Below, one piece after another: positions 1 through 51,401 of a stretch of 51,401 bases of DNA. How positions within the stretch are numbered: position 1 is the stretch's first letter; every line of letters starts with the position of its first letter. A program made the position numbers and the translations under genes. Source of the stretch: Candidatus Pacearchaeota archaeon (GTDB lineage: Archaea; Nanobdellota; Nanobdellia; Pacearchaeales; GW2011-AR1); NCBI GenBank assembly GCA_018303925.1, contig JAGVXF010000011.1, positions 10,563-61,963 of the forward strand, in the 5' to 3' direction. Under the pieces are notes generated by a model. It ran no database searches. It saw nothing but the letters and a program-made list of their open reading frames with translations, and was not told where the DNA came from.

Positions 1-149
1 TGCATTTCTTCAACGGGCTGTTCAATGCTAACGCCCCCACCAACAATTCTTATTTTATCCCCCAATTTTAATTTTCCTTCTAATTTTATTGCTGCTGCCC
101 CTACCTTGCTAAAATAGTTTGAAACCACTCCAATATGCTTTTCTTTCAT
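1..149 (-). CDS. Translation elongation factor-like small protein (partial, C-terminus outside window)
   Basis: The first 49 residues are visible, starting from the ATG at 149. They contain HIGVVSNYFSKVGAAAIKL followed by GDKIRIVGG, the pattern of a beta-barrel like domain II of EF-Tu. Short stand-alone proteins of this type, of roughly 80-90 residues, are common in archaea and are often found beside U32-family peptidase genes. Whether that neighbour is present lies outside the window. The domain normally contacts tRNA or ribosome partners in full-length translation factors; the role of the short form is not settled. The family call is from recognition of the motif only. Confidence 0.6.
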   Translation of the reverse strand, partial: MKEKHIGVVSNYFSKVGAAAIKLEGKLKLGDKIRIVGGGVSIEQPVEEM

Positions 150-189
150 TAAAAATATAACATTCAAAATTATTTAAACTTAACGAAAA

Positions 190-319
190 ATAGCCCCACT
201 CGAATCCAAGGGGTTCTTTCGTGCCTTACCCGGATCCTCAAAGAGGTTCTCGTGCCCTACCCGGATCCTCAAAGAGGTTCTCGTGCCCTATGGGTATCGA
301 ACCGTGTGGTTCGAATCAA
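190..319. repeat. Tandem degenerate copies of a tRNA T-arm/acceptor end beyond the tRNA-Gln 3' end
   Basis: Two near-identical units, 212-244 and 245-275, share GTGCC(C/T)TACCCGGATCC and CTCAAAGA. A third, 276-290, is cut off after GGTTCTCGTGCCCTA. At 191-207 there is a further copy of the tRNA end, TAGCCCCACTCGAATCC, closely matching 320-337 of the true tRNA. Read on the minus strand these resemble the T-arm and 3' acceptor strand of tRNA-Gln, and they lie directly downstream of its 3' end. None can fold into a full tRNA. Repeated integration and excision at the tRNA 3' end would give such scars, but this is an inference. Confidence 0.6.
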
Positions 320-392
320 TAGCCCCACCCGGATTCGAACCGGGGTCACAGGCTTCAAAGGCCTGCATACTTGACCGCTGTACTATGGGGCT
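320..392 (-). tRNA. tRNA-Gln (anticodon TTG)
   Basis: A complete 73-base cloverleaf reads on the minus strand. The acceptor stem is AGCCCCA with TGGGGCT, followed by discriminator A. The anticodon stem is CAGGC with GCCTG around CTTTGAA, giving anticodon TTG. The T-loop is TTCGAAT. The A1-U72 first pair is a known identity element for archaeal tRNA-Gln, which is charged by way of Glu-tRNA and the GatDE amidotransferase, so the base pair supports the Gln call. CCA is not encoded. No intron is seen. Degenerate copies of the 3' end lie just downstream. Confidence 0.95.
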
Positions 393-578
393 ATTAAGAT
401 TAATCTTTTAAGATTCGTTTCATTTTAAAATCTTCTTATTAAAAAGTACAAGATGTTTTATAAAGAAACAAACTTATCCAAAAGAAACAACATCCTGTTT
501 AACTTAAAAATCCTGACGAATCTGTTTCACTTGATAATTTTGATGAATTAATATAAAAGGAAATAAATAAGGTTGTTT

Positions 579-803
579 ATGGAAAAAGCTACGTTGTTTT
601 GCCCGAGGGAAAAAGTTTTTTTCAAGGATCTTTTTGTTGAGAGGTATATACTTCCAACGCAAGAGTCTCACCTTTCAAAGATGGGAAAATTAAAAGTTAG
701 GATTTTGGAAGTAATTGGGGAAAAGGTTTTGGTTCTCCTGCCAAAATGGATGGCAAGAGGCAAAATGGATACAGCTTTGATTGACATTAAGTATCTTGAA
801 TAA
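579..803 (+). CDS. Hypothetical protein, 74 aa
   Basis: I do not recognise this protein. A TTG two codons upstream could also serve as start, but the ATG at 579 is preferred. The C-terminal half (LKVRILEVIGEKVLVLLPKW) alternates hydrophobic and charged residues like a small beta-barrel such as an SH3 or KOW fold, but no family motif is clear. No signal peptide or membrane segment is seen. The gene stands alone on the plus strand between tRNA-Gln and the convergent MinD-like gene. The AT-rich region before it (406-578) holds TATA-like tracts and nothing else I can identify. Confidence 0.5.
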   Translation: MEKATLFCPREKVFFKDLFVERYILPTQESHLSKMGKLKVRILEVIGEKVLVLLPKWMARGKMDTALIDIKYLE

Positions 804-898
804 CACAAGAAAAAAATTGAGTAAATAAAGGTCAGGCTTTGTTAAGTCGTTAGTTTCCTTTTTTAACGAACCTTTTGATTTTTAGTTAAAAATTCCCT

Positions 899-1693
899 TC
901 AAAAAACAGAATGGTAGAATAACTCCCTATTCACATCCTGCCTTTTTGGGGATATGCTATGAAAGATTTCTTTAATTCTGAAAGGCTCATTGTATTTTTC
1001 ACCAACAAGACATGAAGCAAGTTTTTTATATTCAATACTGGCATCTGAGTTTGGCTTAAAATAAGTTGAAGGAATAAACTGGGCCTGCGCCCTTAAAACA
1101 TTCACGTCGTGAGGAATCATTGCAAGCACGGGAACTTCACTTGTTTTTTCTATATTCTCAATCGAGAGCTCAAAATTTTTTTTGTAAACTTTATTTATTA
1201 TGATTCCTGAAATAGGAGTCCCTCTTTTTTTTGCAATGGCAATTGCCTTTATGGTCATAGTTAAAGTAGGAATATCCGGGGTAGAAACAACAAAAAGTTC
1301 ATCCGAAGTTATCATTGTTGCAAGAGTCTCGTTGTTCAAAGAGGGGGATGAATCAATTAAAATAAAATCATACCTATGCTTTAATCTTCTGACTCTATCT
1401 TTTAGTTTTAAGGGATCAAATTGCTTTTTTGGATAAATTGAGGCAGGAATAATCTCAAAATCTTCATATTCATAAATTGCATCATGAATATCTACATCAT
1501 CAGTTAAAACATGGTGTATTGTTTTTTCAGGCTCAATTATATTTAAATGGGTCCCAAGATTTGGCGCTGAAAAGTTTGCATCAACTAACAAAACTTTTTT
1601 CCCTAACGATGCAAGTGCTGCGCCAAGAGAAATTGTGCTTGTGGTTTTGCCAACACCACCTTTAAGACTTAAAATTCCTATCACCTTCCCCAT
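899..1693 (-). CDS. minD: MinD/ParA-family ATPase
   Basis: This is a 264-residue P-loop ATPase of the MinD/ParA (SIMIBI) class. The deviant Walker A motif KGGVGKTT is at residues 11-18, the switch I/A' aspartate is in VDAN (D39), and Walker B FILIDSSP is at 110-117. Such ATPases dimerise on ATP and position other proteins at the membrane or on DNA. A membrane-targeting amphipathic helix is not obvious at the C-terminus, so its cargo cannot be named. Archaeal genomes carry several MinD paralogs, some affecting positioning of pili or archaella, which may matter given the pilin cluster further along, but no linkage is shown here. No ParB or MinE partner is adjacent. Confidence 0.85.
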   Translation of the reverse strand: MGKVIGILSLKGGVGKTTSTISLGAALASLGKKVLLVDANFSAPNLGTHLNIIEPEKTIHHVLTDDVDIHDAIYEYEDFEIIPASIYPKKQFDPLKLKDRVRRLKHRYDFILIDSSPSLNNETLATMITSDELFVVSTPDIPTLTMTIKAIAIAKKRGTPISGIIINKVYKKNFELSIENIEKTSEVPVLAMIPHDVNVLRAQAQFIPSTYFKPNSDASIEYKKLASCLVGEKYNEPFRIKEIFHSISPKRQDVNRELFYHSVF

Positions 1694-1811
1694 GCCTAAA
1701 AATAATGAAATATTGTTTAAATATGTTTTTAATTGATTCTTAGTTTATTTGGTCTTCTAAAAAAGAATTTGTAGATAATTTTATAAAGAAAATCATCAAT
1801 CTTGGGTTAGA

Positions 1812-1904
1812 GCCCGGGTAACTCAGCCTGGATAGAGTGCCAGCCTTCTATAATTTAATCTTGAAGTGAGCTGGAAGTCGCAGGTTCAAATCCTGTCTCG
1901 GGCG
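1812..1904 (+). tRNA. tRNA-Arg (anticodon TCT) with an 18-base intron
   Basis: The acceptor stem pairs GCCCGGG (1812-1818) with CTCGGGC (1897-1903), with discriminator G at 1904. The anticodon stem is CCAGC (1840-1844) with GCTGG (1870-1874). The T-arm is GCAGG-TTCAAAT-CCTGT. Between stem halves lie CTTCTA, then 18 extra bases at 1851-1868, then A38. That places an intron at the usual archaeal position 37/38. CTTC of the anticodon loop (1845-1848) can pair with GAAG in the intron, as expected for a bulge-helix-bulge splice substrate. The anticodon is TCT, reading AGA/AGG. Confidence 0.93.
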
Positions 1905-1975
1905 TTTTTAAAGCACTTGTAATAATCAAAACTACCCTCTATAATTAAGGGAATTGCATATTCTGGATAAAAACC

Positions 1976-2881
1976 TCAAACCTCGGCTTTATCAAAATCT
2001 CTTGCTAAGGTCGTGTTCTTGAAAACTCCTTTTGCTTCTGCGAGAATTCCTTTCATATTTTTTAAATGTCTACTTCCGACATGCGTGAGGATTAACTTTT
2101 TTACTTTTCCCTTCTTTGCAACTTCTGCGGCCTGAGTTACAGTCATATGTAAATGCTCTTCTGCCTCTTTTTCAAGCTCTTTTGAATAAGTCCCTTCACA
2201 GATAAAAATGTCTGAATCTTTTACAAAAGGCAAAATTCTTTTGTTCAATTTTGTATCAAGAACAATTGAAATTTTTTTGCCGTCTTCCTTGTATATTAAA
2301 TCTTTTGATTTGAATTTTTTTCCGTTGTAAGTTATATCTTTACCTTCCTTTAATTTTTGCAAAAAAGGGCCTTCGGGCAACCCTGACTTTTTCAATTTAT
2401 CTTTATCAATTCTTTTACTCCCTTTTACCCCAAAAGAATAAGCAAGAGCAGGAATTCCATGCTCCATCTCTTCAGCTGAGATGAAGAAATTTTTCCTTTC
2501 ATAAAAAATTCCTGGCTTTATTTCTTCAACCTTAATTTCATAGGTTTTGTAAAAATTGAAAATCTCAAGCATCTTCTTTATTTTTTCATTAATTCCCTTT
2601 GGACCATAAATAAAAAGAGTTTTATTGTAACCACTAAAAGCAAGAGTTGACAAAATTCCGGGAAGGCCCAAAACATGGTCTCCGTGCCAGTGAGTTATCA
2701 AAATTTTTGTGATTTTGCACGGATTAAGTTCAGCTTTTCTAAACTGCCTCTGAGTTCCTTCCCCGCAGTCAATTAAAATATTTTCCTCGTTAAAATCGAG
2801 GAGAATTGAAGTGTGATTCCTTGCACGGCTGGGTATTTGGTCCCCCGTTCCAAGAAAAGTCAAATGCACTTTTGAAGTCAT
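1976..2881 (-). CDS. rnz: Ribonuclease Z
   Basis: This 301-residue metallo-beta-lactamase-fold protein matches the short (about 300-residue) RNase Z family that cleaves precursor tRNA after the discriminator base. The zinc motif HxHxDH appears as HWHGDH at residues 64-69. FLGTGDQIPSRARN at the N-terminus and LTHVGSRH near the C-terminus are typical of the family, as are DTKL and the later histidine in EEHLHMTV. The long insert around residues 150-190 would be the flexible exosite arm. Neither tRNA in this window encodes CCA, so this cleavage followed by CCA addition is needed. It is convergent with tRNA-Arg. Confidence 0.93.
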   Translation of the reverse strand: MTSKVHLTFLGTGDQIPSRARNHTSILLDFNEENILIDCGEGTQRQFRKAELNPCKITKILITHWHGDHVLGLPGILSTLAFSGYNKTLFIYGPKGINEKIKKMLEIFNFYKTYEIKVEEIKPGIFYERKNFFISAEEMEHGIPALAYSFGVKGSKRIDKDKLKKSGLPEGPFLQKLKEGKDITYNGKKFKSKDLIYKEDGKKISIVLDTKLNKRILPFVKDSDIFICEGTYSKELEKEAEEHLHMTVTQAAEVAKKGKVKKLILTHVGSRHLKNMKGILAEAKGVFKNTTLARDFDKAEV

Positions 2882-2934
2882 AATTAATACAAGAAGGTGG
2901 GGTTTTAATAATTAGTGATTCAAAGAATGAGTTC

Positions 2935-3159
2935 TTAAGGCAGTTTGTTGAAAAAGTTTATTAGATATAAGGCTATTGAAAGTATAATCACAAGCCCTCC
3001 CGCAATAAAAGTGATGCCAAAAAAATCAAAATTGTCTTTAAAGTAAGAAATAATCAGCAAAAGAAGCGCTAAAGCAAGAAAAACTTCCCTTAATTCAATC
3101 ATCACCTTTAAAGTTCCCATTGGAAAAATTAGGGAAGGCAAGTTTAAATAATTTGCCAA
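2935..3159 (-). CDS. Small membrane protein, 74 aa
   Basis: I do not recognise a family. Two hydrophobic stretches of about 17-20 residues are visible, at roughly residues 26-42 and 47-66, with a short charged loop (FKDNFD) between, suggesting a two-pass membrane hairpin. An internal methionine (MGTLKVM) is an alternative start and would remove 14 residues. The gene is separated from RNase Z by about 50 bases on the same strand, so cotranscription is possible but unproven. Confidence 0.5.
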   Translation of the reverse strand: MANYLNLPSLIFPMGTLKVMIELREVFLALALLLLIISYFKDNFDFFGITFIAGGLVIILSIALYLINFFNKLP

Positions 3160-3228
3160 AAGCTCCCGCTAATATTAAGTTTTTTAAGAATTCTACCCTC
3201 AGCGAAAAATACGAGGATGAACGCTCAC

Positions 3229-3474
3229 TTACTTAAGTGCAGTTGAAGCAGGAGAAATATAGATAATAGTGTCCCCACGAAGAAAAGCCAATCCAAGACT
3301 TTTTTTGTGGACTCCATTTTCCATTTCTTTCACATTATCCATCACCAGATTGATGTGGATGTCAAAAGCTAAAAGAGTTCCAACGAACTCCTTGTCGCCC
3401 TTCAACCGGACTAAGACTTCTTTACCTTTGGACGTGTTTAACAAATCCAACGGTCTCTCAATTCCGTTAACCAT
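3229..3474 (-). CDS. LSm (Sm-like archaeal) RNA-binding protein
   Basis: The 81-residue protein has the full Sm fold signature. Sm1 spans about residues 17-48 and includes FVGTLLAFDIHINLVMDNV, with D38 and N42 in the uridine-binding loop. Sm2 is LAFLRGDTIIYIS near 62-74, with R66-G67. Archaeal LSm proteins form heptameric rings that bind U-rich RNA and are linked to RNA processing and tRNA or sRNA metabolism. The length is normal for the family. The upstream region contains TTTATAAATT, which would serve as its TATA box on the minus strand. Confidence 0.92.
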   Translation of the reverse strand: MVNGIERPLDLLNTSKGKEVLVRLKGDKEFVGTLLAFDIHINLVMDNVKEMENGVHKKSLGLAFLRGDTIIYISPASTALK

Positions 3475-3791
3475 ATCCTATACGTGGCAAGTTCGTTTAT
3501 AAATTTTTTTATATTTAAAAAACTAAATTTTTTGTTCATTTTTTCCAAAATCAATTTAATTTTTCCATATTCCTTCGAGAAAAAATTTTTTGAAAAAGGT
3601 CAATCTAAAAAAATTTAAATATACTGTTCAAATTATATATTGCAAATGATTTAACCTAAGAGAAAATTCTGCATTAACTCTTTACTTATTATGAAAACTT
3701 ATCCTTCATGTAAAAATTCAAAGCGGACATGAGAATAATTTAGAAGACAGGAAAGTTTATAAACAAAAAATGGAAAAAAGATATATAGAAA
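3475..3791. other. Divergent intergenic region between LSm and eS8 genes
   Basis: This 317-base stretch is very AT-rich and has no ORF I would defend. It holds TATA-like sites for both flanking genes: TTTATAAATTTT near 3497 for LSm, and TTTATAAAC near 3756 for eS8. A further TTTAAATATA near 3616 could drive a plus-strand transcript through 3640-3790, but I see no C/D or H/ACA box or stable stem there. Confidence 0.5.
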
Positions 3792-4151
3792 ATGAAAGCA
3801 GGAAAAAAGTTAACAGGTGGAAAGTATGTTAAACAAAGAAAGAAAAAGAAGTATGAAAGAACCGGGCAAAAAAGAAATGTCAAGCTTGGGGAAGAAAAAA
3901 GAAAAAAAGTGAGGACTGCCGGCGGCGGAAAAAAAGTTTTTCTCCTGAGGGGAAACACAATCAATGTCCAAATTAAAGATAAAAAACAAAAACTGGTCAT
4001 AAAAAACGTTTTGGAAACCCCATCAAACAGATTCCTTGCAAGGCAGAACATAATTACAAAAGGAACAATTGTTCAGACAGACGCAGGAAAAGTGAAAGTC
4101 ACAAACAGACCGACTCAGGAAGGAAACATTAACGGGATTTTGATTGAGTGA
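3792..4151 (+). CDS. rps8e: Small ribosomal subunit protein eS8
   Basis: The 119-residue protein is rich in lysine at the N-terminus and ends in a beta-rich segment. The pattern GKKLTGGKYVKQRKKKKYE near the start, VRTAGGGKKVFLLRG in the middle, and RPTQEGNINGILIE at the end match archaeal eS8. It binds the 16S rRNA of the small subunit. A TATA-like box about 30 bases upstream of the ATG suggests a very short leader. The next gene, uS10, has its own promoter. Confidence 0.92.
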   Translation: MKAGKKLTGGKYVKQRKKKKYERTGQKRNVKLGEEKRKKVRTAGGGKKVFLLRGNTINVQIKDKKQKLVIKNVLETPSNRFLARQNIITKGTIVQTDAGKVKVTNRPTQEGNINGILIE

Positions 4152-4201
4152 ATTTTAAATCCCCAAAAAATTCTTCAATAATTTTAAAGCTCACGAAAAG
4201 G

Positions 4202-4210
4202 TTTTTAAAC
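4202..4210 (+). promoter_or_regulatory. TATA box for uS10, implying a leaderless mRNA
   Basis: TTTTTAAAC is centred about 25 bases before the ATG at 4231. Archaeal transcription normally starts 24-28 bases after the TATA centre, so the transcript would begin at or next to the start codon. Confidence 0.55.
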
Positions 4211-4230
4211 CATTTCCTAATAAATCTAAT

Positions 4231-4539
4231 ATGGCAAAGGTAAGAATCAAATTAAATTCGACTGATATTGGTATGCTCAACGAAATTTGCAACTCTATTA
4301 AAAATCTTTCTCAAAACTCAGGAATTACAATTTCTGGACCCGTTCCTCTTCCAACAAAAAAGCTTAGAGTAACAACGAGAAAATCCCCATGCGGAGACGG
4401 AACCGCCACCTTTGACAGGTTTGAAATGAGAATACACAAAAGATTAATTGACCTTCCTGCAAACGAAAAAGTTCTTCATCACATCATGAGGATGAAAGTT
4501 CCAAAATCGGTCAACATAAAAATAGAGATGAAGGACTAA
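4231..4539 (+). CDS. rps10: Small ribosomal subunit protein uS10
   Basis: The 102-residue protein is full length for archaeal uS10. It begins AKVRIKLNSTD and contains ISGPVPLPTKKLRVTTRKSPCGDGT and FEMRIHKRLIDL, all family signatures. It sits in the small-subunit head and contacts uS3 and uS14. In many archaea the gene follows EF-1 alpha; that neighbour is absent here, and the gene stands alone with its own TATA box. Its stop overlaps the stop of the convergent minus-strand gene. Confidence 0.96.
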   Translation: MAKVRIKLNSTDIGMLNEICNSIKNLSQNSGITISGPVPLPTKKLRVTTRKSPCGDGTATFDRFEMRIHKRLIDLPANEKVLHHIMRMKVPKSVNIKIEMKD

Positions 4540-4958
4540 AATTCGCTGAATATTTCTTCAACCGGAATCAGTTTTTTAATCAGGCCTTCTTTGTCTTCCA
4601 ACCAGGAACAGTTTTTCCTGATAAAATATCTTTCACATTCGACTTCTTTGAGGCACATTTCTTCGTAAGTCACTTTCGAAACAATTTTGAATTTTGGAAC
4701 CCCAAAAAGTTCATTTAAACAACTTGTAAGTTTCAGGGTATTTTCATAAGTTCTTCCGGCATAACCGTCGCAACCGCTTGGATATGTTTTGCAAAAAAAA
4801 GAGCCGATTTTAACCTTTTTTGGATTTTTGTAATTTGAAATGTCTAACTTTGAAATCTTGATTTTGGAGTACTCTTTTTTGCCAAAAGAAAAATTAAAAA
4901 CTTTTTTAAATTCAAGAGTCCCAAGTATCCCTTCAAGTTTTTCTCCGTTAAGACCCAT
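4536..4958 (-). CDS. Hypothetical cysteine-containing protein, 140 aa
   Basis: I do not recognise a family. The sequence is soluble-looking, with no signal peptide or membrane helix. Several cysteines are clustered in two places: FFCKTYPSGCDGYAG around residues 53-67, then MCLKEVECERYF and NCSW toward the C-terminus, which could bind metal. It lies convergent with uS10 and overlaps its stop by four bases. The ORF has the same codon character as its neighbours, so it is likely a real gene. Confidence 0.6.
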   Translation of the reverse strand: MGLNGEKLEGILGTLEFKKVFNFSFGKKEYSKIKISKLDISNYKNPKKVKIGSFFCKTYPSGCDGYAGRTYENTLKLTSCLNELFGVPKFKIVSKVTYEEMCLKEVECERYFIRKNCSWLEDKEGLIKKLIPVEEIFSEF

Positions 4959-5060
4959 AAAATTATGGGGTCTTTTTCTTTATAAGGATTGTTCTTTTTA
5001 GAAATTTATATTTGCCTCGAGTATAAAAAAATTTATAACCCTCTTTTTCGTAGGAAAAAT

Positions 5061-5492
5061 ATGGGAGAGTTAAGGGGGGCTGAAATTGGAAAAAACCTTG
5101 AAAAGGTGATTTTTGATTTAAAAGAAAATGAAGAAGGATGGACGTCTCCTGAAGCCCTTGAGATGCATCATGAATATCCCCATTTTCTTTTTTTAGATCA
5201 GCCAGTTTCAAAAGAATATGACGAAAAATATGAAAAAACTCTTTATGTTATAAGAATCGGCCCGGGAAAGAATGATTTTTATGTAGACTTTAATAAATCA
5301 AAAGATTATATATGGAAGAGGATATTTCTTGAGGAAGATGATTTCGAAGACGCCTTGTATGAACCCTCGATTGCCGTTATTGAATATGAAAAACCAAAAA
5401 CACTCAAAGACCAGATCGATGAAGCGGAAGAAAATCAGGACTATGAACTCGCTGCAAAATTAAAGGATAAAATAAAAAAAGAAAGCCAATAA
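5061..5492 (+). CDS. Hypothetical protein with a C-terminal UVR-like motif, 143 aa
   Basis: The ATG at 5061 is chosen because TATA-like TTTATAACC lies about 28 bases before it; the longer reading frame upstream has non-coding character. The C-terminal 28 residues, containing LKDQIDEAEENQDYELAAKL, match the UVR motif (a helical hairpin that links UvrB and UvrC and also occurs in other proteins). The N-terminal 100 residues, rich in aromatic and acidic residues, are not recognised. No uvrABC genes lie nearby. The gene is followed after about 50 bases by the PEP synthase gene. Confidence 0.65.
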   Translation: MGELRGAEIGKNLEKVIFDLKENEEGWTSPEALEMHHEYPHFLFLDQPVSKEYDEKYEKTLYVIRIGPGKNDFYVDFNKSKDYIWKRIFLEEDDFEDALYEPSIAVIEYEKPKTLKDQIDEAEENQDYELAAKLKDKIKKESQ

Positions 5493-5543
5493 TTATGGAA
5501 AAACCCTTATAAATCGCATTTGCTTTTTTTATTTGAGGTGAAA

Positions 5544-7940
5544 ATGAAAAATCGCGGGATTGCTTTTGTTTTAAGTTTTAAAGAGATATCTATAAAAGAT
5601 ATTCCGCTTGTGGGGGGAAAAAATGCCTCGCTTGGGGAAATGTACAGGAATCTTTCAAAAAAAGGGGTTGACATTCCAAACGGATTTGCGGTTACGTCTC
5701 ACGCTTACAACTATTTTCTTGACAAAACTGGGCTTCGCGCAAAAATAAAAAAAATTTTATCAACGCTTAATACCAGAAACATAAAAAATCTTAGAGCCCA
5801 TGGAAAAAAAATACGTGGAGAAATACTTAAAGCAAAACTTCCTGAAGATCTCGGAAAAGAAATAATAAAATATTACAAAAAATTATCTTTTGAGTATCAT
5901 GATAAAAATACCGACGTTGCTGTCCGCTCTTCGGCGACTGCAGAGGACCTACCCGACGCATCTTTCGCAGGGCAACAGGACACTTATTTAAATGTTCGCG
6001 GTGAAGAAAAAGTTTTAAAGTCATGTATAAAATCATTTGCTTCACTTTTTACAAACAGGGCAATTTCATACCGTGAAGACAAAGGATTCAGCCATTTTGA
6101 CATTGCACTTTCAATTGGTGTGCAAAAAATGGTAAGAAGCGACCTAGCTTCATCAGGAATTATGTTTTCACTTGACACAGAATCCGGGTTTAAGGATGTT
6201 GTTTACATAACCTCAATTTACGGGCTTGGAGAAAATATAGTCCAGGGTGCTGTGAATCCCGACGAGTTTTATGTTCATAAGCCAACCTTAAAAAAAGGAT
6301 TCAGACCAATCATCTCCAAAAAATCAGGAAACAAAAAAATAAAGATGATTTATTCAAAAGACAAAAAAAACCCGACTAAAAATGTTTCCGTTTCCCCTGA
6401 AAACCAAAAAAAGTTTTCAATAAATGATGAAGAAATATTGAAACTTGCAAGATTGGCGGTTTTAATTGAAGAACACTACAAAAAACCAATGGATATTGAA
6501 TGGGCTAAGGATGGAAAACTCGGCAGACTTTTTATTGTTCAGGCAAGACCAGAAACAGTTCAGAGTAGGAAAGACACAAATAACTTTGAAGAATATGTAC
6601 TGATAGAAAAGGGAAAAGTTTTGGTTGAAGGAAAAAGTGTTGGTTCAAGGATAGGAACTGGAAAAGTAAAAGTGATAAAAGATGCCTCGGGAATAAACTC
6701 ATTTAAGAAAGGTGAAGTTCTTGTGACTGAAATGACTGACCCTGACTGGGAGCCTATAATGAAAATCGCTTCTGCGATTGTAACGGATAAAGGCGGGAGA
6801 ACTTCTCATGCAGCAATAATCTCAAGAGAATTTAAAATTCCTGCCGTGGTTGGAACAAATAATTCAACAAAGGTTTTAAAAACTGGGAAAGAGGTGACTG
6901 TCAGTTGCGCCCAAGGCGAAACAGGCTACGTTTATAATGGTAAACTTAAATATGAAATAAAAGAGCACAATCTGAAAAAAATTCCGAAAACAAAAACAAA
7001 AATTATGGTTATTGCGGGAACCCCTGAAGAAGCCTTTGAACAAAGTTTTATCCCAAATGACGGAGTGGGGCTTGCAAGAGAGGAGTTTATCATAAGTTCT
7101 TACATAAAAATACACCCTAACGCATTAATTAATTTTGAAAAGCTAAAAGACAAAAAGATAAAGGAAAAAATAAAAAAACTTACTTATGGCTACAAGGACA
7201 AAAAGCAATTTTATATTGATAAACTTGCAGAAGGAATTGGAACAATTGCCGCCGCATTTTACCCAAAAGATGTAATTGTCAGAACTTCTGATTTTAAGAC
7301 AAATGAATACAGAAACCTGATTGGAGGGGAACTTTATGAACCTGAAGAAGAGAATCCTATGCTTGGATTTAGGGGGGCAAGCAGGTATTACAATAAAAAA
7401 TTTATTGGGGCATTTAAACTTGAATGCAGATCCCTTAAAAAAGTCAGGGATGAATACGGATTAAAAAATGTAAAAATTATGATTCCATTTTGCAGGACTG
7501 TCAAAGAAGGGAAAAAAGTTGAAGAAATAATGGAAAAAGAAGGGCTTAAAAGAGGAAAAGACGGGCTTGAGATATATGTTATGTGCGAAATTCCTTCAAA
7601 TATTTTAATCGAGGACGAATTTTCAAAAATTTTTGATGGGTTTTCAATAGGCTCAAATGACCTTACACAATTAACTCTTGGACTTGACAGAGATTCTGAG
7701 ATTGTTGCAGGAGTTTCTAATGAGAAGGATAAAGCGGTTGAAAAATTTATTTCAGAAGTAATAAAAAAAGCCAAGAAAAGCAAAAGGAAAATAGGAATAT
7801 GCGGTCAGGGTCCCTCAGACTTTCCGGAATTTGCACAATTTTTGGTTAAAGAAGGAATTGATTCAATTTCGCTCAATCCAGATTCAATAATAAAAACAAC
7901 CTTAAAAATTGCTGAAGCTGAAAAAAAATTCAGAAGGTAA
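5544..7940 (+). CDS. ppsA: Phosphoenolpyruvate synthase (pyruvate, water dikinase)
   Basis: This 798-residue enzyme converts pyruvate, ATP and water to PEP, AMP and phosphate, the entry step of gluconeogenesis. The N-terminal ATP-grasp half shows LVGGKNASLGEM and VAVRSSATAEDLPDASFAG. The swivelling phosphohistidine domain shows GGRTSHAAIISREFKIPAVVG, with the catalytic His at residue 422. The C-terminal TIM barrel shows GSNDLTQLTLGLDRDS and the catalytic GICGQGPSD. The ATG at 5544 is chosen because GAGGTG sits just upstream at 5535-5540. Length is normal. It stands alone in its own transcription unit. Confidence 0.96.
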   Translation: MKNRGIAFVLSFKEISIKDIPLVGGKNASLGEMYRNLSKKGVDIPNGFAVTSHAYNYFLDKTGLRAKIKKILSTLNTRNIKNLRAHGKKIRGEILKAKLPEDLGKEIIKYYKKLSFEYHDKNTDVAVRSSATAEDLPDASFAGQQDTYLNVRGEEKVLKSCIKSFASLFTNRAISYREDKGFSHFDIALSIGVQKMVRSDLASSGIMFSLDTESGFKDVVYITSIYGLGENIVQGAVNPDEFYVHKPTLKKGFRPIISKKSGNKKIKMIYSKDKKNPTKNVSVSPENQKKFSINDEEILKLARLAVLIEEHYKKPMDIEWAKDGKLGRLFIVQARPETVQSRKDTNNFEEYVLIEKGKVLVEGKSVGSRIGTGKVKVIKDASGINSFKKGEVLVTEMTDPDWEPIMKIASAIVTDKGGRTSHAAIISREFKIPAVVGTNNSTKVLKTGKEVTVSCAQGETGYVYNGKLKYEIKEHNLKKIPKTKTKIMVIAGTPEEAFEQSFIPNDGVGLAREEFIISSYIKIHPNALINFEKLKDKKIKEKIKKLTYGYKDKKQFYIDKLAEGIGTIAAAFYPKDVIVRTSDFKTNEYRNLIGGELYEPEEENPMLGFRGASRYYNKKFIGAFKLECRSLKKVRDEYGLKNVKIMIPFCRTVKEGKKVEEIMEKEGLKRGKDGLEIYVMCEIPSNILIEDEFSKIFDGFSIGSNDLTQLTLGLDRDSEIVAGVSNEKDKAVEKFISEVIKKAKKSKRKIGICGQGPSDFPEFAQFLVKEGIDSISLNPDSIIKTTLKIAEAEKKFRR

Positions 7941-7941
7941 T

Positions 7942-8277
7942 TTAATTGTTTTCTATATCATATAAACTAATTACATTAAAATAATACACCGTCCCTCCGA
8001 CATAACCCTCTTGGTCGTTTCCATCCAAATTAGAATTATAATTTTGGACAAGCCTTATTTTTTCTTCATCAATTTCGACCATATGCCCTCCCGCTCTAAT
8101 TGAACCAGAATTTCTAGCGTTTTCTGTGCCTTCTTTAAGTTGATAAATAGAAGTATTAAAAGGCACTTCGTTAGATTCGACCATTGAAACCTTAAACTCA
8201 GAATTCTTTTTTAAAACCAACTTGACTAAAGAACCCTTAACAAGCCCTTTACTTTCCATATCCTCTTTTAGACCCAT
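7942..8277 (-). CDS. Hypothetical protein, 111 aa
   Basis: The ATG at 8277 is preferred over a TTG five codons upstream, which would overlap the divergent promoter region. I do not recognise the family. The stretch GLVKGSLVKLVLKK near the N-terminus and repeated short beta-like segments suggest a small beta-barrel, with glycine-rich IRAGGHMVEIDEEKIRLV in the middle. There is no signal peptide or membrane helix. It is convergent with ppsA (one base between stops) and divergent from the cyclophilin gene. Confidence 0.55.
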   Translation of the reverse strand: MGLKEDMESKGLVKGSLVKLVLKKNSEFKVSMVESNEVPFNTSIYQLKEGTENARNSGSIRAGGHMVEIDEEKIRLVQNYNSNLDGNDQEGYVGGTVYYFNVISLYDIENN

Positions 8278-8292
8278 GAGAAAATGGGACAA

Positions 8293-8307
8293 TTTAAACT
8301 TATAAAG
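8293..8307 (+). promoter_or_regulatory. TATA box for the cyclophilin gene
   Basis: TTTAAACTTATAAAG lies about 30 bases before the ATG at 8335. This supports 8335 rather than the in-frame ATG at 8284, which would put the promoter inside the coding region. Confidence 0.5.
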
Positions 8308-8334
8308 ATTATTATCTTACAAAATACAAATCAG

Positions 8335-8895
8335 ATGAAATCGGAATTCAAAATAAAAAAGAAAACAGCAATATTTATAATAACAATTTTATTTTTAGCC
8401 CTAATTGCGGGGTTTTTACTAACACAAAATAAAATGACGCGCGTTAAGCTTGAAACAAACTATGGAAACATTACAATTAATCTGTATTCAGATATGCCTT
8501 TAACGACCGGAAATTTTGTTAATTTAACCAAAAAGGGGGTTTATGATGGAGTCATTTTTCACAGAATTATTGAAGGATTTATGATTCAGGGAGGGGACCC
8601 GACCGGAACCGGATACGGGGACTCAAATATTCCTGAAATTAAGGATGAGTTCACACATGCAGGAGGAAATAAAAATAACAGAGGAACAATTTCAATGGCA
8701 AACGCAGGACCAGACACAGGCTCTTCACAATTTTTCATAAACCTTGCTGATAACAATTTTCTTGATTCAAAGCACCCTGCTTTTGGAAAAGTGGTTGAAG
8801 GAATGGAGATAGTTGACAAAATTGCAAAGGTTAAAACAGACGCAAATAATAGACCTATCCAAGAAGTTGTTATAATTAAAGCGGAATTGATATAA
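8335..8895 (+). CDS. Membrane-anchored cyclophilin-type peptidyl-prolyl isomerase
   Basis: The 186-residue protein has an N-terminal hydrophobic segment (about residues 11-30) followed by a short cyclophilin domain. Active-site motifs are present: IFHRIIEGFMIQGGDPTG with the catalytic Arg, MANAGPDTGSSQFFINL, and HPAFGKVVEG. It catalyses cis-trans isomerisation of peptidyl-proline bonds. The basic cytoplasmic N-terminus (KSEFKIKKK) and lack of a clear cleavage site suggest a signal anchor with the domain outside the membrane. That would suit folding of the many disulfide-rich secreted proteins encoded later in the window, which is an inference. Confidence 0.93.
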   Translation: MKSEFKIKKKTAIFIITILFLALIAGFLLTQNKMTRVKLETNYGNITINLYSDMPLTTGNFVNLTKKGVYDGVIFHRIIEGFMIQGGDPTGTGYGDSNIPEIKDEFTHAGGNKNNRGTISMANAGPDTGSSQFFINLADNNFLDSKHPAFGKVVEGMEIVDKIAKVKTDANNRPIQEVVIIKAELI

Positions 8896-8913
8896 AAATT
8901 AAATATTTTAAAA

Positions 8914-9297
8914 ATGAAAATTAAATATTTCAAGAATTACGAAAATTTACATGATTGCTATGTTGGCGAGAAAGATGGCAAATTTGATTATTACAATATA
9001 GTTTCAATAAGCAAAGACCATTTCTTTTTATTCGCAAATGATGAAAGTTCAAGCTTTCGTGACGGAAGATTTGACGGCTTTTATCGGTTTATGAATATCA
9101 GCAAAAACGATTTTGAATCTTTAAAAGAAGCGGCAAAGAGTAGGGACAGAGGAAGAGGGATTGGTTTGATTAAAAAAATTCACAAAAACAACTCAGATAA
9201 TAATCCACATGCAGCCAGCATAGAAGGAAGTCCAGAAAATTTTGATTTAAATAAAACTTTTGATTGTTATAGAAAGGCCAATCCAATCTTGGAATAG
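8914..9297 (+). CDS. Hypothetical protein, 127 aa
   Basis: I do not recognise a family. The protein is soluble, rich in Asp, Asn, Lys and Phe, with no membrane segment. A basic, glycine-containing patch (KSRDRGRGIGLIKKIHKNN, around residues 73-91) might bind nucleic acid, but this is only composition. It starts 18 bases after the cyclophilin stop and could share its transcript. It is convergent with the endonuclease III gene. Confidence 0.55.
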   Translation: MKIKYFKNYENLHDCYVGEKDGKFDYYNIVSISKDHFFLFANDESSSFRDGRFDGFYRFMNISKNDFESLKEAAKSRDRGRGIGLIKKIHKNNSDNNPHAASIEGSPENFDLNKTFDCYRKANPILE

Positions 9298-9305
9298 ATT
9301 TATTT

Positions 9306-9920
9306 TTATTCTATCTTCTTAATTTCATTAAGAATCTTGTTTTTTAGTGCGGGTGACGTGTGTGTTTTTCCAAACCTCACCAAAGTTGGGTTAACTTCAC
9401 TCCATTTGTTTTTTGGGAAAATCTCTTTTAGGGTCCTTTCAATCATTTCCGGCTTTTGTGAATTAACCCACCCAAGATAATTTGAGATATAAGTTACATG
9501 TGTGTCAACGCCAATTGCATCACTTCCATATGCAGATAAAAATACATTTCCCGTTTTTCTTCCGACTCCCGGAAGTTCAATTAGTTTAGTTAAGTCCTCA
9601 GGAATCCTTGAATTTAAATCTTTTACAATTTTCTTTGCGCACTCGATTATATTTTTTGCCTTATTTTGAAAAAAATTTACCGGCTTAATTAATTCTTCAA
9701 CTTCTTTTAAACCTGCATTTGAAAGTTTTTCTGCGGACGAAAACTTTTGAAATAGTTTTTTACAAACTTCAATAGTAGTTTCGTCCCTGGTTCTTGCTGA
9801 AAGAATTATTGAAATTAAAGTCTGAAAAGGGATCGGCCACTCTTCTGCTACAAGACGCATTTTTTTCACGCCTTTTTTCATTTCTTCAAGCTGTTTTAAG
9901 GCAATTTCACGGGGGAACAT
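9306..9920 (-). CDS. nth: Endonuclease III-type DNA glycosylase/AP lyase lacking the Fe-S loop
   Basis: The 204-residue protein removes oxidised pyrimidines and cuts abasic sites. The helix-hairpin-helix LIELPGVGRKTGNVFLSAYG is at about 113-132, with catalytic Lys at K122 and Asp in VDTHV (D139). The substrate loop ILSARTRDE is at 39-47. The family usually ends with four cysteines holding a 4Fe-4S cluster (C-x6-C-x2-C-x5-C). Here the C-terminus after VRFGKTH has no cysteine at all; only C53 and C94 exist. Cluster-free homologs are known, so it is probably active. It is divergent from the AlkD-like gene. Confidence 0.9.
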   Translation of the reverse strand: MFPREIALKQLEEMKKGVKKMRLVAEEWPIPFQTLISIILSARTRDETTIEVCKKLFQKFSSAEKLSNAGLKEVEELIKPVNFFQNKAKNIIECAKKIVKDLNSRIPEDLTKLIELPGVGRKTGNVFLSAYGSDAIGVDTHVTYISNYLGWVNSQKPEMIERTLKEIFPKNKWSEVNPTLVRFGKTHTSPALKNKILNEIKKIE

Positions 9921-9929
9921 AAATTTTTA

Positions 9930-10646
9930 ATGACTAATTTACTTTTAAAATTTATGTTAGATGAACTTATTTCTGAAATTCAAAAAAATTATTCAAAAGA
10001 AAGAGCAGAGCACTCAAAAAGATTTTTCAAAACCGGTATTGGTGAATATGGCGAGGGAGATGTTTTTCTCGGGCTTTCTGTTCCACAGGTAAGGAGCTTT
10101 GCAAAAAAATACAGAGAATTATCCCTCTCACAAATCCAAAGGCTTCTTGATTCAGTAACTCATGAATATAGGCTGGTTGCGGGCATAATTTTAACGGATA
10201 AATTTGAGAAAAACCCCGAAGAGGTTTTCAATTTCTACATAAAAAATGCGAAAAGGTTTAACAATTGGGATTTGGTCGATTTAACTGCCCCAAAAATTAC
10301 GGGAAATTTTCTTCTTGATAAAAATAAAAAAATTCTTTATGACCTTGCAAAATCAAAGAACTTATGGGAGAAAAGGATTGCAATTGTCTCAACTTACGCT
10401 TTCATACGGGAAGGGAAGTTTGCAGACACCCTTAAAATTTCAGAAATTTTACTCAATAACCCCCATGACTTAATACACAAAGCAGTGGGCTGGATGCTAA
10501 GAGAAGTTGGAAAAAGAAGTGAAGAAATACTTAAAGACTTTTTAAAAGTTAATTATAAAAAAATCCCAAGGACAACTCTTCGTTATGCAATTGAAAAATT
10601 TGACGAAAAAGAAAGGAAAAAATTACTTAAGGAAAAATTTGATTGA
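9930..10646 (+). CDS. AlkD-like DNA alkylation repair protein
   Basis: The protein is all helical, with HEAT-like repeats of the AlkD family, which remove bulky or positively charged alkylated bases without flipping them. Recognisable parts are GLSVPQVRSFAKKY, NNWDLVDLTAPKITG with its conserved Trp and Asp, LWEKRIAIVST, and HKAVGWMLREVGKR. The length (238 residues from 9930, 230 from the ATG at 9954) is normal for the family; 9954 may be the real start because the first eight residues look unstructured. It is divergent from nth, forming a small base-repair locus. Confidence 0.88.
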   Translation: MTNLLLKFMLDELISEIQKNYSKERAEHSKRFFKTGIGEYGEGDVFLGLSVPQVRSFAKKYRELSLSQIQRLLDSVTHEYRLVAGIILTDKFEKNPEEVFNFYIKNAKRFNNWDLVDLTAPKITGNFLLDKNKKILYDLAKSKNLWEKRIAIVSTYAFIREGKFADTLKISEILLNNPHDLIHKAVGWMLREVGKRSEEILKDFLKVNYKKIPRTTLRYAIEKFDEKERKKLLKEKFD

Positions 10647-10647
10647 C

Positions 10648-10881
10648 CTACGGAAAACAATCGTGCATTTTAATATCCCCTTTCCCTTCAAAAATTCTTT
10701 CAGGAGGTATTATGGGGGAATTGTTTATAGAATTTAATAACTCATCAAGAGATTCTTTTTTTCTTCTTCTTGACATTTCAATATAATTTATCTCTTCACC
10801 TTCAGAAGTAATATATCTCACCGTATAACAATCTTTTATTCCCCCATAAGGAACCATCTTTGTTTTATAATTGTCTCCCAT
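10648..10881 (-). CDS. Hypothetical protein, 77 aa
   Basis: I do not recognise a family. The small protein has KDCYTVRYITSEGEEINYIEM, a likely beta hairpin, then a basic run (SRRRKKES) and a proline-containing tail ending HDCFP. There is no signal peptide. It is convergent with the AlkD-like gene (one base between stops) and lies upstream on the same strand of nothing obvious. Its codon character fits the region. Confidence 0.45.
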   Translation of the reverse strand: MGDNYKTKMVPYGGIKDCYTVRYITSEGEEINYIEMSRRRKKESLDELLNSINNSPIIPPERIFEGKGDIKMHDCFP

Positions 10882-10926
10882 ACTTTATCAAAAATGAACC
10901 TGTTTAAAAATATTTATTCACTTAAT

Positions 10927-13560
10927 TCATGAATCAATCTTAAATATCTTCCCGTTGCGGTTCATTTTTTTCAAAATATCAAAAATCAAAATAAGCAAAA
11001 ACGCAAATCCAAGTGCGGCAATCCAGTCTACAAAAGGCAATGGTATTGTGCCAAAGAGGCTATTTAATGGGGTGTATATTATTGCAAAAGTTGCAACAAG
11101 TGATATGACTGCTGCAATTGCAAGGTAAGGGTTGGCAATAGGTGAGCGCGTCAGCGTAAGTTTTCTAAAACTCCTGAAATTAAATGCCCCTGCTATTTCT
11201 ATCACAATCAAAGCCAGAAGCGCAGTTGTCCTTGCATCCTCTGCACTCTGACCCAAAACATTGAATGCAAAATAAAAAGTAGCGAGAACAAAAATTGTCA
11301 TGAGAGATCCTGCAAAAATTAAAAGTCCAAAAAGGGTCTTATTTAATATATGAGATTTTGCTCTTGGCTTTTCATCTAGTATATCTTCTGAAGACTTATT
11401 AAATCCAAGGGTTATCGCGGGAAGGTCATCAGTGACAAGATTCATGAACAATATCTGCAGAGCAAGGAGAAGAGGAATAGGCCAGCCGAAAACAGGAACA
11501 AGCAAAACCCCCAAGAACAAAATCATGAGTTCTGCATAATTGCATGAAAGCTGATAAGTCACAAATTTTCTTATATTGTTAAAAATTGTCCTCCCTTCCT
11601 TGATTGCATCTATAAGCGTCACAAAATTGTCGTCTTTAAGGATTAAATCAGCAACTGAACGCGAGACATCTGTTCCGTTTTTCCCCATAGCAACCCCTAT
11701 ATGAGCCTCTTTAAGGGCAGGGGAATCATTTACCCCGTCTCCTGTCATTGTTACAATTTCTCCGTTTTCTTTTAGTGCTCTCACAATCCTTAATTTATGC
11801 TCCGGCTTTACCCTTGCAAAGATAACAGATTTTTTCACTTCCTCTGCAAGACGGTTATCAGACAATTTGTCTATCTCAAAACCTTCAAGAATTTTTCCTG
11901 AGCCTAAATTTATCTCTTTTGCAATTGCAAGTGCAGTCTCTCTGTCGTCTCCTGTTATCATCTTTATTTTTATTCCTGTTCTCCTGCACATCACCAAAGC
12001 CTCTTTTACACCTTCCCTTGGAGGATCTTCCATTCCGACAACTCCCAAAAAAATTAAATCCTCTTCTTTTATCTCTTTTGAATCATTTTCCCTGTATGCT
12101 ATCGCAAGCGTACGAAGTGACATTGAAGCCATTTTTTTATTTTCATCAAGTATCTTTTTTTTGTCTTTTTCAAGAAGTCTGAAAATACCATCTTTCCTTT
12201 GCATATATTTGCATTTCCCAAGGATATACTCCAAAGCCCCCTTTGAATAAACCATTTTTTTCTTTCCTTCACGGTAAAGGACAGACATCATTTTTCGTTC
12301 AGATGAAAAAGGTACTTCATCATCTCTTTCCCCAAAATCTTCCTTGTAAATGCCGGCTTTTGAAGCCATAACTAAAAGGGCCGCTTCTGTCGGGGTTCCC
12401 AAGACTTCAAATTCCTTATCTTCTCCAGTCCTCTTTATTTTTGCATCATTGCAGATTACAGAAGATTTTAATAAAAGATTTAGAACCTTCTCATCTGTCT
12501 GATTAACAGGCATTTTGTTAAAGAGAAATTTTCCGTTTCCTGCGTAACCCACTCCTGTAACATCAAGAAATTTATTATCCAAAAAAATTCTTTTTATGGT
12601 CATCTCCCCTTTGGTTATTGTTCCGGTTTTATCTGTGCATATAACTGTTGTTTCCCCAAGTGTTTCTATAATTGACATCCTATTCACTATTGCGTTTTTT
12701 TGGGCCATTTTGTATGCCCCAACTGATAAAGTTGTTATCAAAACAACTGGAAAACCTTCAGGAAATGCAGAAACAGCTATAGCAATAGTTAAAACAAGAA
12801 TTCCGGCAATTGAATCGCCGGATGAATTTGAGCGCAAAAATGCGATAAAACCTGTAAGAATAGCAATTGTAATTCCAAAGAAGGATATGTATTTTGAAAT
12901 TGAATTAACTTTTTTTTGAAGAGGCAGTTCTTTTTCGGCATTTGATATAAGTCCTGCTATCTTTCCAAACTTAGTGTCCATCCCAGTTTCCATGACTTCA
13001 GCCATGCATTTGCCATCTATGATAAATGAACCTGCAAAAAGCATGTTTTCTTTTGAAGGGTTTTTCGAGTTATAGGATGCAATTTTTTTCACCTCATCTG
13101 CTTCACCAGTCAGAACTGCTTCATTAATAAGAAGATTTTTTTCAAAAATAATAACACAATCCGCCGGAATTTTTTCCCCGGTCCTTAAAACAAGAATATC
13201 TCCCGGTACAATTTCCTTTGTCGGAATTTCCGTCTCAACGTCATCCCTTATTACAATAGAAACAGGCATAAGCATTTCCTTTAGCTTTTCAATTGCTTTT
13301 TCGGCTTTATACTCCTGAAAAAATCCTGTAGATATAACTAAAATAATAACAACCATAATAACATACGCTGTTACAGACTCACCTACAAAAAAAGAAATAA
13401 ACATTGCAAAAAGAAGAAGATAAATTATAAAATTTTTCTTAACCTGCCGTAGTAGAATGCCTAAAAGCGAAGCCTTTCCGACATCCTTTATTTCATTAAA
13501 CCCATATTTTTCCAGCCTCTTTTTAGCTTCTTTTTTACCAAGACCTTTTTGTTTTATCAT
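10927..13560 (-). CDS. P-type Ca2+-transporting ATPase (P2A-like)
   Basis: The ATG at 13560 is chosen over a TTG four codons upstream; a TATA-like TTTAAATATT lies about 30 bases before it. The 877-residue pump has the TGEADE actuator loop, the phosphorylated Asp in DKTGTITKGE (D310), KGALEYIL for ATP binding and MTGDGVNDSPALKEA in the hinge. Ca2+ site II ligands of SERCA appear conserved: PEGF in helix 4, NYAE (N-x-x-E) in helix 5, and NLVTDD (N-x-x-T-D) in helix 6. About ten membrane helices are expected. It most likely exports Ca2+ from the cytoplasm. It follows the Kef-type gene by 54 bases, probably with its own promoter. Confidence 0.93.
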   Translation of the reverse strand: MIKQKGLGKKEAKKRLEKYGFNEIKDVGKASLLGILLRQVKKNFIIYLLLFAMFISFFVGESVTAYVIMVVIILVISTGFFQEYKAEKAIEKLKEMLMPVSIVIRDDVETEIPTKEIVPGDILVLRTGEKIPADCVIIFEKNLLINEAVLTGEADEVKKIASYNSKNPSKENMLFAGSFIIDGKCMAEVMETGMDTKFGKIAGLISNAEKELPLQKKVNSISKYISFFGITIAILTGFIAFLRSNSSGDSIAGILVLTIAIAVSAFPEGFPVVLITTLSVGAYKMAQKNAIVNRMSIIETLGETTVICTDKTGTITKGEMTIKRIFLDNKFLDVTGVGYAGNGKFLFNKMPVNQTDEKVLNLLLKSSVICNDAKIKRTGEDKEFEVLGTPTEAALLVMASKAGIYKEDFGERDDEVPFSSERKMMSVLYREGKKKMVYSKGALEYILGKCKYMQRKDGIFRLLEKDKKKILDENKKMASMSLRTLAIAYRENDSKEIKEEDLIFLGVVGMEDPPREGVKEALVMCRRTGIKIKMITGDDRETALAIAKEINLGSGKILEGFEIDKLSDNRLAEEVKKSVIFARVKPEHKLRIVRALKENGEIVTMTGDGVNDSPALKEAHIGVAMGKNGTDVSRSVADLILKDDNFVTLIDAIKEGRTIFNNIRKFVTYQLSCNYAELMILFLGVLLVPVFGWPIPLLLALQILFMNLVTDDLPAITLGFNKSSEDILDEKPRAKSHILNKTLFGLLIFAGSLMTIFVLATFYFAFNVLGQSAEDARTTALLALIVIEIAGAFNFRSFRKLTLTRSPIANPYLAIAAVISLVATFAIIYTPLNSLFGTIPLPFVDWIAALGFAFLLILIFDILKKMNRNGKIFKIDS

Positions 13561-13614
13561 TAGATTAATCAAGGAAGAATCTGAATTTAAATATTTCTTA
13601 TTGGAATTATTTCA

Positions 13615-15267
13615 TCATAATTTATCCTTTTCAACTTTAGGGTGCTTCTGACCCTTCTTTAGCCTTTCCTTGAGGATTTTTAGTTCATTAACCTTCTCTT
13701 TTTCATAAACATTTTTATTGTCTTTTGCGGTTTCAATAAGTTTTGAAGTGTATTCCCCTCCAAGAAAATGGGGAAGGATTACATAATCTGCTCCGGAATG
13801 GTAAAGTTCAATTGCGTCTTCAATCTGCCTTGCAGTCAGGATAGCAACTGACTTTGACTTGCCTCTTTTGATTACTTTAAGAATTAACTGATTTGTCTCT
13901 TTTTCAGGAATTGTGGATACAATTAAAGAAGCCTTGCCAATTTCAAGGTCTCTCACAACATCAGGATTATAATCCACAACAAGAAAATTCTTTGTTATTT
14001 TTGAAAAAGACTTGATTACAGAAAAACCTATTCTGTTATATCCAAATAAAATATAATCATAACTTTTTCTAGGTATTTCTTTTTCCTTTAATTTTTTTCT
14101 TTCAAAGACTGTAAGAAAACCTAAAATTTTATTGAAGATTGCATCAGAGTAAATGATAAGATATGTCGAACCTGCAATTGTGATTAATCCTATTATGGTC
14201 ACAAAAGAAAGTATCTCCGGACTTAAACTTCCGGTCTTTACTCCTAAAGCAATTAATATCAGCGAAAATTCTGAAATCTGGGCAACGGTCAGACCAGCCA
14301 TAAAACCTGTTTTTTTACTGTAGCCTAAAAGTCCCATAAGAAGCATCACAATAATGGGATTTCCTATAAGGATAAAAAGCGAGAGGATAATTGCCGGAAC
14401 AATCATATTATTTATGTCCCCGAAGGTCATCTGGCTTCCTAAAATTATAAAAAAGAATATTATGAAAAAATCCCTTAAAGGCTTTAATTTTGAACTCACC
14501 TCATAACTGTAAGGAGACATTGAGAGCATTATTCCCGCAATCAATGCCCCGACTTCTATAGAAAGACCTACATAGGTGAAAAGAAGGGACAATCCAAATC
14601 CCCATGATATGGCAAACAAAAATAAAAACTCCTGGGACTTCGCAAAAAAGTTGCTTAATTTTGGCAAAACATAATAACTTATCGGAATTAAAAAAGCAAT
14701 TAGGACCGCACCTTTTATTATTGTTGAAAAAATAAGGCTGCCTGCAGCCCCCTCCCCGCTTGAGAGAGAAGAAACGGCAATTAGTATGAAGATAGCAACT
14801 AAATCCTGAACTAATAAAAAACCAATTGAAATTTTTCCGTAAAGCTTCTCAAGAGCATCCTTGTCTGAGAGCAATTTCATTATTATAATAGTTGAGGAAA
14901 AAGTAAGAGCAACTGCAATATATATTGAAGTGACCACATCAAATCCCAGAGAAATGCATATGAAGTAACCAATCAGGGAAGTGAAAACTATCTGCCCGAT
15001 TCCCGTAATAAGAGAAATTTTACCAACTTCTTTTATCACTTTAGGGGAAAGGTGAAGCCCAATGACAAAAAGTAAAAAAGCAATCCCCATTTCCGAAAAG
15101 ACATTTATTATCTCACTGCTCCGAAGAAGGTCAAGAAAAAGGGGGCCGACAAGCAATCCCGTTAATATATATCCGATTATAAGAGGCTGTTTTAAGAGCC
15201 TTATCACAATTGAAACTCCAAAAACCGCCAGAATTATAAGTCCAAATTGTATAAACGGATTATCCAT
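13615..15267 (-). CDS. Kef-type cation/proton antiporter with a TrkA-N domain
   Basis: The 550-residue protein combines a CPA2-family membrane part of 12-13 helices (about residues 5-375) with a cytoplasmic nucleotide-binding domain. The membrane part includes ALTFSSTIIIMKLL and QDLVAIFILI, typical of Kef/GerN antiporters. The TrkA-N part begins near YDYILFGYNRIGFSVIKS (the glycine-rich loop is GYNRIG rather than the usual GxGxxG) and runs to about 500. It likely exchanges K+ or Na+ for protons under ligand control. The tail is highly charged. No kefF/kefG-type ancillary gene is present. Confidence 0.9.
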   Translation of the reverse strand: MDNPFIQFGLIILAVFGVSIVIRLLKQPLIIGYILTGLLVGPLFLDLLRSSEIINVFSEMGIAFLLFVIGLHLSPKVIKEVGKISLITGIGQIVFTSLIGYFICISLGFDVVTSIYIAVALTFSSTIIIMKLLSDKDALEKLYGKISIGFLLVQDLVAIFILIAVSSLSSGEGAAGSLIFSTIIKGAVLIAFLIPISYYVLPKLSNFFAKSQEFLFLFAISWGFGLSLLFTYVGLSIEVGALIAGIMLSMSPYSYEVSSKLKPLRDFFIIFFFIILGSQMTFGDINNMIVPAIILSLFILIGNPIIVMLLMGLLGYSKKTGFMAGLTVAQISEFSLILIALGVKTGSLSPEILSFVTIIGLITIAGSTYLIIYSDAIFNKILGFLTVFERKKLKEKEIPRKSYDYILFGYNRIGFSVIKSFSKITKNFLVVDYNPDVVRDLEIGKASLIVSTIPEKETNQLILKVIKRGKSKSVAILTARQIEDAIELYHSGADYVILPHFLGGEYTSKLIETAKDNKNVYEKEKVNELKILKERLKKGQKHPKVEKDKL

Positions 15268-15423
15268 TTTCCTCTTTTTTTGTTTTTTGTATTAATTAGG
15301 GTTACAAGGCAAAGATTATTTATAAGTTTATTGAAGAACAATCAGAAAAATTTCAAAATAGGAAACACTTTAAAATCTTTTATATGGTTAAATCTATATT
15401 GAAATAAAATAAAGAAAATCAAA

Positions 15424-16440
15424 ATGAAAAAGACAAAATACGATTCGTATCTTTCAGGAAAACTTGTGAAAGGCTGCCGGCTTTGCGTAGAGGGGCGTAA
15501 AATGGTCCTTTTTGTAACTGGGCTTTGCTCACGAGGATGCGATTTTTGCCCCTTGTCAAAATTAAGAAAAAATATAGACAGCACTTATGCAAATGAAAGA
15601 CCGGTGAAATCCCTTAAGGAACTTTTCAAAGAAATAGAGGTTTCCGGGGCAAATGGCTGCTCAATTACCGGCGGAGACCCACTGCTTAAATTAAAAAAGA
15701 CGGTCATTTTAGGAAAAGCCCTTAAGAAAAAATTCGGAAAAAAGTTTCACATACATATTTACCTTTCAACAAAACTTGTGAATTACAAAAACCTAAAAAA
15801 ACTCTCCAGTTTCATCGATGAAGCAAGGTTTCACCCCGACTTTGAAAAGCCTGCCATGGAAGAGATAGAAAAAATAAAACTTGCGGGAAAATTTTGGGAC
15901 AAAAAAAATATAGGAATTGAAATCCCATGTTTTCCAGACAAAATCGATAAAATTTACAGATTTATTTTAAAAGCAAAAGAACATTTTTCTTTTCTGAACC
16001 TCAATGAACTTGAAGCGGGAGAAATTACAGGACATGAAATGGCGAAAAAATATAGACTGAACAAAGATGGCTACACTGTCAGAAAATCCATAAATGCAGG
16101 AATAAAATTAATAAAAAAATTAGAGAAAAGAAAAATAAAGTTAAACATTAACCTTTGCACAGCAAAACTTAAGATATGGCATCAGTATGGGTGCAGACTT
16201 AAAAATTACAAGGCGTTTAATTTTTCAAAAAAAACAAAAGATGGAACCCTTCTTTATTTTTCAACTGCGGGCGCAAATGAAAAATTTTTGGGCAAGAAAG
16301 ATTTTTTTTACGACAAAAATAAAAACCAATTAATCATAAATCCTAAAATAATTTCGAGACTAAAAGATAAAATTGAAATTTATAAAACTGAAGAATATCC
16401 CACATATGACAGAGAAGAGGTTTTAAAAGAAAAGATTTAG
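15424..16440 (+). CDS. Radical SAM protein (archaeal COG2108-like)
   Basis: The 338-residue protein carries the radical SAM cluster motif as CSRGCDFC (C35, C39, C42), which binds 4Fe-4S and S-adenosylmethionine. A second pair precedes it, GCRLC (C18, C21), followed by VLFVTGLC; this double arrangement is typical of an archaeal family related to pyruvate-formate-lyase activating enzymes. SITGGDPLL fits the GGE-type SAM-binding motif. The substrate of the family is not known to me. The gene stands alone; its stop overlaps the convergent YitT-like gene by four bases. Confidence 0.85.
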   Translation: MKKTKYDSYLSGKLVKGCRLCVEGRKMVLFVTGLCSRGCDFCPLSKLRKNIDSTYANERPVKSLKELFKEIEVSGANGCSITGGDPLLKLKKTVILGKALKKKFGKKFHIHIYLSTKLVNYKNLKKLSSFIDEARFHPDFEKPAMEEIEKIKLAGKFWDKKNIGIEIPCFPDKIDKIYRFILKAKEHFSFLNLNELEAGEITGHEMAKKYRLNKDGYTVRKSINAGIKLIKKLEKRKIKLNINLCTAKLKIWHQYGCRLKNYKAFNFSKKTKDGTLLYFSTAGANEKFLGKKDFFYDKNKNQLIINPKIISRLKDKIEIYKTEEYPTYDREEVLKEKI

Positions 16441-17318
16441 TGCAGGGGTCTTTTTTTAACGCGCCCGCCCGAGACATCATTAAGGCTTTGCTCTATTATG
16501 AGTGCAGAGGGGTCTATTGATTTTATTTCGTTTTTAATTCTGGAAACTTCAATTCTTGTTACGATTGTGTAAAGGATGTCCAGGTCAAGATTTCTTGAAT
16601 CTTCTTCAGAGTACCCTCCTTTTCCTTTGTAAATTGTGACTCCTTTTTTGAGGTCGTGTATAAGTTTTTTCCTTATCTCTTTGTTTTTTTCTGAAATTAT
16701 TACAATTCCTATATATTCTTCAATTCCCGTCACAATAAAATCAAGGGTTTTAAATGCAGTCAGATAAATTAAAATTGAATAGAGTGCGACTTCTATGCTT
16801 AGAAGAACAGCTGCAAAAGAAAAAATAATTATATTCATCAAAAAAATAATTTCCCCCACACTCATGCTTAATTTTCTGCTTAGGTAAACTGAAAGAACTT
16901 CTGTTCCATCAAGAACACTTCCTCCTCTTATTGAAAGGCCTATTCCGGCCCCAAGCAAAAAACCCCCGAAAACGGATACCAAAAGTTTGTCTGAAGTTAC
17001 CACGGGATATTCAACAATCCAAAGACAGACTGAAAGTAACAGAATTGCAAAAAATGTTTTTATGGCAAATGGCTTATTGATTTGCCTTCTTGCAAGAAAG
17101 ATAAATGGAAGGTTAAGGATAAAAATCAAAACTGAGACAGAGATTGGAGTCAAAAAATGAATCAAAAGGGATATTCCTGTAATTCCCCCATCAATAAAGC
17201 CGTTTGGAATCAAAAAACCCTTAAGCCCAAAACCAGCAACTACAACCCCTATTAATATTAAAAAGTATTCTTTAATTTCCAAAAGGGTAATCCTGAACCT
17301 CCTCTCTTTTTTCACCAT
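16437..17318 (-). CDS. YitT-family membrane protein with DUF2179 domain
   Basis: The 293-residue protein has five or six membrane helices in the first 200 residues, with GFGLKGFLIPNGFIDGGITG and GGSVLDGTEVLSVYLSRK, both hallmarks of the YitT family. The C-terminal 80 residues (GVTIYKGKGGYS, then VTRIEVSRIKNEIKSIDP) are the DUF2179 domain, a PII-like ferredoxin fold. The family is widespread but its transported substrate or role is unknown. A charged N-terminus (KKERRFR) is cytoplasmic. Divergent from cbf5. Confidence 0.88.
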   Translation of the reverse strand: MVKKERRFRITLLEIKEYFLILIGVVVAGFGLKGFLIPNGFIDGGITGISLLIHFLTPISVSVLIFILNLPFIFLARRQINKPFAIKTFFAILLLSVCLWIVEYPVVTSDKLLVSVFGGFLLGAGIGLSIRGGSVLDGTEVLSVYLSRKLSMSVGEIIFLMNIIIFSFAAVLLSIEVALYSILIYLTAFKTLDFIVTGIEEYIGIVIISEKNKEIRKKLIHDLKKGVTIYKGKGGYSEEDSRNLDLDILYTIVTRIEVSRIKNEIKSIDPSALIIEQSLNDVSGGRVKKRPLH

Positions 17319-17394
17319 AATCAGTTAAATGTGATGCTTCTTTTAAATTTATCCGGTTTAAAAAACCTTAAAAGTTCCCCCCCTTTGTAATTCC

Positions 17395-18282
17395 ATGATA
17401 AATCTTGAAAAAATAAAACAGAGTAAATCCACTGAAGAACTCCTTGAATTTTCAATAATTAATATAGACAAGCCAACAGGACCTACCAGCTTTGATGTTT
17501 CAGATTTTGTTCGTAAAACTCTTGGGGCAAGAAAAACTTCACATTTTGGAACTCTTGATCCTAAAGTTACTGGGGTACTCCCAATCGCCCTGAACAGGGC
17601 ATGCAAATTAACAGGATTTTTTTTAGGGGAAGACAAAACTTATGTCGGAATTGCAAGATTTCACGAGAAAGTTTCCATTGAAAAAATAGAAAAAGTAATA
17701 AAAGAAAAGTTTTCAGGCATAATAAAACAAATCCCCCCTGTAAAATCTAGGGTAAAAAGAGAAGAACGTGAAAGGGAGATTCATTCATTCAAACTTCTGG
17801 AGCAGGACGAAAAAGACATTTTGTTTTCCACAAAAGTAGAAGGCGGAACTTACATAAGAAAATTAATTGATGACCTTGGAAAAGAATTGGGAATTGGGGC
17901 GCACATGCTTGAACTTAGAAGAACAAACGCCGGAATTTTTTACGAAGACGATAAAATTTACCCTGCAGTTAATTTGTATGATTTTGAAAAAGCGGTTCTC
18001 GAATACCGAAAAGGGGACGACACCCTTTTAAGAAAAATTTTAATTCTGGCAGATATTGTCTGCTGGGTTTATCCCCCTGTTTTTATAAAAGACAAAAACT
18101 TAAAAAAAATTCATACCGGAAAACCCCTTTCCTACAGGGATCTTGAAAAAAATGAAAAACATGAAACGGGCGAAAAAATTTCAGTTTTTTGCGATGACAT
18201 ATTTATCGGGATGTACAAAGTTATTAATGAAGGGGAACTTTTTGCCAAGGGGGAGTTTGTAATGCAACCTGTTAAACAATAA
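17395..18282 (+). CDS. cbf5: tRNA/rRNA pseudouridine synthase Cbf5 (H/ACA catalytic subunit)
   Basis: The 295-residue protein is the TruB-family catalytic subunit of archaeal H/ACA ribonucleoprotein and can also make pseudouridine 55 in tRNA. The catalytic Asp is in HFGTLDPKVTGVLP (D55). Other family motifs are NIDKPTGPTSFDV, QIPPVKSRVKREER and EGGTYIRKLIDDLG. A PUA domain occupies about residues 213-295 and binds guide RNA. The length is slightly short for Cbf5 (about 330 in other archaea). Partner genes nop10, gar1 and L7Ae are not adjacent. Confidence 0.93.
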   Translation: MINLEKIKQSKSTEELLEFSIINIDKPTGPTSFDVSDFVRKTLGARKTSHFGTLDPKVTGVLPIALNRACKLTGFFLGEDKTYVGIARFHEKVSIEKIEKVIKEKFSGIIKQIPPVKSRVKREEREREIHSFKLLEQDEKDILFSTKVEGGTYIRKLIDDLGKELGIGAHMLELRRTNAGIFYEDDKIYPAVNLYDFEKAVLEYRKGDDTLLRKILILADIVCWVYPPVFIKDKNLKKIHTGKPLSYRDLEKNEKHETGEKISVFCDDIFIGMYKVINEGELFAKGEFVMQPVKQ

Positions 18283-18313
18283 TAATTAAAAACCCTGACA
18301 AAGTTAGTTCTAT

Positions 18314-18532
18314 ATGAAGAGAGGTTCAGGATTAATTAAAACGGTTATGTTATTAAGCGCTTTTGGAGTTGCAAGTTGCTCATTAACACCCCGAATAATT
18401 TCATATGAGCAATATAATCCGAACTCATCACTAATAAAAGAAACTTATGTTGATTCTTCTGAATACAGAGAAAACCTTAAAAAATTCAATAAAAGCATTG
18501 AAGAAAAAAGGGAAAAACTTTCCGGAAATTAA
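18314..18532 (+). CDS. Small predicted lipoprotein, 72 aa
   Basis: The N-terminus has a basic start (MKRGSG), a hydrophobic core and the lipobox-like GVASC, placing the lipid-modified cysteine at C22. The remaining 50 residues are hydrophilic and end in a charged helix (EKREKLSGN). The family is not recognised. It is the first of two adjacent lipoprotein-like genes. Lipobox proteins are common in haloarchaea and bacteria but less noted in DPANN, so the signal may instead be an ordinary signal peptide. Confidence 0.6.
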   Translation: MKRGSGLIKTVMLLSAFGVASCSLTPRIISYEQYNPNSSLIKETYVDSSEYRENLKKFNKSIEEKREKLSGN

Positions 18533-18585
18533 ATTCCTCTTATCTTTCTAGAAAAATATATATACTTTATTATACATATTAAAAT

Positions 18586-18957
18586 ATGCAAAAGAAGGGG
18601 CTTCTGTCAAGGTTGGTTTTTCCTTTAGCTGCTGTTTTATTTTTTTCCGGGTGTTATTCTGTTTTTGAAGTCCCAAAAAATCCTAAAAAAGAACTTAACT
18701 ACCCCTTAGAATTGCTGGATTTCGATTGTGATGGAATTCCCAACATTTATGACCCGCATCCCTACAATTATGATTTTTATTGGGGCTTAAAAATTTACTC
18801 AATTACTCCTTCCTTTAGAAACTACTATTACTACTATCCCCCCTATTTGCATTTTCCTTTCCCAAACAAAAATAGTGATAAAGAAGCCCCATCTGTTTTC
18901 CCTAAAAAAGAAAGGAAAAAGGATACTCAGGAATTGAGAAATAATGGGAGCAGATGA
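18586..18957 (+). CDS. Predicted lipoprotein with one thrombospondin type 3-like Ca2+ repeat
   Basis: This 123-residue protein starts with a signal sequence ending in the lipobox FFSGC (C23). Residues 45-59 read DFDCDGIPNIYDPHP, the DxDxDGxxNxxDxxP pattern of thrombospondin type 3 and OmpA-linker repeats, which binds Ca2+ through aspartates. A tyrosine- and proline-rich stretch (YYYYYPPYLHFPFP) follows. The tail is lysine-rich. A promoter with TATATATAC is seen about 25-30 bases before the ATG. With the previous gene it forms a tandem of secreted, membrane-tethered proteins. Confidence 0.65.
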   Translation: MQKKGLLSRLVFPLAAVLFFSGCYSVFEVPKNPKKELNYPLELLDFDCDGIPNIYDPHPYNYDFYWGLKIYSITPSFRNYYYYYPPYLHFPFPNKNSDKEAPSVFPKKERKKDTQELRNNGSR

Positions 18958-19008
18958 GATTCCAAAAGAATAAGATAAACTTATTAAGAGCCGTTTCTAA
19001 AAAAAATA

Positions 19009-19593
19009 ATGAGACAATTCCTTTACTTTTCAAACTCGGCTGCGACATCGGGAAAAGCCCTCAGTGAAGGAGACCTTATGAAAGCCGGAAGAATGGACAT
19101 TGCAATACATTCATTTATACAGGGGATTTTTTTGTCACATGGATTCAGAAAAGACGTCACTTTCCACTTTGTGTTTTACGGAATGCCTGACCCGCCAAAG
19201 CACATTGAAATAACAGTAACCGATGAACTCGAAATTTCAAAAAAAGATGTCGGAAATTTAATAAAGAAGATTTTATACAAATACAGGCCTGGAGAAAAAA
19301 CTGGAGTTTTTCCGGGATGCTTTATTGAGAAAAAAAGCTTTTTGAATGTTATTGAAGAAATTTTACAAAAAGATACTAAATGTTTTATCCTTGACAAAAA
19401 CGGAAAATCAATAAGGGAAATAGAAATTCCTAAGGACTGCTGTTTTATCCTTGGGGACCACGACGGACTTCCTAAAAAAGAGATGAAACGCCTTAAAAAA
19501 ATTATGACTCCTGTGTCAATAGGGCCTAAAATATATTTTGCCTCCCAAACCATTGCAGTTGTGAATAATGAACTTGATTTTAGGGGGTTATAA
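19009..19593 (+). CDS. trmY: tRNA (pseudouridine54-N1)-methyltransferase TrmY
   Basis: The 194-residue protein matches the SPOUT methyltransferase TrmY (COG1901), which makes N1-methylpseudouridine at position 54 of archaeal tRNA. Signatures are FLYFSNSAATSGKAL at the N-terminus, GRMDIAIHSFI, and the knot region CFILGDHDGLPKKEM and PVSIGPKIYFASQTIAVVNN. The length is normal. Pseudouridine at 54 is made by Pus10 in archaea, which is not encoded here. The stop overlaps the convergent hypothetical gene by six bases. Confidence 0.94.
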   Translation: MRQFLYFSNSAATSGKALSEGDLMKAGRMDIAIHSFIQGIFLSHGFRKDVTFHFVFYGMPDPPKHIEITVTDELEISKKDVGNLIKKILYKYRPGEKTGVFPGCFIEKKSFLNVIEEILQKDTKCFILDKNGKSIREIEIPKDCCFILGDHDGLPKKEMKRLKKIMTPVSIGPKIYFASQTIAVVNNELDFRGL

Positions 19594-19884
19594 CTTGGAG
19601 TAGTCAGTTATTATTTCAAAATCTTTCACTCCAAATATTTTTTCGTACTCTTTACCAAACTTAAGAAGTTTTTCTTCAGGAATTTTTTTGTAGACAGTCA
19701 GCCTGTTTTTTAAATCAAAAAGGAACATTATTATTTCGCTCTTGTCATAAAAACTTAAGCCAAGATGATTGTGGTTGATTGAATAGATGTTTTTATAAAA
19801 ATGTTTTTTCATGAGTTTCAATTTTTCTTCAAGAAGGTTTTCCTTTTTATTCTCTTCTTCAGTGATATCAACTATTTTTACCAT
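19588..19884 (-). CDS. Hypothetical protein, 98 aa
   Basis: I do not recognise a family. The sequence is soluble and mixed alpha/beta; a long charged N-terminal helix (EEENKKENLLEEKLKLMKK) is followed by beta-like LGLSFYDKSEIIMFLFDL and a helical tail. No catalytic motif is evident. It overlaps the trmY stop by six bases on the opposite strand. An additional short reading frame lies upstream on the same strand at 19906-20016. Confidence 0.45.
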   Translation of the reverse strand: MVKIVDITEEENKKENLLEEKLKLMKKHFYKNIYSINHNHLGLSFYDKSEIIMFLFDLKNRLTVYKKIPEEKLLKFGKEYEKIFGVKDFEIITDYSKL

Positions 19885-19905
19885 TTTAATTTTAAGTTTC
19901 CAAGA

Positions 19906-20016
19906 TTAATAAGCACTTCTATTTTTGAGTGCAACATCAAAAGATGATTTTATAATTTCTTCGAGAGTTAAAATATCTTTAAAATAACTAAAGTCAACAC
20001 CTTTTATTATTTTCAT
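19906..20016 (-). CDS. Possible small ORF, 36 aa
   Basis: An ATG-initiated frame of 36 codons begins MKIIKGVDFSYFKDI and contains LTLEEIIKSSFDVALK. It is too short to assign and may be the stump of a decayed gene. It fills most of the otherwise empty interval between the 98-residue gene and acylphosphatase. Support is limited to an uninterrupted frame with codon use like the surroundings. Confidence 0.25.
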   Translation of the reverse strand: MKIIKGVDFSYFKDILTLEEIIKSSFDVALKNRSAY

Positions 20017-20106
20017 AAATTAATTAAAAAAACCCTCTTTAAAAATAAATTCCTACTCAAAAATATATATCACAAAATTTAAAATCGACTTATCCCTTCT
20101 TTTCTT

Positions 20107-20382
20107 ATGAAAAAATCTGTGCGCCTTTACATTACCGGATTAGTCCAGGGAATCTTCTTTAGAGGATTTGTAAAAGAGAATGCCGAGAACCTAAACTTAA
20201 AGGGTTTTGTAAGAAATCTTGAAGACGGAAGAGTTGAAGTTTTTATAGAAGGAAACCCTGATGACGTAAGAAAAATGATTGAGATATGCAAAAAGGGCCC
20301 AAAGCATTCAGAAATAAAAAACGTTGAAGAAAAAGAGGAAAAATTCCAGGACTTTAAATCATTTAAGATTTTACATATATAA
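20107..20382 (+). CDS. acyP: Acylphosphatase
   Basis: The 91-residue protein has the full family signature. VQGIFFRGFVKENAENL contains the phosphate-binding Arg (R19), and GFVRNLEDGRVEVFIEGN contains the catalytic Asn (N37). It hydrolyses the carboxyl-phosphate bond of acyl phosphates such as 1,3-bisphosphoglycerate or carbamoyl phosphate. Length and fold are normal. The next gene starts four bases after its stop. Confidence 0.95.
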   Translation: MKKSVRLYITGLVQGIFFRGFVKENAENLNLKGFVRNLEDGRVEVFIEGNPDDVRKMIEICKKGPKHSEIKNVEEKEEKFQDFKSFKILHI

Positions 20383-20386
20383 AAAA

Positions 20387-20620
20387 ATGGAAGACAAATC
20401 TCTTTATCATGGAAACTCTAAAATTGAAAAGAAGGAATATAACTTTTATGCAATAATTGGTGAAACAACTTATGGAGATTTTGAAGCCGATGTTAAGGCA
20501 GAGGATATTTTTAAAGCGACTATAAGTGCATTTGAAAAATACCAGGAACACAAATCAAAAGACCCTCAATGGAAGAAATCTCACGGCTCAGACATTTCAA
20601 TGAGGATATGGAGGATATAA
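20387..20620 (+). CDS. Hypothetical protein, 77 aa
   Basis: The ATG at 20387 is chosen because it lies just after the acylphosphatase stop; the open frame extends further upstream but would overlap that gene. I do not recognise a family. The protein looks like a small alpha/beta unit: beta-like YNFYAIIGETTYGDFEADVKA, then a helix (EDIFKATISAFEKYQEH), then a basic tail ending SMRIWRI. It is probably cotranscribed with acyP by its spacing. Confidence 0.5.
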   Translation: MEDKSLYHGNSKIEKKEYNFYAIIGETTYGDFEADVKAEDIFKATISAFEKYQEHKSKDPQWKKSHGSDISMRIWRI

Positions 20621-20660
20621 AGATAAATTTTTAATAAAAAATTATTTTTGCAAATTTGGA

Positions 20661-21119
20661 ATGAAAAAAAATTTTTTATACCATGGGAGTACAGCCCTAA
20701 TTGAAGACTATTTAGTTCCAAAAAAGGCAAATGATTCGAGGAATATTAAAGAAAATAATCTGACGGCCGTCTATGCCACGGACATAAAAGACCTTGCAAT
20801 TGTGATGGGATTTCTCAAATCTGTTAAACCCTTCAATCTTCTTACAAAATTGGTTTTAATTGAAATAGAGGAAGATTTGGTAATCCCTAAAGGAATAGTT
20901 TATGGCAAAGAATATACACTCAATGAAAAAATTTATCTTTATATCCTTCCAAGACAAAACTTTCTGAAATGCGTATCAACACCCTATCAATATGTTTCAG
21001 AAAAACTTATTAAACCTCTAGAAACAATAGAAATTTCTTTAAAAAACTATAAAAAATCCATAAGACCTGCGAACAAAGTCGAAAGATTTTTTCAATTTTT
21101 CAAAAATGATATACACTAA
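20661..21119 (+). CDS. ADP-ribosyltransferase-fold-like protein, 152 aa
   Basis: The N-terminus reads NFLYHGSTALIEDYLVPKK and, about 35 residues later, AVYATDIKDLAIVMG. The YHGS strand and the following 'V(Y/F)AT...A' strand-helix are characteristic of small ADP-ribosyltransferase-fold proteins, in which the His-Gly pair contacts NAD. A clear catalytic Glu motif is not obvious, so enzymatic activity is uncertain. It overlaps the RNase HI gene by 14 bases, suggesting translational coupling. Alternatives are an inactive ART-like binding protein or a chance resemblance. This is motif recognition only. Confidence 0.45.
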   Translation: MKKNFLYHGSTALIEDYLVPKKANDSRNIKENNLTAVYATDIKDLAIVMGFLKSVKPFNLLTKLVLIEIEEDLVIPKGIVYGKEYTLNEKIYLYILPRQNFLKCVSTPYQYVSEKLIKPLETIEISLKNYKKSIRPANKVERFFQFFKNDIH

Positions 21120-21522
21120 TTCAGACGGCGGAGCAAGAGGAAACCCCGGACCTTCTGCTATAGGAATAATTGTAAGAGATGGCGAAAAAATACTTGAAGA
21201 ACATGCGGAGGTTTTGAAAAAGCCGGTGACAAACAACATTGCTGAATATACTGCTCTTATAAAAGCTCTTGAAATTGCATCAAAACACACACAGGGCGAA
21301 ATAACTTCTATTCTTGACTCTGAACTTGTTGTAAAACAACTTTTAGGCGAATACAGCGTGAAAAATCCATACCTTATGAAATTATTTCTTGAAGTTCAGA
21401 AACTCCAGAACCACTTTGAAAAAATAACTTACAAACACGTCAAAAGAAGCGACAAATACCAAGAATACGCTGACTACCTCTTAAACAAAAAATTGGATGA
21501 AAAGTTCGGGAAGAAAAGATAA
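21106..21522 (+). CDS. rnhA: Ribonuclease HI (archaeal type)
   Basis: The 138-residue protein cuts the RNA strand of RNA-DNA hybrids. Catalytic carboxylates are D7 (in NSDGGARGNPGP), E47 (in NNIAEYTAL), D71 (in LDSELVVKQL) and D123 (in YADYLLNKK), the D-E-D-D set. The usual basic protrusion of the E. coli enzyme is missing, as in other archaeal and Sto-type enzymes. The start overlaps the end of the preceding gene by 14 bases. Confidence 0.94.
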   Translation: MIYTNSDGGARGNPGPSAIGIIVRDGEKILEEHAEVLKKPVTNNIAEYTALIKALEIASKHTQGEITSILDSELVVKQLLGEYSVKNPYLMKLFLEVQKLQNHFEKITYKHVKRSDKYQEYADYLLNKKLDEKFGKKR

Positions 21523-21533
21523 AACACCTGCCC

Positions 21534-21698
21534 ATGCGCTTCGCTCCCGCTTTTTGGTTTATTGATGCGCTCCGCGCCAAACTCTGTTAAGGCGCTCCGC
21601 CAAAGATTATTAACACCAAAATGAAATTAAAAAAGTTTAAACTCCCCTAAATTTTCTTGTTGTAATAAAAGTTAGCAGGGCAAAAGCGAGCGAGGGTA
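21534..21698. repeat. GC-rich short repeats in the rnhA-lysS gap
   Basis: Three imperfect copies of a GCGCTYCGC core occur as ATGCGCTTCGCTCCCGC (21534-21550), ATGCGCTCCGCGCC (21565-21578) and AAGGCGCTCCGCC (21589-21601). GCAAAAGCGAGCGAGGG near 21680 is close to the reverse complement of the first copy with its following T tract. These stand out in an AT-rich intergenic region. They could form a long-range hairpin or be a dispersed genomic repeat. Confidence 0.5.
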
Positions 21699-21748
21699 AA
21701 ATATCAATTAAGAAAACATTATTAAATTGCCTCTTCATAATATAAAAC

Positions 21749-23275
21749 ATGGGACGTGAGGAACAAATCATCGAAGAAAGGATAAAAAAAATTGAGGAAT
21801 TAAAAAAGGCAGGAATTAATCCATATCCTGACAGATTTTCCCTGCATGAAAAAAGAAACTGGTCTAAAGAGATAAAGGAAAATTATTCAAAATTAAAAGG
21901 TGAAGAAAAATCCAAATCAAGTAAAGTTGTTGCGGGAAGAGTCATGACTACAAGAGATTTTGGAAAGATTTCTTTTGTGACTTTGCAGGATCTTAAAGGA
22001 AATATTCAATTAGTTTTTCAGGACAAAGGAACACCAAAGAAAGCTCTTGAACTCTTCAAAAAAGTTGACTCTGGGGATATTGTTGGGGCACGAGGTAATC
22101 CCATGAAAACTAAAACGGGAGAAGTTTCACTTCTTGTAAAAGAACTTTATATTTTAACTAAGTCATTCCTTCCGCTACCGGACAAGCACAAAGGGATTCA
22201 GGATGAAGAGGAGCGCTTGAGAAAAAGATATTTAGACATAATAATGAACGAAGAGGTAAAAGAAATATTCATAAAAAAGCAAATTTTCTGGTCGGAAATT
22301 CGAAACTTCTTAACAAAAAAAGGATTTCTGGAAGTTGAAACCCCGGTACTTGAAAATTCTGCAGGGGGTGCAGCAGCAACTCCATTTAAAACTCATCACA
22401 ATGCGCTTGACCTTGATGTATATTTAAGAATTTCGATGGGGGAACTCTGGCAAAAAAAACTTCTTGTAGCCGGATACGAAAAAACTTTTGAAATTGGGCG
22501 CCAATTCAGAAATGAAGGAATGGATGCTGAACATCTGCAGGACTATACCCAAATGGAATTTTATTGGGGATATGCAAATTACGAAGACGGAATGAAACTT
22601 GTTGAAGAAATGTATAAAAATGTTGCAAAGGCCGTTTTAGGAACCTTAAAATTTGAAAGGGGAGGGTATAAAATTGACCTTTCAAAAAAATGGGCAAGGC
22701 ATGATTTTGAAAAAACCATTAAAGAAAAAACGGGGATTGACATTTACAAATCTGGAAAACCCAAAATTATGAAAAAACTAAAAGAATTGTCCCAAAGGGA
22801 TGACCCTAAAGGGCCTAAACTTGACTACGACCCCTCGCTTGAAAAGTGGAAACTTATTGACGCCCTGTGGAAGTATTGCCGAAGACAACTTTCGGGTCCC
22901 GGATTTTTAATAGGGCAACCTGTTGAACTTGCTCCTCTTGCAAAAAGAAATCCAAAAGACCCCCATAAAGTTGAGCAGTTTCAGATTATTATTGCAGGTA
23001 GTGAAGTTGGAAATGGCTACAGCGAATTAAACGACCCCGCCGACCAGGAAGCACGCTTTATTGAACAAAGAAAACTCGGGGAGAAAGGAGACAAAGACGC
23101 CATGGATCACGACAAGAGTTTTGTTGAAGCTTTAAAATACGGAATGCCCCCAGCCTGTGGCTTTGGAGTTTCAGAAAGATTATTTGCGTTTTTGATGAAC
23201 CGCCCTATCCGTGAATGTCAGGTTTTTCCTTTGATGCGACCCGAGGCGGAAGAAATGCTTGAGAAGAAAAAATAA
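21749..23275 (+). CDS. lysS: Lysyl-tRNA synthetase, class II
   Basis: The 508-residue enzyme charges tRNA-Lys. An anticodon-binding OB fold (VVAGRVMTTRDFGKISFVTL) precedes the class II core. Motif 1 includes GFLEVETPVLEN, motif 2 is FEIGRQFRNEGMDAEH, and motif 3 is GFGVSERLFAFLM with its Arg. ETP and GGAAATPFKTHHNALD are typical of class II LysRS. Most archaea use a class I LysRS; the class II form here is of bacterial/eukaryotic type and is found in several DPANN groups. Two small toxin-antitoxin-like genes follow at close spacing. Confidence 0.94.
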   Translation: MGREEQIIEERIKKIEELKKAGINPYPDRFSLHEKRNWSKEIKENYSKLKGEEKSKSSKVVAGRVMTTRDFGKISFVTLQDLKGNIQLVFQDKGTPKKALELFKKVDSGDIVGARGNPMKTKTGEVSLLVKELYILTKSFLPLPDKHKGIQDEEERLRKRYLDIIMNEEVKEIFIKKQIFWSEIRNFLTKKGFLEVETPVLENSAGGAAATPFKTHHNALDLDVYLRISMGELWQKKLLVAGYEKTFEIGRQFRNEGMDAEHLQDYTQMEFYWGYANYEDGMKLVEEMYKNVAKAVLGTLKFERGGYKIDLSKKWARHDFEKTIKEKTGIDIYKSGKPKIMKKLKELSQRDDPKGPKLDYDPSLEKWKLIDALWKYCRRQLSGPGFLIGQPVELAPLAKRNPKDPHKVEQFQIIIAGSEVGNGYSELNDPADQEARFIEQRKLGEKGDKDAMDHDKSFVEALKYGMPPACGFGVSERLFAFLMNRPIRECQVFPLMRPEAEEMLEKKK

Positions 23276-23282
23276 ATATTCC

Positions 23283-23594
23283 ATGAAATTAGAAAAATTT
23301 AAAGAAAAATTAAAAAGTTATTCAAAAGAAGATATAATCTTTACTAACCATGCAAAGTTGCAAGCAATTTTGAGAGATGTTTATTTGGAGGACGTCAAAA
23401 ATGATGTTATTAATCCGTTCAGACTTGTTTATATCCAAAAACAAGATGCAAAATTTAAGGGAGAGGAAAAATACGACTGCTATTTTGCTTATTCAAAACA
23501 TGCATGTAATCAATATGCCTTAACCATAAATGGGAAAGTTATTATAGTCACAATTATTAAGATAAATAGAGACTGGCAAAGAGCAATAGGCTAA
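23283..23594 (+). CDS. DUF4258-like small protein (possible toxin)
   Basis: The ATG at 23283 lies seven bases after the lysS stop. The 103-residue protein contains IIFTNHAKLQAILRDVYLEDVKNDV, resembling the DUF4258 pattern (an N-terminal H-x-x-x-R-type helix then a basic beta sheet), with KVIIVTIIKINRDW near the end, which resembles the final strand of RelE-like folds. It is followed after two bases by a DUF2283-type gene; such pairs are predicted toxin-antitoxin modules. The toxin role is inferred from this pairing. Confidence 0.6.
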   Translation: MKLEKFKEKLKSYSKEDIIFTNHAKLQAILRDVYLEDVKNDVINPFRLVYIQKQDAKFKGEEKYDCYFAYSKHACNQYALTINGKVIIVTIIKINRDWQRAIG

Positions 23595-23596
23595 AA

Positions 23597-23938
23597 ATGG
23601 AAACTTTTGATTTTGATTACGATTTAGATAATGATGATTTATTTATATACCTGGAAGGCAAAAAATCAGCAGGAGCGGTAGAAATGGGCAATTTTGTTTT
23701 AGATTTCGATAAAAAGGGAAATTTGGTTGCAATGCAAATTATTAATGTGTCTGATGTTCTTACTAAAATTCTCTCAAAAATAATAGAAATTTCCAAGATA
23801 AGGGAAATAAAAATGGATATTGTTAATTTTAGGAACATGGATGCGATAAAATTTAGTATTGATGATGGAAAATCTCTTGAGAGGGCAAATATCTTAATCC
23901 CTCACATAATGGAGAAAAGTCCCGTTTTAAAATATTAA
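23597..23938 (+). CDS. DUF2283-like protein (possible antitoxin)
   Basis: The 113-residue protein begins DFDYDLDNDDLFIYLEGKKS and has MGNFVLDFDKKGNLVAMQIINVS, the beta-strand repeat typical of DUF2283 (Y-D-x-x-x-D-x-L-y-I at the start and V-D-x-D-x-x-G-x-x-x-G/A-I-E/Q in the middle). Its acidic character suits an antitoxin partner for the basic gene just upstream. Proteins of this type are longer here than the usual 60-70 residues, with an added C-terminal region containing SIDDGKSLERANILIPH. Confidence 0.65.
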   Translation: METFDFDYDLDNDDLFIYLEGKKSAGAVEMGNFVLDFDKKGNLVAMQIINVSDVLTKILSKIIEISKIREIKMDIVNFRNMDAIKFSIDDGKSLERANILIPHIMEKSPVLKY

Positions 23939-23971
23939 TAAGTTAACACATAAATTCTTAAAAATATCCCC

Positions 23972-24406
23972 CTATTTTTCCCCCTTTGTCAAGTCCTTTG
24001 GAATCCTGTATTCCTCAAACTTAACCTTTTTCTTTTCAATCGCATTTTTCAAATTCTTTTCCTGAGAAGAGAGTTTGGAATCCCCGCTTTTTACTTCGAC
24101 GAACACAACTTCATCAATCTTTTTTTCATCCATTCCTTTGAAAACAATAAAGTCAGTCGGTTTTCCCAAAAACCTGCATTCGGTCGGGCTGTACGGAAAG
24201 TCCGGAAGGTAAGGGGCCAAGTTTTCGCTGAACTGACCTCCTAAAACTGCTCGGGATTTCATTATCGCCTCTTTTCTGTATTCAGGCAAAGACAATTCCC
24301 ATTCCCTGTGCTTTTTTCCCGCACCTACTTTTGAACCCATGTAATATGCAATCACAACGCCAATCAAAAGAATAACAAGAAAAATTATAGTTGTTGAGTC
24401 AATCAT
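23972..24406 (-). CDS. Holliday-junction resolvase-related predicted nuclease, membrane-anchored
   Basis: The 144-residue protein has an N-terminal membrane segment (about residues 5-25) followed by a nuclease-like domain. The stretch LGGQFSENLAPYLPDFPYSP, then DFIVFKG, then VFVEVKSGDSKLSSQEK gives an E-D-ExK arrangement of the PD-(D/E)xK fold, matching a family annotated as Holliday-junction resolvase-related (COG4741). The membrane anchor is usual for this family. Its substrate is not established. It is convergent with the DUF2283 gene. Confidence 0.82.
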   Translation of the reverse strand: MIDSTTIIFLVILLIGVVIAYYMGSKVGAGKKHREWELSLPEYRKEAIMKSRAVLGGQFSENLAPYLPDFPYSPTECRFLGKPTDFIVFKGMDEKKIDEVVFVEVKSGDSKLSSQEKNLKNAIEKKKVKFEEYRIPKDLTKGEK

Positions 24407-24440
24407 GATTGGTTAAAGAAGGGGGAGTTTTTATGAGTTT

Positions 24441-24690
24441 CTAATCATAAATATTTTTTCTGTGCCCAATTTTTTCAACAAACAAAACTTTGGTTTCCTC
24501 TTCAACATCAATTATTATTCTGTAATTCCCAACTCTTAATTTATTAACCGTCAATCTGCGTTAAATGTTTTAAATATCTGAAAGGATCAATTTTACACTC
24601 CTGCAATTTATCCCAAATTCTTTCTTTAATATTATTCTCCAGTTTATTGAGAAAATCTAGCGCTTTTTTATCAAACCGGATTTCATACAT
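24441..24690 (-). pseudogene. RelE/ParE-type toxin interrupted by one extra base
   Basis: The frame from the ATG at 24690 starts MYEIRFDKKALDFLNKLE, continues to DPFRYLKHLTQ, then hits a stop at 24544-24546. In the next frame the sequence continues VNKLRVGNYRIIIDVEEETK and FVEKIGHRKNIYD to a stop at 24441, which is the normal C-terminal half of a RelE toxin. The total length is 3n+1, so one extra base near 24550-24565 explains both halves. The start overlaps the antitoxin stop. Either the toxin is inactivated or the base is an assembly error. Confidence 0.8.
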
Positions 24691-24691
24691 C

Positions 24692-24934
24692 CTACAACCC
24701 GAGGATTTTTTTTGCCTCTTCTTCAGTATAAAATTCTCCTTTCTTAATTCTTTCTCTTGATTCTTTGATTTCCTTGATTGCTTTTTGGGATAATTTAGGT
24801 TCATCTTCGCACATCTTTGCAATGTAAATTAATTTTCTTATTAACTCGTTGTAGCTTTCATTTTTGTATTGCTTAAAGAGGTCAAGTTCTTTTTTTGTAT
24901 TGGTATTTAACCTTATTGTTGTCTCGTTTTCCAT
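24692..24934 (-). CDS. RelB-type antitoxin with N-terminal ribbon-helix-helix-like segment
   Basis: The 80-residue protein begins ENETTIRLNTNTKKELDLFK, a short beta strand and helix suggesting a DNA-binding RHH fold, then has ESYNELIRKLIYIAK. The tail SRERIKKGEFYTEEEAKKIL is typical of RelB/DUF7557 antitoxin C-termini that wrap the toxin. The ATG at 24934 is preferred to a TTG two codons earlier. The gene directly precedes and overlaps the broken RelE-type gene; together they form a type II toxin-antitoxin pair, likely autoregulated. Confidence 0.75.
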   Translation of the reverse strand: MENETTIRLNTNTKKELDLFKQYKNESYNELIRKLIYIAKMCEDEPKLSQKAIKEIKESRERIKKGEFYTEEEAKKILGL

Positions 24935-25034
24935 TGTCAAATTATCAATATCTATACCTTTGTATATAACTGTATACTTTTTAAATATTTCTATTTCCCA
25001 AAACTAATTTAAGCAAAGGTTCATTAAAACAATA

Positions 25035-25280
25035 ATGAAAAAGAAGTGGCACGTTTATATTCTTGAGTGCATGGATGGTTCATTTTATACAGGAATCACA
25101 AATGACATTAATTCGCGAATGAAAGCGCATGCAACAGGAAAGGGAAGTAAATATGTTTACAAAAAAGGTTTCAAAAGAATTCTTAAGGCAAAAGGGTGCA
25201 CGGACAAATCTGAAGCATGCAAATGTGAATATGAGATAAAACGCCTCCCACGAAGTGAGAAACTGGGATGGTTTAGTTAA
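25035..25280 (+). CDS. GIY-YIG domain nuclease-like protein
   Basis: The 81-residue protein has VYILECMDGSFYTGITNDI, carrying the Tyr...Tyr-x-Gly GIY-YIG signature in its UPF0213 variant. SRMKAHATGKGSKYVYKKG follows, and CEYEIKRLPRSEK contains the metal-binding Glu. The short single-domain form is widespread; some members are structure-specific endonucleases, but its substrate is unknown here. A TATA box is likely within the AT-rich 130 bases upstream. Confidence 0.88.
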   Translation: MKKKWHVYILECMDGSFYTGITNDINSRMKAHATGKGSKYVYKKGFKRILKAKGCTDKSEACKCEYEIKRLPRSEKLGWFS

Positions 25281-25340
25281 ATTTTATAAAAAATAATTTA
25301 GCCCCATAATTTATTTAAAACTGATTTATTTATCCCTTCT

Positions 25341-25928
25341 ATGTCTAATTTACCAATAACCCGCGCTCAAGCCATTGGAATCCTGAAATCCCAAAACCCT
25401 GAAGAGTTTGACTTAATTCATTACCTTATGTCTGAAGCCGTCATGAGGGAAGTTGCTCTTAAACTCGGTGAAGACCCTGATTATTACGGAATGCTTGGGC
25501 TCCTTCATGATGTTGACTGGACTCTTACAAAAAACGATGTTTCGTCCCACCTTACTAAAGCCCCTGAAATTTTGCGTGGGGCTGACTTTAATGAAGAGTT
25601 TATAGAAAATGTCCTTTCGCATGGATATGGATTTCCTGAATTGCCCGAGTTAAAAAATAAAGTGAGAAATAAAAAAATAGAATGGGTGCTTGCCTCTTCT
25701 GAAACTTTAACAGGATTAGTTTATGCTTATGCCCTAATGAGAGAAAAAAAGATAACGGACATGGAAGTTAAAGGATTGAAAAAAAAGTTCAGGGACAAAA
25801 CATTTGCCGCAGGATGCCGGAGAGAGATAATTGCAGAAATTGAAAAAGCGGGCCTCACACTTGATGAACTTTTTTTATGTTCTATTGAAGGAATTAAAAA
25901 AATAAAGGATGAAATTGGATTAGCGTAG
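25341..25928 (+). CDS. HD-domain phosphohydrolase family protein
   Basis: The 195-residue protein has a helical HD domain: EFDLIHYLMSEAVMREVA supplies an early His, and GLLHDVDWTLTK has the metal-binding HD pair (H56, D57). The later IENVLSHGYGFP and VLASSETLTGLVYAYAL fit HDIG-type predicted hydrolases that are common in archaea and bacteria. These likely hydrolyse nucleotides or other phosphoesters, but the substrate is unknown. A TTTAAAAC box about 25 bases before the ATG suggests a leaderless transcript. Confidence 0.85.
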   Translation: MSNLPITRAQAIGILKSQNPEEFDLIHYLMSEAVMREVALKLGEDPDYYGMLGLLHDVDWTLTKNDVSSHLTKAPEILRGADFNEEFIENVLSHGYGFPELPELKNKVRNKKIEWVLASSETLTGLVYAYALMREKKITDMEVKGLKKKFRDKTFAAGCRREIIAEIEKAGLTLDELFLCSIEGIKKIKDEIGLA

Positions 25929-26016
25929 AATAAGCCACCCAAAAATTTAAACTTTGTTTATGGGTATTCAATAGTTCTCCCAAAAATTTAATAAACATCT
26001 CTTTCCTAATTTTTTT

Positions 26017-26205
26017 ATGGGATTGGTTGTAAAATCAAATATAAAAGAGGCAGTAAAAAATCTTCAAAAAGAAAATGAAGAAGTGACTTCTGTTGCCGAG
26101 GAAATCGGAACTGCTCTTGAAATAAAAGTTGAGGAAATGCTGGGCAATGCAATAAAACGGGCAAAAGCAAACGGAAGGCGAACCCTTCAGGCTCGTGATC
26201 TGTAA
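26017..26205 (+). CDS. Short histone-fold protein lacking helix alpha3
   Basis: The 62-residue protein begins VVKSNIKEAVK (helix 1), has a long helix 2 region (EIGTALEIKVEEMLGNAIKRAKANG) and ends RRTLQARDL, where loop 2 and the start of helix 3 would be. Canonical archaeal histones such as HMfB continue about ten more residues through helix 3. The VKS-K-EFVKE start and RAKAN-RKT--DL end match the short bacterial Bd0055-type and face-to-face histones better than HMfB. It should dimerise and bind DNA but may not form the usual hypernucleosome. Confidence 0.85.
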   Translation: MGLVVKSNIKEAVKNLQKENEEVTSVAEEIGTALEIKVEEMLGNAIKRAKANGRRTLQARDL

Positions 26206-26222
26206 TTAACAAAAAATTAAAA

Positions 26223-26387
26223 ATGGCAAAATCAAAATTTCCAATTCTTGCATTTATCCTTTTAGTTTACTCGATTTTTTGGTTCTTAAACGAGCTCAAA
26301 ATTCTCATGATTGACATTCCATGGATTCCCGTGGTCTTGATAATTATTTCAATAGGGCTTATTTTCAATAGATTTAGTAATAAATAG
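26223..26387 (+). CDS. Small two-helix membrane protein, 54 aa
   Basis: The ATG at 26223 opens a 54-codon frame (MAKSKFPILAFILLVYSIFW at the start) with two hydrophobic helices, at about residues 6-21 and 32-48, separated by NELKILMIDIPW. It lies 17 bases after the histone stop and may share its transcript. The family is not recognised. The pattern of a charged start, two helices and a basic end (FNRFSNK) makes it credible as a real membrane protein. Confidence 0.55.
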   Translation: MAKSKFPILAFILLVYSIFWFLNELKILMIDIPWIPVVLIIISIGLIFNRFSNK

Positions 26388-26464
26388 TTCAAAATATATT
26401 TTAAAGAGAACGCCTTCTTTTTGGCAGGGAAATAATTTTTAACCTGCAACCCCTTTGTTATTTT

Positions 26465-26995
26465 ATGAAAAAGATAAAAAAAGAAGGAATTGAACTTATA
26501 AAAAAAGCCAACAGCCCTGAATATGAAATTTCCTGGGAAAATGGAATTCCAAAACCGAAGAAAAAAATCCAGATAAAAAAAGGACGAACATCACGGGCAA
26601 AAGGAGCAAGATTTGAATTAAAAGTAAGGCGGGATTTGGAAGAAAAAGGCAGGATAATCAGTAAATGGGGAAACAATGTTGACCTTGATGAAAGAAGATT
26701 AATAATTGCAAAAAGGAAGTTTAATCCTTTTACAAAATTCATGACAATTGGAACCGGATTTCCTGACTTTGTCTCGATTGCACATATTCACGACGGATTT
26801 TATAGTGTAATTGGTGTTGAAGTCAAAATTAACGGAATACTTTCAAAAGAAGAAAAAGAAAAATGCAAATGGTATTTAGAAAAAGAAATTTTTTCTGACA
26901 TTTGGATTGCAAAGGCAAAAAAGAATGGGAAAAAAACGGAAATTGAGTATATTGATTTCAAAGAGAAGTATATGAAAGAGACTAATAAACCTTAA
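26465..26995 (+). CDS. Hjc-like PD-(D/E)xK nuclease
   Basis: The 176-residue protein has the arrangement of archaeal Holliday-junction resolvases and related nucleases. RAKGARFELKVRRDLEEKG has the first Glu (E51). GTGFPDFVSI has the Asp (D101). VIGVEVKING has the ExK (E119, K121). A basic, possibly DNA-binding N-terminal extension (40 residues) precedes the core. The spacing between E51 and D101 is longer than in typical Hjc, so it might be a different PD-(D/E)xK enzyme. It is 25 bases upstream of a secreted helix-hairpin-helix protein. Confidence 0.78.
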   Translation: MKKIKKEGIELIKKANSPEYEISWENGIPKPKKKIQIKKGRTSRAKGARFELKVRRDLEEKGRIISKWGNNVDLDERRLIIAKRKFNPFTKFMTIGTGFPDFVSIAHIHDGFYSVIGVEVKINGILSKEEKEKCKWYLEKEIFSDIWIAKAKKNGKKTEIEYIDFKEKYMKETNKP

Positions 26996-27019
26996 AAGTT
27001 TTCATTTTCTAAAAATTCA

Positions 27020-27565
27020 ATGAAAAGAATAGTTTTAATCCTGCTTTTCTTAGTTTTTGTGAATTTTACCTACGCTTCATGCGAGAGCGGACAAATTAAT
27101 ATAAACAGCGCATCAATTGAAGAACTTGATAAACTTGATGGGATTGGTCCTGTAAAAGCACAGGCTATAATTGATGCAAGGCCGTTTGATTCTATTGATG
27201 AAATTATAGATGTCAATGGAATCGGGGAAGTAACACTGCAAAAAATAAAAGACCAGGGGCTTGCATGTGTAAACAATGAAGGGAAAGAAGAAGATTCAAA
27301 AGATAATGATAAAAACAATAAAAACGATGATAACAGAACATATTACAACTTTACTCTTCTTAATGACCCTGTTAAAAATATAACTTACATTGAGGAAAAC
27401 AAAACTCCTATTTATTTGACTCCAAAAAGTATAAAAACCTACGACTCCCAGGAAGAAAAAGGAAGCGCAGATTACATAAAATACTTTTTGATTGCGTTTT
27501 GTGTTTTTCTCGGACTCCTTTACCTAATAAAGCCTAAAAAAAAGAAAAATGAGTTTCAAAATTGA
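27020..27565 (+). CDS. Secreted membrane-anchored helix-hairpin-helix protein (ComEA-like domain)
   Basis: The 181-residue protein has a signal peptide (about 1-19), then ININSASIEELDKLDGIG and IGEVTLQKIKDQG, a double helix-hairpin-helix (residues 25-77) like the DNA-binding part of ComEA. An acidic/Asn-rich linker follows, then a C-terminal membrane helix near residues 153-170 with a basic tail. The protein would therefore present a DNA-binding unit outside the cell. ComEA in bacteria binds incoming DNA during uptake; whether this archaeal protein does is unknown. It overlaps the next gene by 17 bases. Confidence 0.8.
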   Translation: MKRIVLILLFLVFVNFTYASCESGQININSASIEELDKLDGIGPVKAQAIIDARPFDSIDEIIDVNGIGEVTLQKIKDQGLACVNNEGKEEDSKDNDKNNKNDDNRTYYNFTLLNDPVKNITYIEENKTPIYLTPKSIKTYDSQEEKGSADYIKYFLIAFCVFLGLLYLIKPKKKKNEFQN

Positions 27566-28058
27566 AAAAATTACGGCACTGATGATTATAGAAGTTCTTG
27601 GAAGGCCTGAGAGTTACTTAAAAGAAACACTTGAGAGCCTTATTAAGCAAATAAACGAGGAAAAAGGAGTGAAATTAAATACTAAAAAAATTAATGAACC
27701 TCATCATGTAAAAGAAGAAAAAGATTTGTTTACTTCATTTGCTGAAATTGAAGTTGAAGTTGAAAGCCCCGCAATTCTCCCTGTTCTTGTATTCAAATAT
27801 ATGCCATCCCATATAGAAGTTATAGAACCCGAAAACTTTATTTTCAAAAATCTTGATTTTGGTGAAATGTTAAATGAGATCACAAGGAGACTTCATAAAT
27901 ATGAAGAACTCGTGAGAATTATGCAGATTCAAATGCAAAAGCAAGACAAAGCCGATCCCCAAAGTACCTCCATTGAAAAAAATGCTGAACAACCTGAAAA
28001 TAAAAAAGAGAATTCAAAAAAAAATAAGGAAAAAACTCCAAAGAAAAGCAAAAAATAG
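27549..28058 (+). CDS. Hypothetical protein with lysine-rich tail, 169 aa
   Basis: I do not recognise a named family. The core of about 120 residues is alpha/beta (FKIEKITALMIIEVLGRPE at the start; LVFKYMPSHIEVIEPENF in the middle) followed by a helix with YEELVRIMQIQMQKQ, and a disordered tail of Lys, Glu and Asn ending KKSKK. It is soluble-looking. It overlaps the end of the helix-hairpin-helix gene by 17 bases, so the two are probably translationally coupled. It is convergent with the surface protein gene at 28061. Confidence 0.6.
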   Translation: MSFKIEKITALMIIEVLGRPESYLKETLESLIKQINEEKGVKLNTKKINEPHHVKEEKDLFTSFAEIEVEVESPAILPVLVFKYMPSHIEVIEPENFIFKNLDFGEMLNEITRRLHKYEELVRIMQIQMQKQDKADPQSTSIEKNAEQPENKKENSKKNKEKTPKKSKK

Positions 28059-28060
28059 TT

Positions 28061-29188
28061 TTAAAGAAATCTTCTTCCAAACCTTGAGGGAATTCTTCTT
28101 GTTCTTCTAAACTTAAACATAAAAAACCATATAAAAAACAAAACAGCGGCTCCCAGAATTATCCAGCCAACTGTTCCCCAAATCCCGGAATCTGAATCTT
28201 TAGCAACGCAGTTTCCGTTGCAGCATTGGGCATCTTTTGCACTTACAAGAGCTCCTTCGCACTTTTCATCGTCGTTGCAAATCTTAAACTTAAGTTCTGA
28301 ACATGTTTTAAGGCTTAAAGTTCCATTTGAATTGTTATTAATTATTGTTATATTTGTGTAATTATTGGAAGTTTTGTTTGTTTCATTATTCCCGAATAAA
28401 ATATCCCAAAAATCCTGATTTGATTCATTTGTTTCATTTTGAACTGAATTGTTTTTATCATTATTTGTATTTCCAAATAAAATATCCCAGAAGCTTGGGG
28501 AATTTTCATTTGTTTCGTTTTGGGTGGATTCATTTTCAGGCTCAACTGTCCCGTTATAGGGAGGCGGAGGAACCCCATCAAAAGTAGAATAAACTAAAAC
28601 TGAATAAGAGTCAGTTCCATTTGTAAAAATAATATTTTCAAAACCTCTGGAGGGGGTTAAGAGTGTGACATTTTTTTTCTCTCCAGGATTGAGGATTACA
28701 TTTCCAAAGGTACTTTCCTCAGGTCCATAAGACACGCTTATTTTATTGTCAAAGTTTAAACTCTGAATGGTAAGGTTATATGAAGATTTGTTTAAAACTG
28801 AAAACGCCGGAGAAACCGTAGCAAATACTTTTTTATCCGGAATTTCAAAGTTTGCGCCGAAGTCTTCATTTACCCACTGATTTCCATTGTAATAAGTAGC
28901 ACCTTTTACAACAATTGAATAATTTGAAGGAGTTCTGTCGGGTGAAATTGTAAAATAAACAAAATAATCCCCTTCGATTTCCTCAAGTGAAAAAACCCCG
29001 AAAGAAACCGCATTTGGGCCCCTGTAAAAATATATATTTGACTTTGCAAGAGGATTGTAAAATGTTCCTGAAATTCTTGCAATAAAATTTTCACCGCGTG
29101 AATAGTCTGCCTTTGTTTCAACTGCAGCTGATGAAACAAAACTTAAAGTCAGAAGTAAAAAAATAAATGCAAACATTACTTTTTTCAT
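28061..29188 (-). CDS. Surface protein with signal peptide, Asn/Thr-rich stalk and C-terminal anchor
   Basis: The 375-residue protein has a signal peptide (about 1-20), an Ig-like beta-rich domain to about residue 205, then a low-complexity stretch with two near copies of FWDILFGN separated by Asn/Thr-rich linkers that contain many N-x-S/T sequons. A cysteine-rich patch follows (CSELKFKICNDDEKC and AQCCNGNC), then a membrane helix (about 338-358) and a strongly basic tail with Arg pairs (RRTRR, RFGRR). The topology places the domain outside. Function unknown; likely glycosylated. Confidence 0.8.
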   Translation of the reverse strand: MKKVMFAFIFLLLTLSFVSSAAVETKADYSRGENFIARISGTFYNPLAKSNIYFYRGPNAVSFGVFSLEEIEGDYFVYFTISPDRTPSNYSIVVKGATYYNGNQWVNEDFGANFEIPDKKVFATVSPAFSVLNKSSYNLTIQSLNFDNKISVSYGPEESTFGNVILNPGEKKNVTLLTPSRGFENIIFTNGTDSYSVLVYSTFDGVPPPPYNGTVEPENESTQNETNENSPSFWDILFGNTNNDKNNSVQNETNESNQDFWDILFGNNETNKTSNNYTNITIINNNSNGTLSLKTCSELKFKICNDDEKCEGALVSAKDAQCCNGNCVAKDSDSGIWGTVGWIILGAAVLFFIWFFMFKFRRTRRIPSRFGRRFL

Positions 29189-29247
29189 AATTAAATTAGA
29201 TTATCCAATCTTTTAAAGATTTCTTAATTTTTTGGAAACAATAAAAT

Positions 29248-31549
29248 TTATTTCCCAATCTCTTTTAGTTTCTTCAAAACTTCGTCAAGTTCTTTGGGAG
29301 ACTTTGGCTTTGGAATAGGCCGCCTTTCAGGGGGTCTTTCCTGGGGAATTATTTTCCTTTGAATGGGTGCGCCTATCCTTGGATTTCTGTCGTAAGATGG
29401 AGGGAATCTTGGAGGAAACCCGGGTCCTCTTCCTGGAAATATACCTCCTCCGCCGCTTCTTCTTGCTTTTGATTTTTGTATAAACTCTTTTATTTTATCT
29501 CTGTAAAGAATTCCAACGACAACAATTATTACAAGTGCAAACAAAACCCATATCCACCAATAACTTCCATTAGCAGAAGGATTATCATCTGACTCCATGC
29601 AACAAAAATACGCTGGGTTGCTACAAGTGTAAGCGCTGTCAGGAGAATAACCTTCCGCACACGATGAAGAACATATGCCTAAATTGTCTTCACATGTTGC
29701 CCCGACAGTTCGAGTTTCACAAGTTCCGGGGGTAAGGCAGCACGTCTGATCATGAAACAAATCATCTGTAGAAATACTATTTCCCCCTGAACAAAATTGA
29801 TTATCTGAGCAAATTATTCCATTTAATCTTGAACAAGTTATTTTTTCTGTAGCAATGTCACAACACTTTTGGATTCCGGGGCAGTCATCATAACCTGGAA
29901 CAAATGAACCAGTACATGCTGATGAGAAAGTACAGGTGTAACCTGCAAGTTCACATTCAGTCTCATTGTTATTTGAAGGAGTTGTATCACAGCAAACCTG
30001 CCCGCTTGAGCAAGTCCCTTCAGTGTTCAAGGTTCCTGAACATGTTCCTTCAGGAACACAAGTGTCTCCAAGTTCAGAGCATGTAATTTCATCGTCGTCG
30101 GGAGGTGCAGGATTACAGCAAATATCTGCTCCTGAACAGACGTATGAAGACTCAATTGTCCCGTTACAAAAAGTTCCTGCTGATATACAGTCAAAACCAG
30201 CCTGAGCGCATGTAATATTTCCTATATTGTTTGTCAGGCAGGCCCCTTCTAAACAGCCATCTGTGCACAATACATCTATAGAAGAACTTCTGTTATCTGC
30301 TTTACAAAAGTATTCAGTCAAAGTTCTGTTAGTGCAAAAGTCAGTTCCATTAACAATATTGTTAACAGTCACGCTTCCAGAAACGTTCCATATCTGACCT
30401 CCGTCAGAATCAAAACATGAATGAAATTCGGGAGGAAGCGGGTGGTTATCCCTTGGCCACAAGGAGTATAATAAAAAGCCGTTTGAAACAATATTGTTGT
30501 TATCCCAGCAGCCGTTGGGCTGTTGAATCCCAAAGAGCCAGTTTTTGGCATTTTGCTTTTCTGTTAAACTGTTATCCCCCTGAAAAGGAAGAAGCGCAAG
30601 AGCGGAGTCATAATATTTTCCTCTTGAAATTTCCCAGTACTTATGAAAAATTATTCTGTTTAGAAGTTCTGTTTTGAATTCAAGATTATTTGTCAAGATG
30701 TATAAAAAGGGCTCCGGGAAAAAATTCTTATTGTTTGATGAAAGAGTCTCAAGATAAGGCAAAAAGTCTGAAACGCTTTGCCCGACGGTGTCAAGAACAA
30801 AAGAAGCCCAAAGACTCCCAAGATAATCGCATTTTCCTGCCGAAATAAAGCAATATGAAGTTACGCTTTCCGTTGTTATTCCTCCTGCCGAACTCTGAAC
30901 ATAATCAAGTACATGAAAAGTCGGAGAATTTTTTTCACGGTAAAGAACTGTTGAAATAAAATCCCCGTCGTCGCCGGAATTTTGCGCGTCGCAGGATATC
31001 TGAAATTCACGGTCATAGCAACCCGGAGAAATACTAAACCAGTAATTGTTGTTTGCTCTTGTCAAACAGCTTCCTGCATCCTTATCTATTTTTTTGTCGC
31101 TTCCTATATTAATCACGTAATCTGTAAGAGATAAAGAAGAATCCGGATTTGTTTCGTAAGTAATCTGACAGGTTATAGCATCTTCGCTGTCAATTTCCAA
31201 AAACCAGTCTAAGTCTGTTGAAACCCCTTTTTGTGCCAAAAGCCACTCCTGTGAAGCCGTTGTGTTTGCCCCGACGCTGTCCAATGCAAGAACTACTTTT
31301 GAGGTCATTTCAATATCACATACTGAGCCTCCTTTATTTTCAGGCCAGCAGGAAGATGGGCTTGACAGAAAGAAGAGAGAATATTTTTTCTTCCGTGCTT
31401 AAGACTGAACAGGGTTTAGTCGTGTTAATAAGGTTTTCAACGCAAGTGTAAGCCTTCTGAACGTTTGCGGTCTCATCTGCAAGAACCCCTGCAACTGCAA
31501 AAACTGAAATTAAAAATAAGACAGCAAATACGCACCCCTCTTTTCTCAT
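29248..31549 (-). pseudogene. Large cysteine-rich secreted protein, split by a frameshift near its signal peptide
   Basis: The main frame (29248-31308 from its first ATG) gives 686 residues. Upstream at 31340-31549 a second frame gives a signal peptide (KEGCVFAVLFLISVFAVAG) and CVENLINTTKPCSVLSTEE before a stop. Removing one A from the run of six at 31384-31389 joins them as EEKYSLFFLSSPSSCWPENK. The protein has a helical region with a QQPNGCWDN motif (262-270) like alpha-toroid repeats, five disulfide-rich modules ending in CC (about 366-570), a membrane helix at 583-602, and a proline-rich basic tail. It may be intact with an assembly error, or inactivated. Confidence 0.78.
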
Positions 31550-31627
31550 GATTAAATTACATCAATAGTCCTTTTAAATATTTCTTAATTTTACAGCATA
31601 TTTTGGAAGATGGTACAGAACAAAAAA

Positions 31628-33169
31628 TCAATTGTTTTTTTTACCCTCCCTCAAATTTTTTTTAAGGACATAGTTCACTGGATTTTTCATTTTAAACTCT
31701 TCAGATGTTGGAAGAATCCCTATTCCCCTGTAATAGTCTTTATCAAAATTTGGAGGGGGAATTATTTTATGATTATAACTCCAGCTCAACTGCGAAGTTA
31801 TGTAACCTGCTTTGAGGGGAACCTCGTTTTTATCGTTCCATTCATAAATCCTTTTTTCAAGATCCTCCTTTTGCAATCCCACACTCCTGAAAAAATTTAT
31901 CAAAATAAAAAGAGCCCTTTTTCTTCCGTCTTTGACTCCCTCAAGTATTTTTATTATTGATGGGGGAAATTGTAAATCTGTAAGATTTTCAATTTTTACA
32001 GGCCTGAAGTTTTCATATTTTCCTCCAATGCGTTTTTCAGATTCTCTGTCTATTCCGGCGCTTTTTGCCCAGTCAAGAGCCTGCATAACAAATTCTGCCG
32101 CCTCGTTTTCTTTAACTTCGGGTATGAAATTTTTTATTTTAATCCTCAGAGGGTCAGCATCTTTAAACTCAAAATTTTCAAGGTCTTTTTCGTCTATAAC
32201 AACACTCACAAGAGAAGTTTTTTCGTGAAGGGAGTATGGCATCCTGAATAAATGCCGTGGAGAAACCAAAATCAAATCAAGTCCCATAAGAGAATAAATA
32301 TCCTTTTCTTCATGCGAAAAGTTTTCGGGATTTTTGATTGAATCAAGTTTGCACCTTCCACATTCAATAAATCTTTTAAGGGGCTTAAAGCTCATTTCAC
32401 TTTTACACTTGTAGCACTTCGGAATTTTTCCTTTTGTCCCTATCTTAAATTTTTTTGTTTCAAAAACCTGGCACTTCTCACACCTGAATTCAACAAACCT
32501 GTACGTCTCTGCAAATTCACCGCATGTCCTGCAAAGAAATCCTGTTTTAAGGCTTCCTTCAAGCTCCTTTTCATATTCATTGGGAAGAATTGATTTTAAA
32601 ATCGGGGCAGAATAATTTTTTGTGTATGCAATTAACTTTCTTGGAACTTCAGGAAAAAGATTTTTTATTTCAATCCCGTTTATTGATTTTGGAAAAGCCT
32701 TCCAGGGAAGGAAAATATGAAATCCCTTGTTGCCCGAAAATTTCAGCCCAACATTTTTTATCCCATGTTGCCTGAAAGTTTCAATTATTGCCCTTGCTGC
32801 AAGCTTTGAATATTTTATCCCCTGAGAGCAGTCAATATCAATTAACAAATCCCAGCCTATTCTAATGTCATCAGCATCCTTTTTTCCCATTCCGGTTTCA
32901 ATTTTAAGCGGGTCTTCCCAAAGTTCTTCAGAAGAATGAAAAGAGGTTGCGCCTTTTTTTGCAAGGCTAAAAACATCCCCTTTAAACTGAAAAGTGTCGG
33001 GCCTCTTCCCAAAACCTTCATAGTACCTTGGCGAAATTTCCCTGTTTTTTGAAAACTCAAAAATTGCCTTTTGCACATCCAGCCTTGAATAATACATCTG
33101 AGTAATTTTTCTTATCTTTTTTTCTTTGGGGCCGGGGGGCTCCCTTTCAGACCTTTGCAAATTTTCCAT
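31628..33169 (-). CDS. priS: Single-chain DNA primase (PriS catalytic domain with PriL-like C-terminus)
   Basis: The start at 33169 is chosen because a palindromic TATA box lies at 33214-33225. Near the N-terminus are LLIDIDCS (the D-x-D metal motif) and FSGNKGFHIFLPW (the SGxxGxHI motif), both from archaeal/eukaryotic PriS. Zinc-ribbon-like CxxC pairs follow (CRTCGEF, CEKC, CYKCKSE, CGRCKL). After about residue 410 the sequence FPPSIIKILEGVKDGRKRAL resembles the PriL C-terminal domain, but the Cys of PPC is replaced by Ser and the Fe-S cysteines are not seen. A fused primase of this kind is known from Nanoarchaeum. It primes DNA replication. Confidence 0.85.
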   Translation of the reverse strand: MENLQRSEREPPGPKEKKIRKITQMYYSRLDVQKAIFEFSKNREISPRYYEGFGKRPDTFQFKGDVFSLAKKGATSFHSSEELWEDPLKIETGMGKKDADDIRIGWDLLIDIDCSQGIKYSKLAARAIIETFRQHGIKNVGLKFSGNKGFHIFLPWKAFPKSINGIEIKNLFPEVPRKLIAYTKNYSAPILKSILPNEYEKELEGSLKTGFLCRTCGEFAETYRFVEFRCEKCQVFETKKFKIGTKGKIPKCYKCKSEMSFKPLKRFIECGRCKLDSIKNPENFSHEEKDIYSLMGLDLILVSPRHLFRMPYSLHEKTSLVSVVIDEKDLENFEFKDADPLRIKIKNFIPEVKENEAAEFVMQALDWAKSAGIDRESEKRIGGKYENFRPVKIENLTDLQFPPSIIKILEGVKDGRKRALFILINFFRSVGLQKEDLEKRIYEWNDKNEVPLKAGYITSQLSWSYNHKIIPPPNFDKDYYRGIGILPTSEEFKMKNPVNYVLKKNLREGKKNN

Positions 33170-33213
33170 CAAAACTTTTCCGCCTTTTCCATTAAAAAAC
33201 AAGGTGTTGAAAG

Positions 33214-33225
33214 ATTTATATAAAT
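33214..33225 (-). promoter_or_regulatory. TATA box for the primase gene
   Basis: ATTTATATAAAT is a perfect palindrome centred about 50 bases before the ATG at 33169. The start site would fall near 33192, leaving a leader of about 23 bases; this supports 33169 over the non-ATG start at 33202. Confidence 0.5.
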
Positions 33226-33370
33226 TTGTTTTGAGGAGAAATTCCTCTAAAATTAGGGGGAATTAATAAAGGCTAATCACAAAACACTGAAAAGATTATT
33301 TTAAAAAAATCCCTTCACCATCCCAAATAACTATCAAAATACTTAAAAAAGGAACCATACTTGAATTAAT

Positions 33371-34099
33371 ATGAAATTAAAAATTGACAATCCTGCACTT
33401 TTTACAAAAGCAATAGAATTGATTTCGGACTTAGTCCTTGAAGTAAGAATAAAAATAAATGAATTCGGACTTTCCGTCGTAGCAATTGACCCCGGAAACA
33501 TTTCAATGGTTTCACTGAAAATTCCAAAAAGCGCATTTAGCCAGTTTGAATCAGGAAATGATGTCCTGGGGGTAAACCTTGAAAACCTTAAAAAAATTTT
33601 GAAGAGGGTCTCAAAAACAGCCTCACTTATTTTAGAAAAAAAGGAAAATTATCTTGAGATAAAAATTGAAGACAAAATAAATCGTTTATTTACCCTTAAC
33701 TTAATTGAAGTTGAAAGAGAAGACAAAGAATTTCCGGAGCACCTTGAATTTTCATCAAAGATTATTATGAATTCCCAGGATTTAATTGATTCAATTGAAG
33801 ACTGCCTTGTTGTTTCGGATGCCTGCTCCTTTATAATTAAGGAGGGTAAATTCATAATTGAGTCAAAGGAAACAAACTCGGCAAGGACCGAATTTTCATC
33901 TGATGAAGCAAAGATTGATGCCGAAGACTGCCATGTCAGGTACAGCCTTGAGTATCTTCAGAAATTCACGAAAGCGGGAAAACAGTTTCCCGAAACAATT
34001 TTAAAATTTGCGGAAGACCATCCGTTAAGAATTGACTTTATTTCCGAGCACTTGAACCTTAGTTTTCTTCTTGCTCCGAGAGTTGAGACTGAAGATTAG
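33371..34099 (+). CDS. pcn: DNA polymerase sliding clamp (PCNA)
   Basis: The 242-residue protein has the two-domain PCNA fold, including FTKAIELISDLVLEVRIKIN, SVVAIDPGNISMVSLKIPKS, the interdomain region, and RYSLEYLQKFTKAGKQFPET. The tail ends SFLLAPRVETED, like other archaeal clamps that have APR(V/I)E before the end. It forms a trimeric ring that holds the polymerase on DNA. It lies divergent from the primase gene, making a small replication locus. A TATA-like TACTTAAAA is about 28 bases before the ATG. Confidence 0.95.
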   Translation: MKLKIDNPALFTKAIELISDLVLEVRIKINEFGLSVVAIDPGNISMVSLKIPKSAFSQFESGNDVLGVNLENLKKILKRVSKTASLILEKKENYLEIKIEDKINRLFTLNLIEVEREDKEFPEHLEFSSKIIMNSQDLIDSIEDCLVVSDACSFIIKEGKFIIESKETNSARTEFSSDEAKIDAEDCHVRYSLEYLQKFTKAGKQFPETILKFAEDHPLRIDFISEHLNLSFLLAPRVETED

Positions 34100-34208
34100 C
34101 ACTTTAGTAATATTAGAAGATTAATATAAAGTGCTTGTCCGAGAAGAGGATTAACACTTTGCGAATTGAATATTAATAGGAAGTGTTGGTCCGAGCAAAG
34201 GATTAACC
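34099..34208 (+). repeat. Two-copy hairpin repeat directly after pcn
   Basis: Unit 1 (34099-34154) has the inverted repeat GCACTTTA (34099-34106) with TAAAGTGC (34127-34134), then TTGTCCGAGAAGAGGATTAA. Unit 2 (34155-34208) has AACACTT with AAGTGTT (34153-34159 and 34181-34187), then GGTCCGAGCAAAGGATTAAC. The shared box TCCGAGNARAGGATTAA also makes a short TCC/GGA stem. The two units of about 55 bases are the same design with diverged sequence. It starts in the pcn stop codon and could be a terminator, a structured RNA or a dispersed element. Confidence 0.6.
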
Positions 34209-34249
34209 ATTGAAAAAATTTAAGTAGTTTGGATTTCTTTTTAAACAAG

Positions 34250-35191
34250 ATGATAAAAAAAGAGCTCATTGAATTAGCCAACCAGAATTTTAAAAGAGGT
34301 TTTGATGTTAATACAGTTAAGGATATGCTGAGAAATCAGGGATATGCCAAACAGGATGTGGAAGACAGCATAAAATACGCGCAGGACATAAACGAGGGCG
34401 GAGGAGGTCTTGTTTTGACCCAAAAAATTTCAAGGAAAAGCATATGGCTTTATGCTTCCCTGCCTGTAATTCTCGTTGCCGGAATTTTTATTTTTTTTGT
34501 CCTGACTGCTCCAAATGTTCAAATCAGCGAAGGAAAAATTATAGCAGGGGCAAATATAAATATTCCTGAAGGGGGAAACATAAGCTTTTCACTTTATAAC
34601 AAGGCCCACACAATAAAGATAAATTCTGTAACTGAAGATTCAGTAAGCCTGATTATACAAAGCGAGCCAATTGAGATTAACTTAACTATTGGAGAAGAAA
34701 AAGAAGTCGATGTTGACGGAGACAGAGAAAGCGACCTTTACATAAAACTTGTTAACATAACCGACAGAATTCCTGAAATATACATGAAAAAGATAGAGAA
34801 AAGATGCATTGAAAACTGGAGTTGCGGTGAATGGAGCGAATGTGATTCGGAAGGGAAGGAAAAAAGGGTGTGCTCTGACTTAAATTCATGCGGAACTGAA
34901 AACAAAAGTCCTGAAAGGGAAAGGTTATGCGCAGGAAACGGAAACCTAACAGAAAATTTTAATTCGACAAACACAAACATATCAAACTTTACAAGAGAAT
35001 TTAATGAATCAGGAAACTTTAATACAACCCATAATGACAGCAATATTTCAAACAGAACCACGGGTAATAATAATTTAAATTTAACAAATGTAACAGGAAT
35101 AGCGAATGAAACAGAGGGAAATAAAACTAATAATTCTAGATATAATAACAGCAATTTATATGATATCCCCCTTTCAGGAACTTTAAATTGA
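34250..35191 (+). CDS. Membrane protein with thrombospondin type 1-like domain and sequon-rich tail
   Basis: The ATG at 34250 gives 313 residues. The first 50 residues are a soluble helical unit containing GFDVNTVKDMLRNQGYAKQD. A membrane helix spans about 66-85. Outside it is a beta-rich domain, then residues 184-227 with NWSCGEWSECDSEGKEKRVC, a WSxCGxWSxC thrombospondin type 1-like motif. The last 80 residues are Asn/Thr-rich with many N-x-S/T sequons and probably carry N-glycans. It opens the surface-protein cluster that runs to 43560. Function unknown; an adhesion role is suggested by domain type only. Confidence 0.72.
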   Translation: MIKKELIELANQNFKRGFDVNTVKDMLRNQGYAKQDVEDSIKYAQDINEGGGGLVLTQKISRKSIWLYASLPVILVAGIFIFFVLTAPNVQISEGKIIAGANINIPEGGNISFSLYNKAHTIKINSVTEDSVSLIIQSEPIEINLTIGEEKEVDVDGDRESDLYIKLVNITDRIPEIYMKKIEKRCIENWSCGEWSECDSEGKEKRVCSDLNSCGTENKSPERERLCAGNGNLTENFNSTNTNISNFTREFNESGNFNTTHNDSNISNRTTGNNNLNLTNVTGIANETEGNKTNNSRYNNSNLYDIPLSGTLN

Positions 35192-35229
35192 CCTCTTTAG
35201 ACAATAAATTAACCACTCTCTAATTGAAA

Positions 35230-35239
35230 TATTTATAAA
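35230..35239 (+). promoter_or_regulatory. TATA box for the first pilin-like gene
   Basis: TATTTATAAA is centred about 26 bases before the ATG at 35261, suggesting a leaderless transcript that may run through the next two genes, whose gaps are 12 bases and 1 base. Confidence 0.5.
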
Positions 35240-35260
35240 TGTAAAAAACCTTTAAAAAAG

Positions 35261-36058
35261 ATGAAAGGGGCGAAGAAATTTAATAAAAAAGGTCAGGTTA
35301 CAATTTTTGTCATCCTTGCCCTTGTTATTATTGTTCTTGGTACTCTGATTTATTTCTTTTATCCGGGAATAAAAATAACTACAAGCCCGCTTGAAGAAAC
35401 TCCCCAGGCATACTTTCAAAATTGTATTGAAGGAAATTTAAGGGAAAATGCGGAATTGATAGGTTTTCAGGGAGGAAGTATTGAACCTGATTCAAGCTTC
35501 AATTATGGGGGAACTCCTGTTGCATATCTTTGTTATACAACTCAGCCTTATGGAGATTCGCCGACGCTAAAATGCGTTCCCCAGCAAGCACTTTTGGTTA
35601 ACCATATAGAAGAAGAAATGAAAGAAGTTATGAAAAATAAAGTGCACTCATGCTTTGATGAAATGAAAGTTGATTATACAAAAAAATATACTGGCGTTAA
35701 CCTTGAAGAAAAAGATTTTAACATTAAGCTTGCTCACAATAAAATAATCCTGCACAGTGACTCAATTTTAACTTTAACAAAAGATTCCCCAGAAAGGTAT
35801 GAAAATTTTGATGTAGTCCTGAATAATAATCTTTTTGAACTTGCTTCTCTTGCAAGAACAATAGTAGCATGGGAAGCAGCATACGGAAGCGCTGACCCTG
35901 TATACTTTATGAATTACTATCCAAATTTGGATATTAAGAATCCCTCTCCGGACGGGGGAAAAACAAGAATATGGATAATAAAAGATATGGTGACAGGAGA
36001 CACATTTCAATTTGCATCAAGTGAAATTATTTGGCCCCTTGGGATTCCATCGCCTTAA
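35261..36058 (+). CDS. Pilin-like protein with archaeal class III-type signal, 265 aa
   Basis: The start reads KKFNKKGQVTIFVILALVII: a positively charged stretch with Gly-Gln directly before a hydrophobic helix (about residues 13-35). In archaeal type IV pilins a prepilin peptidase cuts just before this helix, here after the Gly of KKG. The mature domain has a few cysteines (CIEGNLRENA, YLCYTTQ, LKCVPQQ, HSCFDEM) and a C-terminal region with VTGDTFQFASSEIIWPLG. The family appears specific to this kind of archaeon. Two large cysteine-rich genes follow without promoter-sized gaps. Confidence 0.68.
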   Translation: MKGAKKFNKKGQVTIFVILALVIIVLGTLIYFFYPGIKITTSPLEETPQAYFQNCIEGNLRENAELIGFQGGSIEPDSSFNYGGTPVAYLCYTTQPYGDSPTLKCVPQQALLVNHIEEEMKEVMKNKVHSCFDEMKVDYTKKYTGVNLEEKDFNIKLAHNKIILHSDSILTLTKDSPERYENFDVVLNNNLFELASLARTIVAWEAAYGSADPVYFMNYYPNLDIKNPSPDGGKTRIWIIKDMVTGDTFQFASSEIIWPLGIPSP

Positions 36059-36070
36059 GAATAAAATAAC

Positions 36071-37846
36071 ATGAAAAAAAGAATGATAAAATTCGCGTTT
36101 TTGGGAATCTTCCTAGCTCTTGCTTTTATTTTAATAAATACTAATTTTGTTTACGCTGAAAATAATGTCTGCTGTGAAAAACTTAAGACAAATGCCGACG
36201 GAAGCGGGGGGCAGTGGTGCCAGAATGCTCCAATTAATGCATGTGACATTTCAAAAGGTCTTAGGAGCGCTCCAACTTCATGTGAATCAACTTCTTTTTG
36301 TAAAGCAGGAACATGCTACGATAGTCAGGAAGGAATTTGTGAGAGCGGAGTTTCCCAGACTGTATGCCAAAATTCTGAAGGAGTATGGAATGTAAAACCT
36401 TCCTCAGAAATTCCCCAATGCCAGTTGGGATGCTGTTACCTTGGAGGCGGAGCCAATCTTGCAACCCAAGTAAGATGTAAAGAGTTGTCGGCTCTTTATG
36501 GAGTAAATACAAATTTTAATCTGGGAATAACTTCTGAAATTGAATGTATTGCAAGTGCAGGCGGAGAAGAAAAAGGAGCATGCGTTTATGAAACTGGTGC
36601 TGAAAGAACGTGTAAAATGACAACAAAGTCAGAATGCAACGATTTGAAAGGAGAAGATTCAAATTCAGGCGTTGAGTTTTATGAAGGATATTTGTGCTCT
36701 GATGAAGATCTTCACACAAATTGCGGACCTTCAAAGCAAACAACATGTGTCGTTGGCCAAAATGAAGTTTACTTTTTAGATACGTGTGGAAACCTTGCTA
36801 ATATTTATGATGCAACCCAAGCAACAGACAAAATTTACTGGTCAAAAATAGTTCAAAAGGAAGATTCATGTAATCCAGATTCACCAAATGCAAACTCTGC
36901 CTCTTGCGGAAACTGCGACTTTGCCCTCGGGAGCACATGCAAGGCTTATGAAAAAAGCGGGGCTGTAAAACCTACTATAGGCGAAAACTTATGTAAAGAC
37001 CTTGGATGCACTTTCAAGGGAAAAACTTACAAGCACGGTGAATCATGGTGCGGACTTCCCGAAGGAGTTCCGTTAATAACAGACCAGGAAAACGATGGAA
37101 ATTATGTATTTAATGGCAAAACTTCATTGCCCGATAATTCAAAGGAAAACCTTCCCGGTTCAGTTTATGAAAAATTAACATGCTACAATGGGGAAGTTAC
37201 AATTGACAATTGCTACGACGGAAGGCAAAAAATCTGCGTTCAGGATGAGATTCCAACTCCTGACAAAAAAGGATTCAAAAATGCTGTATGTGCCCTTAAC
37301 ATATGGCAGGATTGTGCTCTTCAAACAGAAGAATACAACTGCCTTGACAGAAATTTAAGAAGTTGCAAATGGCTTCCCAACAATTATGCTCTTGCTTCAC
37401 AAAGTACGCAAGGAACAACAAGAGGAGCATGTGTTCCATTAAATCCTCCAGGATTTGACTTTTGGAGCGGGGAAGGAAATGGCGACGCTGTTTGCTCATA
37501 CGGAACAATTTCATGCCCTTATGAAATTTCAAAAAGTTTGTTGGGAGGATATAGTTTTGCCTCGGGAAGTGAATGTATAGTTGGTCCAGGAGAAGGTCAA
37601 AGAAACATAAAACCCGAATGGGTTGCTGAAATGCAAAATAGGTGCATGAGTCTTGGTGACTGCGGACCAAAGATGAGTTATATAGGAACCCCTGGAGCAA
37701 TACAAATTGTTGCTGAAAAATTACTTTCAGACGGAAAATCAGGGGATTACATTAAGTCAGATGGAAAAACTATTCAAACTCCTAAGGGAACATTTAACTT
37801 TGAAAATTTCATGAAGCAATATTTAAAATCAACTCCTTTTGGATAA
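36071..37846 (+). CDS. Large secreted cysteine-rich protein, 591 aa
   Basis: A signal peptide (about residues 1-29, ending NFVYAENN) precedes a chain with several dozen cysteines. Cysteine pairs and short loops recur (VCCEKL, QLGCCYLGG, SASCGNCDF, KDLGCTFKG, LGDCGPKM). No C-terminal membrane helix is seen, so it may be released or held by partners. The family is not recognised. It ends one base before the next ATG, so it is almost certainly in the same operon. The high cysteine count implies disulfides, unusual enough to suggest a rigid surface or fibre component. Confidence 0.72.
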   Translation: MKKRMIKFAFLGIFLALAFILINTNFVYAENNVCCEKLKTNADGSGGQWCQNAPINACDISKGLRSAPTSCESTSFCKAGTCYDSQEGICESGVSQTVCQNSEGVWNVKPSSEIPQCQLGCCYLGGGANLATQVRCKELSALYGVNTNFNLGITSEIECIASAGGEEKGACVYETGAERTCKMTTKSECNDLKGEDSNSGVEFYEGYLCSDEDLHTNCGPSKQTTCVVGQNEVYFLDTCGNLANIYDATQATDKIYWSKIVQKEDSCNPDSPNANSASCGNCDFALGSTCKAYEKSGAVKPTIGENLCKDLGCTFKGKTYKHGESWCGLPEGVPLITDQENDGNYVFNGKTSLPDNSKENLPGSVYEKLTCYNGEVTIDNCYDGRQKICVQDEIPTPDKKGFKNAVCALNIWQDCALQTEEYNCLDRNLRSCKWLPNNYALASQSTQGTTRGACVPLNPPGFDFWSGEGNGDAVCSYGTISCPYEISKSLLGGYSFASGSECIVGPGEGQRNIKPEWVAEMQNRCMSLGDCGPKMSYIGTPGAIQIVAEKLLSDGKSGDYIKSDGKTIQTPKGTFNFENFMKQYLKSTPFG

Positions 37847-37847
37847 A

Positions 37848-40046
37848 ATGAAAAAAGAAATAAAAACAATTGCAATAACACAGGCGCTAATTTTATTAAT
37901 TGGAATTTTCGCATTTGTATGGCTTATTGGGGGAATTCCGAGTGTTAGCGGGGGGGATCCGACCGGCTCAAAATGTACTGCAATGGGAGGAACTTGTTAT
38001 GAGTTTGGAGCAAATAAAAAAAGTAATGCAAATAGTTTATGTAACGAGAAAGTTCCAGGCTCAAAATACGCTCCCGATTTATGTCCGGGAACAACCTATT
38101 GCTGTGTGCCTCCTGAAACCCCTAAAACAACTCCAGAAGATCTTATTAAATCTGCTATTCCTTATGGATTGCAGTATGTGCCCAAATTTTTAACTCCTAC
38201 AAGTATGAATCCTGTTGCAGAAGAGGCAGGAACCAAACTAACTCTTGATTCGGAAACATCAACATTTTGGTCTTCTGTTGGTAAAGAAACATTAAACATT
38301 CTGGGAACAGCCGCTTCGGCGACTCTTGGTTCGTATGCATTTCAAAAGTTAGGAGAGGCTATCGGGGCAAATCCTGAGTGGCAGGATGCTTTAGGAGGGT
38401 TGGGAGGATTTGGAGCAGCAATTGCCTATATGGCAACTCTTGGTTCATTCACCCTTGCTGGATGGGTTGTTGCAGGTCTTGCATTAATAATTAATTTCTT
38501 TATTAAGCACACAACAGAACAGGGAGTAGTTGTTTATTATTGCAATCAGTGGCAACCATCAACAGGCGGGGGGAATTGTGACCTTTGCAACCATCAGGAA
38601 GTTCCATGCTCTGAATACCAGTGTAGAAGCCTTGGACAGGCTTGCAACTTTGTTGCAAGTGACGCAGAAGAAAGCGGAACACCTTTTTGTTTTTGGAACA
38701 ATTCAAATGATATAAACCCTCCTATAATAGAACCAAATCCGGATGTATTAAATATAAATTATATTTACAAACCTGACAATGCAATTGCCCCTCCTGACAG
38801 AGGTGTTGATATTGTAAACACAAAATCAAAGGATGGATGCCTTTCACCATTCAGCAAAGTCACTTTCGGAGTTAAACTTAATGAACCTGCATCATGTAGA
38901 ATTAGTTTTGACATAAGAGAATCTTATGAAGATATGGCAGCATATATTGGAGGAAGCAGCACATTAAAGTTCAACCACACACAAACTCTGGTAATTCCAG
39001 AATTAAATAATACTGTTGGAAAAGACAACTTTATCTCGGCTTATGTAAGATGTGAAGACCCTCAGGGAAATTCAGAAATAGGAAACTTTGTTTTCAAAAT
39101 GTGCGTTCAGGAAGGACCTGATGTTACTCCTCCATACGTTGAAAGCACAAGTATCTTTAATGATTCACAGGTTGCATTTAATGTCACAGGTGCACAGGTT
39201 GACTTTAATATAAATGAGCCTTCGGAGTGTAAATGGTCTTTTGCCTCTGGAAGAACTTATGAAAACATGGAATACAACATGACCTGCGTAACCGACCCAA
39301 CTCAAATTAATTTGAGGCTTGGTTACACATGCACTTCAAACTTAACTGGAATAAAAGTTACAGACAAAACTTATTATTATGTTAAATGCAGAGACCAACC
39401 AACGAAAGAGATTAATGACAGGAATACCATGCAACAGGATTACGTTTATGCTCTCTCCTCTTCAAGAGCACTTGAAATAATTGAGGCTTCCCCTAATGGA
39501 ACCACAATTTCCTCGAATACAGATCCAACTTTAGTAAACTTGAAAGCAAAAACACTTGGAGGAGTTTATGATGGAAGCGCAGTTTGTTATTGGAGTAAAA
39601 CTGGAATTTATGGGGAATACACCATCTTTGACAACACCTCATCATCAGAACATTCAACAAATGTTTATGTTCCTGCAACAAACCCTAACCCCCAGACTTA
39701 TTACATAAGGTGTGATGACCTTGGAGGAAACGCTGATGTTGAAATAATAAAATTCAATGTAAGCCTTGATCTTTTCCCTCCATTAATTTCAAGAGCATAT
39801 TATGAGGAAGGAAAGATGAAAATAATAACAAACGAGAAAGCAGAATGTGAATATTCAACTTCTGACTGCCTTTTCCAGTTTGGCGACGGAGAAAAAGTAT
39901 CTACATATGACCAGTTCAATCACCTTTTAGAATGGTTAACAGAAACAACTCTTTACATAAAGTGCCAGGACATTTACGGAAACCAGCCTGCTTCACCAAA
40001 CCAGTGTAGCATTATTTTAAGGGCTGAAAGTAAGCCTTCTGCCTGA
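37848..40046 (+). CDS. Membrane-anchored cysteine-rich surface protein with beta-sandwich repeats, 732 aa
   Basis: The ATG at 37848 is preferred to an upstream TTG that overlaps the previous gene. An N-terminal hydrophobic segment (about residues 9-28) anchors or exports the protein. A CC-ending disulfide module follows (KCTAMGGTCYEFG to PGTTYCCVPPE), of the type repeated in the gene at 29248. Hydrophobic and glycine-rich helices lie at about 165-220. The rest has repeated beta domains with paired Cys: PASCRISFDI, PSECKWSFASG, GSAVCYWSKTG, KAECEYSTS; these look like Ig or fibronectin-type repeats. Likely extracellular. Confidence 0.72.
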   Translation: MKKEIKTIAITQALILLIGIFAFVWLIGGIPSVSGGDPTGSKCTAMGGTCYEFGANKKSNANSLCNEKVPGSKYAPDLCPGTTYCCVPPETPKTTPEDLIKSAIPYGLQYVPKFLTPTSMNPVAEEAGTKLTLDSETSTFWSSVGKETLNILGTAASATLGSYAFQKLGEAIGANPEWQDALGGLGGFGAAIAYMATLGSFTLAGWVVAGLALIINFFIKHTTEQGVVVYYCNQWQPSTGGGNCDLCNHQEVPCSEYQCRSLGQACNFVASDAEESGTPFCFWNNSNDINPPIIEPNPDVLNINYIYKPDNAIAPPDRGVDIVNTKSKDGCLSPFSKVTFGVKLNEPASCRISFDIRESYEDMAAYIGGSSTLKFNHTQTLVIPELNNTVGKDNFISAYVRCEDPQGNSEIGNFVFKMCVQEGPDVTPPYVESTSIFNDSQVAFNVTGAQVDFNINEPSECKWSFASGRTYENMEYNMTCVTDPTQINLRLGYTCTSNLTGIKVTDKTYYYVKCRDQPTKEINDRNTMQQDYVYALSSSRALEIIEASPNGTTISSNTDPTLVNLKAKTLGGVYDGSAVCYWSKTGIYGEYTIFDNTSSSEHSTNVYVPATNPNPQTYYIRCDDLGGNADVEIIKFNVSLDLFPPLISRAYYEEGKMKIITNEKAECEYSTSDCLFQFGDGEKVSTYDQFNHLLEWLTETTLYIKCQDIYGNQPASPNQCSIILRAESKPSA

Positions 40047-40176
40047 TTTTCAAATTATATTTTAGAGCGAAATTTACTTTTTACCCTCTACAATACAACT
40101 ATATGCGTGTAAAGGGTAGACCTTTTCAGGGTCAATTTTCCCGAAACTTTAAAAATTAGGTTAACATGATTTTTCC

Positions 40177-40635
40177 ATGAATAAGATGGAGTTAAATAAT
40201 AGGAAATTAAGCAAAATAACCCTAAATAAAAAAGGTCAACTTAATATTTCATTCGGAATGATTTTTTCAATAATTTTAATAATTGCTTTTTTGGGTTTTG
40301 CATTTTATGCAATTCAAAAGTTTTTGGCTTTTCAGCATGACGTTACCGTTGCAAAATTTTATGAATCTCTTGATATTGATGTTGATCAGGTCTGGAAAAG
40401 CACCCAGGCCTCAAAAGAGGTTGAATATATTGTCCCGAGAAGCGTGAAAAAGATTTGCTTTAAACCTGGAACTTTGGAAAACGTTTATTTTTATGAAGAA
40501 CATCCAATCCCAGGAAAATATGTAGAGCATTTAGATATAGGAAGCCTTCTTTGCATAAACACTTCAAAAGGAAAAGTTAATTTTTTATTAGAAAAACAAT
40601 ACGGAGAAGCGCTTGTTAAAGTTTCGGAAGCCTAA
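40177..40635 (+). CDS. Pilin-like protein, 152 aa
   Basis: The N-terminus has LNKKGQLNISFGMIFSIILI, a class III-like signal (NKKGQ) before a hydrophobic helix at about residues 26-46. The globular part contains YIVPRSVKKICFKPGT and LLCINTSKGKVNF. It is the second of five pilin-like genes and is separated from the preceding gene by 130 bases, which contain a TATA-like CTTTAAAAATT and a stem (TACCCT with AGGGTA). A MntA/HepT module on the minus strand follows it. The family is not otherwise recognised. Confidence 0.66.
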   Translation: MNKMELNNRKLSKITLNKKGQLNISFGMIFSIILIIAFLGFAFYAIQKFLAFQHDVTVAKFYESLDIDVDQVWKSTQASKEVEYIVPRSVKKICFKPGTLENVYFYEEHPIPGKYVEHLDIGSLLCINTSKGKVNFLLEKQYGEALVKVSEA

Positions 40636-40643
40636 AATTAAGT

Positions 40644-40980
40644 TTACAATTCTTTTTTTATTTTTAAAATCTCTCTTTCCAGGATAGGAAGATCCTTTTC
40701 AATCATAAGGTATAATCTTTCAACATTTACCCCAAAATATACATGAGAAAGAAAATCCCTTGCTTTTTCAAAACCCTTAAAATTTATGTTTGGATAATTA
40801 TTCTTAAAATCTTCAGGGAGAGACTTTATTGCTTCACCAATTATTTCAAACCTTCTTATAATTGCATCCTGGTCTTTTATACTTTTTGAATTCCTGTAGA
40901 GACTTTTTTCTTGAATATAACTTAATTAACCTTATTGACTTCAAGATATCATTGATATAGACCCGAACATTTCTTATCAT
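40644..40980 (-). pseudogene. hepT: HepT-type (HEPN) toxin with a one-base frameshift
   Basis: The frame from the ATG at 40980 starts IRNVRVYINDILKSIRLIK and ends early. The second frame reads SKSIKDQDAIIRRFEIIGEA and KARDFLSHVYFGVN, with the HEPN RNase/AMPylation-target motif R-x4-H-x-Y intact, to a stop at 40644. The total is 3n+1 bases; deleting one A from a run of six (around 40900) joins the frames as LYSRKSLYRNSKS. The ATG overlaps the MntA stop in an ATGA. Inactive toxin or assembly error are both possible. Confidence 0.8.
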
Positions 40981-41270
40981 ATCAATTGGATTTCCTCCGA
41001 CAAAATTTGCTTTTTTATCTCCGGCTTTATAAGATTATACTCAACTAAATCCACCTCCCTACTTAACAATTTTTCAAGATTTATCTTTAAGTTTGCTAAA
41101 TCTATCAGGCTCCAACTCCCGTCTATTTCAACTAGGATATCAATATCACTTTTTTCTGTTTCCTCCCCTCTTGCATAGCTCCCAAAAATCCCTGCCTTTT
41201 TGATCTTGTTCTTTCTAAGTACTTGGGTAATTTTCTTTTTTATTTCCTTTATTTTATCTTCTTTTTTCAT
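40977..41270 (-). CDS. mntA: MntA-type nucleotidyltransferase antitoxin
   Basis: The 97-residue protein has the minimal nucleotidyltransferase motif GSYARGEETEKSDIDILVEI (GS followed by D-x-D). MntA proteins neutralise HEPN toxins by adding AMP to the Tyr of R-x4-H-x-Y. The last helix (KKQILSEEIQLI) is typical. It overlaps the downstream HepT-type gene by four bases. The pair is on the minus strand, inside the pilin-like cluster on the plus strand. A second intact MntA/HepT pair is at 44544-45172 and shares clear similarity. Confidence 0.85.
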   Translation of the reverse strand: MKKEDKIKEIKKKITQVLRKNKIKKAGIFGSYARGEETEKSDIDILVEIDGSWSLIDLANLKINLEKLLSREVDLVEYNLIKPEIKKQILSEEIQLI

Positions 41271-41605
41271 ATTTAGAAGAGCATGATGAGCATTAAAAAT
41301 GTTTTTATGAAGCGTTTATCAAAAAAGAACACCCCACATAGACTTCCAACCTTTAAAGACTTAAGAACCATAAGAAATAAAATTGGGGTTTTTTATTCTC
41401 TCGCTTAATTCTTTTTTGATTATTTCACTAAGATTTATGGCATTTCCTATAACTAAATTTATTTTTTTCATATTTTAAATATTCAACTTTTTTCTCTTAA
41501 ATAAAGAAATGATTGATTTTGAAGCTTACCCCTCTTATCAATTAAACTACCCGATTTCCTAAAGATTCTCACAAACTTTAAAAGTTTAATAACCCTGTTT
41601 AATTT
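41271..41605. other. Intergenic gap between MntA and the third pilin-like gene
   Basis: This 335-base AT-rich region contains one short minus-strand frame at 41361-41471 (listed separately) and, near its right end, TTTAAAAGTTTAATAACC, TATA-like, about 25-30 bases before the ATG at 41606. Nothing else is recognisable. Its unusual length may mark the edge of the inserted toxin-antitoxin module. Confidence 0.4.
41361..41471 (-). CDS. Possible small ORF or gene remnant, 36 aa
   Basis: A frame of 36 codons starts MKKINLVIGNAINLSEIIKK and ends NFISYGS. It is AT-rich and helical, without a family. The composition is compatible with coding, but a decayed remnant near the MntA/HepT module is equally likely. 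Confidence 0.22.
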   Translation of the reverse strand: MKKINLVIGNAINLSEIIKKELSERIKNPNFISYGS

Positions 41606-42526
41606 ATGCAAAACAAAAAGGGATTTCTTGACATTTCTTTTTCATGGGTCTTTGCCGTAATTGTTGGCGCGATAATTCTTTTCGGGGCAATATATTTTGT
41701 AAATAAATCTGCAAACATACAAAATTCTATAAGCTCAGCAACGACAGGCACAGGACTTCTTAATTTGCTCACCCCCCTTGAAACCGGCCTTGAGTCTGGG
41801 AAATCAATAACAATAACACTTTCTGTAAACTCAAGGATAAACCACAATTGCAATTCTTTTGGAACTTTTGGAAAAGAAACAATATGGATTGACGAATTCA
41901 TAAATAAAAAATGGACAAGCCAAAACATAAAAATAGACCCTATTGACAAGTATCTTTTTTTTCCCAAGGTTCTTGAGGGAAAAGAACTTTATGTTTTTTC
42001 AAAACCTTTTGACTTTCCGTTTAAAATTGCCAACCTAATTTACTTTTCAGATGCTCAAAAAAAATACTGCTTTAAAGGATTCCCACAAGACAAAGAGAAT
42101 GAACTTAAAAATATGGAAGTGAAAAATTTTGAATTCGGCAGCTGTTCAGATGGGTCTGTAAAAATATGCTTTAATTCAAACTCTGACTGCGACATTGAAG
42201 TAAACTATAATCTAAGAATTGTTGAAAAAGAAAATGAGGCAGTTTATTTCGAAGGGGATTCTTTGATGTATGCAGCTATTTTTTCAGACAAAGATATTTA
42301 TGAGTGCGAGCTTGAAAGGCTTGTAAAAAGGGCAGGCAAACTCTCAGAAATTTATCAGGAGAAGTCTCTCAACTTAATATCTGTCGGGTGCGACTCCTCA
42401 GTTGAGTTTTCAGGATACAGAAGTGAACTTTCTAAATTCAATGGCTCAGAAGACCTTTCCTTAATTGCACAAAGTGCAAACTCTATGAATTCAATAAATA
42501 AATATTCGGGATGCACATTATGGTAA
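41606..42526 (+). CDS. Pilin-like protein, 306 aa
   Basis: The protein begins QNKKGFLDISFSWVFAVIVG: NKKG before a hydrophobic helix, as in archaeal class III signals, although the residue after Gly is Phe rather than Gln. The ectodomain is the largest of the five pilin-like proteins, with several cysteines (HNCNSFG, KYCFKGFP, GSCSDGSVKICFNSNSDC). It overlaps the next gene by seven bases, so it is in one operon with the following two. The family is not recognised beyond the signal. Confidence 0.66.
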   Translation: MQNKKGFLDISFSWVFAVIVGAIILFGAIYFVNKSANIQNSISSATTGTGLLNLLTPLETGLESGKSITITLSVNSRINHNCNSFGTFGKETIWIDEFINKKWTSQNIKIDPIDKYLFFPKVLEGKELYVFSKPFDFPFKIANLIYFSDAQKKYCFKGFPQDKENELKNMEVKNFEFGSCSDGSVKICFNSNSDCDIEVNYNLRIVEKENEAVYFEGDSLMYAAIFSDKDIYECELERLVKRAGKLSEIYQEKSLNLISVGCDSSVEFSGYRSELSKFNGSEDLSLIAQSANSMNSINKYSGCTLW

Positions 42527-43041
42527 AACCCAAAAAAGGTCAGATGAAAGTTCAGCAAATGGCATTTATGATGATAGGTCTTGCAATATTTTTTATCCTT
42601 GTTGGACTTTTTGCACTTAGTTTTATTCTTTCTGGGCTTAAAGATTCAAAAGCGCTTCTTGACGAACAACGGGCGACACTTTTAGCAGGAAGACTTGCAG
42701 ATTCACCCGAATTTTCATGCGCAAATGCCTACGGGACAGGCAAATCAAACTGTGTGGATATGGATAAAGTTTTTGCACTGAAAAATAAAATAGATGATTA
42801 TTCGGGTTTTTGGGGAGTTCTTGGAATTGAAATTTTCAGGCTTTACCCCTATGAAAACCAAACTCTTGAATGTGATTCATCAAATTATCCTTATTGCGGG
42901 CACATTACCATCCTGAAGCCAAAAAACCTTGGAACGGACAATTCAGCCTATGTAAGTTTATGTCGAAAAGAAAAAAACGGAAATTCATTTTACAATAAAT
43001 GTGAAATAGGGGAACTTGTAGTGAGGATTTCAGATGAGTAA
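42520..43041 (+). CDS. Pilin-like protein, 173 aa
   Basis: The ATG at 42520 is preferred to one three codons upstream; both overlap the previous stop. The start reads VKPKKGQMKVQQMAFMMIGL: KKGQ lies nine residues before a strongly hydrophobic helix (about residues 15-37). The ectodomain has cysteines in FSCANAYGTGKSNC, LECDSSNYPYCG and NKCEIGELVV. It lies between two other pilin-like genes with overlap or very short gaps, consistent with a filament-building operon. Confidence 0.66.
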   Translation: MVKPKKGQMKVQQMAFMMIGLAIFFILVGLFALSFILSGLKDSKALLDEQRATLLAGRLADSPEFSCANAYGTGKSNCVDMDKVFALKNKIDDYSGFWGVLGIEIFRLYPYENQTLECDSSNYPYCGHITILKPKNLGTDNSAYVSLCRKEKNGNSFYNKCEIGELVVRISDE

Positions 43042-43068
43042 AATTGTTAAGAATCAAAAATAGAATAA

Positions 43069-43560
43069 ATGTTAAAGATTATAATAGGCAACATAAATAA
43101 AAAGGCACAGTCAGAACTTGCGGGATTTGGGATAATCGTAATTATAGTTGCAATTCTTATTCTTGTTTTTGTATCTTTTAGCTTAAACAATCCTTCTAAT
43201 GAAAACATTAAAAGCTACAAAACAGAATCGTTTGTCCAATCTATGATTCAGTACACAACAACTTGCGAAATAAATGGCCACTATACATCCTTTCTGGACC
43301 TGCCAAAAATATGCAATGAAAACAAGATTTGCTCTAATGGGAAAGATTCATGTGAAGTTTTGAATTCAACCTCAAAAGAAATTGTGGGCAATTCATGGAA
43401 AGTGGGACCTGACTTTCCCGTTAAAGGCTATGAGTTTTCCCTACTTTACGGAGGAAAGAATTTTGTGAACTTTAAAGAAGGAAATAAAACAGGAGAGAAC
43501 AGGGGCTCAAAACAGGTCTTTAGCGGGGGGCTTGAAATAGAGTTTAAGGGGTATTATTAA
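43069..43560 (+). CDS. Pilin-like protein, 163 aa
   Basis: The N-terminus is NINKKAQSELAGFGIIVIIV: KKAQSELAG before a hydrophobic helix at about residues 18-37. The Gln-Ser-Glu after the cut site is close to the QxE pattern of canonical archaeal pilins, making this the most pilin-like of the five. The ectodomain is short and has paired Cys (TTCEINGHY, KICNENKICSNGKDSC). It closes the plus-strand cluster; the stop is adjacent to the stop of a convergent MazF-like gene. Confidence 0.68.
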   Translation: MLKIIIGNINKKAQSELAGFGIIVIIVAILILVFVSFSLNNPSNENIKSYKTESFVQSMIQYTTTCEINGHYTSFLDLPKICNENKICSNGKDSCEVLNSTSKEIVGNSWKVGPDFPVKGYEFSLLYGGKNFVNFKEGNKTGENRGSKQVFSGGLEIEFKGYY

Positions 43561-43908
43561 TCATCCACAAATTATTTCGCAAATCTTTTCCTCAACCTCT
43601 TTAATTTTTTTTTCAGAAACTTTTCCTGCATAGTACAGGATAAGAGATTTTCTGATAGTAAATATTATTGAAGGTTTTATGAAACTTTCTCTTTTTAATC
43701 CCCCTTCTGAAAAATCATTTATTCCCAAGTTGATTTGATAAGGGTCAGAAATGTGACTTTTTGAGGTTATTTGACAAAGAATCAAATCTTCCCCTTTTAA
43801 ATTTGCAATGACAACCGCAGGCCTTTTTATCGAAGATTTTAAATTGGAAAACGGAAAATGAGAAATAATAACTTCCCCCTTATGATATTCTTTTTTCATT
43901 TTAGACAT
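43561..43908 (-). CDS. PemK/MazF-type toxin
   Basis: The ATG at 43908 is chosen; an upstream frame extension overlaps the antitoxin. The protein starts SKMKKEYHKGEVIISHFPFS, with the KGEVI...FPF segment typical of the MazF SH3-like barrel. RPAVVIANLKGEDLILCQIT contains the conserved R-P-x-V-V strand. FIKPSIIFTIRK matches the S-x-x-x-x-P region. These toxins cut mRNA. The acidic antitoxin gene precedes it by 13 bases on the same strand. It lies directly after the pilin-like cluster. Confidence 0.85.
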   Translation of the reverse strand: MSKMKKEYHKGEVIISHFPFSNLKSSIKRPAVVIANLKGEDLILCQITSKSHISDPYQINLGINDFSEGGLKRESFIKPSIIFTIRKSLILYYAGKVSEKKIKEVEEKICEIICG

Positions 43909-43921
43909 TTTAAAATAAATT

Positions 43922-44125
43922 TTATAAGTCTTTCCATGCAAGATTATCTTCTTTACTTAGCCAATTTCTGGCTAATAAATCTTCATCTGCATAGTAATCA
44001 ATACTCTCCAACTCTTTAATTCTTTTTGAAATTATTTCCCTTACAAAAGAGCTCCATTTGATATCGGAAAACTTTTTCATTTTATTATAAACTTCTTCGT
44101 CTATTGAAAGGGTAATGTTTGTCAT
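43922..44125 (-). CDS. Antitoxin partner of the MazF-type toxin
   Basis: The 67-residue protein reads NITLSIDEEVYNKMKKFSD at the start, a short strand and helix, then WSSFVREIISKRIKELES, which fits an RHH or VapB-type DNA-binding fold. The acidic tail (DYYADEDLLARNWLSKEDN) would contact the toxin. It is placed directly upstream of the MazF-like gene, so it forms the antitoxin of a type II pair and probably represses their shared promoter. Confidence 0.75.
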   Translation of the reverse strand: MTNITLSIDEEVYNKMKKFSDIKWSSFVREIISKRIKELESIDYYADEDLLARNWLSKEDNLAWKDL

Positions 44126-44170
44126 AGGGCTTTAAGTGGCATCACTTATTTAAACCTTTTGTTTTTTTTG

Positions 44171-44512
44171 TTAAATCTTAAGTTTTATCACAATTTCATT
44201 AACAACAATTTTAGGTCTGTGCCTTATTCTTCCGTTTACTTTTTCCTTTATTAACTCTATAAAACCAAATCTTTCAAGGAGTTTTATGTCATCAGTTAGA
44301 GCCTTAAAAGGGCGACCTAAAAGCTTTGAAAGGTTATAAATTGAAGAGGGGTTCTTGTATTTTATAGTGTCAAGAACTTTTGCTTTTTCTTTTGAAAGTA
44401 TTTGCCTTAATGAAGAAAGCCCGTCAAAGTCGTACTTTTCTTTTCCCTTAAGGAATTTGAAAGTTCCCCCTGATTCTCTTATTGAAACTTCTCTTATTTT
44501 TGTCTTTGCCAT
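44171..44512 (-). CDS. Winged-helix transcriptional regulator (HVO_A0114-like)
   Basis: The 113-residue protein has a beta-like start (IRESGGTFKFLKGKEKYDF) and then a winged helix: LSKEKAKVLDTIKYKNPSSIYNLSKLLGR contains the first helices, ALTDDIKLLERFGFIEL the recognition helix and start of the wing. Proteins of this type are common regulators in archaea, sometimes beside toxin genes. It sits between two toxin-antitoxin modules on the same strand without an obvious target. It may be an orphan antitoxin-like regulator. Confidence 0.72.
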   Translation of the reverse strand: MAKTKIREVSIRESGGTFKFLKGKEKYDFDGLSSLRQILSKEKAKVLDTIKYKNPSSIYNLSKLLGRPFKALTDDIKLLERFGFIELIKEKVNGRIRHRPKIVVNEIVIKLKI

Positions 44513-44543
44513 TTTTAATATTCAGGACCATCAGAACCCTAAA

Positions 44544-44885
44544 CTATTTTTTTCCATTTAGAATTTCTTTTATTTGCTTTTTCAAAATGGGAATATCTTT
44601 TTTTACTATATTCCAAACAATTCCCAAATCCACATTAAAGTATGCATGAATTATCCTATCTCTTGTTCCGGATATTTTCGCCCATTCAACTTTCGGATAT
44701 CTTTTTTTTATCTCTTTTGAAACATTTTTTGCTGCTTCACCAATTATTTCAAGCCTTCTTATAATTGCATCCTTAATATCTTTATTCTTCCTAAATTCTT
44801 CTTCATATAAATTTGATAATGAGCCCTCTATATCATTTATCGCATCAAGGATGTGCTTTAAGTAAGGAATATCTTGGTATTTCAT
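44544..44885 (-). CDS. hepT: HepT-type HEPN toxin
   Basis: The 113-residue protein is all helical and contains DAIIRRLEIIGEAAKNVSKE and RDRIIHAYFNVD, the latter giving the R-x4-H-x-Y motif. HEPN toxins of this type cut RNA unless AMPylated on the Tyr by MntA. The ATG overlaps the stop of the upstream mntA in an ATGA arrangement, giving tight coupling. Unlike the paralogous pair at 40644-41270, this toxin frame is intact. Confidence 0.88.
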   Translation of the reverse strand: MKYQDIPYLKHILDAINDIEGSLSNLYEEEFRKNKDIKDAIIRRLEIIGEAAKNVSKEIKKRYPKVEWAKISGTRDRIIHAYFNVDLGIVWNIVKKDIPILKKQIKEILNGKK

Positions 44886-45172
44886 ATTATCCTTATCTCA
44901 TCTCCCAAAATATACTTTTTCAGGTAAGGATGAACAGACCTATATGTCAGCAAATCCACTTTTTTTCCCAACCTTTTCTCAAGTTCTAAAATTACCCCAA
45001 AAAATGCAATTCCCATGTCTTTAGGAGGCTCTATAATTATATCAACATCACTTCCTCTTTTTTGCTCCCCCCTTGCATAAGAGCCAAAAATCCCCGCTTT
45101 TTTGATATTGTTTTTTCTAAGTATAGGAACAATTCTCTTCTTTATTTCATTAATTTCTTTTTCTTTTCTCAT
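44882..45172 (-). CDS. mntA: MntA-type nucleotidyltransferase antitoxin
   Basis: The 96-residue protein contains GIFGSYARGEQKRGSDVDII with the GS...D-x-D motif of minimal nucleotidyltransferases. It is paired with the HepT gene through a four-base overlap. It shares the start and active-site pattern (NIKKAGIFGSYARGE) with the MntA at 40977-41270, so the two pairs are probably paralogs. It lies upstream of and divergent from the S-layer gene, across the 508-base regulatory region. Confidence 0.88.
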   Translation of the reverse strand: MRKEKEINEIKKRIVPILRKNNIKKAGIFGSYARGEQKRGSDVDIIIEPPKDMGIAFFGVILELEKRLGKKVDLLTYRSVHPYLKKYILGDEIRII

Positions 45173-45422
45173 GCCGAAGTGAGTTTTTTAAAAGTTAAAA
45201 ATGTTTGTCTTTTAGTTTTTCTATCCAATTTTGTTAATTTTCCCCAAACTTAATTTAGCACTTTTAACCCCGAATTTATGAATTTGACACCCGCATTTAT
45301 GAATATCTATTATTTTTGAATATATATAGTTTTGGATTTTTTCTCCAATCCCGTTTTTATGTAACTTTTATAAAAGGACAGCGTAAGGTTTTTAAATAAA
45401 ACCTTAAAAAATAGGGGTCTTT
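45173..45422 (+). promoter_or_regulatory. S-layer upstream region: tandem operator-like repeats and multiple TATA boxes
   Basis: Two direct copies of CCCG(A/C)ATTTATGAAT lie at 45269-45283 and 45290-45304, spaced exactly 21 bases, two helical turns, so a dimeric regulator could bind one face. Downstream are three TATA-like boxes: GAATATATATAG near 45318-45330, CTTTTATAAAAGG at 45365-45377, and TTTTTAAATAAAA at 45390-45402, the last set inside the inverted repeat AAGGTTTT/AAAACCTT. The 3'-most box predicts a start near 45422. Such stacking of promoters fits a very highly expressed gene. Confidence 0.55.
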
Positions 45423-45680
45423 ATGCCAAAACCGAAAGTTTTGTTCCAAAGCTTTTTAAAGAAAAATCGGCTTTCCATGTTACACTCAATTGAGGGTGGT
45501 CTTATAGGGGATAAGCCAAAGCATACGCGAAAAGACGAATGCACGGCATACCTATAAGTTAAGCTAAAGAGTTCCCCTATAGCTTTTTAGCGAAAACTTC
45601 GGGCCGCTTCGCGGCTTAAAAAGAGGGTGAGGAAAATCACCTTCCAATAGAGGTACAAAGGAGGACAAAAAAACGAAAAA
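45411..45680 (+). ncRNA. Structured leader RNA of the S-layer gene
   Basis: Several stems can be read by eye. TATAGGGGA (45503-45511) pairs with TCCCCTATA (45573-45581). CTTTTTA (45583-45589) pairs with TAAAAAG (45617-45623). GCCGC (45603-45607) pairs with GCGGC (45611-45615) around TTC. GGTGA (45626-45630) pairs with TCACC (45637-45641) around GGAAAA. AAAAC (45428-45432) pairs with GTTTT (45438-45442) around CGAAA. A second ATAGGGG at 45411-45417 could compete for CCCCTAT at 45574-45580. A GGAGG at 45660-45664 precedes the S-layer ATG by 16 bases. Confidence 0.55.
45423..45557 (+). CDS. Possible leader-encoded ORF, 44 aa
   Basis: The ATG at 45423 opens a 44-codon frame starting MPKPKVLFQSFLKK and ending KDECTAYL, 123 bases before the S-layer gene. 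The strongest TATA box predicts transcription starting at almost this position, so it would be a leaderless ORF on the S-layer mRNA. The product is basic and has no family. The same bases take part in the RNA stems of the leader, so the frame may be fortuitous. Confidence 0.35.
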   Translation: MPKPKVLFQSFLKKNRLSMLHSIEGGLIGDKPKHTRKDECTAYL

Positions 45681-48167
45681 ATGAAATTTAATTTCAAAAA
45701 AATATCAGCGGTTCTTAGCTCAGTTATAATGACTGGTGCTACTTTAGGATTTGCTGCTGCTGCTAACTTTCCGGCTCCATTTGTAACAAGCGGAGTAGGA
45801 AATGTTGCTATTGTTTACGGTACTGGCGCAGGAATTTCTGCTTTGGACCAAGTTCAGGCAGGAAACATCCAGACAGCTTTGTCTAGCTATGTTACTGGTG
45901 GAACAACAACGATTGATGGAGAGTCTTTCAAATTTGAGAAAACTTCAACCAAATTTCACTTAGGTGATAATATAACGGGGGTTGTTTCTTCAAGCTTGGA
46001 TGATGATGAGTTACCAACTCTTTTGGCGAGTGGAAAATACATCGATGATGATAATGATGAGATTGATTATTCTCAAAAAATTGACATTGGTGCTGCCAAT
46101 CAATTAAGCATGTTTGAAAACAATGACTATGTAGCAGATCAGCCAACTGTTGGATTTATGATTCCTTCAAGCCAAAATGTATTAACTTACACTTTGACTT
46201 TTGAAGATTCACTTTTGATAACAGATATGCCTACAACCGATTTACCTTTAATGGGTAAAAGTTATTATGTATTGTCAAACACTTCAACAACATTAACGTT
46301 GTTGGATTCTGCTGCCTCTACAACTATTGTTGCGGGGGAAACAAAAACATTGACAGTGGGTTCTAAAACCTATACTGTTAGTGCAAGTATTTTTGACACT
46401 GCAAATAGCAAGGTTAAACTGGAAATAAATGGAGAAACTACAAATCTATTAGCAGCTACAGAAACTCAAAAACTTTCTGATGGCGCTTACGTAGGAGTTA
46501 AAGAAGTAGTTGTTCAAAATTTCCAGGGAGGGCAAAACCAAGTAGAATTTAGCATTGGTAGTGGTAAATTAAAAATTACAGATAGTTCAGATGTACAAAT
46601 CAACGATGAATCAATTTCGGGTTTGGTGGGTACAATCACTGACTCTGCTAACGTAATTACCAGTATTGCTCTTGCTTGGGCTGCAGATGAAGATTTATTC
46701 ATCGCAGAAGACAACGCAATAACTATGCCCGGATTCGGGGCAGTTAGTTTATCTTATGGAGGGTTAACTTATCCTTTTGAAGAGATTGTTCAAGTTCAAC
46801 AAGGTGGAGACACTTATGCTACACTTGAGAATTTCCCATTGAAAGATGGTCCAGTGGATATTAATATCCTATATGGAGATAGCGTAAGCTTCACAGGAAT
46901 TGGTAAAGACTCAGACAATTTACTGTTGGTTAGGCCCCCTTCAGATGAGGGAGTAACTACAGGAAACGCAACTAAATTTGACCAGGATGAGCATGATTAT
47001 ATGGTTGTTTCATGGAGTGATGGCAGTGATGCTGAATCATATCTAGTAAGATTTAACAATTTCGTCTTGGATGGTTCAACCAACGAGACAGATATTCAAT
47101 ATTACTCAGATGGTGGTTGGGTAACTAAGAAGGCCGGAGCTAAAGACTCTGACACGGTTACCTTAGGTAATGCTGACATACAAATACATAATATTACCAG
47201 AACACAACATTCTGTTGATATAATGAACAATTCAGCAAATACAAACTTCAACAAACTTTATTCAAAAGAAGGATTGACAGTTTGGTTGCCTTGGCAGAAT
47301 ACTACTGCTGTAACACAAACTAATGGTACAGGTTATGCCACACACGCTGCGGCGTGTACTGCATTTAATGCAGCTAAACTTTGGAGTGTTGGGGAAGTTT
47401 ATACAGGAACTGTAACTTTCAATTTAAGTGCTGCTGTAACTAGTGCCGGAGTAGTTGGAACAGCTTCCAATTGTACGACTTCTGTAGTTCTACAAACTAA
47501 AGAAGAGGATGAGAACGGAAACAAAGGAAGTTCAACATCTCCTGGAGACACAGTTAATGTGACTCTTGGATGGGATAGTTCAACAACTCCAGAAGTGGAG
47601 GTAAGTAGTGTTGCTACAAGTAACGCAGATGCTACATCTACTGAGATATTAGAAACAGACGTATGGAGAGACTTCACTTACTCTGCTCTTGCTACTGAAA
47701 TCTTGTATGACAAGCCAACTTCAGGACAGGACAGTGTGAAGTTGATATATCACGGCGACGAAGTTGCTGCTGATGTATTCATCTCAGAAGCTGATGCTGT
47801 AATCTCAAGTGGAGGTGCTCTTGGCGATGTTCTAGTAACAGACGCTGAGGTAGCTAGTGTTTCAGGCAAAAACTTAGTGATTGTTGGTGGTAGTTGTATT
47901 AACTCAGCTGCTGCTAGCGCATTGGGTCTTGCTGGGCACACATGTAGTGAAGCATTCACTGCTGCTACTGGTGTTGGTGCAGGAGAATTCCTTATTAAAG
48001 GAGTTCAAAATTCTGCTCTGGCTCCGGGTAAGCTAGCACTTGTTGTTGCTGGTTACGAAGCTGCTGATACAGTTAACGCTGCAACTTACTTGACTATGAA
48101 GCCAGTTGATACTTCAAAGACTTACATAGGAACTTCTTCAACAGAAGCTACTTTACAGGTTGCTTAA
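45681..48167 (+). CDS. S-layer protein
   Basis: The 828-residue protein has a signal peptide (about 1-27) and begins its mature part with NFPAPFVTSGVGNVAIVYGT and then VQAGNIQTAL, characteristic of the S_layer_N domain of Methanococcus-type and DPANN S-layer proteins. The middle is beta-rich and Thr/Ser/Asp-rich with many N-x-S/T sequons. The end, GKNLVIVGGSCINSAA and LALVVAGYEAADTVNAA, matches S_layer_C. It should form the outer lattice of the cell. Base use is less A-biased than in neighbours, typical of a highly expressed gene. A long structured leader precedes it. Confidence 0.9.
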   Translation: MKFNFKKISAVLSSVIMTGATLGFAAAANFPAPFVTSGVGNVAIVYGTGAGISALDQVQAGNIQTALSSYVTGGTTTIDGESFKFEKTSTKFHLGDNITGVVSSSLDDDELPTLLASGKYIDDDNDEIDYSQKIDIGAANQLSMFENNDYVADQPTVGFMIPSSQNVLTYTLTFEDSLLITDMPTTDLPLMGKSYYVLSNTSTTLTLLDSAASTTIVAGETKTLTVGSKTYTVSASIFDTANSKVKLEINGETTNLLAATETQKLSDGAYVGVKEVVVQNFQGGQNQVEFSIGSGKLKITDSSDVQINDESISGLVGTITDSANVITSIALAWAADEDLFIAEDNAITMPGFGAVSLSYGGLTYPFEEIVQVQQGGDTYATLENFPLKDGPVDINILYGDSVSFTGIGKDSDNLLLVRPPSDEGVTTGNATKFDQDEHDYMVVSWSDGSDAESYLVRFNNFVLDGSTNETDIQYYSDGGWVTKKAGAKDSDTVTLGNADIQIHNITRTQHSVDIMNNSANTNFNKLYSKEGLTVWLPWQNTTAVTQTNGTGYATHAAACTAFNAAKLWSVGEVYTGTVTFNLSAAVTSAGVVGTASNCTTSVVLQTKEEDENGNKGSSTSPGDTVNVTLGWDSSTTPEVEVSSVATSNADATSTEILETDVWRDFTYSALATEILYDKPTSGQDSVKLIYHGDEVAADVFISEADAVISSGGALGDVLVTDAEVASVSGKNLVIVGGSCINSAAASALGLAGHTCSEAFTAATGVGAGEFLIKGVQNSALAPGKLALVVAGYEAADTVNAATYLTMKPVDTSKTYIGTSSTEATLQVA

Positions 48168-48177
48168 AACCAAAAAT

Positions 48178-48207
48178 TTATTTATTTTTTTTCTTTTTCT
48201 TTTTTTT
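48178..48207 (+). terminator. T-rich terminator after the S-layer gene
   Basis: A run of about 30 bases with four T tracts (TTTATTTTTTTTCTTTTTC and then eight T) lies ten bases after the stop. Archaeal RNA polymerase terminates at T tracts without needing a hairpin, so this is a likely strong terminator for the S-layer transcript. Confidence 0.65.
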
Positions 48208-48301
48208 AACTTCCTGGCGGGAGCCTTGCTTCATAAATTGAGAAAATCTGTTTAAAAAGTAAAACCAAAAGAGATAAATAACTTGTATTTTATTCTTTTA
48301 T

Positions 48302-48430
48302 ATGGAAAAAGAAAATTGTCGAAAAATGATTGAACAATATGGTAAATTTTTGCATGAAGTACAAAAACTCAAAATGAGCGAAATCTGGGATAATAAATAT
48401 GACGAAATTTGGAACAAATTTAGGAATTAA
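48302..48430 (+). CDS. Small protein, 42 aa
   Basis: A 42-codon frame begins MEKENCRKMIEQYGKFLHEV and ends DEIWNKFRN. It is charged and helical with aromatic residues at regular spacing. A TATA-like GATAAATAAC lies about 25-30 bases before the ATG, so it has its own promoter in the 308-base gap after the S-layer gene. The family is not recognised. Confidence 0.45.
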   Translation: MEKENCRKMIEQYGKFLHEVQKLKMSEIWDNKYDEIWNKFRN

Positions 48431-48475
48431 TTTCCTACCATAACCCTTTTATATTCTATTTTATAAGTTAATTTC

Positions 48476-49069
48476 ATGATAAAAAGAATTGAAACTAAAG
48501 GCGAAAAAGAAAAAAAATCAAGAAGAAATAGGTGGATACTTGCGGGAATTTTAGTTTTTATAATGATTGGCTCAACATTCGGGATAGTCTTTCAGAATTT
48601 CTCCGGTTCGGGTTCAGGAGGAGGGGGAGAGAGCATAAACTATAATGGGTACACGTTTTTCATAGTGAATGGTTATTATAACCTCCAGACAGGAGACGCA
48701 AACCTTTACTTTTCACTAAATCCCCTGAATGTTGACTCCATTATTAAAACGGTTGAAACAAACAAAACGCTTTCGGATTATATAGGAAAAGTCATTTATG
48801 TTTCTTCTTCTGATTATAACTCTTATGGGGAAATTTATTCAAATCTTGGAAGTTTTGCGCAAAGAATTCAGGAAGCATGCATTGAAGGAGAAGAGTGCCT
48901 TGATTTAAGTCTTCCAATTAAAACCTGTCTGGATAAGACAATAGTAATACGGTCCGCAGACCAAAATAAGATATATGAAAAAGAGAACTGCGTTTACATT
49001 GAAGGAAAAGAGAATGACTTATTGGGCCTTACTGATGAATTCATCTTAAGGATATTCGGCATAAAATAA
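48476..49069 (+). CDS. Membrane-anchored extracellular protein, 197 aa
   Basis: A basic N-terminus (KGEKEKKSRRNRW) is followed by one membrane helix (about residues 20-40), a Gly/Ser linker (SGSGSGGGG), then a domain starting SINYNGYTFFIVNGYYN. Two Cys pairs are visible (EACIEGEEC, KTCLDKT...NCVYIEG). The domain ends near LGLTDEFILRIFGIK. It shares this layout, including a Y-x-G-x-x-F strand and a late C-x-x-I-x-G segment, with the gene at 49308, so the two are likely distant paralogs. Function unknown; probably in the periplasm-like space under the S-layer. Confidence 0.7.
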   Translation: MIKRIETKGEKEKKSRRNRWILAGILVFIMIGSTFGIVFQNFSGSGSGGGGESINYNGYTFFIVNGYYNLQTGDANLYFSLNPLNVDSIIKTVETNKTLSDYIGKVIYVSSSDYNSYGEIYSNLGSFAQRIQEACIEGEECLDLSLPIKTCLDKTIVIRSADQNKIYEKENCVYIEGKENDLLGLTDEFILRIFGIK

Positions 49070-49307
49070 GCGGATTATATGCTAATAAATCACATTTGAA
49101 AATATAAAAAATATGAATTTAAGTTATTAATTAAAAAATATATAATCAGTGCGTTTCATTAAATATAATTAGAATCATTGCAAATTAAATTACCGGCATT
49201 ATTTATTTAAACTAAACAATATCTCTAGTTTACAATGTCGCATGAGTGTGGATTAAATCACTAAACTAATGAACAAACCTTATAAATAAAAAAATGCTTA
49301 AATAAAA
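49070..49307. other. AT-rich intergenic region
   Basis: This 238-base region contains TATA-like tracts (AATATAAAAAATATG near 49100, CCTTATAAATAA near 49278) and no convincing ORF or stem. The second box is about 25-30 bases before the ATG at 49308 and likely drives that gene. Confidence 0.4.
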
Positions 49308-49958
49308 ATGGCAAAAAAAGACGAAAAAAATGAAGAGGAAAGAGAAGTTCACACCCTCAAAAAAGAGGAGATTGAAAACCAAAATAAAATAATAAAAGCA
49401 GTTTTCATAATTTCTATAGCGGTAATTGTTTTGTTCGCAATTAGTTCTCTTATTTTTTCAGGCATGAATAAATTTGATTATAAAGGAATAAAGTTTCAGA
49501 CCGAAAAAGTGGGAAGCATTACTTTTTATGATACCCTTACTCTTGCAAATTCGAGCACAGGCGAGCCCTTTGGATTCAGAATAAGAACAAAACCGTCAGA
49601 CTTAAAGGGAATTCCTTTTGAAAATGTTGAAGGTTTAAGACTTATGAAAGTAAACATTATCTCATCAGAAAACCATACTTTTAACTGTGGCTTTGGAGCA
49701 ATGCCAATTACTAACCTACAAATACTTTTCTCCAATATGGGGACGTCTCTTATCCAGGATAAAAATTCAACATGTGACCCCGAAGGAAAATATAATTATT
49801 TCACATTAAAATACGGAAACGAGACTGCAATAAGGGAAGTAGGAAACAGCTGTTATGATATTGTAATAAAAGGAAATGATAATGAATGTGAGATACTTCC
49901 TGCAACTGAAAAACTTATGGTTGAGTTGTATGCAAGGTACCTTAAAATACAAAATTAA
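49308..49958 (+). CDS. Membrane-anchored extracellular protein, 216 aa
   Basis: The first 28 residues are highly charged (KKDEKNEEEREVHTLKKEE), then one membrane helix spans about 31-51. The outer domain starts MNKFDYKGIKFQTEKVGSIT and includes CGFGAMPITNLQILFSN, an N-x-T sequon (NSTCDPEG), and NSCYDIVIKGNDNEC. It resembles the protein at 48476 in topology and in the Y-x-G-x-x-F and C-Y-x-I-x-x-G parts. No named family is recognised. Together with the preceding gene it makes a conserved-looking pair next to the S-layer gene. Confidence 0.7.
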   Translation: MAKKDEKNEEEREVHTLKKEEIENQNKIIKAVFIISIAVIVLFAISSLIFSGMNKFDYKGIKFQTEKVGSITFYDTLTLANSSTGEPFGFRIRTKPSDLKGIPFENVEGLRLMKVNIISSENHTFNCGFGAMPITNLQILFSNMGTSLIQDKNSTCDPEGKYNYFTLKYGNETAIREVGNSCYDIVIKGNDNECEILPATEKLMVELYARYLKIQN

Positions 49959-50035
49959 AACTTAATAGTAGAGTGTTAATCTAGAAATTATTCACCCTAA
50001 AATTTAAAAATTCTCTCTCATTACCTAAAAACATA

Positions 50036-50512
50036 ATGAACCAGATAATTCTTGCAATAATCCTGACACTCCTTCCTATCGTTGAACTTAGGGGCGGACT
50101 TCCTGTTGCCCTTTTAAGTGCATCAAAAGAGAACATATCTCCTATACTTGTTTTTGCGGTTATTGTTCTTTTTAATATCCTTTTAATATTTGCAATATTT
50201 TTCTTTCTTGATTACTTTCATAAAATATTTCTTAAGTTTGAATTCTACAAAAAATTTTATTCATTCTATTTGACTAAAATGCAAAAAAAAATCGACAAAT
50301 TTGAAAAAGCGCACAACTCCATGGGAATTTTTGCACTCTTTTTGTTTGTTGCAATCCCCCTACCTTTGACAGGCGCTTATAGTGGAGTTTTTTTATCATG
50401 GATTATGGGACTTAAGAGAAAAAAGAGCATTCTTGCAATTTCACTTGGAGTTTTAACTTCGGGAATTATAATTTATATCGGAACAATGGGAATCACTTCT
50501 TTTTTAGGCTAG
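50036..50512 (+). CDS. Small multidrug export-like membrane protein (COG2426)
   Basis: The 158-residue protein has about four membrane helices. It begins LLPIVELRGGLPVAL, which is the hallmark of the COG2426 (sm_multidrug_ex, PF06695) family, and later has FVAIPLPLTGAYSGVFLSW. The family name implies small-molecule export, but direct evidence for its substrate is thin. It is convergent with the archaeosortase-like gene, and the two overlap by 20 bases at their 3' ends. Confidence 0.88.
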   Translation: MNQIILAIILTLLPIVELRGGLPVALLSASKENISPILVFAVIVLFNILLIFAIFFFLDYFHKIFLKFEFYKKFYSFYLTKMQKKIDKFEKAHNSMGIFALFLFVAIPLPLTGAYSGVFLSWIMGLKRKKSILAISLGVLTSGIIIYIGTMGITSFLG

Positions 50513-51029
50513 ACTTTTTATAAAAATATTTCAAATCAGCATAAACCGGCATATTATTCACCTTAAAAATTCTCACTTCGTAAAACCATATCAAAACAAC
50601 AAGAACTGTGCTTCCAGCATACCAAAGTATTTTGTGGGCCACATCAAAAAATGGAGAATCATTAATGTACATTGCCCCAAGAACAATTATTCTTATGATA
50701 TTTACAAGTAAAAAGATTAAGAATGAAAGTAAAATCATTTTTATTCTTTTCCCTATTTTTATACCAGACGTTGACAAATTTAAAATTAACAAAAATGAAT
50801 AAGCAGAACCTGCAACGCATGCACCTATTATTTCAATTGCCTTTTCACCGATAAAAATAGAATTTCCGATTAGTGATGCATCAAAAAAGACACTTAAAAT
50901 CCAAAAAACCGGAAACTTGGTCAGGGGCAAAAATACAGCATAAAAAAGGCCAAATCCAAAAAGTGGAATAAGAACAAGAATTAAATACCTTGAAAAAATC
51001 CCTAAAACTTTTTTTGAACCACTCTTCAT
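50493..51029 (-). CDS. Archaeosortase/exosortase-family protein
   Basis: The 178-residue protein has five to seven membrane helices and the three catalytic residues of the exosortase/archaeosortase family in the proper order: Cys in IIGACVAGSAYSFLLI (C71), Arg in VNIIRIIVLG (R113), and His in DVAHKILWY (H132). Such enzymes cut and rejoin the C-terminal tail of surface proteins to a lipid or other anchor. A substrate motif (PGF- or PEF-like) is not visible in the surface proteins of this window. A lineage-specific family of this kind is described for Pacearchaeota. Confidence 0.82.
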   Translation of the reverse strand: MKSGSKKVLGIFSRYLILVLIPLFGFGLFYAVFLPLTKFPVFWILSVFFDASLIGNSIFIGEKAIEIIGACVAGSAYSFLLILNLSTSGIKIGKRIKMILLSFLIFLLVNIIRIIVLGAMYINDSPFFDVAHKILWYAGSTVLVVLIWFYEVRIFKVNNMPVYADLKYFYKKSSLKKK

Positions 51030-51098
51030 AAAGACAATTAAGAAAGAAAGTTTAAATAATTTCTTAAAATGAATAAAAAATAAAAATTTATTTTATCT

Positions 51099-51401
51099 TC
51101 AATTTTTCGGTGCGACGCCTTTGACGTCATAAACAGCCACCACCCGACCATCGTCGAGGGAATCAGCGAGATCGTCATTCCCGGCACCCAAATTCAAGAG
51201 CCTGCTCAGACAAACCCCAGATAATCCATCGTTTCTTGTATAAAAAATTCTATTTCCTTTATATTTATCCAAATTAATGGGCAATCCCCTTTCGTCAACT
51301 TCATCAAAATTCCATTCATTATATTTTCCTGATAATCTATCATCAACAATAACTTCAAAGTTTGATGCAGGAACAATTTTTACCTCATAACCAGTTTCTT
51401 T
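51099..51401 (-). CDS. Hypothetical protein (partial, N-terminus outside window)
   Basis: The last 100 residues of a minus-strand gene are visible, running off the right edge. They contain YNEWNFDEVDERGLPINLDK and then a more GC-rich end encoding RLLNLGAGNDDLADSLDDGR and VYDVKGVAPKN. I do not recognise a family. The 3' third is clearly more GC-rich than its surroundings (about 51110-51210), which could reflect a recent insertion or selection on the protein. No membrane segment is seen in the visible part. Confidence 0.6.
   Translation of the reverse strand, partial: KETGYEVKIVPASNFEVIVDDRLSGKYNEWNFDEVDERGLPINLDKYKGNRIFYTRNDGLSGVCLSRLLNLGAGNDDLADSLDDGRVVAVYDVKGVAPKN

Follow-up and report, generated by a model that had tools for sequence, protein, structure and literature searches.

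The open reading frame at positions 50493–51029 (minus strand) of the window, the 51,401-nucleotide stretch analysed here from a Candidatus Pacearchaeota archaeon, a tiny organism of symbiont type, bears the hallmarks of a genuine archaeosortase-family enzyme and is predicted from its sequence to cleave a single surface-coat protein and anchor it. The enzyme very probably acts on the PACE-CTERM putative S-layer protein, and it is likely to be an archaeosortase dedicated to this single substrate. The two genes lie close together in nearly all enzyme-bearing genomes of the family, and in this genome they are separated by a contig break.

The enzyme

The frame is intact and encodes a polytopic membrane protein of 178 residues. 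In a profile search it matches the curated NCBI family NF033505 (NF033505.2, ‘pacearchaeosortase’) with 217.8 bits (E 9.3e-65, cut-off 80 bits) over nearly the full length of the model (positions 3–166 of 167). The match to TIGR04178, the generic exosortase/archaeosortase signature, is 31.7 bits (cut-off 23 bits). The next-best specific families are ArtE (TIGR04124, 34.8 bits) and archaeosortase D (TIGR04175, 28.6 bits), yet both scores are far below the respective cut-offs of 95 and 125.

All 29 aligned sequences share Cys71, Asn110, Arg113 and His132; they range from members of the window’s genus to those of sister families and are 28–65% identical to the window protein. Cys71, the predicted nucleophile, is found in a GACVAGSAY motif (codon at 50817–50819, minus strand), and its role is assigned by analogy with Cys173 of Haloferax archaeosortase A (ArtA, PMC9263693). 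Arg113 (50691–50693, minus strand) is part of an N-x-x-R motif, and the codon of His132 occupies positions 50634–50636 of the same strand. The sequence-only reading of the window had recognised the Cys, Arg and His of the exosortase family, and these are the residues in question; loss of the triad was looked for in relatives and no case was found in the 29 sequences. As in other members of the exosortase/archaeosortase superfamily, the TIGR04178 signature is combined with Cys, Arg and His in a helical membrane context. The AlphaFold (AF2) model of the enzyme is mostly helical (mean pLDDT of 90.5). A structure search of the PDB with this model gave no match (E ≥ 2), and no solved structure was found in the PDB among the sequence relatives of the enzyme.

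The gene is single-copy in the 636-kb genome (G000). Above-cut-off NF033505 proteins, one per genome, were found in 45 of the 55 genomes covered by a search of relatives, and a class-wide draw contained them in 138 of 330 genomes. A sister-family genome carries a tandem pair of pacearchaeosortase genes (G261:C46:3604-4634).

The partner coat protein

A single PACE-CTERM protein (G000:C4:14787-16406, 539 residues) was identified in this genome by a profile search with NF033506 (PACE-CTERM-PROT, ‘putative S-layer protein’), which it matches with 457.6 bits against a cut-off of 110 bits. It ends in a C-terminal helix followed by an Arg-Arg-Lys (RRK) tail. In its structural model, Ig-like domains are strung like beads ahead of a terminal helix (residues 512–537); the mean pLDDT is 74, and quality is poor before residue 130. 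The structure search with the coat-protein model returned generic Ig-like bead matches only, with low TM-scores.

The gene immediately upstream of that for the enzyme in relatives typically codes for a large surface protein, which contains Ig-like domains and has a helix plus a basic tail at its C-terminus. The pairing was quantified in the 65 enzyme-bearing genomes of the window’s family within the class draw. In 61 of them, the same contig encodes the enzyme and an NF033506 protein with no more than 2,846 nt between the two, and the NF033506 gene is upstream on the same strand in 60, with a median distance between match ends of 202 nt in the family genomes. The four exceptions comprise three genomes with the pair on different contigs, including the one described here, and one without a substrate match. 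Four family genomes that lack the enzyme (G085, G292, G317 and G335) have no above-cut-off PACE-CTERM protein among the matches listed. NF033506-matching coat proteins also occur in some other enzyme-less genomes, so the ectodomain of the coat protein is not dependent on the enzyme. In one relative (L014/L101, G022:C4:57595-57687), the coat protein stops before the helix, and a short open frame of its own, close by, encodes that helix, owing to either a frameshift or an assembly error.

Two C-terminal profiles, run at E ≤ 10, each find a single protein in this genome, the PACE-CTERM protein, which suggests that one enzyme serves one substrate here. The NF033505/NF033506 pair is already named in NCBIfam, and the NCBI models may have been built around the enzyme–substrate association itself. 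No published paper on the pair was found in a literature search that covered few subscription papers. Both proteins of this genome match their models far above the cut-offs, and their arrangement fits the gene order of the 60 genomes once the break is allowed for. It differs from that order only by an intervening gene and an assembly break inside that gene.

The contig break between the two genes

The right end of the window is the end of contig C22. An open reading frame immediately upstream of the enzyme gene (51401–51099, minus strand) runs off this end and represents the 3′ part of the intervening gene. Its 5′ part (G000:C4:16434-16847) begins 27 nt after the PACE-CTERM gene and is truncated where contig C4 ends. 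A paralogue on contig C5 (G000:C5:5129-5875) spans both pieces as one frame, with 87% identity over 238 joined residues, and is interrupted by a scaffold gap of 18 N whose position coincides to the base with the ends of C4 and C22. Both copies were therefore broken by the assembly at one shared stretch. The natural reading, in view of how the genes are ordered in relatives and of where the contigs break, is that C4 joins C22, which would place the intervening gene between the substrate and enzyme genes. A less likely alternative is a swapped joining, of C4 to the right half of C5 and of C22 to the left half of C5.

The lack of a substrate in the window results from the assembly. The sequence-only reading had described the enzyme as having no visible substrates nearby, and that none lies nearby was not confirmed: the window stops at a contig end, and relatives carry the substrate gene next to the enzyme gene or no more than 2.9 kb upstream. 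Its suggestion that the targets lie elsewhere holds in the literal sense that the gene is on another contig of the assembly, but the gene order of relatives and the matched breaks place it beside the enzyme.

The intervening gene belongs to a small family (51099–51401, minus strand; G000:C5:5129-5875; G000:C20:5843-6511). At the 3′ end the copies differ, with 76% DNA identity, and the GC content is high, at 0.54 compared with 0.34 across the window; by sequence, this end resembles the variable regions found in targets of diversity-generating retroelements. Such retroelements are reported to be prevalent in DPANN archaea (PMC6349945). The genome has three reverse transcriptase genes (C3:17061-17702, C14:13494-14102 and C21:49283-49918), one of which follows an Asn-rich stretch resembling a template repeat; a search for a template repeat matching the intervening gene found none.

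Neighbouring genes

The convergent neighbour of the enzyme gene (50036–50512, plus strand) encodes a protein of the small multi-drug export family PF06695 (105 bits, cut-off 30.7) and is conserved beside the enzyme within the genus (loci L002, L003, L005, L006, L013 and L018). Two further conserved neighbours on the plus strand (49308–49958 and 48476–49069) each encode a protein with one N-terminal membrane helix. Most relatives read have an open reading frame similar to the former in the corresponding position, and L005, L007, L016 and L019 have one similar to the latter; neither neighbour has a family match in the Pfam/NCBIfam profile search. Across the order and class, the membrane- and lipid-handling families PAP2, VTT/DedA and PF06695 recur beside the enzyme. 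Lipid-related neighbours are 50036–50512 in the window and genes in relatives L008, L009, L012, L014, L015, L017, L022, L113 and L114.

Farther away, the gene at 45681–48167 (plus strand) encodes an 828-residue secreted protein that lacks a C-terminal helix, has no Pfam/NCBIfam match and is possibly the main S-layer protein. The open reading frames at 44544–45172, 43561–44125 and 40977–41270 resemble, by eye, nucleotidyltransferase/HEPN-like and toxin/antitoxin pairs.

A conserved polar residue within the coat-protein helix

None of the 30 aligned C-terminal stretches of coat proteins contains a PGF/PEF-like tripeptide before the helix. Instead, the helix carries a conserved Asn or Asp. In the window’s family, the core of the helix is mostly [ALIV]-N-[IVL]-[IVL]-L, and in sister families it is mostly W-[IVL]-[IVL]-[GAV]-D-[IVL]-x-L, with the two cores sharing one alignment column. 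The polar residue is located in the outer third of the helix, near its outer end and inside the hydrophobic stretch, deeper than the PGF motif. A putative sorting signal that differs from the known one, with no tripeptide before the helix and an Asn/Asp within it, is supported by these alignments. The sequence-only reading had raised the possibility of a different signal in this lineage. A complete lack of shared motifs, which would have spoken against it, was not observed: one is present among homologous coat proteins across genomes, although not among many unrelated proteins of one genome.

The association of this residue with the enzyme was examined in NF033506-matching coat proteins, 58 from enzyme-bearing and 21 from enzyme-less genomes. 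A strict pattern, in which Asp/Asn follows two and precedes five hydrophobic residues within the last 42, is present in 49 of the 58 and in two of the 21 (p=1.2e-9). When the window’s family is excluded, the counts are 24/30 with the enzyme vs 1/20 without, and by family majority they are 14/18 vs 1/11 (p=4.8e-4). With an earlier, looser Asn/Asp pattern, which counted loop residues too and was abandoned for the strict one, the figures were 49/58 vs 5/21 (family p=0.027). Since both patterns were chosen post hoc, the strict one after the sequences had been seen, and since the sequences share ancestry, the association is a strong lead and not proof. In nine enzyme-bearing genomes, the best-matching coat protein lacks the Asn/Asp, and in some of these another paralogue may be the substrate. 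In f29, a sister family without the enzyme, the corresponding segment reads WILG-I-VVL, compared to WILG-D-IVL in enzyme-bearing families; among the matches listed, f29 genomes have none to the general archaeosortase signature.

Within selected window proteins, two of 49 hydrophobic segments have the strict pattern, and neither is a lone C-terminal anchor. Three surface proteins of the window (starting at 27020, 28061 and 29248) had been described as ending in a membrane helix and basic tail without a PGF/PEF-like motif. The lack of the motif was confirmed for all three. The helices of 27020 and 28061 are ordinary and have no Asp/Asn core, and in 29248 about 80 residues follow the helix. For these reasons none has the shape of a sortase substrate, and the three, which share no motif, were rejected as candidates.

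Proposed mechanism and alternatives

Haloferax archaeosortase A provides the analogy for a proposed mechanism: it cleaves and lipidates the S-layer protein of its host cell in a reaction tied to lipid attachment (PMC7157517), and it needs Cys173, Arg214 and Arg253 (PMC9263693). On this analogy, an N-terminal signal peptide would direct export of the PACE-CTERM protein, and the C-terminal helix (512–537) together with the Arg-Arg-Lys tail would retain it in the membrane. The enzyme would recognise the helix with its Asn (Asp in sister families) near the outer end, with no PGF tripeptide involved. Cys71, aided by Arg113 and His132, would then attack a peptide bond close to where the helix begins, the expected cleavage site, and release the helix and tail. 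Finally, the amine of a lipid would take over the acyl group from the enzyme, so that the coat protein ends up with a lipid anchor. We regard proteolysis as probable and give the transfer of a lipid onto the coat protein an even chance, as the latter step is backed only indirectly, by the recurring PAP2, VTT/DedA and PF06695 neighbours. The polar residue itself could be the recognition element, a role we assign to it tentatively. That the DPANN system swapped the pre-helix tripeptide for an intramembrane Asp/Asn read by the enzyme, and lost this residue wherever the enzyme was lost, is more speculative still.

The Haloferax volcanii system (ArtA, HVO_0915, and PGF-CTERM proteins; PMC7157517, PMC9263693) is similar in its Cys and Arg, in its coat substrate, the S-layer glycoprotein, and in the C-terminal helix and basic tail of that substrate. 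Unlike that system, the one described here has no PGF before the helix and an Asn/Asp inside it, and one substrate was detected here vs many for ArtA. Compared to ArtA, which was considered by its published description and needs Arg253 (PMC9263693), the third conserved residue here is the invariant His132.

The diversity of proteins processed by archaeosortase A (PMC7157517) makes it conceivable that the pacearchaeosortase, too, acts on numerous surface proteins whose signals vary, the neighbouring coat protein being just one. Several relatives do give extra weak matches to the C-terminal model, but those read are ordinary helices, mid-protein helices or cytosolic-tailed proteins, and they were dismissed as chance helices. 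Together with the single match that either model gives in this genome at E ≤ 10, this makes a broad substrate range unlikely. A similarly low probability is given to a scheme in which the helix is a plain anchor and its Asn/Asp contacts the enzyme-like protein within the membrane, the latter being a chaperone or an assembly factor that does not cut. A polar residue in a single helix is a usual means of helix–helix contact, and its conserved position within the hydrophobic stretch, deeper than the PGF motif, would suit such a role; the invariance of Cys, Arg and His in sequences down to 28% identity points to catalysis instead.

The large protein encoded at 45681–48167, about 2.3 kb from the enzyme, has a signal peptide, but it ends in ...TSSTEATLQVA with no helix or basic tail and does not match NF033506. 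Its own sequence contradicts a substrate role, which we consider extremely improbable. A more serious possibility, at somewhat less than an even chance, is that the Asn/Asp merely marks a clade of the coat protein and is unrelated to the enzyme, in which case the pairing of the two proteins would still stand. The coat-protein sequences are related by descent, and the enzyme-less families may be clades of their own; the association nevertheless persists when the window’s family is left out and when families are counted as units.

Implications

The way in which DPANN archaea fix their coat, the surface that meets the host, is hardly known. The lineage-wide, one-to-one pairing of a predicted archaeosortase with a coat protein, marked by a one-residue signature, makes this anchoring step testable. 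The case also calls for caution: where no substrate is seen near an enzyme at a contig end, relatives should be checked before a new mechanism is proposed. If the polar residue is indeed read by the enzyme, a single residue of the coat protein would predict whether the enzyme is present.
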